From contig CAJBVW010000316.1 of NCBI GenBank assembly GCA_903959175.1, positions 1-38,063 of the forward strand: a stretch of DNA of 38,063 bases, in the 5' to 3' direction. Both the position numbers and the translations under genes were made by a program. Numbering within the stretch: the first letter of the stretch is position 1; every line of letters begins with the position of its first letter. Of this stretch, positions 1-38,063 are shown in pieces. Source of the stretch: an uncultured Pseudomonadota bacterium (GTDB lineage Bacteria; Myxococcota_A; UBA796; SXON01). Below the pieces are notes generated by a model. The model ran no database searches. It had not been told where the DNA came from and worked only from the letters and a program-made list of their open reading frames with translations.

Positions 1-564
1 GTCCCCCCGGTCGCCCCGCCCGCGGCCGCGTCCCCCGTCGTGCCCACGGCCGCGCTCCCCGTCGTGCCCGCCGCCACCCGCGACGCCCCGCCCGTCCCGC
101 GCGACGCCGGCGGCATCTCGCCCGTCCGCACCGCGCCCGTCCGCACGGTCCCCCACGCTCCGCCGCGCCCCGTCGCCCGCTCGCGCGCCGCGCCCATCGG
201 CTGCGGCCTCGCCGCCTTCGGCCTCGCCGGCGTGGGCCTCGTCGTGGCCGCCGTCGTCGCGTGGATCTCCCTCGGCGGGCCGCGCGTGCTCACCGGCACG
301 GAGGCCTCCCCCGAGGACGCCAAGGACTGGCGTCTGGTGGCCGGCGCCCTCGGCGAGCGCGGCGCCGCCGCGGAGCTCGCGTGCGGCGCGGCCCGTCTCC
401 AGGTGCAGATCGTGGTGGAGGAGAACGGCGCGCTCCGCAGCGCGAAGCTCCTCAACAACGCCGACGAGGCCGTGCGCGCCTGCGTCGAGGCCGAGCTGAA
501 GAAGGCGCCGTTCCCGCGCAACGGCAAGGGCGCCGTCCAGGTGGCGGTCACGCTCCAACAGTAG
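1..564 (+). CDS. Pro-rich single-TM protein with TonB/AgmX-like C-terminus (5' truncated)
   Basis: The reading frame is open from base 1, so the gene starts upstream and only the C-terminal ~187 residues are seen. A Pro/Ala/Val-rich segment is followed by one hydrophobic helix (GCGLAAFGLAGVGLVVAAVV). After it comes a small domain with two Cys and the pattern ACVEAELKKAPFPRNGKG, then a beta-like VQVAVTL end. That layout (Pro-rich linker, one TM, small C-terminal domain ending in a strand) resembles the TonB-like/AgmX-PglI C-terminal domains common in myxobacteria, where they act in the envelope or the C-terminal tail of signalling proteins. This assignment is inference from pattern only. The gene converges on the M1 peptidase gene with 13 bp between the two stops. 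A GTG at 40 is in frame but need not be the start. Confidence 0.6.
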   Translation, partial: VPPVAPPAAASPVVPTAALPVVPAATRDAPPVPRDAGGISPVRTAPVRTVPHAPPRPVARSRAAPIGCGLAAFGLAGVGLVVAAVVAWISLGGPRVLTGTEASPEDAKDWRLVAGALGERGAAAELACGAARLQVQIVVEENGALRSAKLLNNADEAVRACVEAELKKAPFPRNGKGAVQVAVTLQQ

Positions 565-577
565 GCTGTCGCCCGGA

Positions 578-2989
578 TCAGTGCCGCGCTTCGCTCTCCT
601 CGAGCAGGCCCTTTACCTTCCGCTCGAGCGCCTCCATCCGCGCCGCCATCTCGTTGGGCGTGGCGGTGGGCGCCCCGCTGCGGCCGCGGATGCGCGTGAC
701 CGCCGCGGCCATCGCGTCGCGCATGTCGGCGCCGCTCTCGGCGCGGCGGCGGGCCTCGAGGACGCTCACCGTGGCGTCGTCGCCGACCTCGCCGAGGATG
801 GCGACGCCGCCCTCGCGGCAGCGCAGGTCGGTGTCGGTCAGGAGCGCCTCCGCGGCGCGGGCGACGGTGCGCAGCAGCGCGTCGCGGCCCTGACCGGGGT
901 CCTGGCGCGCGGCGATGCGCGTGGCGCCGCGCAGGGCGTGGAGGCGGGCGCGCTCGGGGCCCTCGACGCGCAGCAGCGCGGGGAGGTCGGTGGGGGCGCC
1001 GTGATCACCGAGCACCTCCGCCGCGGCGGCGACCAGGCGCATGTCCTCGAGCGCCTTCGCGCGGAGCCGGGCGCGCGCGAGCTTCGCGGCGGCGGCGCCG
1101 TCCAGCCGGGCGAGGGCCTGGAGCGCGACGCCGGCGATGTCGGGGTTGGGGTCCCGCTCGACGCGCGCGGTGAGCGCGGCGACCGCGCCGGTGCCGACGC
1201 TGTTGCCGAGGGCGCGCGCGGCGGCCTCGCGGATGCCGTCGGCGGGGTCGGCGAGGAGCGGGAGGAGGTCGGCCTCGGCGCGCTGGGCCCCGAGCGCGGC
1301 GATGGCGGCGGTGCGCACGACGAAGGCGCCCGTGCCGTCGGTCGCGAGCGCGCGGAGGGCGTCGGGGGCGTCGAGCTCGCCGAGGGCAGCGATGGCGGTG
1401 AGGCGCGCGTAGGGCGCCGGCGAGCGGAGCTGGGCCTCCCACGCCGCAAGGTCCTGGGCCTGCGTCACGGCCGCGAGCACGCCGCCGCGCGGGTCGAACG
1501 CGACGTAGGTGGGCGCCGCGGGCATCGGGACGCGGATGTCCACGTCCTCGTCGGTGAGCCAGGCGGTGACGGTCTGGGGGGCGGTGCCGTCCGCACCGCC
1601 GATCTCCACCTCGACGGGGATCGTGTAGGCCGGGCGGTCGTCGCCGGTGGCCTGCCGCACGGTGACCACGACGGCGCCGTCCGCGTAGACCGAGGACACC
1701 GTGAGCGACGGCACGTACGGCAGCTCCACCCACTGCTGGAAGAACCAGCCGAGCTCCTGGCCGCTCTCCGCCTCCATCGCGTCGACGAGGTCTGGGGTGT
1801 CCACGAGCGCGCGGGCGTGCGCCGTGGTGTAGCGACGGATGGCGGCCCAGAACACGTCCTCGCCCAGCATCACGCGGAGCATCTGGAGCACGCTCGCGCC
1901 CTTGTTGTAGACGTTGGTGCTGTCTGCCGCGCCGCGGCCGCCGTGGAAGCGCCCGGCGAGCGCCTGCGTCGCGAGGCTGGCCTGGTAGCGCCCACGCACG
2001 CCCGCCGCCCACTCGTCGGGGCCCTCCACGCTCGCCTGCCAGTCCGCCGCGAAGAAGGTGGCGAAGCCCTCGTTCAGCCACAGCTCGCGCCAGCTCCGGC
2101 AGGTGAGGAGGTCCCCGTACCACTGGTGCGCGAGCTCGTGCGCCACGACGCTCGCGATGCCGCGGCCGCGCGTGCCGGCCACGCGATCGTCGGCCACCAT
2201 CCAGCGGTCCTCGATGGTGGCGGAGGTGTTCTCCATGCCCGTGTAGAGGAAGCGCTGCACGAACACCTGGCGGTAGACGCCCCACGGGTAGGGCACGCCC
2301 GTCCGCGCGGCGAAGTGCGCCATCATCCCGGGGACGGGGTCGAGCACCCGCGCCACGCCGCCCGCGGTGGTGCCGGGGGGCACCCAGGCCGCGTTCGCAT
2401 CGGTGCCGTGGACCTCGTAGGGGCCCGCGGCCACCATCACGAGGTAGTTCACGAGGTCGTGGCCGCTGTTGGTGAGGACCTTCATCCCCTCCGGCGCGGT
2501 GATCGCGCCCTCGTAGGTGAAGCGGTCGTTCGGGTGGTCCCACCCGGGGAACCAGTGGCGGTTGTCCTCGCCCTCGCCCTGCGACCACACCTCCGCGTAG
2601 CGATCGGCCGCGCCCGCGCGCCGGAAGTGCAGGCCGTCGCGCGGGGTGGCGTGGTAGCGGACGCCCACCTCGGAGCGCGCCGTGCCCGCGGGGAGCTCGA
2701 TGACGAGCGTGTCTCCGACGGTGCGCCACGCCACGGCAACGCCGTCGGCGTTGACCTCCTCGATGCTGAGCGCGACCTGGTCGAGCACGAGCGGGCCGGG
2801 GCCGAGCCGCCGCACGCTCCAGGTGGCGGTGCCCGCGACGGTCCCTGCGGCGGGGTCGAGCGCGAGCGCGAGGCGCAGGCGCTCCATGTCGAAGGTGCGG
2901 CTCGGGGCCGAGGCGACGTCGCGCGGGTCGGGTGTGAGCAGCGGCGGGGCGGCGTGCGCCGCGGGTAGGAGCGCGAGGAGAGCGAGCAT
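578..2989 (-). CDS. Secreted M1-family zinc aminopeptidase with C-terminal HEAT repeats
   Basis: An 803-residue protein. The start at 2989 gives a clean signal peptide (MLALLALLPAAHA, cleavage before APP), so the enzyme is probably exported. The M1 hallmarks are all present: the exopeptidase motif GMEN (251-254), the zinc site HELAHQWYGD (H284, E285, H288), the third ligand E307 in NEGFATF, and a downstream Tyr in VYNKGASVLQ. Family members remove N-terminal residues from peptides. After the catalytic and beta domains (to about residue 540) come alanine-rich ~30-residue helical repeats (about 545-770) such as ALGELDAPDALRALA, matching PBS-lyase/HEAT repeats, and a short C-terminal coiled coil. 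HEAT-like repeats replace the usual ERAP1-like C domain. A TACGCT box six bases upstream of the ATG suggests its own leaderless promoter. The ORF is open further upstream, but that part lies antisense to the PP2C gene. Confidence 0.93.
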   Translation of the reverse strand: MLALLALLPAAHAAPPLLTPDPRDVASAPSRTFDMERLRLALALDPAAGTVAGTATWSVRRLGPGPLVLDQVALSIEEVNADGVAVAWRTVGDTLVIELPAGTARSEVGVRYHATPRDGLHFRRAGAADRYAEVWSQGEGEDNRHWFPGWDHPNDRFTYEGAITAPEGMKVLTNSGHDLVNYLVMVAAGPYEVHGTDANAAWVPPGTTAGGVARVLDPVPGMMAHFAARTGVPYPWGVYRQVFVQRFLYTGMENTSATIEDRWMVADDRVAGTRGRGIASVVAHELAHQWYGDLLTCRSWRELWLNEGFATFFAADWQASVEGPDEWAAGVRGRYQASLATQALAGRFHGGRGAADSTNVYNKGASVLQMLRVMLGEDVFWAAIRRYTTAHARALVDTPDLVDAMEAESGQELGWFFQQWVELPYVPSLTVSSVYADGAVVVTVRQATGDDRPAYTIPVEVEIGGADGTAPQTVTAWLTDEDVDIRVPMPAAPTYVAFDPRGGVLAAVTQAQDLAAWEAQLRSPAPYARLTAIAALGELDAPDALRALATDGTGAFVVRTAAIAALGAQRAEADLLPLLADPADGIREAAARALGNSVGTGAVAALTARVERDPNPDIAGVALQALARLDGAAAAKLARARLRAKALEDMRLVAAAAEVLGDHGAPTDLPALLRVEGPERARLHALRGATRIAARQDPGQGRDALLRTVARAAEALLTDTDLRCREGGVAILGEVGDDATVSVLEARRRAESGADMRDAMAAAVTRIRGRSGAPTATPNEMAARMEALERKVKGLLEESEARH

Positions 2990-2995
2990 CGGGCA

Positions 2996-3001
2996 AGCGT
3001 A
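2996..3001 (-). promoter_or_regulatory. Putative -10 box of a leaderless promoter for the M1 peptidase gene
   Basis: TACGCT on the minus strand fits TANNNT and lies exactly six bases upstream of the ATG at 2989. At this spacing transcription would begin at or next to the start codon. No Shine-Dalgarno-like sequence lies in between. The same geometry recurs at 9985, 13415 and 27446. Confidence 0.45.
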
Positions 3002-3102
3002 CCAGCGGGCGCTACCCGCGTGGGAGGGCTCCGGGCCGTGGTCGGCGCCGCTCGGGGCGCCGGGACCCGCGGCCGTCGCTGCTCGAGGCCCCCGACCTCC
3101 CC

Positions 3103-3996
3103 TCACATCGGGACGATCGTCGTCTCCTCGCGCCACTCGTCGGGGTCGAGGTCGACGGAGTGCCCACCCTCGACGCGCAGCACCATCGTCGTGATGTTGT
3201 CGTCGCTCTCGGCGGCGAGGGCGCGCTCCATCAGCGACACGGCGCACGCGTTGGGCTCGGGGACGTTGCGGAGGAGGTCCCCGATCCAGGCGTCCTCCAC
3301 GCGGCCGCAGAGGCCGTCGCTGCAGAGGAGCAGGCGGTCGCCGGGGCGGAGGTCGAGGGTGCCGGTGTCGAGGCCGCGGTCGATGCGCAGGCCGGCGTCG
3401 TCGCCGAGGCCGCGGGAGCCGTAGATGAAGTTCTGCGCGAGGTGGTCGGCGTGGGCGGGGATGCTGCGGCGGTCCCGGCGGGCGAACTCGCCGCGCGTCT
3501 GGTCGCGGGTGAGGCGCGTGAGCCGCCCCTCGCGCCAGTGGTAGAGCCGGGAGTCCCCCACGTGGGCCCAGTGGAGGCGCTCGCCGGAGAGCCAGGCGAC
3601 GGTGAGCGTGGTGCCCATCTTGACCTTGCCGTCGACCGCGACGTGCGCGCGCAGGCGGCGGTGGGCGTCGAGCAGGAATTCGCGGAGGGTGGCCTCGGGG
3701 TCGGCCGGGAGGGGGCGCAGGTAGAGGCGCGAGAGGGCCTGGACGGCGGCGGCGGAGGCGAGGTCGCCGTCGTCGTGGCCGCCCATGCCGTCCGCCACGG
3801 CGAGCAGGACGCCGGTGGTGCCCTGCGCGGCGACGACGGCCTCGTTCTCGCCGTCGCGCCAACGGATGCGCTCGTCGCGACAGACAAGGTAATTGTCCTC
3901 GTTGCGCGCGCGGCCCCCACGGGCCTCGCCGACGCCCACCGTGCACACCAGGCCGACGGTGTACGGGGGGCGTTCGCCGGCGCGGACGCCGCTCAT
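3103..3996 (-). CDS. PP2C-family Ser/Thr protein phosphatase
   Basis: A 297-residue cytoplasmic protein with a complete PP2C (PPM) core: RNEDNYLV near residue 31, VADGMGGHDDGD near 67, MGTTLTVAWL, HVGDSRLYHW, LLLCSDGLCGRVED and SDDNITTMVLRVE. These supply the metal-binding aspartates, so the enzyme should be active as a Mn/Mg-dependent phosphatase. Family members reverse Hanks-type Ser/Thr kinase phosphorylation. The ATG lies inside the stop of the upstream FHA gene (ATGA, 3996-3993), so the two are translationally coupled and probably act on the same phospho-proteins. No kinase is visible in the window; one may lie outside it. The final ~20 residues (acidic, DPDEWREETTIVPM) are an extra tail. 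Confidence 0.95.
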   Translation of the reverse strand: MSGVRAGERPPYTVGLVCTVGVGEARGGRARNEDNYLVCRDERIRWRDGENEAVVAAQGTTGVLLAVADGMGGHDDGDLASAAAVQALSRLYLRPLPADPEATLREFLLDAHRRLRAHVAVDGKVKMGTTLTVAWLSGERLHWAHVGDSRLYHWREGRLTRLTRDQTRGEFARRDRRSIPAHADHLAQNFIYGSRGLGDDAGLRIDRGLDTGTLDLRPGDRLLLCSDGLCGRVEDAWIGDLLRNVPEPNACAVSLMERALAAESDDNITTMVLRVEGGHSVDLDPDEWREETTIVPM

Positions 3997-6900
3997 CCGG
4001 CCTGGAACCGGTAGATGGCGTTGCCGATGATGAGGCCGTCTCCCGAGCGGAGGTGGACGCGCTCGCCGTCCTCGGGGAGGGTCTGCCAGGGGCGGTCCCC
4101 GACGCGGTAGAAGAAGGGGAGGAAGCCGGCGCCGGTCTGGTAGGTGGACAGGTAGTCGGAGATCCGCAGCTGGGCGCCGTCGAAGCGGAAGGTGGCGACG
4201 ATGCGGCCCAGCGCCATGCGGCGATCCGCGCGGAGCGGGAAGCCGACGGTGAACAGCGCGGCGACGAGCCGATCGGTGGTGTCGACCGCGATGAAGCGGG
4301 CGCGCGGGTCGGGGAGGGTGGGGTCCTCCTTGAGGCGCAGGACGACGTCGAAGTCGGGCTCGAGGTTGACGTCGCGGCGCACGATGGTGAGCTCGGCGGC
4401 GCCGAGGTCGTCGGTGCTGGCGACCGGCGCGCCGCCGACGTTCAGGCTGGCCTCGCCCTCCTGGAGGAGTTGGACCGTGCCCTTGCGTCCGCGCGTCGTG
4501 AGGCGGAAGTAGTCGAGCGTCATGAAGGCCTGCTCCTTGAAGGCGCGGACCTCGGGGACGGTGACCTGGCAGCCGATGTGGTTGCCCACGAGCACGTCTC
4601 CGCTGACCATCCAGCCGATCTGGAGGAGGGTCGCCGGGCGGGCGGTCTCGACCTTCCACCGCGCCTCCTCGACGGAGAGCACGGGCTCCTCGGGGTCGGT
4701 GTGGACCTCGACCTCGTCGAAGAGGGGGAGGTCGCCGACGGAGACGGGCGCGGGCGCGGCGACGGGGGCCGGTGGCTCGTCGTCGAGCATCATCGGCGGG
4801 GGCGGCCGCTTCGGGTCGAAGGCGGGCGGGGGCGGCGGGGGCGCGCCGTTGGGGGCGCCGTCGGGACGCGCGAAGAGGCCCGCGGAGCTCAACGTGTCCG
4901 GGCCGCGCGAACCGCCGGCCATGCCCATCACGGCGGGGCCGGGGGGCGGGGGCGGCCACTCGCCGTCGGGGATGCTCATGGCGCTCTTGAGGCGGCGCGT
5001 GGGCGGCTCCGGGGCGGCGACGACGGGCGCGATCGGCGGGGGCGCGGGCCGGAGGACGGGGGCGGGGTCCTTCAGGCGGGGCGGGCGCGGCGCGGGGCCG
5101 GCCTCGCCGAGGCCGCCGGCGACGGCGGGGTCGTAGGTGGTCGAGGGGGAGATCGGGCGGCCGGAGCCTGGCGGGAGGAGGGGCGGGCGGGTGCCGCCGC
5201 CGGGCTTGCCGTCCCCCGGCTCGAGCGGCACGGGGGGCGGGCGGAAGTTGGGCGGGAGGTCGATCCGCGGGTCCGGGCCTTCTTCGAGGCGGGTGGCGGC
5301 GTCCTCGTCGAGCGAGCGGCCGCGGCTCGGCGCCGGCATGTCGATGAGGGAGGCGAGCTCCTGCGCGGAGGGCGGGCGCGGCACCTCGGGCATCGAGAGC
5401 GCGGCGGCGAGCGGGGGGCCGGCCTTCGGCGGGTAGGACACCTGGAAGAGGCAGTTGCCGACCAGGACCTCGTCGTTCGCGCGCAGCTCGAGCTCGTGCT
5501 TGCCCGAGCCGGCCTCACGCGGGGCGAGGGCGAGGATCTCACCGTCGCGACGCACGAACGTGCAGCAGTGGCGGGCGAGAGAGCGGAGCACGGGCTCGTT
5601 GGCGAGGTCGAGCTCGGCGTGCTCGGAGGCGACCATGATGGAGTCGGTGTAGAAGCGGCTCTTGGGGATGTCGCCGGTGCGGGAGCGGATCGTGGTGCCG
5701 CCGCCGACGGAGGGCAGCCAGGTGATGTTCTCGTTGTGCGGCTCGTCCGGCAGGCGCACCTGGCAGCGGCGGTCGCGGCCGACGCGGAACACGCCGCCGA
5801 AGTCGAGGTAGGTGCCGGCGCCGGAGCGGCGCAGCTCTCCGAGGTAGGGCCAGCCCTCGGCGCGCACGCCGGTGAGGTCGCGGTACTCGAGGGTGTGGCC
5901 GTCCACCTCGATGCCGACGGTGCCGCTGAGCACCATGGTCGCGCCGGGGGCCTGGGGCCGACCGTCAACCGTGACGCCGGGCGTCGCGATGGCGAGGGAC
6001 ACGGTGCCGCCACGGACCTGGAGCGTCGCGCTCGGCTCGGACATCTGCGTCGCGATGCGGCCGCCGCTGCCGATGTAGACGTCGTACCCGTCCATGAAGG
6101 TGGCGAAGTGCACCTTCTGGAGGAGGGCGCCGCGCTCGTGGAGCGTCAGCATCCGGCCCTCGATGGCGTCCGGGATGATGGTGCGCTGGAGCATGTCGCG
6201 GCGCAGCGCGTTGGAGTCGACCGAGCGCGTGGGCGGCGGGGGGAGCGGGGTGTTGGAGTCGGCGTCGTCCCCGACCTCGACCGGGGTGGCAGCGGCGAAG
6301 TCCGCGGTGCGGAGGGCGGCGAGGGGCACGCCGACGGTCATGCCGGAGTCGACGATGGCGGGGGTCTCGACGACGGCGAGCACGAGGTAGGCGACAGGCG
6401 TGCCGTTGCGCTCGGCGAGGGTCAGGACGGAGGCGCCGCCGTCCAGCGCGTCGCTCCGGACGAAGTAGCGGTCCTGCAGCTCGGGGCTGATGACGTGGAC
6501 GAGCGAGCCGTCCGGGAACTGCTGGAGCCGGTAGAGGCCGGGCTCGCGCAGCGCGGGGTGGTGGAAGTTGTCGAGCCAGTGACGGCCGAGGGTGTAGAGG
6601 ATCTGGTCGCTGTAGAGGCGGCCGACCTCGCGGTAGCCCTCCCACGCGCCGGGGAGGTGGAGATGGATGGCGAGCACGGCGCGGCTGCGCGGCGCGGGGC
6701 CGACGTAGAGGTTCGGGAGCAGGCCGGTGATGAACTCGCCCGGCGAGAGGCCGAAGGAGTGGCCGAGCATGTCCTGCCCGCCGTCCGCCACGAACCAGAA
6801 GCGCAGGGGCCGGGTGCCGTAGAGGAGCTCGAAGCGCTCCTTCTGGTTGTAGAGGGCGAACTTCTCGCTGACGGCGCGGGCGGCCCGCTCGGTCCACGGC

Positions 6901-7217
6901 TCGCCCTCGACCTGGGCGGCGCGACGCGCATCCGCCTGGTTCAGGATGATGAGCACGTCCGTGAACGACGCGACGCCCTCGCCGCGCTCGGCGTGGATGT
7001 GGGAGCGCAGCCCGCCCTTGCGGCCGTTGTAGGAGACCGTGGCCCAGAGCCAGTTGGGCGTCTCGACCAGATCCTCGTCGCTCCGGTGTTTCCGTAGGCG
7101 CGAAGCGTAAAACGCGCTCGCCGGGTCGCGGTCGATGACGACCTCGGCACCGCCGGAGAGACCCTGGGTCTGGTCCGTCGAGAAGATGCGGGAGATGATG
7201 TCCGAGAGCCTGTTCAT
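3993..7217 (-). CDS. Large FHA-domain protein with Pro-rich linker
   Basis: A 1074-residue protein with no TM segment. The N-terminal ~320 residues form a domain I do not recognise (rich in W, Y and H). From about residue 470 an FHA-like domain is visible: FRVGRDRRCQVRLP (the GR of FHA), then an insertion, SEHAELDLAN (the S-x-x-H core) and LRANDEVLVGNCLFQVSY. A Pro/Gly/Ala-rich disordered linker follows (about 590-840). The C-terminal ~230 residues end in GDGLIIGNAIYRFQAG, which resembles the last strands of a second FHA fold. FHA domains bind phosphothreonine. The overlap with the PP2C gene supports a role as scaffold or reader in a Ser/Thr phosphorylation system. The start at 7217 is supported by GCAGGAG seven bases upstream; the frame is open further but would run into the divergent gene. 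Confidence 0.88.
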   Translation of the reverse strand: MNRLSDIISRIFSTDQTQGLSGGAEVVIDRDPASAFYASRLRKHRSDEDLVETPNWLWATVSYNGRKGGLRSHIHAERGEGVASFTDVLIILNQADARRAAQVEGEPWTERAARAVSEKFALYNQKERFELLYGTRPLRFWFVADGGQDMLGHSFGLSPGEFITGLLPNLYVGPAPRSRAVLAIHLHLPGAWEGYREVGRLYSDQILYTLGRHWLDNFHHPALREPGLYRLQQFPDGSLVHVISPELQDRYFVRSDALDGGASVLTLAERNGTPVAYLVLAVVETPAIVDSGMTVGVPLAALRTADFAAATPVEVGDDADSNTPLPPPPTRSVDSNALRRDMLQRTIIPDAIEGRMLTLHERGALLQKVHFATFMDGYDVYIGSGGRIATQMSEPSATLQVRGGTVSLAIATPGVTVDGRPQAPGATMVLSGTVGIEVDGHTLEYRDLTGVRAEGWPYLGELRRSGAGTYLDFGGVFRVGRDRRCQVRLPDEPHNENITWLPSVGGGTTIRSRTGDIPKSRFYTDSIMVASEHAELDLANEPVLRSLARHCCTFVRRDGEILALAPREAGSGKHELELRANDEVLVGNCLFQVSYPPKAGPPLAAALSMPEVPRPPSAQELASLIDMPAPSRGRSLDEDAATRLEEGPDPRIDLPPNFRPPPVPLEPGDGKPGGGTRPPLLPPGSGRPISPSTTYDPAVAGGLGEAGPAPRPPRLKDPAPVLRPAPPPIAPVVAAPEPPTRRLKSAMSIPDGEWPPPPPGPAVMGMAGGSRGPDTLSSAGLFARPDGAPNGAPPPPPPAFDPKRPPPPMMLDDEPPAPVAAPAPVSVGDLPLFDEVEVHTDPEEPVLSVEEARWKVETARPATLLQIGWMVSGDVLVGNHIGCQVTVPEVRAFKEQAFMTLDYFRLTTRGRKGTVQLLQEGEASLNVGGAPVASTDDLGAAELTIVRRDVNLEPDFDVVLRLKEDPTLPDPRARFIAVDTTDRLVAALFTVGFPLRADRRMALGRIVATFRFDGAQLRISDYLSTYQTGAGFLPFFYRVGDRPWQTLPEDGERVHLRSGDGLIIGNAIYRFQAG

Positions 7218-7235
7218 GCCCGCTCCTGCCAGCGG

Positions 7236-7250
7236 TCCGGGATAACCGGA
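7236..7250. promoter_or_regulatory. Inverted repeat in the divergent FHA / kinase-like promoter region
   Basis: TCCGG-GATAA-CCGGA lies in the 39-bp space between the divergent starts at 7217 and 7257. The AT-richer core in otherwise very GC-rich DNA could be a shared operator or overlapping -10 elements. It is short and could be chance. Confidence 0.25.
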
Positions 7251-7256
7251 TCGACG

Positions 7257-7799
7257 ATGGCCGAACGTATCGCGGTGACCGGCTCGGCTGGAGTCGGGAA
7301 GTCGACCTTGGCGCGCCGATTGGCGGACGAGCTCGGCGTCCCCTACATCGGCGAGGGGATGCGCGAGTACATCGAGCGCACCGGCGTGAACCTCCACGAC
7401 ATCGGCCACGACGGCATGCGCCTGCTCGTGCTGCGGCTGTGGGAGGAGCGCAAGGAGGCCGAGGCCGCCGCGACGAACGGCTTCGTGGCCGACCGCGCGA
7501 GCTACGACTTCGCCGCGTTTTGGCTGTATTATCACTTCGCCGAGCAGGACTCCGCGACCGAGGTCCTCCTCCACGAGACCCTCGCCTCGGGCCGCTACGA
7601 CGCGGTGTACGTGCTCCCCTGGGGCCGCATCCCCCTCGTCGCCGACGGCGTCCGCACGCCGAACCCCTACACCCAGCTCCACCTTCAGCTCGTGATCGAG
7701 GGCCTCTTGCGGCGGCACGCGCCCGGCGCGATCCCGCTCGCGACGCTCGGGGTGGAGGAGCGGGTGGCTGAGGTGGTGGGGTTGCGCGGAGCGCGATGA
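7257..7799 (+). CDS. P-loop NTPase, NadR/AAA_28-like nucleotide kinase
   Basis: A 180-residue soluble protein beginning MAERIAVTGSAGVGKSTLARRLADELG. The Walker A motif is at residues 9-17 (GSAGVGKST). ADRASYDFAAFWLYYHF, in the position of Walker B plus lid, resembles the ATP-binding kinase fold of NadR/nicotinamide-riboside-kinase-like and AAA_28 proteins. Those enzymes phosphorylate small molecules, but the substrate cannot be read from the sequence. Length is normal for a stand-alone kinase domain. The stop overlaps the ATG of the FG-GAP gene (ATGA at 7796), so the two are co-transcribed, although no functional link is evident. It is divergent from the FHA gene. Confidence 0.8.
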   Translation: MAERIAVTGSAGVGKSTLARRLADELGVPYIGEGMREYIERTGVNLHDIGHDGMRLLVLRLWEERKEAEAAATNGFVADRASYDFAAFWLYYHFAEQDSATEVLLHETLASGRYDAVYVLPWGRIPLVADGVRTPNPYTQLHLQLVIEGLLRRHAPGAIPLATLGVEERVAEVVGLRGAR

Positions 7800-8815
7800 T
7801 CGCGCTGCTGGGCCTCCTGGCCGCCGCCCACGCCGCCCCGTCGCCCTTCGGTGTGCCGACCCGGTGGCTCGACGCCTTGCGGCGCGCCGAGTTCACCAGC
7901 GTGGATCGCCAGATGGTGCACGCGAGCCACACCTGCTCCCTTCGGGTGGATGCCGACTGCGACGGGGCGGACCCCGCCTGTGCGACCTGGGAGTCCGGTG
8001 CGTTGGCCGATCTCGCCACCGCGGTGCTGATCGGGGAGAACGACGAGGACCGGGCCGGAGGCTCGGTGGCCATGGCGGATGTCGATGGAGACGGTTGGGA
8101 CGACTACATCGTCACTGCGTCGCAGCATTCGGGGACGGGCTACGCGAACGGTGCAGTATATATCGTGCCGTCTCCCGTGTACGGCGAGGTCGACCTCGGC
8201 ACGGTCGCGACTCGGATCGACGGGATGCCGGACGGCGAGGTGCTCCAGGAGACGATCGTGGGCGACGCGAACGGGGATGGGTTTGCCGATCTGCTCGTCG
8301 CGGACGTGGCAAGCGCCGAGGTGTACTTGCTCCACGGTCCGCTCTCGGGCGCGACGACCACGGCCTCGGCGGCGTTGACGCTGAATGCGTACGACGAGCT
8401 GAATTGGTGGTCCCTTGGAGCAAGCCTCGACATGGCCGATTTGGACGGGGACGGGTTGGCCGAGCTCGTGCTTGGGGTGCCCGGCGAGGGGGGGCCGGGT
8501 GCTCCTGTTCCCCGGGACCGCGGAGGGTACGTACAACCGCGCGGTGTTGATGGCTATGGTCGCGCCGAGTTGGTGGTCGGTGCGCGAGGCATCGATGGCG
8601 AGACGACGCTGTCCGGAGCGGTGTTCGTCTTTTCGGATTTGCCGACCGGCACGCTTTCGCTGGATGCCGCCTCCGCCACCTTCACAGGAAGCAACGAAGA
8701 CGGCGCCGGAACGGCCCTCGCGCTGGGAGATGTCCGCGGCACGGGCGTGTTGGACGTCCTCGTGGGCGCCTTCTACGAGGGCCCCGGGCGGGCGTACATC
8801 TTGTCGGTGGAGTGA
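7796..8815 (+). CDS. Exported FG-GAP (integrin alpha-like) repeat protein with an internal frame disturbance
   Basis: A 339-residue ORF with a signal peptide (MIALLGLLAAAHA, cleavage before APS). FG-GAP/VCBS Ca-binding loops are clear: ADVDGDGWDDYIV, GDANGDGFADLLVAD, ADLDGDGLAELVLGV, VDGYGRAELVVGARG and GDVRGTGVLDVLVGA. Such repeats build a surface beta-propeller. Between residues ~232 and ~250 the text (GPGAPVPRDRGGYVQPRG) loses this character, whereas the +1 frame from the G7 run at 8488-8494 reads GRVLLFPGTAEGTYNRA, a normal blade strand. Frame is regained near 8548, but the spacer to the next blade is missing. The gene therefore seems to carry a frameshift plus a compensating deletion, or an assembly error. 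Codon use is less GC-biased than in its neighbours. Confidence 0.75.
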   Translation: MIALLGLLAAAHAAPSPFGVPTRWLDALRRAEFTSVDRQMVHASHTCSLRVDADCDGADPACATWESGALADLATAVLIGENDEDRAGGSVAMADVDGDGWDDYIVTASQHSGTGYANGAVYIVPSPVYGEVDLGTVATRIDGMPDGEVLQETIVGDANGDGFADLLVADVASAEVYLLHGPLSGATTTASAALTLNAYDELNWWSLGASLDMADLDGDGLAELVLGVPGEGGPGAPVPRDRGGYVQPRGVDGYGRAELVVGARGIDGETTLSGAVFVFSDLPTGTLSLDAASATFTGSNEDGAGTALALGDVRGTGVLDVLVGAFYEGPGRAYILSVE

Positions 8816-8855
8816 GACATGGCGAGTTGGGGGGCCACGGCCCTCACCCCCGAGC

Positions 8856-8873
8856 GGTAGCCCCGCCGCTACC
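8856..8873. terminator. Short hairpin between convergent genes
   Basis: GGTAGC-CCCGCC-GCTACC forms a 6-bp stem in the 53-bp space between the FG-GAP stop and the agmatine deiminase stop, overlapping the latter (8869-8871). There is no U-tract. It is a weak candidate for bidirectional termination. Confidence 0.3.
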
Positions 8874-9978
8874 CCAGCGGCACCTGCATCGTGATGCAAT
8901 GCACGCCGCCGCCGCCCTCCGCCATCACCGTGCCGGTGATCCCGACGACCTCGCGATCGGGGAACGCGTCGCGCAGGATGCCGAGGGCGACGTCGTCCAC
9001 GGCGGCGTCCCCCTCCAGCGGCACGACCACGCCGCCGTTCGGCAGGTAGAAGTTGATGTGGGTGACGTTGGGGCCGAGCGGGAGCTCGATGATCTCGATC
9101 GCGCGGCCCGCCGCGTCCGTCGCGGCGAGCAGGCGCTCGCGGGCGCTGGCGCAGATGGCGTAGTTGGGATCCGAGGGGTCGTCGTACGTGTGCATCATCA
9201 CGACGCCCGGGGCGACGAAGACCGCGATCCCGTCGACGTGGCCGTCGGTGATCGGGTCGGGCAGGACGCCGTCTTCGAGCCAGATGACCTTGGTGACGCC
9301 GAGGGCGTCGTTCAACGCGGCCTCCACCTCCGCCTTCGACATCCCGGGGTTGCGGTTGGTGTTGAGGAGGCAGCGCTCCGTCGTGAGCAGCGTGCCTTCG
9401 CCGTCGACCGAGATGGCGCCGCCCTCGAGCACCAGGTCGTGCGTGAGGTAGCGGAGGTCGTAGCGGTCAGCCACGCGAGAGGCGAAGGCGGCGTCGTCGT
9501 CGTAGGGGGAGAACTTCTCGCCCCAGGAGTTGAACGTCACGCCCGCGACACGACGGCCGCCGAGGTCGTCGACCTGGACCAGCGGACCGATGTCGCGCGC
9601 CCACGCGTCGTTGAGCGGCACCTCCACGATCTCGATGTCGGCGCTCACGAGGGCCCGCGCGAGGGCGCCCTCGCCCTGGTTGGCGAAGAGCAGCACCGGC
9701 TCGAACGCCGCGACCGCGTTTGCCACGGCCGCCCACTCGGCGCGCGCCAGGTCGAGCCAGTCGCAGCGGCCCTCCCAGCAGCCCGCCCAGTTCTGCGCGG
9801 TCGGGAACACCATGACGCAGCGCTCGTGCGGCTCCCACTCGGCGGGGAGGCGCCAGCGGCGCGCGGGGACGAGGGGGATCGAGGCGGCGGGGGCGCACCC
9901 CGCGAGGGTGCCGGCGGAGGCGAGCAGGCCGCCGAGCAGGGCGCGGCGAGAGGGGTGCACGGGGCGGGGGCGACGCAT
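8869..9978 (-). CDS. Agmatine deiminase / peptidyl-arginine deiminase family, predicted exported lipoprotein
   Basis: A 369-residue member of the guanidine-group-modifying family, which hydrolyses agmatine to N-carbamoylputrescine and ammonia. Matching motifs are WEPHERCVMVFPT, NDAWARDIGP (D129), LEGGAIS, the DGHVDG pair (H247, D249) and the nucleophile in GGGGVHCITMQVP (C361). The N-terminus carries twin arginines (SRRALLGGLL) and a lipobox (LAGC, C28), so it looks like a Tat-exported lipoprotein; most characterised homologues are cytoplasmic. The start at 9978 keeps the whole signal and has TACGCT exactly six bases upstream, the leaderless pattern seen elsewhere. Substrate choice (agmatine rather than a peptide arginine) is inferred from length and motifs. 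Confidence 0.92.
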   Translation of the reverse strand: MRRPRPVHPSRRALLGGLLASAGTLAGCAPAASIPLVPARRWRLPAEWEPHERCVMVFPTAQNWAGCWEGRCDWLDLARAEWAAVANAVAAFEPVLLFANQGEGALARALVSADIEIVEVPLNDAWARDIGPLVQVDDLGGRRVAGVTFNSWGEKFSPYDDDAAFASRVADRYDLRYLTHDLVLEGGAISVDGEGTLLTTERCLLNTNRNPGMSKAEVEAALNDALGVTKVIWLEDGVLPDPITDGHVDGIAVFVAPGVVMMHTYDDPSDPNYAICASARERLLAATDAAGRAIEIIELPLGPNVTHINFYLPNGGVVVPLEGDAAVDDVALGILRDAFPDREVVGITGTVMAEGGGGVHCITMQVPLG

Positions 9979-9984
9979 GCGACC

Positions 9985-9990
9985 AGCGTA
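9985..9990 (-). promoter_or_regulatory. Putative -10 box of a leaderless promoter for the deiminase gene
   Basis: TACGCT on the minus strand, separated by six bases (GGTCGC) from the ATG at 9978. It is the same hexamer and spacing as upstream of the M1 peptidase gene. Confidence 0.45.
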
Positions 9991-10081
9991 GCGTCCGTCC
10001 GGACTCTCCGCCGGGTGCGCTTTCGACTGGAGCGGTGCGCCGTCGAGGCCCGGCCGGCCGCGGGGCGCCGTCGCCGTGGGT

Positions 10082-10087
10082 TAGACT
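10082..10087 (+). promoter_or_regulatory. Putative -10 box for the DUF1015 gene
   Basis: TAGACT (TANNNT) lies 20 bases upstream of the ATG at 10108. This would give a short leader containing GAGG ahead of the start. No convincing -35 element is visible. Confidence 0.3.
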
Positions 10088-10107
10088 GGCGCCCCCCCGA
10101 GGCCCCC

Positions 10108-11316
10108 ATGTCCGACATCCGCCCCTTCCGCGCCGTCCGCGCCGCCAACGCCAAGGCCGCGCGCGTCATCGCCCCGCCCTACGACGTGATGAGCGAGGCC
10201 GAGGCCCGCGCCCTCGTGGCCGCCAACCCGGAGTCCTTCGTCCGGGTGAGCCGCCCCGAGGCCGTGCTCCCCGAGGGCGCCGACTCCCACGCGCCCGAGG
10301 CCTACGCGACGGCCCGCCGCGAGTTCGACGCCATGCTGTCCTCCGGGCTCCTCTCCCGCGACAACACAGACAGCTACTACCTCTACGGGCAGAAGATGGG
10401 CGCCCACTTCCAGGTGGGCCTCGTCGCCGCGTTCTCGGTGCACGAGTACGACACCAACCTCATCAAGAAGCACGAGTTCACGCGCCCCGACAAGGAGCGC
10501 GACCGCGTCGCCCACATCGACGCCACCAACTGCCAGACCGGCATGGTGTTCCTCGCGTACCGCGACCAGGAGCCGCTCAACTCGCTCATCGTGAAGGGCA
10601 CGCAGGGCGCGCCGGAGTGGAAGGTCACCACCGAGGACGACGTGGAGCACACGCTCTGGCGCGTGTCCGACCCCGCCCTGGTGGACGCGATCACCCGCGC
10701 CGCCGCCGAGCTGCCCTGCACCTACGTCGCGGACGGCCACCACCGCTCCGCCGCCGCCTCGATCGTCCATCGCGAGCGCGCCGGCATGGCGGGCGGCCAC
10801 GCCTACTTCCTCGCGGGGCTCTTCCCGGCGTCTACCCTCCAGATCCTCGCGTACAACCGCGCCGTGAAGGACCTCTTCGGGCACACCCCGGCGTCGTTCC
10901 TCGCCGCCGTCGGCGCGCACTTCGACATCTGCGTGGCCGAGCCCGTGCCCGCCGGCCGCGGCCAGATCACGATGTACCTGGAGAAGACCTGGTACAGCCT
11001 CACCGCCCGCGACGTGCCGACCGACCCCGTGCAGGCCCTCGACGTGTCGCTCCTCCAGGATCGTGTGCTCCGGCCGCTCCTCGGCATCGACAACCCGCGC
11101 ACGGACAAGCGCATCGACTTCGTCGGCGGCATCCGCGGCTGGCAGGAGCTGGTGAAGCTGGTCGACGCCGGGACCCACGCCGTCGCCTTCCACATGCACC
11201 CGACCTCGCTCGACCAGCTCTTCGCCGTCGCCGACTCCGGGAACGTGATGCCGCCGAAGTCGACGTGGTTCGAGCCGAAGCTGCGGGACGCCGTCGCGAT
11301 GCACGCGCTGGACTGA
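10108..11316 (+). CDS. DUF1015 family protein
   Basis: A 402-residue soluble protein starting MSDIRPFRAVR. The family signature is visible throughout: APPYDVMSEAEAR near the N-terminus, YYLYGQ, KKHEFTRPDKERDR, ATNCQTGMVF, and the most conserved block YVADGHHRSAAAS. The biochemical role of the DUF1015 family is not established, although it is widespread and usually single-copy in bacteria. Length matches the family. The frame is open upstream to 8812, antisense to the deiminase gene, and that extension is not credible. The chosen ATG is preceded by GAGG at a usable distance and by a -10-like TAGACT. It converges on uvrC with two strong hairpins between. Confidence 0.9.
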   Translation: MSDIRPFRAVRAANAKAARVIAPPYDVMSEAEARALVAANPESFVRVSRPEAVLPEGADSHAPEAYATARREFDAMLSSGLLSRDNTDSYYLYGQKMGAHFQVGLVAAFSVHEYDTNLIKKHEFTRPDKERDRVAHIDATNCQTGMVFLAYRDQEPLNSLIVKGTQGAPEWKVTTEDDVEHTLWRVSDPALVDAITRAAAELPCTYVADGHHRSAAASIVHRERAGMAGGHAYFLAGLFPASTLQILAYNRAVKDLFGHTPASFLAAVGAHFDICVAEPVPAGRGQITMYLEKTWYSLTARDVPTDPVQALDVSLLQDRVLRPLLGIDNPRTDKRIDFVGGIRGWQELVKLVDAGTHAVAFHMHPTSLDQLFAVADSGNVMPPKSTWFEPKLRDAVAMHALD

Positions 11317-11352
11317 GGGCCGCTGGGCGCGCCGCGCCAGGCGACCGTAGGG

Positions 11353-11374
11353 CGGCCGCCGTTCGAGGCGGCCG
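11353..11374. terminator. Hairpin downstream of the DUF1015 gene
   Basis: CGGCCGCC-GTTCGA-GGCGGCCG is a perfect 8-bp stem with a 6-nt loop, 37 bp after the DUF1015 stop. It lacks a U-tract, as is usual in such GC-rich genomes. Confidence 0.4.
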
Positions 11375-11445
11375 GTCACGGCCCGCGCGGGCTCGGACGC
11401 GCGGGCGGGACCAAGCGGCTTTGCCGCGCGCCCGGAGGGGGCCGA

Positions 11446-11466
11446 CCCCGCCCGCTTCGGGCGGGG
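11446..11466. terminator. Strong hairpin between the DUF1015 gene and uvrC
   Basis: CCCCGCCCG-CTT-CGGGCGGGG is a perfect 9-bp stem with a 3-nt loop, 27 bp downstream of the uvrC stop on the minus strand. Its position between convergent genes suggests bidirectional termination. Confidence 0.5.
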
Positions 11467-11492
11467 GGGCGCCCAACCCAAGCGAAGGGGTG

Positions 11493-13325
11493 TCAGTCCT
11501 CCGCCACGTCCTTTCGGAGGGAGTCCCACACGCGCTGCGCGAGGGCGGGGCCAAATCCGGGGAGCGCCGCGATGGCCTCGATCGGGGCGGCACGGAGCGC
11601 CTTGACCGAGCCGAAGTGGATGAGGAGCGCCTGGCGTCGTGTCGCGCCAACGCCCGGGAGGTCGTCGAGGGCGCTCTTGAGGTGGGACTTCGACCGGGTC
11701 TTCCGGTGGAAGCCGATGGCGGTGCGGTGCGCCTCGTCTCGGATGTATTGGAGCATCCGCAGCGTCGGGTGGTTCTCGGCGAGGATCACGGGGTCGGGGT
11801 TGCCGCGGAGGATGATCTTGTCGACGGCGTCGCGCTCGCCGCGCTTGCGCTCGGTGCGGGGCTTGGAGAGGCCGATGACCGGCTGATCCTCGAGGCCGAG
11901 CTCGCGCAACACGTCCTCCGCGGCGGAGAGTTGGCCGCGCCCACCGTCCACCACGATGAGGTCGGGGAAATTGCCCTCGTCCGAGGCGCGTCGTAGCCGG
12001 CGGGTCAGGATCTCGCGCATGCTGGCGTAGTCGTCGGCGCCGATGACGGTCTTGATCTTGTAGCGGCGGTACTCCGCGCGCGCCGGCACCCCCTCGATGA
12101 ACACCACTTGGGAGGCGACGGCGTCCTGGCCGAGCAGGTTGGAGTTGTCGTAGCACTCGATGCGATAGGGTGGCACCTCGAGGCCGGCGATCTCGGCGAG
12201 GGCCTCGAGCGCGTGGGCGACCCGATCCTCCGCGGAGTGGGTGGTGGCAAATCGGGCCTTGGCAGCCTGCTCCGCGATCTCGAGGACGCGCACCTTCTCG
12301 CCGCGCTTGGGCACCGCGAGGACCACCTTGGTGCCGCGGCGCTCGGAGAGCACGTCCTGCAAGGCGACGTGATCCGGCGTGTCAACGGGGACGAGGACCT
12401 CGGGCGGCACGCGATCGCCGGCCTGGTACCAGGTGTTCAGGAAGGCGGAGAGGAGCTCGCCGTCCTCCGCGATCTCGCCCTCGAAGGGGAACACGAGCGG
12501 CTGCTGCATGTGGCCCGCGCGCACGGGGAGGACCGTCACGGCGCCGCGCTGGCCCTCGCGGTAGAGCGCCCACACGTCGCGATCGCCGAGGCGCACGTCG
12601 ACCACGGACTGGCTCTCGAGCGAGCTCTTCACGGCGGCGATCACGTCGCGGTGGCGCATCGCCTCTTCGAAGCGCTCCTCGTCCGCGAGGGCCATCATGC
12701 GGGCCTGGAGGCGGCTGACGAGCTCGCGATCCTTGCCCGCGAGGAACAACATCGCGTCCTGCACGGTCTCGTCGTACTCGGCGGGGGTGCAGAGGTCGAC
12801 GCAGGGGCCGAGGCAGCGCTTCATCTGGTAGAGGAGGCAGGGCTTCTTGCGGGTGCGGAGGACCTGATCGGTGCAGGTGCGCAGCGGGAAGGAGCGGCTG
12901 ACGAAGGTGATCGTGCGCCGCGCGTTGGTCGCGGAGGCGTAGGGGCCGAAGTAGCGGGCGCCGTCGTCCTTGATGCGGCGGACGAGCGTGAAGCGCGGGC
13001 TCGCGGCCTTCGGATCGATGCGGAGGTGGAGGAAGTTCTTGTCGTCGCGCAGCTTGGTGTTGTACCGGGGGCGGTGCTGCTTGATGAGCTCATTTTCGAG
13101 GATGAGCGCCTCTTTTTCGGTCGGGGTCGGGAACACCTCGACCGTCTGCGCGGCGGCGACGAGGTAGCGCACCATGAAGCGCTCGTCGTGACCCTGGACG
13201 TACTGCTTCACGCGCGAGCGGAGGTTGATCGCCTTGCCGACGTAGAGCACTTCTCCGTGCTTGTCCTTGAACATGTAGACGCCGGCGGTCGTCGGGAGCG
13301 CGGCGGCCTGCTCGATGAGGTCCAT
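11493..13325 (-). CDS. uvrC: Excinuclease ABC subunit C
   Basis: A 610-residue UvrC, the nuclease that makes the 3' and then 5' incisions in nucleotide excision repair after UvrAB loads on damage. Domain order is complete. The GIY-YIG nuclease covers residues ~13-90 (TTAGVYMFKDKHGEVLYVGK). A Cys cluster follows (CLLYQMKRCLGPCVDLC), then a UVR helix pair (DEERFEEAMRHRD). The RNase H-like nuclease contains YDNSNLLGQDAVAS, VVDGGRGQL and DEAHRTAIGFHR. Two helix-hairpin-helix units close the protein (DDLPGVGATRRQALL, AALPGFGPALAQRV). Length is normal. AGGAAGG about six bases upstream supports the ATG. It is divergent from the patatin gene. Confidence 0.98.
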   Translation of the reverse strand: MDLIEQAAALPTTAGVYMFKDKHGEVLYVGKAINLRSRVKQYVQGHDERFMVRYLVAAAQTVEVFPTPTEKEALILENELIKQHRPRYNTKLRDDKNFLHLRIDPKAASPRFTLVRRIKDDGARYFGPYASATNARRTITFVSRSFPLRTCTDQVLRTRKKPCLLYQMKRCLGPCVDLCTPAEYDETVQDAMLFLAGKDRELVSRLQARMMALADEERFEEAMRHRDVIAAVKSSLESQSVVDVRLGDRDVWALYREGQRGAVTVLPVRAGHMQQPLVFPFEGEIAEDGELLSAFLNTWYQAGDRVPPEVLVPVDTPDHVALQDVLSERRGTKVVLAVPKRGEKVRVLEIAEQAAKARFATTHSAEDRVAHALEALAEIAGLEVPPYRIECYDNSNLLGQDAVASQVVFIEGVPARAEYRRYKIKTVIGADDYASMREILTRRLRRASDEGNFPDLIVVDGGRGQLSAAEDVLRELGLEDQPVIGLSKPRTERKRGERDAVDKIILRGNPDPVILAENHPTLRMLQYIRDEAHRTAIGFHRKTRSKSHLKSALDDLPGVGATRRQALLIHFGSVKALRAAPIEAIAALPGFGPALAQRVWDSLRKDVAED

Positions 13326-13414
13326 GGCGCCTTCCTATCCGCTCGCGGGGGCGGACCGGGCGCGCACCGGGCGCGGGGCGGGCGGCGGCGTGCGGGCGAC
13401 TACCGCGCGTGGTG

Positions 13415-13420
13415 TACCAT
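13415..13420 (+). promoter_or_regulatory. Putative -10 box of a leaderless promoter for the patatin gene
   Basis: TACCAT lies exactly six bases (CGGGGC) upstream of the GTG at 13427. The match to TANNNT-N6-start is one reason for preferring that GTG to the in-frame GTGs at 13409 and 13412. Confidence 0.4.
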
Positions 13421-13426
13421 CGGGGC

Positions 13427-14551
13427 GTGCTTGCCCTGGTCCTGAGCGGTGGTGGCGCGCGCGGCGCGTACGAAGCGGGTGTGCTGAGGTACGTCTACGA
13501 CGTGCTGGGGCCCCAGTTGGACCGTGCGGTCGCCCCGAAGGTCGTGTGCGGCACGAGCATCGGCGCCATCAACGGCGCGTGGGTGGCGGCGCTCGGGCGT
13601 GAAGGCGCCTTGAACCTATCGAAGGCGTGGCAGGAGATGGAGGCGGACCACGTCTACCACCTGCGTGCGCGGGACCTCTTGCCGTGGCGGGACCCGTTCT
13701 TCTTCCGCCGCACGTCCATCGGCGAGGGGCAGGCGCTCTTCGACCCGACGCCGCTGTACCGGCGGGTCCAGGAGGATCTTCCTTGGCATTTGCTGCACGA
13801 GCGTATCGACCGCGGCGCGCTCCGCGCGATGGTGGTGTCGACGACCGACGTGATGACCGGCCGGTGCATCCACTTCATGGACGGCCCGATCCTCGGCCGC
13901 CAGCATCCCACCGAGGAGCTCAAGCCCGTCCGCATCCGCGGGGAGCACTGCCTCGCGTCCGCTGCGATCCCCCTGGTGTTTCCGCCGGTGTCGATCGAGG
14001 GCCGCTACTACGTGGACGGCTCGTTGCGCCAGAACACGCCCCTCCGGCCCTCGATCCTCATCGGGGCGGACAAGGTGCTGGTGGTGGGGGTCAAACGGCC
14101 GTCGACGCGGGAGGCCGTGGCGCCGAACGAGGCGCCCGGGCCGATGTTCCTGGCGGGGAAGGCGTTCGACGCGCTGCTGCTGGACGACATCGAGGACGAC
14201 CTGCGGCAGGTGCACTCGGTGAACCGGCTGCTGCGGTGGGGGCAGTCGGCGTACCCCGACTTCCTGGAGCGGATGGAGCGGGAGCACCGGCCGTACCGGG
14301 TGATCGAGACCGGGTACGTGCGGCCGAGCGAGGACCTCGGTCGCATCGCCGCCGCCTGCTTCGAGGCGTACAAAGCAGACCTGCCGTTCGCGACGCGGCT
14401 GTTCCTGTCCGCGCTCCACGACCGCGAGGCCGACGACAACTCGGACCTGTTGTCGTACCTCTACTTCCACAAGACGTTCACCCACGAGCTGGAGGCGATG
14501 GGGTTCGCGGACGCGAGGCGGCAGGAAGAGGCGCTGGTGGCGCTGCTCTGA
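13427..14551 (+). CDS. Patatin-like phospholipase
   Basis: A 374-residue protein beginning (V/M)LALVLSGGGARGAYEAG. It has the patatin oxyanion-hole motif GGGARG, the nucleophile elbow GTSIGAING, and the catalytic Asp in VDGSLRQNTPL, so the Ser-Asp dyad is complete. Family members hydrolyse acyl esters of phospholipids. No signal peptide is seen, so cytoplasmic or inner-membrane-associated action is likely. The C-terminal ~120 residues (after RPSTREAV) are an extension beyond the core, rich in charged helices. In-frame GTGs at 13409 and 13412 would add five or six residues. The GTG at 13427 puts the family-typical start at residue 1 and sits correctly below TACCAT. The 3' end is followed directly by a REP-like element. 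Confidence 0.92.
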   Translation: MLALVLSGGGARGAYEAGVLRYVYDVLGPQLDRAVAPKVVCGTSIGAINGAWVAALGREGALNLSKAWQEMEADHVYHLRARDLLPWRDPFFFRRTSIGEGQALFDPTPLYRRVQEDLPWHLLHERIDRGALRAMVVSTTDVMTGRCIHFMDGPILGRQHPTEELKPVRIRGEHCLASAAIPLVFPPVSIEGRYYVDGSLRQNTPLRPSILIGADKVLVVGVKRPSTREAVAPNEAPGPMFLAGKAFDALLLDDIEDDLRQVHSVNRLLRWGQSAYPDFLERMEREHRPYRVIETGYVRPSEDLGRIAAACFEAYKADLPFATRLFLSALHDREADDNSDLLSYLYFHKTFTHELEAMGFADARRQEEALVALL

Positions 14552-14568
14552 GGGGGTGGGGTCGGGGA

Positions 14569-14595
14569 GGGGTCAGACCCCATCATTTATCACCT
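14569..14595 (+). repeat. REP-like element, copy A (left end of RAYT unit)
   Basis: The palindrome GGGGTCAGACCCC is followed by the tail ATCATTTATCACCT. It overlaps the stop codon of the transposase gene and is inverted relative to copies B and C, so A and B bound the RAYT gene as terminal inverted repeats. Confidence 0.85.
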
Positions 14596-15502
14596 ACGCC
14601 GCGGTGCCCCCGCGGAGGTCGTCCATCCACTGGGCGAGCTCGGGATCCCCGGCCGCGAGCGCGGGAAAACGGCCGAGCCACAGGCTGACCTGCTGCTCGG
14701 TGGCGCCGAGCGCCCGCGCGGTGGCGCGCTGGGGGAGGCCGTTCGCGATCGCGAGCCACCACGCTGCAAGCCAGCGGCGGCGGTTGTCGCCACGGCCGGG
14801 GCGCGCCGAGCGGAGCATGTCGACCTCGACGCCGCAGGTGCGCGCGACGAGGGCGAGCAACGCGTCCGGGTCCGTGCCGAGCGCGGCGGCGGACGCGGGG
14901 CGGAGGTCGGACACCGAGGGCGCCCACAGGGCGAGCGGATCGAAGCCGGCGGGCGCGGGGCTGCGGCCGGTCTGGACGGCGTGGAGGGCCTCGCGGTAGC
15001 CCGCGACGCCGCCGTGCGCGGCGAGCAGATCGTCGGTGGTGAGCCAGTCGGGGCGTCGGGACGCACCCGTGTATGCCGCGTGGCTGGTCCAGTAGGCGTC
15101 GTCTTCATCGGTGACGAGGTGGGCGCGCACGGGGTTGAGGTGCAGGTAGAGGAGGAGGTGGCTCCAATACGCGTCAGTCTCGACGACGCGGTTGCGGAAG
15201 CGGCCCTTGAAGAGCGGGCCGTCCCACGTCTCGAGCTCGTTGAGGAGCCGCACGTACTCGCCGGTCAGGTACTGCATGGCGCGGCTGAGGTTGCCGCGGG
15301 GCGTCTCGAGCAGGAGGTGGAAGTGGTTCGGCATCAGCGCGTAGGCGTGGACGATGACGCCGAAGCGCGCCGGGAGCGAGGCGACGACCGAGAGGAAGAG
15401 GGCGCAGGAGGCGTCATTCGTGAAGATCGGGGCGTGGCGGGCGCCGCGGTTCATGACGTGGTGACGAGCGCCGGGGAAGTCGAGGCGGAGGGGGCGGGCC
15501 AT
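14594..15502 (-). CDS. REP-associated tyrosine transposase (RAYT, Y1_Tnp/IS200-like)
   Basis: A 302-residue HUH-family transposase. N-terminal family pattern PLRLDFPGARHHVMNRG; HUH metal motif PNHFHLLLE (H60, H62); catalytic Tyr in MQYLTGEYVRLLN (Y83); then GPLFKGRFRN and LLLYLHLNPVRA, all typical of RAYTs. The C-terminal ~110 residues (LLALVARTCGVEVDMLR..., ATARALGATEQQVSLWLG) look like a DnaA-C/HTH DNA-binding domain, as in the longer RAYT subgroup. RAYTs are domesticated single-copy enzymes that nick and join REP hairpins. Here the gene is bounded by inverted copies of a REP-like repeat and has a third copy next to it, which fits. All catalytic residues are present, so it may be active. 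The SD is weak. Confidence 0.93.
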   Translation of the reverse strand: MARPLRLDFPGARHHVMNRGARHAPIFTNDASCALFLSVVASLPARFGVIVHAYALMPNHFHLLLETPRGNLSRAMQYLTGEYVRLLNELETWDGPLFKGRFRNRVVETDAYWSHLLLYLHLNPVRAHLVTDEDDAYWTSHAAYTGASRRPDWLTTDDLLAAHGGVAGYREALHAVQTGRSPAPAGFDPLALWAPSVSDLRPASAAALGTDPDALLALVARTCGVEVDMLRSARPGRGDNRRRWLAAWWLAIANGLPQRATARALGATEQQVSLWLGRFPALAAGDPELAQWMDDLRGGTAA

Positions 15503-15526
15503 GGGGGATCCGGGGCGAGGGGGCGC

Positions 15527-15553
15527 AGGTGATAAGTGATGAGGTCAGACCCC
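15527..15553 (-). repeat. REP-like element, copy B (right end of RAYT unit)
   Basis: Minus-strand copy reading GGGGTCTGACCTC then ATCACTTATCACCT. One stem base has changed (CCCC to CCTC), weakening the palindrome. It lies 24 bp upstream of the transposase ATG. Confidence 0.8.
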
Positions 15554-15583
15554 TATCGGGAAGAGTGCAGCTTCGCTCCTTTT

Positions 15584-15610
15584 AGGTGATAAATGATGGG
15601 GTCCGACCCC
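15584..15610 (-). repeat. REP-like element, copy C
   Basis: Minus-strand copy GGGGTCGGACCCC plus ATCATTTATCACCT, in direct orientation to copy B and 30 bp from it. The spacer holds an imperfect hairpin around GCAGCTTCGC. A B-spacer-C doublet of this kind resembles BIME-type REP arrangements. Confidence 0.8.
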
Positions 15611-15705
15611 CTCCGGGACGCCCCCTCCGGGACGCCCCCTCCGGGATCCCCCCCTCCGGGATCCCCCTCCGGGATCCCCCTCCGGGATCCCCCTCCGGGA
15701 TCCCG
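15611..15705. repeat. Tandem array of 13-15 bp units containing GGGATCCC
   Basis: Seven head-to-tail units start at 15611, 15625, 15639, 15654, 15667, 15680 and 15693. The first two read CTCCGGGACGCCCC; the later five carry CTCCGGGATCCC with a variable C-run, each holding the perfect 8-bp palindrome GGGATCCC. The array ends 48 bp before the sahR-like start codon and abuts REP copy C. It could be slipped-strand expansion, a multi-site operator, or both. Confidence 0.85.
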
Positions 15706-15753
15706 CCGCCCCTTGCCGCCCATCGCTCCATCGCGATACACCGGTGGCAGCCG

Positions 15754-16632
15754 ATGAACGACCGCGCCGCCCTCTTCCGCACCCTCGGAGACCCCAACCG
15801 GCTCCGCATCCTCGCCCTGCTCGGGCGCGAGGAGCTGTCGGTGTCGGAGCTGCAGGAGGTCCTCGCGCTCGGCCAGTCCACCGTGTCCGCGCACCTCGCC
15901 CAGCTCCGCCGCGTCGGCCTCGTCGCCACCCGCAAGGAGGGCAGCGCCACCCGGTCGGTCCTCGCGACGCCGGAGGGGGAGGACACGCTCCTCCGCCTCG
16001 CGACGGAGACCCCCCTCTCCGGCGCCGACGCCGCCGCGCTCGCCCGCGTCCTCGCCGCCCGCGCCGCGCCCGCCCCCGAGGGCCTCGGCGCCGACTACCT
16101 GCCCGGCCGCTCGTGGGAGGCCTTCGCGCACCTGCTCCTCGCGCTCGTGCCGCCGCTCCGCATCGCCGACCTCGGCGTCGGCACCGGCCACCTGACGCGC
16201 CTGCTCGCCACCCGCGCGCGCTCCGTCATCGCGGTCGACCGTGACCCCGCCGTCCTCGCCCGCCTCTGCGACGACGACGCCGGCCTCCCCATCGAGCCCC
16301 GCGAGGGCACCCTCGAGGCCGTCCCCCTCGCGCCCGGCGAGGTCGATCTCGTCGTGCTCTCCCAATCGTTGCACTGCGCCGCTGACCCCACGGACACCCT
16401 CCGCCAGTGCCACGCCGCCCTCGCCCCCGGCGGCCGCATCATCGTGCTCGATCTCGCACCCCACGCCCACGAGTGGGCCCGCGCGCGCCTCGGCCACCTT
16501 CACCTCGGCTTCGCGGATCTCGATCTGCGGCTCGCCAACGCCGGCTTCTCCGACATCACGGTCACGACGGTCCACACGGATCGCCGCGCCCCCGCCTTCA
16601 CCACCCTCCTCGCCACCGGAACCACCCCATGA
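15754..16632 (+). CDS. sahR: SahR-like ArsR-family regulator with methyltransferase-fold sensor domain
   Basis: A 292-residue protein with an ArsR winged HTH (residues 1-80: RAALFRTLGDPNRLRILALL, SVSELQEVLALGQSTVSAHLAQLRRVGLV). It is joined to a class I methyltransferase fold (~105-240: IADLGVGTGHLTRLLA, VIAVDRD, DLVVLSQSLHCA, GGRIIVLDLAPH). SahR of Proteobacteria has this architecture; it senses S-adenosylhomocysteine through the methylase-like domain and represses SAM-cycle genes including metH. The stop overlaps the metH start (ATGA at 16629), so the regulator and methionine synthase form an operon. This strongly supports the SahR assignment, although an active methyltransferase cannot be excluded. 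The frame is open upstream through the tandem array; the ATG at 15754 is where HTH similarity begins. Confidence 0.85.
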   Translation: MNDRAALFRTLGDPNRLRILALLGREELSVSELQEVLALGQSTVSAHLAQLRRVGLVATRKEGSATRSVLATPEGEDTLLRLATETPLSGADAAALARVLAARAAPAPEGLGADYLPGRSWEAFAHLLLALVPPLRIADLGVGTGHLTRLLATRARSVIAVDRDPAVLARLCDDDAGLPIEPREGTLEAVPLAPGEVDLVVLSQSLHCAADPTDTLRQCHAALAPGGRIIVLDLAPHAHEWARARLGHLHLGFADLDLRLANAGFSDITVTTVHTDRRAPAFTTLLATGTTP

Positions 16633-19600
16633 GCCTGACCCCCGACACGCGGCCCGCGAGCCCCTTCCTCGACGCCCTGGACGACCGCATCCTGCTGTTC
16701 GACGGCGGCATGGGCACCCAGCTCATGGGGTTCAACCTCCCGTTGTCCGACTACAACGGCCTGGAGAACTGCTCCGAGATCCTCTGTTACACCCGCCCCG
16801 ACGTGGTGGAGGCGATCCACCGCCGCTACTTCGACGCCGGCGCCGACGTGGTCGAGACCAACTCCTTCGGCGGCGCCCCCTGGGTGCTCGGCGAGTTCGG
16901 CCTCACCTCCGAGTGCCACGAGATCAACAAGCGCGCGGCGCTGATTGCCCGCGAAGCGGCCTCCCACTACACCGACCGCCCGCGCTTCGTGGCCGGCTCC
17001 ATCGGCCCCGGCACGCGCCTCCCCACGTTGGGACACATCACCTGGGACGAGATGTTCGCGGGCTACCAGGCCCAGGTGCGCGGCCTCCTCGACGGCGGGG
17101 TGGACGTGCTCCTCGTCGAGACGTGTCAGGACCTCCTCCAGACCAAGTGTGCGCTCGCCGCCATCTTTAGCGTGCTCGCCACCTGGCCCCGCCGCGTGCC
17201 GGTCATGGCGCAGGTCACGATGGAGACCACCGGCACCATGCTCCTCGGCAGCGACGTCGCGACCGCCGCGACGGTGCTCGAGCAGTACCCCATCGACATC
17301 ATCGGCCTGAACTGCGCCACTGGCCCCGTCGAGATGGCCGCCCACATCAGCTACCTCGGCCGCCACGCCAAGAGCCGCATCTCCGTGCTCCCCAACGCGG
17401 GCCTGCCCCAGTTGGTCGACGGCCACACCCACTACCCGCTCTCCCCGCGCGAGCTCGCCGACTGGCACGAGCGCTTCATCAAGGAGGACGGCGTCGCCAT
17501 CGTCGGCGGGTGCTGCGGCACCGGCCCCGAGCACATCCGCGCCGTCGCCGAGCGCATCCGCGGCGTCAAGCCCAAGCACCGCTCCCCCGAGTTCGTCCCC
17601 GCCGCCGCCAGCCTCTACGGCACCGCGCCGCTCCGCCAGCAGGCCGACATCTTCGCCGTCGGCGAGCGCACCAACGCCAACGGCAGCCGCCAGTTCAAGC
17701 GCCTCCTCGACGCGCAGGACTGGGACGGCATGGTCGGCATGGGCAAGACCCAAGTGAAGGGCGGCTCCCACGCCATCGACGTGTGCACCGCCTTCGTCGG
17801 CCGCGACGAGGTCCGCGACATGGACGAGCTGGTGCGCCGGCTCGCCACCGCCGTCCACGCGCCGCTCGTCATCGACTCCACCGAGCTCCCCGTGTTGGAG
17901 GCCGCGCTCAAGCGCATCGGCGGAAAGCCTATCGTCAACTCGATCAACCTCGAGGACGGTGAGGAGCGCCTCCACAAGGTGTGCGGCCTCTGCCGCACCC
18001 ACGGCGCCGCGGTCATCGCGCTCACCATCGACGAGGAGGGCATGGCGAAGACCCCCGAGCGCAAGCTCGAGGTGGCCCGCCGCATCCTCGACCTCGCCGT
18101 GGCCGACGGCATGTCTCCCGACGACATCCTCTTCGATCCCCTCACGTTCACGATCTGCACGGGCAACGAGGACGACCGGAAGTTGGGCCTCTGGACGTTG
18201 GAGGGGATCCGCCTCATCGCGGAGCACTTCCCGCGCTGTGGCATCCTGCTCGGCCTGTCCAACATCTCGTTCGGCATCAACCCGCACGCCCGCCACGTGC
18301 TCAACTCGGTGTACCTGCACCACGCGCGCGAGGCCGGCCTCACCGCCGCCATCGTCCACGCCGACAAGATCACGCCGCTCTACAAGATCCCGCCCGAGCA
18401 ACGCCAGGTGTGCGAGGACCTCATCTTCGACCGCCGCCGGATCGCGACCCAGGGGGACTCCGGCTACGATCCGCTCCAGGCCCTGCTCGCCATGTTCGCG
18501 GACGCCAAGGCGGTGAAGGTCGAGAAGAAGGTCGACGCGAGCGTCGAGGAGCGCCTCAAGGACCGCATCGTGGACGGCGAGCGCCCCGGCATCGAGGCCG
18601 ACCTCGACGAGGCGATGACGAAGTACAAGCCGCTCCAGATCATCAACGAGATCCTGCTCGACGGCATGAAGGTCGTCGGCGAGCTCTTCGGCTCCGGCCA
18701 GATGCAGCTCCCCTTCGTGCTCCAGTCGGCCGAGACGATGAAGCACGCCGTCGCCTACCTCCAACCCTACATGGAGAAGGCGGAGGGCCCGCAGAAGGGC
18801 ACGATGGTCCTCGCGACCGTGCGTGGCGACGTGCACGACATCGGCAAGAACCTCGTCGACATCATCCTCACCAACAACGGCTACCGGGTGGTCAACATCG
18901 GTATCAAGCAGCCGATCGACCAGATCCTCAAGGCCGCCCGCGAGCAGAACGCCGACGCCATCGGCATGAGCGGCCTGCTCGTGAAGAGCACGGTCATCAT
19001 GAAGGAGAACATGGAGGAGATGCGACGCCAGGGCTTCACCACCCCCGTCGTGTTGGGCGGCGCCGCGCTGACCCGCGCCTACGTCGAGCAGGATTGTTCT
19101 GTCACGTACGGCCGCAAGGTCGTCTACGCGAAGGACGCCTTCGCCGGCCTCAACTTCATGGAGAAGCTCGCCGGTTTCGACGACACCCTCGACGTGACCG
19201 CGGCCACCGCCGCCGAGCCCGTCGTCCACGCCCGCGCCGAGCGCCCCGTGCCCTACGACGAGCGCGACGCCGAGCCGATCCTGGCGGTGTCGGCCCCCGT
19301 GCCCCCGTCCTTCGGCGCCCGCGTCGTGGACGTGCCCCTCAAGGCGCTCCTCCCCTTCGTCAACGAGGACGTGCTCTACAAGTTCCAGTGGGGCTTCCTC
19401 CGCAAGAACCTCACGACGGAGGAGCACAAGGAGCAGCTCCGTACGGTCGCGCGTCCCATCCTGGTGGACCTCGCCGACCGTTGCGCGCGCGAGGGCATCC
19501 TCAAGCCGCAGGCCGTCTACGGGTGGTTCCGCTGCCAGAAGGACGGCGACGCCCTCGTGTTGGAGGACGGCACGCGGCTCGGGTTCCCGCGTCAGAAGGT

Positions 19601-20096
19601 CGCTCCGCCTCGTGGGGCAGGGGGGGCTTCCGCCCCCCCCGCAACGCCCCCCCCCGGCCTGTGCATCTCCGACTACTTCGGCGACGACGACGTGGTCGGC
19701 CTCATGGCCGTGACCGTGGGCCAGCACGCAAGTGAGGTCGCGCGCGAGTGGTTCGCGGAGAACCGCTACACCGAGTACCTCTACCTCCACGGCTTCGGCG
19801 TCGAGCTGACCGAGGCGCTCGCCGAGTTCACCCACCGCCAGATGCGCGCCGAGCTCGGCATCGCCGGGGAGGACTCCCGCGAGCTCAAGGACCTCTTCCA
19901 CAAACAGTACCGCGGCGCGCGCTACGCCTACGGCTACCCCTCGTGCCCCGACATGGCGGACCAACGCCACCTGTTGCGGCTCCTCGGCGCCGAGCGCATC
20001 GGCATCTCGATGGCGGACGAGGACCAGCTCCACCCCGAGCAGTCCACGGCGGCGATCGTCGTGCACCACCCGCAGGCCCGCTACTTCAAGGTGTGA
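16629..20096 (+). CDS. metH: Cobalamin-dependent methionine synthase
   Basis: A 1155-residue MetH transferring methyl from 5-methyl-THF via cobalamin to homocysteine. Domains in order: homocysteine-binding barrel (1-~330) with zinc Cys in LNCATGP (~228) and GGCCGTGPEH (~293); pterin-binding barrel (~345-625); cap (~640-720); B12-binding domain with GDVHDIGKNLVDI (axial H736); and activation domain (~930-1155) with RYAYGYPSCPD and EDQLHPEQSTAAI, which binds SAM for reductive reactivation. All key residues are present. Within the activation domain, about residues 991-1009 are a low-complexity stretch (VAPPRGAGGASAPPATP) encoded by a G/C palindrome that looks inserted in frame. Its start overlaps the stop of the SahR-like regulator. 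No cobalamin or SAM riboswitch is evident upstream of the operon. Confidence 0.97.
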   Translation: MSLTPDTRPASPFLDALDDRILLFDGGMGTQLMGFNLPLSDYNGLENCSEILCYTRPDVVEAIHRRYFDAGADVVETNSFGGAPWVLGEFGLTSECHEINKRAALIAREAASHYTDRPRFVAGSIGPGTRLPTLGHITWDEMFAGYQAQVRGLLDGGVDVLLVETCQDLLQTKCALAAIFSVLATWPRRVPVMAQVTMETTGTMLLGSDVATAATVLEQYPIDIIGLNCATGPVEMAAHISYLGRHAKSRISVLPNAGLPQLVDGHTHYPLSPRELADWHERFIKEDGVAIVGGCCGTGPEHIRAVAERIRGVKPKHRSPEFVPAAASLYGTAPLRQQADIFAVGERTNANGSRQFKRLLDAQDWDGMVGMGKTQVKGGSHAIDVCTAFVGRDEVRDMDELVRRLATAVHAPLVIDSTELPVLEAALKRIGGKPIVNSINLEDGEERLHKVCGLCRTHGAAVIALTIDEEGMAKTPERKLEVARRILDLAVADGMSPDDILFDPLTFTICTGNEDDRKLGLWTLEGIRLIAEHFPRCGILLGLSNISFGINPHARHVLNSVYLHHAREAGLTAAIVHADKITPLYKIPPEQRQVCEDLIFDRRRIATQGDSGYDPLQALLAMFADAKAVKVEKKVDASVEERLKDRIVDGERPGIEADLDEAMTKYKPLQIINEILLDGMKVVGELFGSGQMQLPFVLQSAETMKHAVAYLQPYMEKAEGPQKGTMVLATVRGDVHDIGKNLVDIILTNNGYRVVNIGIKQPIDQILKAAREQNADAIGMSGLLVKSTVIMKENMEEMRRQGFTTPVVLGGAALTRAYVEQDCSVTYGRKVVYAKDAFAGLNFMEKLAGFDDTLDVTAATAAEPVVHARAERPVPYDERDAEPILAVSAPVPPSFGARVVDVPLKALLPFVNEDVLYKFQWGFLRKNLTTEEHKEQLRTVARPILVDLADRCAREGILKPQAVYGWFRCQKDGDALVLEDGTRLGFPRQKVAPPRGAGGASAPPATPPPGLCISDYFGDDDVVGLMAVTVGQHASEVAREWFAENRYTEYLYLHGFGVELTEALAEFTHRQMRAELGIAGEDSRELKDLFHKQYRGARYAYGYPSCPDMADQRHLLRLLGAERIGISMADEDQLHPEQSTAAIVVHHPQARYFKV
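19599..19655 (+). repeat. In-frame palindromic low-complexity insertion within metH
   Basis: A G/C-rich block containing the hairpin GGGGGGGC-TTCC-GCCCCCCC (19620-19639) followed by GCAACGCCC interrupts a stretch that in MetH proteins normally runs from FPRQK almost directly to P-x-LC-I/L-x-D. It keeps the frame. The same stem-loop plus GCAACGCCC arrangement occurs at 32863. Boundaries are approximate. Confidence 0.6.
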
Positions 20097-20105
20097 GTTG
20101 GAAGG

Positions 20106-20135
20106 GGCACGGGGGCCCGCGCGGGTCCCCGTGCC
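20106..20135. terminator. Long near-perfect hairpin between metH and the ferritin-like pair
   Basis: Two 15-nt arms, GGCACGGGGGCCCGC and GCGGGTCCCCGTGCC, are complementary with one mismatch. They lie 9 bp after the metH stop and 28 bp before the convergent ferritin-like gene's stop. This is a good candidate for bidirectional termination. Confidence 0.6.
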
Positions 20136-20163
20136 CTACCAGCTCGTGTCCCAGCAGCGCCGG

Positions 20164-20937
20164 CTACGCGTCGACCCCGACGCGCCCTTCCTTCATGTCG
20201 GCGTTCATCTGCGCGGAGTACCAGCCGCGCACCTTCTGGAGGTGCTGCTCCTCCTCGCGCGCCGCCTGCTCGAAGCGGGCCACGATGTCCTCGTGGCCGA
20301 GGCCCCGCGCCATCTCGATGAGCATCTTCCAGCCGTCGTTGTCGGCGAGCTCGACCACGAGGATCGCGTGGAGGCAGGCCGAGCGGGAGCTGCGCGGGTC
20401 GGTGAGGATCTGCAGGATGCCCATCGTCTCGACCGACACCGCGTCGGCAGCGGGGGTCTGCACGGTGGGGTCCGCGCCCAGGGTCTCGATCGTGTTGCGG
20501 AGCAGCTCGAAGTGCCGGTGCTCCTCCTCGCGGATGGTCCGGAGTTCCTGCGGCGTGGGGCCGAGCGTCTTGTCCTGGAGCACGCTGATGTGGGAGAGGA
20601 GCGCGTCGTAGAGGCGCACGCCGGTGCGCTCGAACGCGAGCCGCTCGCCGAGGCGGTCGAGGAACACATTGGGGCGCTGGTTCTGCGCGAGCGCGACCGC
20701 CGCCTTGGCCGCGCCCTTGAGCGTGGTCGGCGGGGGCATCGAGCCGATGCCGGTGCGCTCCGCGATGTACTGCTCGCGCACCGTCGTCATGCCCGCGCCG
20801 CTCCCCGCCGTGCTCGGGACGCCGTCGCGCGCGCCCTGGAGCATCTGCTCGCCGTCCACCGGCGACATGCCCATGCCCGTCCGGTTCATCACCGCGACCT
20901 TGTCCTTGAGCCCGCCGTTCGGCTTGTCGTGCGCCAT
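20164..20937 (-). CDS. Ferritin-like domain protein (single bundle)
   Basis: A 257-residue soluble protein. The N-terminal ~75 residues are Gly/Met-rich and poorly ordered, with recurrent RTG(M/I)G motifs (NRTGMGMSP, ERTGIGSMPPP). The rest forms a four-helix diiron pattern: FERTGVRLYDAL (first Glu), IREEEHRHFELL (ExxH), HAILVVELADNDGWKML (Glu), and AAREEEQHLQKVRGW (ExxH). This set of two Glu and two ExxH ligands is typical of ferritin/rubrerythrin-like diiron proteins. No rubredoxin domain is present, so oxidase, storage or peroxidase function cannot be chosen. Its ATG overlaps the upstream gene's stop by one base (TGATG at 20937), so the two are co-translated and may form one complex. Confidence 0.82.
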   Translation of the reverse strand: MAHDKPNGGLKDKVAVMNRTGMGMSPVDGEQMLQGARDGVPSTAGSGAGMTTVREQYIAERTGIGSMPPPTTLKGAAKAAVALAQNQRPNVFLDRLGERLAFERTGVRLYDALLSHISVLQDKTLGPTPQELRTIREEEHRHFELLRNTIETLGADPTVQTPAADAVSVETMGILQILTDPRSSRSACLHAILVVELADNDGWKMLIEMARGLGHEDIVARFEQAAREEEQHLQKVRGWYSAQMNADMKEGRVGVDA

Positions 20938-22130
20938 CAGACCCTCCCTTCCGCGCCGGTCAGCGCGCCTGCGTTCACGAGCTCGGTCCCCGGGGCCCAC
21001 CGCCAGCCAGCGGCGACGATCTCCGAGGGAGAACCATCCTTGTTGAGTTGGTTGCGGTAGACGTTGGAGGCCGCGTCCTCCGGGACCTGGGACGCGGGCA
21101 CGAAGCGCGTGCCGACGGCGCGCAGGTCCGTCTCGTTGCGGAGCACGTCGCGGATGAAGGCGCGGTGGCTCTTGTGGGGGATGGGCTCGGGGAGCGTGGC
21201 CGGCAGGAATTCGGCCGGATCGCGGTGCTCCACGTTCTTGAACAGCTCCATCGCGAAGTGGAGCTGGCCGAGCTCGTAGGAGACCATGCGCTCCCAGATC
21301 GCGCGGATGCGCGGGTTGGTCTCCTGCCGCGCGCAGGACCAGTAGTTGTAGACCTCGGTCGCCTCGTGGATCACCCACTTCTCGAGCCACGTCTCGGTGG
21401 GGTCGATGATGGACTCGTACTGGGTGACGTGCTGCTCCTCCACGGAGGCGATCTCCGCGTAGAGCTGCCGCGCGAGGGGGTCGGCGAACTGCGGCCCGAC
21501 GGTCTGGTAGTAGTCGTGCGTCATGTGCTCCGCAGCCATGATCGTGTAGGCGTGCAGGCGGCTGATCGGCGCGGCGGTGCGCCGATCGTAGGGGTTGCGC
21601 AGGTCGTCCTCGGGCGCGCGGTGCTCGACGCTCGTGGGGCGGCCGGGGCGGATGTCGGTGTAGCTCTGGAGGATGTTGTTCGCGTCCTTCCCCTCGAGGC
21701 GGTCCATGAGCGCGGCGAAGCGGTAGAGGTGGTCGAAGTCCTCGAGCATGCCGAAGCGGTAGACGGACGCGAGGTAGGGGTCCGGCTCGCTCTGGGCGGC
21801 GGCGGCGGTGATCTCGATGGCCACCTGCTCGAAGCCGAGCGTGGTGTCGAGGACGGAGTGGTCGGCCCCGAGCAGCCAATTCACCATCGTCTGTTGGTGG
21901 TGCTCCACGCGCCGGACCCGCGCGAGCGCGAGCTGGAGGGGGCGGTTCATGCGCGCGCAGGCGTGGCTGAAGCGGATCGCCTCGGCCTCGATGCCGTTCA
22001 TGAGGATGATCCGCACGCGGGTGAAGGCGTCGTCGTCCAACTTGCTGATGGGGGTGCCGACCATCTCGCGCCAGGTGAACACCTGGCGATCGAGGGGCAC
22101 GCCCTGCTCCTTGAACAGGTCGAGACTCAT
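20937..22130 (-). CDS. Ferritin-like protein, probable tandem double bundle
   Basis: A 397-residue soluble protein I cannot assign to a named family. Helical segments carry Glu/His ligand patterns twice. The first set covers residues ~45-165: NGIEAEAIRFSHACARM, RRVEHHQQTMVNWL, GFEQVAIEITAAAA, MLEDFDHLYRFAALM. The second covers ~225-340: YTIMAAEHMTHDYYQTVG, EIASVEEQHVTQYESI, VIHEATEVYNYWSCA, SYELGQLHFAMELF. I read this as two fused four-helix ferritin-like bundles, the second with clearer diiron ligands. The C-terminal ~60 residues look extended and may bind a partner. AGGAG lies about 10 bases before the ATG. It is first in the pair with the single-bundle protein. The leader holds an 8-bp hairpin and a 13-bp palindrome. 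Confidence 0.72.
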   Translation of the reverse strand: MSLDLFKEQGVPLDRQVFTWREMVGTPISKLDDDAFTRVRIILMNGIEAEAIRFSHACARMNRPLQLALARVRRVEHHQQTMVNWLLGADHSVLDTTLGFEQVAIEITAAAAQSEPDPYLASVYRFGMLEDFDHLYRFAALMDRLEGKDANNILQSYTDIRPGRPTSVEHRAPEDDLRNPYDRRTAAPISRLHAYTIMAAEHMTHDYYQTVGPQFADPLARQLYAEIASVEEQHVTQYESIIDPTETWLEKWVIHEATEVYNYWSCARQETNPRIRAIWERMVSYELGQLHFAMELFKNVEHRDPAEFLPATLPEPIPHKSHRAFIRDVLRNETDLRAVGTRFVPASQVPEDAASNVYRNQLNKDGSPSEIVAAGWRWAPGTELVNAGALTGAEGRV

Positions 22131-22153
22131 GGGGGGGAAGCTCCTTTGCCGTG

Positions 22154-22180
22154 GGGCCCGCAACAGGTAGTCGCGGGCCC
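22154..22180 (-). terminator. Hairpin in the leader of the ferritin-like pair
   Basis: GGGCCCGC and GCGGGCCC are separated by an 11-nt loop. The hairpin lies between the histidine kinase stop (22225) and the ferritin-like start (22130), all on the minus strand. It may terminate the kinase transcript or structure the ferritin mRNA leader, ending about 11 bases before the SD. Confidence 0.4.
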
Positions 22181-22190
22181 GGATTGGGCA

Positions 22191-22203
22191 AGAAGCAGCT
22201 TCT
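22191..22203. promoter_or_regulatory. 13-bp palindrome, candidate operator
   Basis: AGAAGCAGCTTCT is a perfect palindrome around a central A in the 94-bp gap upstream of the ferritin-like pair. It sits in the most AT-rich local stretch. It is compatible with a dimeric regulator site, but no regulator can be named. Confidence 0.3.
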
Positions 22204-22224
22204 ACTATCGTTTTCGTCCGAAGG

Positions 22225-24174
<1,950 letters not shown>

Positions 24175-24246
24175 ACGGTAGCAGAAGCCCGCGAATAGGG
24201 GGGCCTCGCCCACGCCGATGGGAGCGAAGTACCGAGATTCCCGGGA

Positions 24247-24708
24247 CTACGCGAGCGCGCTCTTCACCGCGGCATAGTCGGGCTCGACGCCGGGGTTCGG
24301 CGCGATCCACGCGTAGGTCACGGTGCCGGACTCGTCGACGATGAAGACGGAGCGCTTGGCGGCGGTGTAGCCGGGCATCCCCGCGAAGTCGTCGTGGGCG
24401 ACGCCGTAGGCGTTCACCGCGGCGCGCGCGTAGTCGGACAGGATCGGGAAGTTGATCCCGTTCTTGTTGGCGAAGGCGGCGTTGGAGAACGGCGCGTCGA
24501 CGCTGATGCCGAGCACCTTGGCGTTGAGGCTGTTCAGGTCGACCAGGGAGTCACGGAAGGTGCAGAGCTCCTTCTCGCAGACGCCGGTGAAGGCGGCCGG
24601 GAAGAACGCGATCACGACCTTGGAGCCGCGGAGGCCCTCGAGGGTGACGGGCTGGCGGGCGTGATCGAAGAGGGAGAAGGCGGGGGCGGCAGCGCCGACG
24701 AGGCTCAT
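24247..24708 (-). CDS. Peroxiredoxin, PrxQ/BCP-like cysteine arrangement
   Basis: A 153-residue AhpC/TSA-fold thiol peroxidase reducing hydroperoxides in the cytoplasm. The active site FFPAAFTGVC has the peroxidatic Cys44, and Cys49 follows in CEKELC. The Cp-X4-Cr spacing is that of PrxQ/BCP enzymes, which form an intra-helical disulfide, so this is probably an atypical 2-Cys rather than 1-Cys enzyme. SVFIVDESGTVTYAW is the usual C-terminal strand pair. The start at 24708 gives a family-normal MSLVGAAAPAFSL; the ORF is open ~18 codons further without support. GGAG lies a few bases upstream. It lies upstream of, and in the same direction as, the hybrid kinase gene, with a 72-bp gap. Confidence 0.93.
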   Translation of the reverse strand: MSLVGAAAPAFSLFDHARQPVTLEGLRGSKVVIAFFPAAFTGVCEKELCTFRDSLVDLNSLNAKVLGISVDAPFSNAAFANKNGINFPILSDYARAAVNAYGVAHDDFAGMPGYTAAKRSVFIVDESGTVTYAWIAPNPGVEPDYAAVKSALA

Positions 24709-24834
24709 GGGGACTCCGGTAGGGGGCGCCTGCGGGCTATCCCGAGCGGCGCCGCGGACCAAGGCCCCACCGCGCTTCCCGACGGTCGCCGCGTGGAGAC
24801 GGAGGTGCCGATTACGGAACGGGCGCCGCCGATG

Positions 24835-26112
24835 TCACATCGTGTCTCCGCCGCCCGTGTCCCCGCCCGTGTCCCCGCCGCCGCAGGCGTCGTTCGGCGC
24901 GCCGGGGGTGGCGGGCTCGGTCATCGACCCGCTGACGGTGCTCTGGTTGCACCAGTAGGCGAGGTCGTCGTTGACGCCGCCCTCAAGGCGGCTCGGGTCG
25001 AGGCCGAGCCCGATGCCGGGGATGTACCAGGTCTCGTCGTAGTGGAGCCAGTCGATCTCGACGCCGTCGGGGCGGGCGAGCACGAGCTCGTCCTCGCCGT
25101 TCGCGAGGGCCAGGCCGCCGCCGTCCGACGTGCGGAGGAAGAAGCCGTCGCACGGGACGCCGCCGTTCGTCGTGATGTCGAGGTTCGCGCAAAGCACGAC
25201 GTAGCCGTAGCCCTCGACCAGCAGCGGACCGTCGAGGACGTAGGCGTCCACGTCGTCGTCGCGGAAGGTGTAGCCGGTGATGTCGATCGGGCGGCCGCCG
25301 GTGTTGTAGAGCTCCACCCACTCGCCGACCTCGTCCTCGACGGACTCGGGGTTCACCATCATCTCGGAGAAGATGAGCTCGCCGGGCTCGGCGATCACGT
25401 CCTCCTCGTCGACGTAGAGGGTGATGGTGTCGCTGCCGATCTCGCCGTCGGCGTCGGTCGCGGTGAGGGTGACGAGGTGCTCACCGATGGAGAGCGCCTC
25501 GACGAAGACGGCGGAGGAGCCGTCCGCCGAGACCGCGCCGGGGAGCTCGCCGTCGAGGCTCGAGGACCACACGAAGGTGAGGTCGTCGGCGGGGGTCGTC
25601 ACGTCCGTCGCTTCGCCGCGGAAGGCCACGGCCTCCCCCTCGTCGTAGCGGGTGAGGTCCTCCGGGGTGGAGATGGTGACGGTGGGGGCGCCGAGGGGCC
25701 CGCCGATCTCGATGGTGACGGCGGCGGTGGTCGTCGCGTCGTCGCTGTCCGTGGCGGAGAGCACGAGGGTGACGGGCCCGAGCGCGAGGTCGTCCACGGA
25801 GACCTCGACGGTCACGTCGCCCTCGGGGGTGGGCGTCACGTCGACGGGCGCGTGGTCGGCCACCGCGAGCTGCACGATCAGCGCCTGCGGCTCGTCGTAG
25901 CTGTCTCCCACGACGCCCGTGAGCACCACGAGGCCCGCGCCCTGGCGGAAGACCTCGGCGGTCACCGGGGCGGTGATCTCGACGGTCGGCGCCGCGTTGA
26001 CGCGCTTGATGGCGGAGTCGTTGCCACAGCCCAGCAACAGGAGGGTGACGGCCCCGATGAGCGGTGCAGGATAACGGGCCTCAAAGGGAGAAAAACCTTC
26101 ACGTCGGGCCAT
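24835..26112 (-). CDS. Lipoprotein with Ig-like domains and a lamin-tail domain
   Basis: A 425-residue protein. The lipoprotein signal APLIGAVTLLLLGCGN has its lipobox Cys near residue 29. Two beta-sandwich, cadherin/PKD-like domains follow: APTVEITAPVTAEVF... and APTVTISTPEDLTRYDEGEAVAFRGEATD.... Next is a lamin-tail domain (~245-400: GELIFSEMMVNPESVEDEVGEWVELYNTGGRPIDITGYTFRDDD, YVVLCANLD, WLHYDETW). The C-terminus is a short Gly-Gly-Asp-Thr repeat. Bacterial lamin-tail domains are thought to mediate surface or nuclease-associated binding. The start is supported by GGAGGAG six bases upstream; the open frame beyond it lacks a signal sequence. It is divergent from the DUF1499 gene. Confidence 0.88.
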   Translation of the reverse strand: MARREGFSPFEARYPAPLIGAVTLLLLGCGNDSAIKRVNAAPTVEITAPVTAEVFRQGAGLVVLTGVVGDSYDEPQALIVQLAVADHAPVDVTPTPEGDVTVEVSVDDLALGPVTLVLSATDSDDATTTAAVTIEIGGPLGAPTVTISTPEDLTRYDEGEAVAFRGEATDVTTPADDLTFVWSSSLDGELPGAVSADGSSAVFVEALSIGEHLVTLTATDADGEIGSDTITLYVDEEDVIAEPGELIFSEMMVNPESVEDEVGEWVELYNTGGRPIDITGYTFRDDDVDAYVLDGPLLVEGYGYVVLCANLDITTNGGVPCDGFFLRTSDGGGLALANGEDELVLARPDGVEIDWLHYDETWYIPGIGLGLDPSRLEGGVNDDLAYWCNQSTVSGSMTEPATPGAPNDACGGGDTGGDTGGGDTM

Positions 26113-26188
26113 CTGCGCTCCTCCGGGACGCCCCAGGTGTAGCCCGATCTGCGGCGATCCGCTGGACCATCTCGGGTTAGGCGCCGGC

Positions 26189-26713
26189 ATGACCGGTCGC
26201 CCGTTCGGGTTCGCCTTCCTCGCCCCCGTCTCCCTCGCCCCCGTCGCCCTCGCGCTCGCCTCCCTCGCCGCGTGCGGCCACGGGGCCCGCCCGCCGTTGC
26301 CGCCGCTCCCGGTCGGTGCCCAGGTGGCGCCGTGCCCGGACAGCCCCAACTGCGTGTCCACCGCCGTCGGCCCGGAGGACACCGAGCATCACGCCGCGCC
26401 GCTCGCGTTCACCGGGCCGCTGCCCGCCGCGCGCGACGCGATGAAGGCCCTGGTCCTCGCGCTCCCGCGCACCGCGCTCGTCTCCGAGACCCCCACCTCG
26501 CTCCACTTCACCTTCACCTCCGAGCTCATGCGCTTCGTGGACGACGTGGACCTCGTGTTCCTTGAGAGCGAGCGCGTCGCCGGCGAAGGCGTCGAGGGCG
26601 GGCGCATCGAGTACCGCTCCGCCTCCCGCGTGGGCCACGGCGACATGGGGGTGAACCGCGCCCGGATGGACGACATCGCCGCGCGCTGGGCGGCCTCCCC
26701 GTCGCCGCGGTAG
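26189..26713 (+). CDS. DUF1499 family lipoprotein
   Basis: A 174-residue protein with an N-terminal hydrophobic segment ending in a lipobox (ASLAACG, Cys 29). The rest matches DUF1499: APCPDSPNCVSTAVGPEDTEHHAAPL, LHFTFTSELMRFVDDVDLVF, and the end block IEYRSASRVGHGDMGVNRARMDDI. The function of the family is not known, although members are common as exported proteins in Proteobacteria. The gene opens a tightly packed five-gene plus-strand cluster; the next start is 5 bp downstream with its SD (GGAG) beginning inside this gene's stop codon. The upstream 76 bp is shared with the divergent lamin-tail lipoprotein gene. TTAGGC six bases before the ATG resembles the leaderless boxes but does not fit TANNNT. 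Confidence 0.88.
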   Translation: MTGRPFGFAFLAPVSLAPVALALASLAACGHGARPPLPPLPVGAQVAPCPDSPNCVSTAVGPEDTEHHAAPLAFTGPLPAARDAMKALVLALPRTALVSETPTSLHFTFTSELMRFVDDVDLVFLESERVAGEGVEGGRIEYRSASRVGHGDMGVNRARMDDIAARWAASPSPR

Positions 26714-26718
26714 GAGCG

Positions 26719-27453
26719 ATGCGGTCGTTCTTCGCCTACGTACGCGCCGGCTACGACCGCCGCAGCCTCTACGTCCTCGGCTTCCTCGCGGCGTCCTACG
26801 TGATCGTGGCGGTCCTGTTCAACCGCCTCATCGACCTCTCCCGCGGCATGGACTGGCTGCTCGGCGGCATCTGGCTGTTCATGTCGCTCACGCTGGTGTG
26901 GGGCTTCGACCTGCGGCGGGACATCCGGCTCGCCACCGTCGCCTTCTTCGGCGGGTTGGTCATCGAGTGGTGGGGCACCACCACGTCGATCTGGAGCTAC
27001 TACACCGCCGAGCGGCCGCCCATCTGGATCCTCCCCGCGTGGCCCGTCGCGGCGCTCACCATCGAGCGCCTCGCCCTCGTCACCGCGCGCGCCTTCCCAA
27101 CCCGCCTCCCGACCACCCCGCTCTGGTGGCTCGCTCTCCCCGGCTTCGTCGCCTGGATGACGTGGTTCGCGTGGCCCTCTCACGCGGTCCCGTCCTCGGC
27201 CGTCATCTTCGCGATCATGCTCGCCGTGCTCGCCACCTCGACGGATCGCCGGCGGGACCTCGCGATCCTCGTGGCCGGCGCGCTCCTCGGCATCTTCCTC
27301 GAGTACTGGGGAACGAGCCGCTGGTGCTGGCGCTACTACACGAAGGAGGAGCCGCCGTGGGTGGCCGCCGTCGCCCACGGCTTCGCCTCGGTGGCGTTCG
27401 CGCGCGGGGTGTGGGCGGGCGAGCGCATGTGGGCGCGGCTGCGGATAGAGTGA
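26719..27453 (+). CDS. Polytopic membrane protein with internally duplicated E-W/Y-WGT motif
   Basis: A 244-residue protein with about seven or eight hydrophobic helices and no recognised family. Two halves share a motif. VIEWWGTTTSIWSYYTAERPPIW follows helix 3 (residues ~81-102), and FLEYWGTSRWCWRYYTKEEPPWV occurs at ~194-216. Both read E-aromatic-WGT-x5-W-x-YYT-x-E-x-PP-x-W, indicating an internal duplication of a four-helix unit with the conserved loop near one membrane face. The motif bears some likeness to CruF-type carotenoid hydratase membrane proteins (DUF422), but I would not assign that function. It sits between the DUF1499 and beta-propeller lipoprotein genes with gaps of 5 and 4 bp, so it is probably part of the same operon. 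Confidence 0.8.
   Translation: MRSFFAYVRAGYDRRSLYVLGFLAASYVIVAVLFNRLIDLSRGMDWLLGGIWLFMSLTLVWGFDLRRDIRLATVAFFGGLVIEWWGTTTSIWSYYTAERPPIWILPAWPVAALTIERLALVTARAFPTRLPTTPLWWLALPGFVAWMTWFAWPSHAVPSSAVIFAIMLAVLATSTDRRRDLAILVAGALLGIFLEYWGTSRWCWRYYTKEEPPWVAAVAHGFASVAFARGVWAGERMWARLRIE
27446..27451 (+). promoter_or_regulatory. Putative internal -10 box (leaderless) before the propeller lipoprotein gene
   Basis: TAGAGT, six bases (GATCCG) before the ATG at 27458, fits the TANNNT-N6-start pattern. It overlaps the stop codon of the preceding gene, so it would be an intra-operon promoter. Confidence 0.35.
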
Positions 27454-27457
27454 TCCG

Positions 27458-28561
27458 ATGCGCCTCCTCCTCCGCTCGTCGTGCGTGCTCTCGCTCCTCG
27501 CCCTCGCCGCGTGCGAGCAGGAGTACGAAGTCATCCCCAAGCCGGTGGACGTGAACCCCGGTGACATCACCGAGTGCGGCTTCACGCGCGTGGAAGACAC
27601 GAAGTTCTACCGCTACGACTGCAACCCCGTCTTCTCCACCACCGGAGAGGACTGGGCCGACACCATCCGCGGCACCACCTTCCTCGTGACCGAGGTGCTC
27701 GACCACCCGTTCTACCAGCTCTGGTACACGGGCGTGGCGGACGCGAGCGCAGACGGCTTCAGCCTCGGCTACGCCGTCAGCCCCGACGGCACGGAGTGGA
27801 CCCCCAACGAGGCGAACCCGCTCCTCGACGAGCCCGATGACCGCGCCGCCTGGGACGCCGACGCGATGGACGGCATGCAGGTCGTTTGGGACCCCGCCAC
27901 CTCCCAGTACGTGATGCTCTACCAGGGTTACAACCTCGATGGGGACACGGACTGGGGCCTCGGCGTCGCCATCTCCCCAGACGGCCTGGACTGGAAGCGC
28001 ATCGGCTCCAACCCCGTCTTCAACCTCAGCGTCCCCGTCGAGGGCGTCTACTACTGCTGGCCGCTCGGCCTGACCCTCGGTGAGGTCGCCGGGTACACCG
28101 GCTACGTCGCGGGCGCGGGCTCCAGCGGCCACTGCGAAGTGTACCGGATCAACGCCTCGAGCGTGAACAACTGGCAGCCCGACGCGGACGTCGTGTTCCC
28201 CGCCGGCGAGCGCGGCACCTGGGACGACGAGGGCTACGCGTCCATCGCCATCGCCGAGCTCGAAGAGGAGGGCCGGCACATGTTCTACGTCGGCTTCGAC
28301 GATTGGGAGGACCACTCCACCTACCGCTCGGCGATGCACCCCTTCCTCGGGATGGCGACGATGGAGGACGGCGAGTGGGTGCGCGAGCCCTCGCCCATCC
28401 CCATCAACATGACGGAGGACGGCGCCGTGTCCGCCGTGGCCGCGCGCACCGTCGGGACACGCATCCACTTGTGGGTCACCGACGACTACGACGGCATCAG
28501 CGCCGTCGGCTACTTCCTCTACGACCCCGAAGCCGCCGCCCTCGAAGACAGCGCCCGGTGA
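27458..28561 (+). CDS. Lipoprotein with GH43/GH32-like beta-propeller fold
   Basis: A 367-residue protein with signal peptide and lipobox (LALAACE, Cys 19). The mature part shows blade-like strands with the recurring Tyr/Trp pattern of five-bladed glycosidase-type propellers: FYQLWYTGVADASADGFSLGYAVSPDGTEWTP, YVMLYQGYNLDGDTDWGLGVAISPDGLDWKRIGSNPVF, HMFYVGFDDWEDHSTYRSAMH. The phrase SPDG-x-x-W is typical of GH43/GH32/DUF377-related proteins. The catalytic acids of a glycosidase cannot be assigned with confidence, so it may only bind carbohydrate. The stop overlaps the GTG start of the next lipoprotein gene (GTGA at 28558), implying coupled expression. Confidence 0.8.
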   Translation: MRLLLRSSCVLSLLALAACEQEYEVIPKPVDVNPGDITECGFTRVEDTKFYRYDCNPVFSTTGEDWADTIRGTTFLVTEVLDHPFYQLWYTGVADASADGFSLGYAVSPDGTEWTPNEANPLLDEPDDRAAWDADAMDGMQVVWDPATSQYVMLYQGYNLDGDTDWGLGVAISPDGLDWKRIGSNPVFNLSVPVEGVYYCWPLGLTLGEVAGYTGYVAGAGSSGHCEVYRINASSVNNWQPDADVVFPAGERGTWDDEGYASIAIAELEEEGRHMFYVGFDDWEDHSTYRSAMHPFLGMATMEDGEWVREPSPIPINMTEDGAVSAVAARTVGTRIHLWVTDDYDGISAVGYFLYDPEAAALEDSAR

Positions 28562-29757
28562 TCGTCCTCGTCCTCCTCGGCGGCTGCGGCGCCATCGGTC
28601 TCACGGATCGCGAGGGCAAGCCCCCCGGCGAGGTCGAGGACGTCGTGCTCACCATCGAGGGCATCGATCCGTCGTGGGGGCCGCTGGGCGAGGACACCGA
28701 GATCACCATCACCGGGCCCGGCGTCGGCACCGCGACCGACGTGAAGGTCGGGAACACCGAGGGCATCTCGTTCTCCGTGGTGGACGACACCACCCTCCTC
28801 GCGACTGTCCCTGCTTACGACGCCGAGGCCGTGGTCGCCGTGCGCGTCGTGGGGTCCGCCGGCACCGACACCGTGGCAGACGGCTTCACCTACGCGAACG
28901 AGGCCCCGGCCGACACCGACACGGACGTCGACAGCGACACCGACTCCGACGCGGATACCGACGCGGATACCGACACCGACACGAGCGGCCGCGGCAAGAC
29001 CGGCGGCGTCATCCAATTCGGCCTGGTCCAGTACGCGTGCACCGCCTGCTACGACCCGGCGATGCCCGCGCTCTCCGTGGTCGCCACCGGCAAGTTCCAC
29101 GAGCCCACGCGGGACGGTTGGCTCGATTGGCTGCCCGCCGAGGGGGACTGCGTGGACAGCCCCTCGCCCGCCGCCCCGGCCGACACCTTCCTCGACGGTG
29201 GGCGCTGGTTGTACCTCACGTCCGGCAGCCGCTCCGTCGCGATGCAGTCCGACTCGACCAACACCTACACCGCCAGCGACCTCGACGAGGGCGACTTCGT
29301 CCGCAACGCCGCGTACGACGTGTCGCTCGCCAACGGCGGGGACGACCTCGACCCCTTCGACGTGGGTGACGGCCTCCAGACCCCCCAGGCCATCAGCGAG
29401 CTCACCCCGGTCGAGCTCCTCTACACCAACCCCAGCCAGGCCTTCAGCGCGCGCATCGCGAGGAGCGGCCCGAGCTTCACCTGGGGCCCCACCGGCGGCG
29501 GCGGCAGCTTCGTCATCGAGCTCGGCGTCTACAGCGGCAGCAGCGGCGCCCCGCTCGGCTCCGTGGTGTGCCGCGGCACCGACAACGGTAGGATGTCCCT
29601 GCCGTCCAGCGCGCTCTCCGCGTACCCGACGGGCAGCCTCGTCGAGGTCGGCATGTATCGCTACGTGATCGGGTCCTTCGAGCGGCCCGACAACTCCAGC
29701 ACGGTCGAGACCACGGCGCTCTTCGGCGTCATCGGCACCGGGATCCTCACGCCATGA
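28558..29757 (+). CDS. IPT/TIG-domain lipoprotein with Asp/Thr-rich linker
   Basis: A 399-residue protein starting at GTG (VIVLVLLGGCG). The lipoprotein signal is unusually short and lacks positive charges, with Cys at residue 10. Residues ~27-115 form an IPT/TIG beta-sandwich (IEGIDPSWGPLGEDTEITITGPGVG, VVDDTTLLATVPAY, VADGFTYANEAP). A linker of Asp alternating with Thr/Ser/Ala follows (about 118-142), a hallmark of myxobacterial surface lipoproteins. The C-terminal ~250 residues are Ser/Thr/Gly-rich, with four Cys (ACTACY, DCVDS, VVCRG) and no family I recognise. The start overlaps the previous stop (GTGA) and the stop overlaps the next ATG (ATGA). The start could alternatively lie upstream in frame, but that would bury the gene in its neighbour. 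Confidence 0.82.
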   Translation: MIVLVLLGGCGAIGLTDREGKPPGEVEDVVLTIEGIDPSWGPLGEDTEITITGPGVGTATDVKVGNTEGISFSVVDDTTLLATVPAYDAEAVVAVRVVGSAGTDTVADGFTYANEAPADTDTDVDSDTDSDADTDADTDTDTSGRGKTGGVIQFGLVQYACTACYDPAMPALSVVATGKFHEPTRDGWLDWLPAEGDCVDSPSPAAPADTFLDGGRWLYLTSGSRSVAMQSDSTNTYTASDLDEGDFVRNAAYDVSLANGGDDLDPFDVGDGLQTPQAISELTPVELLYTNPSQAFSARIARSGPSFTWGPTGGGGSFVIELGVYSGSSGAPLGSVVCRGTDNGRMSLPSSALSAYPTGSLVEVGMYRYVIGSFERPDNSSTVETTALFGVIGTGILTP

Positions 29758-30023
29758 TCATGTTCCTCCTCCTCGCCTGTGGCGCCGCCGCCGAAAAAGA
29801 GACGTGCGAGCTCCTCTGTGACGACGTGTACCAGACCTGCGAGTACGGCGCCTACCCGAGCTACGAGTCCTGCCTCCAGGGCTGCGCGTACCAGCAGGAG
29901 GAGGGCGCGGACACGCGCGGCCTCCAGAAGTGCATCGCGAACGCCGAGTGCGACACCTTCGCCATCCTCGAGTGCGAGCACAAGTTCGGTCCCGACGCCG
30001 TCGTCCAGGAAGAGGAAGAGTAG
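29754..30023 (+). CDS. Small Cys-rich lipoprotein
   Basis: An 89-residue protein. A minimal lipoprotein signal (MIMFLLLACG, Cys 9) is followed by eight Cys in the order C18-X3-C22, C29, C40-X3-C44, C60, C66, C74, then an acidic tail (VVQEEEE). The two C-X3-C pairs with intervening Tyr (VYQTCEYG, YPSYESC) suggest a disulfide-stapled helical hairpin. Many myxobacteria encode short lipoproteins with this CX3C plan, but their function is unknown. An even Cys count fits four disulfides in the periplasm or at the surface. It is the last gene of the cluster, coupled by an ATGA overlap, and its stop is 9 bp from that of the convergent NUDIX gene. Confidence 0.8.
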   Translation: MIMFLLLACGAAAEKETCELLCDDVYQTCEYGAYPSYESCLQGCAYQQEEGADTRGLQKCIANAECDTFAILECEHKFGPDAVVQEEEE

Positions 30024-30032
30024 GCCCCCGGG

Positions 30033-30422
30033 CTACCCGAGGAGCCCGCGCACCGTCTCCAGGAACGGCACGTCCGCCGGCGCCCACTCCACGGTGCCGA
30101 GGGCGGCCGGCGCGAGCCAGCGCAGCTCCGCGTGGTCCAGCGCCGCGGGCTCCCCGTCGACCAGCGTGCAGGCGAGCGCCACGAGCCGGATGGTGCCGTG
30201 CGCGTAGGCGTGCTCGCTCACGCCCACCGCTGCCCCGACGCGCACGGTGACGCCGAGCTCCTCGCGCAGCTCGCGCACGAGCGCCGTCGCGTCGTCCTCG
30301 CCGTGCTCCAGCTTGCCTCCGGGGAACTCCCACAGCCCCGCCTCGCGCGTCCCGGCGGCGCGCTTCGCCGCGAGCACGCGCCCGTCGCGGATGAGGACGC
30401 CGGCTACGACGCGGATGACCAT
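30033..30422 (-). CDS. mutT: NUDIX hydrolase, MutT-like (8-oxo-dGTP diphosphatase type)
   Basis: A 129-residue stand-alone NUDIX protein: MVIRVVAGVLIRDGRVLAAKRA, then LWEFPGGKLEHGEDDATALVRELREELGV, which contains a complete Nudix box G-x5-E-x7-REL-x-EE-L-G-V. The LWEFPGGK and C-terminal HAELRWLAPAALGTVEWAPAD patterns are those of MutT/CTP-pyrophosphohydrolase enzymes, which remove oxidised or non-canonical nucleoside triphosphates. Length matches MutT. GGAGG lies about 7 bases upstream of the ATG at 30422. The exact nucleotide substrate cannot be read from sequence. It is divergent from the crotonase gene. Confidence 0.92.
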   Translation of the reverse strand: MVIRVVAGVLIRDGRVLAAKRAAGTREAGLWEFPGGKLEHGEDDATALVRELREELGVTVRVGAAVGVSEHAYAHGTIRLVALACTLVDGEPAALDHAELRWLAPAALGTVEWAPADVPFLETVRGLLG

Positions 30423-30552
30423 CCCTGCCTCCGGGCCCCGGAGTACCACGGGGACGGCGTCCGCGGGGGCATGCCGAGGGGGCCGCGCGCTTCCTTCGCG
30501 CGGTTCGCGCTCGGGATCACGACGCGCGGGCCGCTGCGCGATAGCGGAACCC

Positions 30553-31323
30553 ATGGCGTCCGTCACCGTCGAGTACACCACCCCCGAAGGTACCCCCACC
30601 GTCGCCGTGCTCCGGCTGGACGACGGCAAGGCCAACGCCTTCAACCCCGCCTCCCTGGCCGCGATCTCCGCCGCGCTCGACGAGATCGACGCGAGCGGCG
30701 CCCACGCCCTGGTCATCGCGGGCCGCGCCGGGTTCTTCTCGGGCGGCCTCGACCTGAAGGCGCTCCCGCACCTGCCGACCGTCGAGAAGCGCGCTGTGCT
30801 CTCGCTCTTCGGGGAGGTGCTCCTCCGCGTCTTCACCTCGCGCGTACCGACGGTCGCCGCGGTCACCGGCCACGCCATCGCCGGCGGCGCGCTGCTCGCC
30901 CTCGCGACGGACGTGCGCTTCGGCGCCGACCTCCCCGCCCGCTTCGGCGTCACCGAGGTCGCCATCGGCCTCCCGGTCCCGAGCTTCGGCCTGCTCCTCG
31001 CCCGCGCGGCGCTGGCGCCCCCGGCCCTCGTCGAGATCGCGCTGCACGCCCGCGTGCTCACCCTCCGCGAGGCCCACGGCCGCGGCGTCTTCTACGGGCT
31101 CTACCCCGAGGACGCCGTGGTGGACGCCGCCACCGCCTACGCGTCCGACCTCGCGCGCCTCCACGGCCCCGCCTACGCCACCACCAAGGGCCTCCTCTGG
31201 GACGCCGAGCTCGCCCGCATCCGCGGCGGCCTCGCGGACGAGGTCGTGCGGTTCATCGAGCTGTTCGAGTCCCGCTTCCCCGTCGCCGCCGTGGTGGCGC
31301 CCGAGGGCTCCGGCCCGGGATGA
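30553..31323 (+). CDS. Enoyl-CoA hydratase/isomerase (crotonase) family protein
   Basis: A 256-residue crotonase-fold protein acting on acyl-CoA thioesters. The oxyanion-hole segments are GRAGFFSGGLDLKAL and TGHAIAGGALLALATD. A Glu occurs at both usual catalytic positions (TEVAIGLPVPSF and ALVEIALHARVLTLREA), so hydratase activity is possible. However, the usual GLIPGAGG loop is replaced by GLPVPSFG, so the reaction is uncertain. Length is normal. The frame is open upstream, antisense to the NUDIX gene, and the ATG at 30553 is where crotonase similarity begins. The stop overlaps the ATG of the following membrane-protein gene (ATGA at 31320), so the two are co-expressed although no shared pathway is evident. 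Confidence 0.92.
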   Translation: MASVTVEYTTPEGTPTVAVLRLDDGKANAFNPASLAAISAALDEIDASGAHALVIAGRAGFFSGGLDLKALPHLPTVEKRAVLSLFGEVLLRVFTSRVPTVAAVTGHAIAGGALLALATDVRFGADLPARFGVTEVAIGLPVPSFGLLLARAALAPPALVEIALHARVLTLREAHGRGVFYGLYPEDAVVDAATAYASDLARLHGPAYATTKGLLWDAELARIRGGLADEVVRFIELFESRFPVAAVVAPEGSGPG

Positions 31324-33494
31324 TCGACGGGTTCGCGCACGAGCCCCCGGGTCGGCGCCGCCTCCTCCAGCTCCTCACGTGGACGTGGTGCCTGCCCACC
31401 ACGCTCGTCGGGCTCGTGGCGGGGCTGTTCACCGTGGGCGTGCTCGGCGGCCGCGCGACGCCCTTCCGCGGCGCGACCGTCGTGCGTTCGCCGCGCCTCC
31501 GCACCCTCGGCGCCGTCTGCCTCGGCCCGGTCATCCTCGCCCCGGACACCGCCACCCCCGAGCTCGTCGCCCACGAGTGGGGGCACTTCCGGCAGCACCT
31601 CCGCCTCGGGCCGGCCTACCTCCTCGTCGTCGGCGTCCCGAGCCTCACCCACGCGGTCTGGCACCGGCTCGGCGGCGGCGGCTTCCCCGACTACTTCCAC
31701 TTCTGGACCGAGGCCTGGGCCGACCACCTCGGCGGCGTCTACGCGCGCCACGCCCACCTCCACCCGCGGTGGACCGGCTACGCGCTCGGCCCCGTCCTCA
31801 CCCTCGTGTGCGGCGCCCTCACCCTCCGCGCCTTCGGCCACGTCCTCGCCTTCCCGTTCACGGACGCGGACGCCCTCGTCGACGTCGCGTGGGCCCGCTT
31901 CCCCCTCCGCGACCAGCTCCTCGTGCCGCTCACCGGCGGCCTCGGCGGCGACAACGCTAACTTCTGGCGGCCCGCCGCGATGGTCCAGTTCTGGGCGTTG
32001 CGCCACCTCTTCGGGGAGGTGCCTGCCGGGTGGCACGCGTGGAGCCTCCTCCTCCACGTGGTCGCGTCGGTGCTCGCGGGGCTCGTGGTCGAGGCGCTCG
32101 GGGCGGCTTCTCGGGGCGGCGCCCCCACCGCCCGGGATCGCGCCGTGGCCCTCCTCGCGGCGGCGCTCTTCGCCGCGCACCCCCTCGCCGAGGAGATCGT
32201 CCCGGCCACCGCCCGCAACCTCGACCTCCTGCTCGCCGTCGGCTCCTTCGGCGCGCTCCTCGCGTTGCTGCGCGCGCTCACGACGCACGGCCCCGCGCAA
32301 CGCTTGTGGCGTCTCGTGTTCTTCGCCTCCGCGGCCCTCGCCCTCGGCGCGAAGGAGGCCGGTATCCTCCTCCTCCCCACCTGCGTCGCGTGGATCGTGC
32401 TCCTCGACGGCCGGCCCCTCCGCGAGGGCTGGCCCCTCCGGCTCCGCGCCATGCTCCGCCACCTCGGCCCCTTCGCCGCCTTCTCCCTGGTGTTCCTCGC
32501 TGTGCGCGCGCGTGTGCTCCACGGCGTCGGCGGCTACCACGACGCCGACGCCCTCGCCGACACCAACCTCCTCGGCTTCGCCCTCCAGCGCGCCTTCGTC
32601 GAGCCGCTGTTCTCCTCGCTCTCCGGCCGCCTCGCCCCCCTCGCTGGCGCCCCGGGCGTCGTCTTCGCGTTCGCGCTCTGGGGCGTGCTCCTCGCGACGT
32701 TGCGGCGGGACGCACGGTTAGTTGGCATGTTGGCTGCGGTCTATCTCCCGTGGATCTTCCTCCTCGGCGTCACCGGTACCTACAGCCGGCGCGTCCTCTA
32801 CGTGCCGTCGATCGCCATGGCCGCGGTGGTGGCGCTCGCGGGGGTGTCGGCGGTCTTCTCCTGGGGCGGGGCTCCGCCCCGCAACGCCCGGATGCACGCG
32901 GGTTCGGGCCCCGGGGCCGTCGCCGGCCGTGTCGCGCTCTCCATCGTGACCGGGTTGCTGTTCGGTGCGTGGCTGCACGGGACGCCCGCGCTGCGGCGCT
33001 ACACCGACTGGGACGCCGTGGGCCGCGCCGACGCCACGTTCCTCCGTCCCGAGGTGTGGGCGCCGATCCCGGCCAACACGACCGTGTGGCTCGTGGACCG
33101 CCCCGCGCGCGTCGACCTCGACCCGCGCCGCTACCGCCTCTGGTCCAAGCGCAAGAGCCTCAACAACGCCGCCACCTCCTACGCGATCGAGGCGTGGGTG
33201 GACGAGCACGTGCCGCGCGGCCTCTCGGTGCGGTCGCTCACGTCGATCCTGCCGGAGGGGCCGCCCGAGGCCTTCCCCGCCGTCGTGGCGTCCGCCGCGG
33301 GCGTCGTCCGCGTGGCGCGCCCGCCCGTCGCGCGCACGGTGAACGCCGGGAAGGACGTGCTCGTGGCCGAGGAGCCCGGCGGCATCACGCTCAGCGTCGC
33401 GCCCGGCGCGGCGCCGCAGTGGGCGGTCATCTGGGACCCGCGCGGGGCCGCGGCGGTCGCGGTCGGCGCGCCGCTCGGGGAAGGCCGGCCGTAG
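31320..33494 (+). CDS. Membrane protein: HEWGH zincin-like domain fused to GT-C glycosyltransferase-like domain
   Basis: A 724-residue protein. Residues ~20-150 resemble a family with HExGHxxQ-type motif: LGAVCLGPVILAPD, VAHEWGHFRQHLRLGPAYLLVVGVPSL (H85, E86, H89) and FHFWTEAWADHLGGV, where E131 or D135 could complete a metal site. From ~155 the protein looks like a GT-C enzyme of the TMTC/PMT kind: a first TM, the acidic loop FTDADALVDVAW, NFWRPAAMVQFWALRHLFG, GWHAWSLLLHVV and AALFAAHPLAEEIVPATARNLDLL, then about eight more TM helices and a soluble C-terminal tail (~560-724). GT-C enzymes transfer sugars from lipid-linked donors. A palindromic low-complexity patch (SWGGAPPRN, 32863-32890) sits between TM helices. 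The ATGA overlap couples it to the crotonase. Confidence 0.78.
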   Translation: MIDGFAHEPPGRRRLLQLLTWTWCLPTTLVGLVAGLFTVGVLGGRATPFRGATVVRSPRLRTLGAVCLGPVILAPDTATPELVAHEWGHFRQHLRLGPAYLLVVGVPSLTHAVWHRLGGGGFPDYFHFWTEAWADHLGGVYARHAHLHPRWTGYALGPVLTLVCGALTLRAFGHVLAFPFTDADALVDVAWARFPLRDQLLVPLTGGLGGDNANFWRPAAMVQFWALRHLFGEVPAGWHAWSLLLHVVASVLAGLVVEALGAASRGGAPTARDRAVALLAAALFAAHPLAEEIVPATARNLDLLLAVGSFGALLALLRALTTHGPAQRLWRLVFFASAALALGAKEAGILLLPTCVAWIVLLDGRPLREGWPLRLRAMLRHLGPFAAFSLVFLAVRARVLHGVGGYHDADALADTNLLGFALQRAFVEPLFSSLSGRLAPLAGAPGVVFAFALWGVLLATLRRDARLVGMLAAVYLPWIFLLGVTGTYSRRVLYVPSIAMAAVVALAGVSAVFSWGGAPPRNARMHAGSGPGAVAGRVALSIVTGLLFGAWLHGTPALRRYTDWDAVGRADATFLRPEVWAPIPANTTVWLVDRPARVDLDPRRYRLWSKRKSLNNAATSYAIEAWVDEHVPRGLSVRSLTSILPEGPPEAFPAVVASAAGVVRVARPPVARTVNAGKDVLVAEEPGGITLSVAPGAAPQWAVIWDPRGAAAVAVGAPLGEGRP
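32863..32889 (+). repeat. Palindromic G/C element inside the HEWGH/GT-C gene
   Basis: GGGGCGG-GGCT-CCGCCCC followed by GCAACGCCC. The stem-loop plus the identical GCAACGCCC tail matches the arrangement inserted in metH at 19620-19649. It encodes a Pro/Gly-rich inter-helix loop in frame. Confidence 0.5.
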
Positions 33495-33497
33495 GAC

Positions 33498-33543
33498 GGG
33501 GGCGCGCGCGGGATCTTTGTGGGGGCGCGCGCCGGATCTTCGC
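33498..33543 (+). repeat. 23-bp tandem duplication
   Basis: Two adjacent 23-bp units (33498-33520 and 33521-33543) beginning GGGGGCGCGCGC and containing GGATCTT are identical at 20 of 23 positions. A further G5 follows. They lie in the 150-bp gap between the GT-C gene and the next gene. No promoter or ORF is evident in them. Confidence 0.75.
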
Positions 33544-33644
33544 GGGGGCTCGGCCGGAGCGGAGCGCGCTCGACGGGCGGCGGACGCGGGCCCGCTGCCG
33601 ACGCAGCGCTTGCCGAACCGCACGTCCCCACGCTATTGGTCGGC

Positions 33645-34388
33645 ATGTCCTCGGTATCCGCGTTGTTCGGAGCAGCGACGCGGCTCGCGAACGCCGGCCG
33701 GCGGGGTGACGTCGCGCCCTCCGTCCCGGTCGACAGCGGCGCCGAGGGCCTCCCCGCCGACACCACGATGCTCATCGGCGGCGACGATCCCGCGCTCGCC
33801 GACGATCCCGTGCTCGTCGGCTGGCTCGCCCGCATGGTCGCGGCGGTCTCCGGCACGACCGCGCTCGACCTCTCCGCGCCCGGCCGCCTCGGCGGCGCCC
33901 CCGCGTGGCCGATCCTCACCGAGGGCGGGGGCCACTTCGACGCCGCCGCGCTAGCCGGGGCGATCCCGCGCGGCACCGCGTGGCTGGTGGCGACGCGCCC
34001 GGAGCGCTTCTTCGCCCAGGCCGCCACCCGCCTCGACGCCCGCGGCGACGCCCGCGGCGCCGACTGGGCCGCCCGCCTGCGCGCCCCGACGGGCAACCTC
34101 GCGCTCCTCGGGCGCGTCGTCCGCACCTTCGCCATCGCGCTCCACGTCGGCGAGCCCCACACGGGCGCCGGCTCCGCGCTGCGCCTGCGCGTGACCTGCC
34201 CCGACGACATGACCGCGCGCCAGGCCCTCGTCGCGCTGCACGGCTGGCGCGTCCGCCGCGGCCTCGCCGAGTCCCCCGAGGGCGCCGTTTTCCGCGCGTC
34301 GGACCTCGTCCGTGACGGCCAGCGCGCCGAGCTCCTGCTGCCGGGCGCGCTCGACACGCTCACGCGGCTGTTCGGGGTGCGGGGGTAG
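33645..34388 (+). CDS. Protein of unknown function
   Basis: A 247-residue, Ala/Arg/Leu-rich soluble protein that I do not recognise. No signal peptide or TM helix is evident. It is probably alpha/beta: TTMLIGGDDPALADDPVLVGWLARMVAAV, GTTALDLSAPG, GTAWLVATRPERFFAQAATRLDARG, GNLALLGRVVRTFAIALHVG, SALRLRVTCPDDMTARQALVALHGW. The segment LRLRVTCPDDMTARQAL resembles a strand-plus-helix domain, but no catalytic motif stands out. Coding status is supported by strong G/C third-position bias and by the lack of a better ORF. The frame is open upstream to 33519 through the tandem duplication; the ATG at 33645 is preferred because the upstream part is low-complexity. It is convergent with the dehydrogenase pair. 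Confidence 0.65.
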   Translation: MSSVSALFGAATRLANAGRRGDVAPSVPVDSGAEGLPADTTMLIGGDDPALADDPVLVGWLARMVAAVSGTTALDLSAPGRLGGAPAWPILTEGGGHFDAAALAGAIPRGTAWLVATRPERFFAQAATRLDARGDARGADWAARLRAPTGNLALLGRVVRTFAIALHVGEPHTGAGSALRLRVTCPDDMTARQALVALHGWRVRRGLAESPEGAVFRASDLVRDGQRAELLLPGALDTLTRLFGVRG

Positions 34389-34458
34389 GGGACCTCCGCC
34401 GGCTCCCCCCATGGGCCCGCTACCGCGCGCTCCGCTGAACCGGCGCGTCACGCCTCCC

Positions 34459-34472
34459 GCGGCTTCCGCCGC
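34459..34472. terminator. Small hairpin between convergent genes
   Basis: GCGGC-TTCC-GCCGC is a 5-bp GC stem with a TTCC loop, 7 bp from the stop of the dehydrogenase gene on the minus strand. It is a weak terminator candidate. Confidence 0.25.
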
Positions 34473-34479
34473 CCGCGTC

Positions 34480-35454
34480 CTACCCCGCGAGCACCGCCGC
34501 CTTCACCGCCGCATGCACTTCTGAGGTGTGCGCCGTCCCGCCCATGTCGAGCGTGTGTACGCCCGCCTGGAGCGCCGCCACGCACGCCGCGCGCAGCCGC
34601 GCGGAGGCCTCGGTCTCGCCGAGGTGGCGGAGGAGGTCGACCGCCATCCCGAGCATCGGGTAGGGGTTCGCGCCGTCGGGCCCGACCACCTCGACGCTGG
34701 TGCCGTGCGGGTTCTCGAACACGACGGCGCCGGGCGCGTAGCAGGTGCCGCACGCGACGGTCACGCCGCCGGCCATGCCCGCGGCGACGTCGCTCACGAT
34801 GTCGCCGAAGAGGTTGCCGCACAACAGCACGTCAAAATCGCTCGGGCGGCGCACGATGCGCATGCACAGGGCGTCCACGATGATGTCGTCGTGCTGGACG
34901 GAGGGGTAGCGCGCCGCCACTTCCTTGCTGACGGCGAGGAACATGCCGTCCGCCTTCTTCAGGATGTTGGCCTTGTGCACCGTCGTGACGCGCTTGCGGT
35001 TGTTGCGGACGGCGTACTCGAACGCGAAGGTCGAGATGCGCTCGCAGGCGGCGCGGGTCGTCACCTTGACGGACTCGAACACGCCCTCCGTGCTCTCGTG
35101 CTCGAAGCCGGAGTAGATGTCCTCGCTCGCCTCGCGGACGATCACCATGTCGGTGCCGGCCGCGCGCGCGGGCAGGCCCGGCAGGTGCGAGACGTGGCGC
35201 ACGATCGCGTGCACGCCGAGCTTCTTGCGGAACTGCAGCGTCATCGGCATCTTGCCGCCGGCTGCCACGGACACGATCTTGCCCTTGAGCGCCACGCCCG
35301 TGCGCTTCACGGAGGCGACCATCGCGTCGAGATCGGCGCCGGTGTGCAGGTCCCAGCGGATGTCGACGCCGGTGGCGGCGACGATGTCCCGCATGACGTC
35401 CGCGACCTGGAGGCCGCAGCCGTCACCGGGGATGAGGGTCACTTCGTACGACAT
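34480..35454 (-). CDS. Isocitrate/isopropylmalate dehydrogenase family protein, second paralogue
   Basis: A 324-residue beta-decarboxylating dehydrogenase-fold protein: VTLIPGDGCGLQVADVM, VREASEDIYSGFEHE, VTTVHKANILKKADGMF (catalytic Lys), NLFGDIVSDVAAGMAGG (metal Asp pair). It diverges from its upstream neighbour in two places. The substrate Arg region reads LQFRKKLGVHAIVRHV rather than LRQSLDLYVGLRPV, and the NAD loop reads HGTSVEVVGPDGANP rather than HGTAPDIAGKGVANP. It could therefore be a non-catalytic or regulatory partner, as in mitochondrial NAD-IDH, or an enzyme with another hydroxyacid substrate. The start is 8 bp after the neighbour's stop, so the two are co-transcribed. Confidence 0.85.
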   Translation of the reverse strand: MSYEVTLIPGDGCGLQVADVMRDIVAATGVDIRWDLHTGADLDAMVASVKRTGVALKGKIVSVAAGGKMPMTLQFRKKLGVHAIVRHVSHLPGLPARAAGTDMVIVREASEDIYSGFEHESTEGVFESVKVTTRAACERISTFAFEYAVRNNRKRVTTVHKANILKKADGMFLAVSKEVAARYPSVQHDDIIVDALCMRIVRRPSDFDVLLCGNLFGDIVSDVAAGMAGGVTVACGTCYAPGAVVFENPHGTSVEVVGPDGANPYPMLGMAVDLLRHLGETEASARLRAACVAALQAGVHTLDMGGTAHTSEVHAAVKAAVLAG

Positions 35455-35462
35455 GGCAGCCC

Positions 35463-36461
35463 TCACAACGAGTCGATGATGGCGTCGGTGAACTCGGCGG
35501 TGCCGGCCTTGCCGCCGAGGTCCCCGGTGATGTGCTTGCCGGCGGCGAGCACGTCCCACACGGCGCGCTCGATGCGGCTCGCGATCTTCCACTCGCCCAC
35601 GTGCTCGAGGAGCATGAGCCCCGAGAGCAGCACGGCGAGGGGGTTCGCGACGCCCTTGCCGGCGATGTCCGGGGCGGTGCCGTGGACGGCCTCGAACACG
35701 GCGGCCTTGGAGCCGATGTTCGCGCCCGGCACGACGCCGAGCCCGCCCGCCAGCCCGGCGCAGAGGTCGGAGAGGATGTCGCCGTAGAGGTTCTGCAGCA
35801 GCAGCACGTCGAAGCGCGAGGGGTCGAGCGGCAGCAGCAGCGAGAGGGTGTCGACGCCGATGTCGAGCTGCTCGATGAACGGGTACTCGACGCCCACGTT
35901 GCGGAAGGCCCCGAGGAACGCGCCGTCCGCCAGCGGGTTGATGGGCGCCTTGTGGCAGCAGTGGATCGTGCGGCGGCCGCGGTAGCGCATGTACTCGAAG
36001 GCCCAGCGGCTGATGCGCTCGCCGGCCTTCACGGTGGAGGTCTTGAGCGACACCACCGTGCCGGGGGTGACCTCGTGCTCGATGCCGGCGTACAGGTCCT
36101 CGGTGTTCTCGCGGAACAACACGAGGTCCAGGCCGGGCCACGCGCCGGGGATGTTCGGGAGCGTCTTGACCGGGCGGAGGCCGACGTAGAGGTCGAGCGA
36201 CTGCCGGAGCGTCACGTTCGCCGAGCGGAACCCGCCGCCCTTCGGCGTCATCAGCGGGCCCTTCAGCCCGAGGCGGTTGTTCCGGATGCTCTGGAGGGTC
36301 ACCTCCGGCATCGGGACGCCGTACTGCTCCATCGCCTCGCCGCCAGCGGGGGCGCGCTCCCATTCGATCGGGGCGCCGGCGGCGGCGAGGATGCGGCAGG
36401 TCGCGCCGGTCACCTCGGGGCCGATCCCGTCGCCCTCGAGCAGCGTCACGCGGTACTTCAT
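35463..36461 (-). CDS. NAD-dependent isocitrate dehydrogenase-like (beta-decarboxylating dehydrogenase)
   Basis: A 332-residue enzyme: VTLLEGDGIGPEVTGA, LGLKGPLMTPKGGGFRSANVTLRQSLDLYVGLRPVKTLP, LFRENTEDLYAGIEHEV, IHCCHKAPINPLADG, NLYGDILSDLCAGLAGGLGVVPGANIG, and the NAD loop HGTAPDIAGKGVANP. All substrate Arg, the catalytic Tyr/Lys and the metal Asp are present. The NVTLRQSLDLYVGLRPVKTLP block favours a mitochondrial-type NAD-isocitrate dehydrogenase (isocitrate to 2-oxoglutarate) over 3-isopropylmalate dehydrogenase, but homoisocitrate or another substrate is possible. It is the first gene of a two-gene unit with the divergent paralogue. TTAGAT about 26 bases upstream of the ATG may be its -10 box. 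Confidence 0.9.
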   Translation of the reverse strand: MKYRVTLLEGDGIGPEVTGATCRILAAAGAPIEWERAPAGGEAMEQYGVPMPEVTLQSIRNNRLGLKGPLMTPKGGGFRSANVTLRQSLDLYVGLRPVKTLPNIPGAWPGLDLVLFRENTEDLYAGIEHEVTPGTVVSLKTSTVKAGERISRWAFEYMRYRGRRTIHCCHKAPINPLADGAFLGAFRNVGVEYPFIEQLDIGVDTLSLLLPLDPSRFDVLLLQNLYGDILSDLCAGLAGGLGVVPGANIGSKAAVFEAVHGTAPDIAGKGVANPLAVLLSGLMLLEHVGEWKIASRIERAVWDVLAAGKHITGDLGGKAGTAEFTDAIIDSL

Positions 36462-36520
36462 GGCGGGCCTCGCAAGGCCGCCGGATCTAACGCCTCCGAC
36501 CTCCCGCGGCGACCCGATCC

Positions 36521-37414
36521 CTACGCGAGCGTCCGCGGTCGGATGCCGAACGGCGAGGGCGTCGGGCGCGTGCGGTCCATGGCCAGGAGCCGCCGGATAC
36601 GGTCCTCCGTGCGGGGGTGCGTGCGGAACAGCGTCGCGATGCCCCGCCCGGTGAGCGGGCTCACGATGAACAGGTGCGCCGTCGACGGCTGCGCGTTCGT
36701 GGGACGGATCTCGTTCCCGCGCTCGAGCTGCTGGAGCGCCTCCGCGAGGGGCCGGCCGTCGCCCACCAGCTCGGCCCCGTAGGCGTCCGCCGCGTACTCG
36801 CGCGACCGGCTGATCGCGAGCTGGATGATCGTCGCCGCGAGGGGCGCCACGATCAGCGTCGCGAGGAGCCCAATCGGGTTGCCGCCGCGCTCGTTCTCGC
36901 CGCGCCCGCCGCCGAAGATCAGCCCCCACTGCGCCATGTTCGCGAGCATCGAGATCGCGCCCGCCATCGTCGCGGCGATCGTCGAGATGAGGATGTCCCC
37001 GTTCTTCACGTGCCCGAGCTCGTGCGCGAGCACGCCCCGGAGCTGGTCCGACGTGAGGATCTCGAGGATCCCCGCCGTCACCGCCACCGCCGCGTGCTCC
37101 GGATTCCGCCCGGTCGCAAAAGCGTTCGCGCCCGTCTGCGGCAGGATGTAGACCTTCGGCATCGGCAGCTTCGCCCGCTGGGAAAGCTCCGTGACCATCT
37201 CCCAGATCTCCGGCGCGTCGGACGGTCCGATCTCGCGCGCCCCGTACATGCGGAGCAGCACCTTGTCGGAGAACCAGTACGCGCCGAAGTTCATGGCGAC
37301 GGCGACCCCGAAGGCGAGGATCATCCCCTGGTTCCCGCCGAGCAGGCGCCCGGCGACGACCAGCACGCCGGTGAGGAGGCCCAGGAGCAGGGCGGTCTTG
37401 AGGTGGTTCAGCAT
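36521..37414 (-). CDS. htpX: Membrane metalloprotease HtpX
   Basis: A 297-residue M48B protease for quality control of inner-membrane proteins. N-terminal TM pair (LKTALLLGLLTGVLVVAGRLL, MILAFGVAVAMNFGAYWFS), the family phrase PMPKVYILPQTGANAFATGRNPEHAAVAVTAGIL, zinc site LAHELGHVKNGD, two further TM helices (STIAATMAGAISMLANMAQ, IGLLATLIVAPLAATIIQLA) and the third ligand in SREYAADAYGAEL. The C-terminus keeps STAHLFIVSPLTGRG-x5-FRTHPRTEDRI. Length and features are canonical. Upstream AAGGGG serves as SD. TATCCA at the -12 position resembles the leaderless boxes elsewhere but lacks the final T. Confidence 0.97.
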   Translation of the reverse strand: MLNHLKTALLLGLLTGVLVVAGRLLGGNQGMILAFGVAVAMNFGAYWFSDKVLLRMYGAREIGPSDAPEIWEMVTELSQRAKLPMPKVYILPQTGANAFATGRNPEHAAVAVTAGILEILTSDQLRGVLAHELGHVKNGDILISTIAATMAGAISMLANMAQWGLIFGGGRGENERGGNPIGLLATLIVAPLAATIIQLAISRSREYAADAYGAELVGDGRPLAEALQQLERGNEIRPTNAQPSTAHLFIVSPLTGRGIATLFRTHPRTEDRIRRLLAMDRTRPTPSPFGIRPRTLA

Positions 37415-37590
37415 GCCCCTTGGATAGACACGCGGTCGCGACCGGCCATCCGGGGCCCCCGGCGCTGACGAATCACGACGGAATCCGGATCGATCCGGGC
37501 GCCCTCCGGTCTCGGCCTCCGGCCTCGGTCCGGCGCGCGGCGCGCCGGGACCGGCCGCCGCGGACGGCGTCCGACCTCCGTGTCCCGGAA

Positions 37591-37617
37591 GGGGTCAGAC
37601 CCCATCACTTATCACCT
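37591..37617 (+). repeat. REP-like element, orphan copy D
   Basis: GGGGTCAGACCCC plus ATCACTTATCACCT, differing from copy A at one position. It lies about 22 kb from the RAYT gene, in the gap between the truncated right-end gene and htpX. This shows that the element is dispersed in the chromosome rather than confined to the RAYT locus. Confidence 0.85.
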
Positions 37618-37646
37618 GGGCCCCAGTGTTCCGCCCCCGCGCCCCC

Positions 37647-38063
37647 CTACCGCAGCCCCTCCGCCAACGTCTCCGCCTCCTCCACGAGCCGCGCGTCCCC
37701 GGTCTTTCGGCCCAACGCCCGGAGCGCCCGCGCACGCCACGGCCCGTCCGCCGCCAGCTCGGTCAGCGCCGTCTCCAGGTCCGCCTCCGCGCCCAGCTCC
37801 GCCCGCAGCACCCGCGCCCGGCCGCGCGCCAGCGGCGCCTCCGCGAGCCGGTCGATCGCGTGCAGCAGCTCGTCCGGCGCCCCGTGCACCACCGCGCGGC
37901 ACGCGCGCAGGTCCGCCTCCAACAGCGGCAACCCGCGGTCCACCGCGTAGGCGATCGCCCGGTCGATCCCCGGCGCCACCACGATCGCCCCCGTCACCGC
38001 CCGCGCCCGCGCCGCCCACGCCTCCGCGCGGAACACCCCCGCGCGCCGCCCCGCCCGGCCCCA
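37647..38063 (-). CDS. Helical Ala/Arg/Leu-rich protein, truncated at the window edge
   Basis: The minus-strand frame is open to the last base, so only the C-terminal ~138 residues are present; the start lies beyond the window. The visible part is wholly helical with repeated Ala/Leu/Glu patterns (IDRAIAYAVDRGLPLLEADLRACRAVV, LLHAIDRLAEAPLARGRARVLRAEL, LETALTELAADGPWRARALRALGRKTG, ARLVEEAETLAEGLR). This suggests TPR/HEAT-like superhelical repeats, but no family can be named. No TM helix is seen. A GTG at 38036 is in frame but is not likely to be the true start. Confidence 0.55.
   Translation of the reverse strand, partial: WGRAGRRAGVFRAEAWAARARAVTGAIVVAPGIDRAIAYAVDRGLPLLEADLRACRAVVHGAPDELLHAIDRLAEAPLARGRARVLRAELGAEADLETALTELAADGPWRARALRALGRKTGDARLVEEAETLAEGLR

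Follow-up and report, generated by a model that had tools for sequence, protein, structure and literature searches.

An HExGH zincin-like domain fused to a GT-C-like polytopic membrane protein in one genus of uncultured Myxococcota_A

Does a single membrane protein of an uncultured bacterium join a protease-like metal site to a glycosyltransferase, and would the two activities work together? The question is raised by one gene in the window, by which we mean the whole 38,063-nucleotide stretch of contig CAJBVW010000316.1 (assembly GCA_903959175.1) that was analysed. The initial annotation of this DNA had noticed an HExxH motif and a TExWAD block in the N-terminal part of the encoded protein, and in the remainder an acidic loop and the motifs N-F-W-R-P and H-P-x-x-E-E-I. 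All of these are present in one intact frame of 724 residues, which starts with ATG and contains no internal stops. The features are as follows.

31320-33494, forward strand: fusion gene, 724 residues plus stop, a single open frame; the same ORF is found in two congeners.
31320-31772, forward strand: N-terminal HExGH zincin-like domain (residues 1-151), from the AF2 model of residues 1-152 and family alignments A10 and A12.
31572-31586, forward strand: HEWGH (residues 85-89), the putative metal site with its presumed catalytic Glu; H, E, G and H invariant in 66 rows.
31707-31724, forward strand: TEAWAD (residues 130-135), with E131 as putative third ligand; E131 and A134 invariant in 66 rows.
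31773-33491, forward strand: C-terminal GT-C-like polytopic part (residues 152-724), from profile links and hydropathy.
31860-31883, forward strand: TDADALVD (residues 181-188), acidic first loop, from alignment A8 (12 rows).
31959-31973, forward strand: NFWRP (residues 214-218); N, F, R and P invariant in 12 rows.
32178-32198, forward strand: HPLAEEI (residues 287-293), in which I293 completes H-P-x-x-E-E-I; H, P and L invariant in 12 rows.
32863-32880, forward strand: short palindromic element through which the frame of the C-part continues; it lies in a loop that is variable between congeners.
30247-31323, forward strand: ORF containing an enoyl-CoA-hydratase-like gene (name given by eye; the true start lies inside), upstream of the fusion.

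The stop of the upstream gene and the start of the fusion gene overlap in an ATGA, and both congeners have the same ATGA at this point. A separately translated C-part was considered and rejected, as residues 131-215 contain no in-frame ATG or TTG in the three congeneric genes; the only candidate start codons are GTG, from residue 162 on, with no RBS-like upstream context by eye.

The N-part is a member of a small family that is also found in relatives and otherwise consists of stand-alone proteins. W23, H85, E86, G88, H89, Q92, G97, S108, Y125, E131 and A134 are invariant in 66 aligned members (alignment A12). Four of the 67 viral candidates were left out of this alignment; in two of them (L034 and L164) HExGH is not intact. 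A12 was preferred over A5 and A11, where MAFFT put the glutamate in the wrong place in two viral rows. H85, E86, G88, H89 and E131 are also invariant in 22 of 22 rows of a second, partly overlapping set (A10). Judged from these alignments, the conservation of H85, E86, G88, H89 and E131 is more than chance. Diverged relatives with a partial site do occur, for example L031, which has HELSH and no clear E-x-x-A-D. Neither the window protein nor each half separately matched Pfam or NCBIfam, neither half matched PHROGs, and the N-family members tested gave no convincing match to a Pfam, NCBIfam or PHROG model; the best PHROGs match of eight viral members is a 'protease' family (phrog_15610, E = 0.007). 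Searching the PDB by sequence, with the window protein or an alignment of either half as query, returned nothing relevant.

The AlphaFold (AF2) model of residues 1-152 is confident (pLDDT 91.4, pTM 0.85). The initial annotation had held that a scattering of H85, E86 and H89 in a predicted structure would speak against its proposal; the three residues lie on a single predicted helix (80-96), and the conserved E131 is placed on a later helix (129-137). The zincin signature, HExxH on a helix followed by a conserved downstream acidic residue, here E131, is thus present in the 66 rows and in the model, and E131 may be the third metal ligand. In a VIA-align search with the N-domain, 15 of the 17 rows listed (about nine different proteins) are, to judge from their titles, HExxH-type zinc peptidases, all with low Z (up to 4.2). 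The best rows are BepA (Z 4.2, rmsd 3.9, 107 residues aligned) and 3c37 (Z 3.8, rmsd 4.5, 109 aligned), and IrrE/PprI, BlaR1, M1 and others are listed as well. The N-domain rows obtained with the full-length model (3c37, Z 4.5; PprI, 3.4; BlaR1, 3.0) agree with those of the 1-152 model, while Foldseek returned E values above 1 for the N-domain. Structure prediction tentatively supports a compact zincin-like fold for this domain, the structural matches in the PDB being weak.

The C-part has ten hydrophobic peaks, followed by a tail from about residue 553. In GT-C proteins the first extracytoplasmic loop carries an acidic residue and there are at least eight transmembrane segments, and the TMTC pattern comprises F/Y-x-R-P, H-P and K-E, which the C-part resembles. 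The acidic, putatively extracytoplasmic first loop, the ten peaks and the profile links are its likenesses to PMT_2/TMTC-like GT-C proteins (PF13231), from which the window protein differs in having an N-terminal zincin-like domain and in lacking a match to a GT-C family model. The A4 profile matches L078 (E = 5.7e-27), L082 (1.2e-15) and L083 (1.9e-15), and these three reach PMT_2 with E values of 9e-4, 2.8e-3 and 1.4e-5, respectively, matches that fall short of the Pfam cut-off. In hhalign, alignment A8 matched eight own-genome PMT_2 hits at 86% (E = 5.1e-6), a comparison that had no unrelated polytopic control; the N-family against A8 gave 0.2%. Six of the nine C-relatives scanned matched no GT-C family model, and the full-length structural model has low confidence over the C-part (mean pLDDT 46.9, with C-part values mostly below 50). 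At the level of sequence, the C-part has homologues among polytopic proteins encoded on their own, which in turn connect to the PMT_2/TMTC-like GT-C group, and these profile links bear out the GT-C/PMT/TMTC-like assignment made initially.

The initial annotation had also proposed searching for the fusion and for split versions in relatives, and both were found. The fusion is present in three of three genomes of the genus searched, including both congeners, with the same neighbourhood and gene order, and the congeneric fusions share 62-70% identity by segment. Outside the genus, the halves are separate genes in the genomes searched: among the 22 genomes of the family search, five (G009, G012, G014, G015 and G017) have the C-part without the N-part and one (G010) has the N-part alone. 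Among the matches listed for draws of 377 genomes, compared by eye, N and C profiles met on one contig in the three congeners only. A second fusion candidate, a 561-residue frame in G110, was rejected as a repeat protein by eye.

GT-C proteins usually have their N-terminus inside the cell, and most of the loop charges of the C-part fit this topology. The loops 118-154 (-1) and 486-494 (+2) oppose it, and 368-380 fits only if 332-367 forms two helices. The estimate is weak because of these loops, and it tentatively assigns the metal domain to the cytoplasmic side of the membrane, with the acidic loop 181-188 lying outside. A metal site inside and a sugar-transfer site outside argue against simple coupled processing and glycosylation.

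We consider it fairly probable that the gene encodes a single inner-membrane protein whose two halves are separate elsewhere, with the N-part as a peptidase-like tether partner and the C-part as a GT-C glycosyltransferase. The N-domain would sit at the cytoplasmic face as a zinc-dependent, peptidase-like domain anchored in the membrane, in which H85, H89 and E131 would bind the metal and E86 would activate water. The C-part may take a sugar from a polyprenyl-phosphate donor and transfer it on the periplasmic side, the first acidic loop being the presumed catalytic site. The fusion would most likely serve to keep a metal-dependent activity, which may be regulatory or one of processing, tethered to the glycosyltransferase; cleavage and glycosylation of one and the same site by this protein are improbable. 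Should the metal site prove active, the protein would offer a case, open to test, in which a glycosyltransferase that depends on lipid-linked sugar carries a peptidase-like domain. More speculatively, and with considerable doubt, the protein could be a two-faced membrane enzyme in which a zincin peptidase on the cytoplasmic face regulates a GT-C glycosyltransferase on the periplasmic face of the same chain, or is regulated by it, the N-family being undescribed minimal membrane zincins of phages and bacteria.

It is unlikely that the N-domain does no more than anchor, stabilise or fold the GT-C part, the two having been joined by chance and any peptidase activity being incidental or lost. All three fused proteins retain H85, E86, H89 and E131, and of the large stretches of the protein, residues 1-151 show the highest conservation among the three congeners (80-85% identity, compared with 67-71% for residues 152-570 and 52-59% for the tail). 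The confinement of the fusion to one genus among the genomes searched would suit such a chance joining, as would the lack of a neighbourhood link between the halves in the regions examined elsewhere. No C-profile match (E up to 10) was found in the ORFs of 18 regions around stand-alone N-genes, and no N-profile match adjoined stand-alone C-genes in five regions. Among the 25 largest clusters of neighbours of the stand-alone N-gene, only the N-gene itself occurs in more than four of 18 genomes; one cluster, ABC-transporter-like by eye, occurs in four (two congener pairs) and two clusters in three.

The initial annotation had suggested that exported proteins are processed and glycosylated in a coupled manner, with the metal site and then the glycosyltransferase acting on the same substrates. 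This part of its proposal is not supported and is, in our judgement, quite unlikely: most loop charges put the two sites on opposite faces of the membrane, and the absence of either half beside stand-alone relatives of the other in the 18 and five regions also counts against it. In its favour are the retention of the physical fusion in three congeners, the weakness of the opposing topology estimate, and conserved ligands together with purifying selection, under which both halves are to judge from dN/dS (NG86; 0.23-0.32 for residues 1-151 and 0.30-0.41 for residues 152-570). Membrane protease function and glycan transfer are associated in one system in the exosortase/archaeosortase and rhombosortase systems, which consist of separate proteins acting on C-terminal sorting signals and whose protease is of another class than the N-domain of the fusion. 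Among the open-licence PMC papers listed for protease-glycosyltransferase fusions, the titles and opening parts of abstracts describe no fusion like this one, and those listed for crAss metalloproteases and HExxHxxQ/DUF4157 do not describe it either. We regard the architecture as new and its parts as being of known kinds.

A C-part of GT-C descent that has lost sugar transfer, and serves for example as a carrier or receptor, would account for its lack of a family-model match and for PMT_2 links that run through weak intermediates. This is very unlikely, given that D184 and the N-F-x-R-P, H-P and K-E positions are invariant in the 12 rows of A8, as expected for a kept active site; these rows reach down to 30% identity to the window protein, and T181 and D182 are conserved in at least 90% of them. 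The chance that two adjoining genes were wrongly joined by an assembly or frame artefact is negligible: chimeric joins are conceivable in a source genome of 611 contigs (completeness 95.03%, contamination 3.46%), but the same open fusion, in the same neighbourhood, lies on two other MAG contigs with 75-80% identity across the junction (residues 130-180), and the fusion is thus real and not an assembly join.

The fusion also suggests a partner for the N-family, a small group of membrane zincin-like proteins found repeatedly in gut phages. The N-family was found in 131 stretches of viral contigs; no relatives of the C-part were detected in viral contigs. Phage records gave 56 matches with the second of two N-family queries and none with the first, and plasmids gave no match with either. 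All seven phage regions opened belong to Crassvirales, and in each the N-family gene is annotated as a hypothetical protein. A passage search of the main texts of PMC10172136 and PMC7886860 gave neither 'protease' nor 'peptidase'. A phage origin of the fused N-domain was considered as a candidate reading. A FastTree phylogeny places this domain among viral sequences (support 0.78-0.91), and its nearest row in a quick IQ-TREE tree (64 rows: three fused, 16 of the phylum and 45 of the viral ones) is viral. An AU test, however, gave p = 0.643 for a tree in which the fused rows join 13 stand-alone genes of the phylum, and thus does not reject that grouping.

The family can be compared with two known groups of metallopeptidases. 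The PVC-metallopeptidase signature is given as HExxHxxQ...E in PMC3482391. The N-family shares this pattern with eCIS_core/DUF4157 (PF13699), with H85, E86, H89, Q92 and E131 invariant in 66 rows. In hhalign, the 22-row N alignment matched 15 eCIS_core domains at a probability of 86% (E = 5.5e-6) over 39 columns, which cover the HExxHxxQ helix together with the strand that precedes it, whereas the 66-row alignment reached only 38%. The window protein does not match PF13699, and one of 22 and one of 66 members touch the model (best E = 0.0013 and 0.058, respectively). Unlike eCIS_core, members of the N-family are small and have a hydrophobic helix of the W-x-x-P type as well as a Q-S-x-x-L-G-P-L-Y-L stretch, and, also in contrast to eCIS_core, no injection-system genes are listed in the seven phage regions. 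M48 peptidases (HtpX, BepA and Q74D82) likewise have HExxH followed by E-x-x-A-D, and the best structural rows, BepA and 3c37, fall on this side. Profile comparison of M48 with the N-family is weak (hhalign 15%, 17 columns), and the window N-part and the A10 and A12 members scanned had no listed match to PF01435 (M48). Elsewhere in the window, an HtpX-like gene (36521-37414) that matches PF01435 has the same motif order as the N-domain.

The gene at 31320-33494 (+ strand) joins an N-terminal domain to a polytopic C-terminal part within a single uninterrupted open reading frame of 724 codons, and its ATG overlaps the stop codon of the upstream gene. The same ATGA stands at the start of the fusion in both congeners, the other two genomes of the genus. 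The regions discussed are:

residues 1-151, N-domain, zincin-like, with HEWGH at 85-89 and TEAWAD at 130-135
residues 152-724, C-part, GT-C-like membrane protein

All motifs named in the initial annotation lie where it placed them, and its identification of the parts as zincin-like and GT-C-like is correct; the partners are two known kinds of module. An assembly join had been considered, and the fusion was found in all three genomes of the genus (G000, G007, and G008; 62-70% identity by segment), so the join is genuine. It has so far been seen in this genus only. In a family-level search of 22 genomes, a close C-part lacking the N-part was detected in five other genomes (G009, G012, G014, G015, and G017), and an N-part gene of comparable closeness stands alone in one (G010), where a distant C-relative lies on a different contig. 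Within the order the N-profile matched 11 of 63 genomes, and within the class 11 of 71 (three fused genomes included in each); a wider N-profile matched 36 of 377 genomes of the phylum, at least one of them falsely (G110). The C-profile, built from seven relatives, reaches membrane proteins, mostly of 500-900 codons, throughout the phylum (116 of 377 genomes, E 1e-5). Among the matches listed for these 377 genomes, compared by eye, both profiles fall on one contig only in the three fused genomes.

Neither the whole protein nor either half matched Pfam or NCBIfam (E up to 1), and PHROGs gave no match for either half. The zincin-like family to which the N-domain belongs has no convincing model in any library searched. 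In profile comparisons, eCIS_core/DUF4157, whose role is still to be studied according to a passage of PMC8213781, scored 86% with a 22-row alignment of the family and 38% with a 66-row alignment (A12); M78 and M48 scored 19% and 15% with A12. As a yardstick, eCIS_core scored 83% against M48, and A12 scored 0.2% against the C-part. The structure predicted from A12 (pLDDT 91.4, pTM 0.85) comprises helices 10-22 and 25-40, strands 45-49, 52-56, 66-68, and 71-74, the HExxH helix 80-96, a second helix 99-117, and a glutamate helix 129-137. H85, E86, and H89, which might have been scattered, are therefore placed within one helix. Foldseek against the PDB found no significant match for this model. 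A second look with VIA covered 102 chains, 21 of them with Z of 2 or more; zinc peptidases make up 15 of the 17 entries listed (about nine different proteins), with BepA and 3c37 at the top and all Z at 4.2 or less. A viral library yielded three matches better than E 0.001, to an uncharacterised phage protein (6.5e-8), to an unnamed protein (1.6e-7), and to a crAss-like protein called 'Vgr2b binding protein' (3.9e-4).

Stand-alone copies of the N-domain occur in related bacteria, viral contigs, and phage records, and HExGH genes are found repeatedly in phages. Searches of viral contigs returned 5 loci, 131 stretches (80 loci kept), 27 loci, and 1 locus, in overlapping sets (for example L120-L226), and a phage collection held 56 records (among them MT074136.1 and NC_055900.1), with some phages under two accessions among the 20 listed. 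We took up 111 viral loci, omitting the repeats L036 and L227. Of these, 10 were discarded over stop codons in the segment that was read, in several cases only because it extended beyond the gene end, and 12 as identical. HExGH is present in 87 of the 89 distinct viral proteins, with a downstream E-x-x-A-[DN] in 86 of these 87. A12 comprises 63 of the 67 less similar viral proteins (L034, L164, L197, and L223 were omitted, L034 and L164 having no intact HExGH) and the three fused domains, and has eleven invariant positions, among them H85, E86, H89, and E131. The viral copy at L034:3992-4405 is missing the second-histidine segment (HEYGQ), possibly a natural loss of the metal site. Diverged bacterial relatives have altered sites: HELSH (L031), HECCH, HEHVH, and HELAH. 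A distant HExGH-like sequence ends a 200-residue frame in G352 (L237) and is perhaps, judged by eye, the tip of an RHS-like protein.

All seven phage regions opened are Crassvirales, and in all seven the HExGH gene is annotated 'hypothetical protein'. The portal gene adjoins it in three of the seven and not in the other four. In these three (L229, L232, and L233, from cr125_1, cr55_1, and cr60_1; Suoliviridae), the HExGH gene lies between the portal gene, directly before it, and the major head protein, a position at which one could look for a head-maturation protease. The next gene in cr55_1 is annotated 'peptidase'.

Support for GT-C descent of the C-part comes from profile links, a PMT_2 comparison, and invariant positions, and not from structure. 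Three of its relatives match PMT_2 (L083, E 1.4e-5; L078, 9e-4; L082, 2.8e-3), none reaching the 26.1-bit cut-off, and L082 matches GtrII better (5.7e-4); six of the nine relatives scanned gave no GT-C family match. When the whole frames are scanned, the values are 3.2e-4 for L083 and 2.6e-3 for L078, and L082 has no match up to 0.01. A wider 12-row C-alignment reaches 86% (E 5.1e-6) against eight PMT_2 hits of the window's own genome, and keeps D184 of the acidic loop, N-F-x-R-P, H-P-L, V-P-A, K-E, and R-R invariant.

Identity among the three congeners is 80-85% over residues 1-151, 67-71% over 152-570, and 52-59% in the tail; judged by NG86 dN and dS, both halves evolve under purifying selection. 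Counted as K+R minus D+E, the loops carry net charges of +1 (1-23), +4 (43-79), -1 (118-154), -2 (178-242), +2 (262-275), 0 (295-302), +2 (322-334), +3 (368-380), -2 (404-440), +2 (460-466), +2 (486-494), +2 (514-533), and +3 (tail). Most agree with an N-in topology, which would put the metal domain inside and the acidic loop outside. We give this topology moderate weight, since loops 118-154 and 486-494 are against it and 368-380 agrees only if 332-367 forms two helices. The coupled processing and glycosylation of exported proteins proposed in the initial annotation is not supported, and the predicted topology is a mild argument against the simplest version of it.

The stretch that begins with the gene at 20937 and runs through HtpX (gene names by eye) is common to the window and the congeners, except for a DUF1499-like gene found in one of the two congeners. 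The stand-alone C-gene of G009 and G012 lies near ArsR/methyltransferase- and MetH-like genes (by eye), whose relatives in the window lie 11-16 kb away. Two genes in tandem at 34480-36560 are isocitrate/isopropylmalate dehydrogenase-like by eye; in the congeners, each finds a match of about 38-40% identity at the locus of the other.

A palindromic element at 32863-32880 is translated through within the fusion gene; its genome holds three exact copies, this one included, and five with at most two mismatches (control, 0). The congener sequence L023 has a longer insertion in the same loop. An open reading frame at 14594-15502 resembles, by eye, a REP-associated (Y1/IS200-like) transposase and is possibly related to the palindromes.
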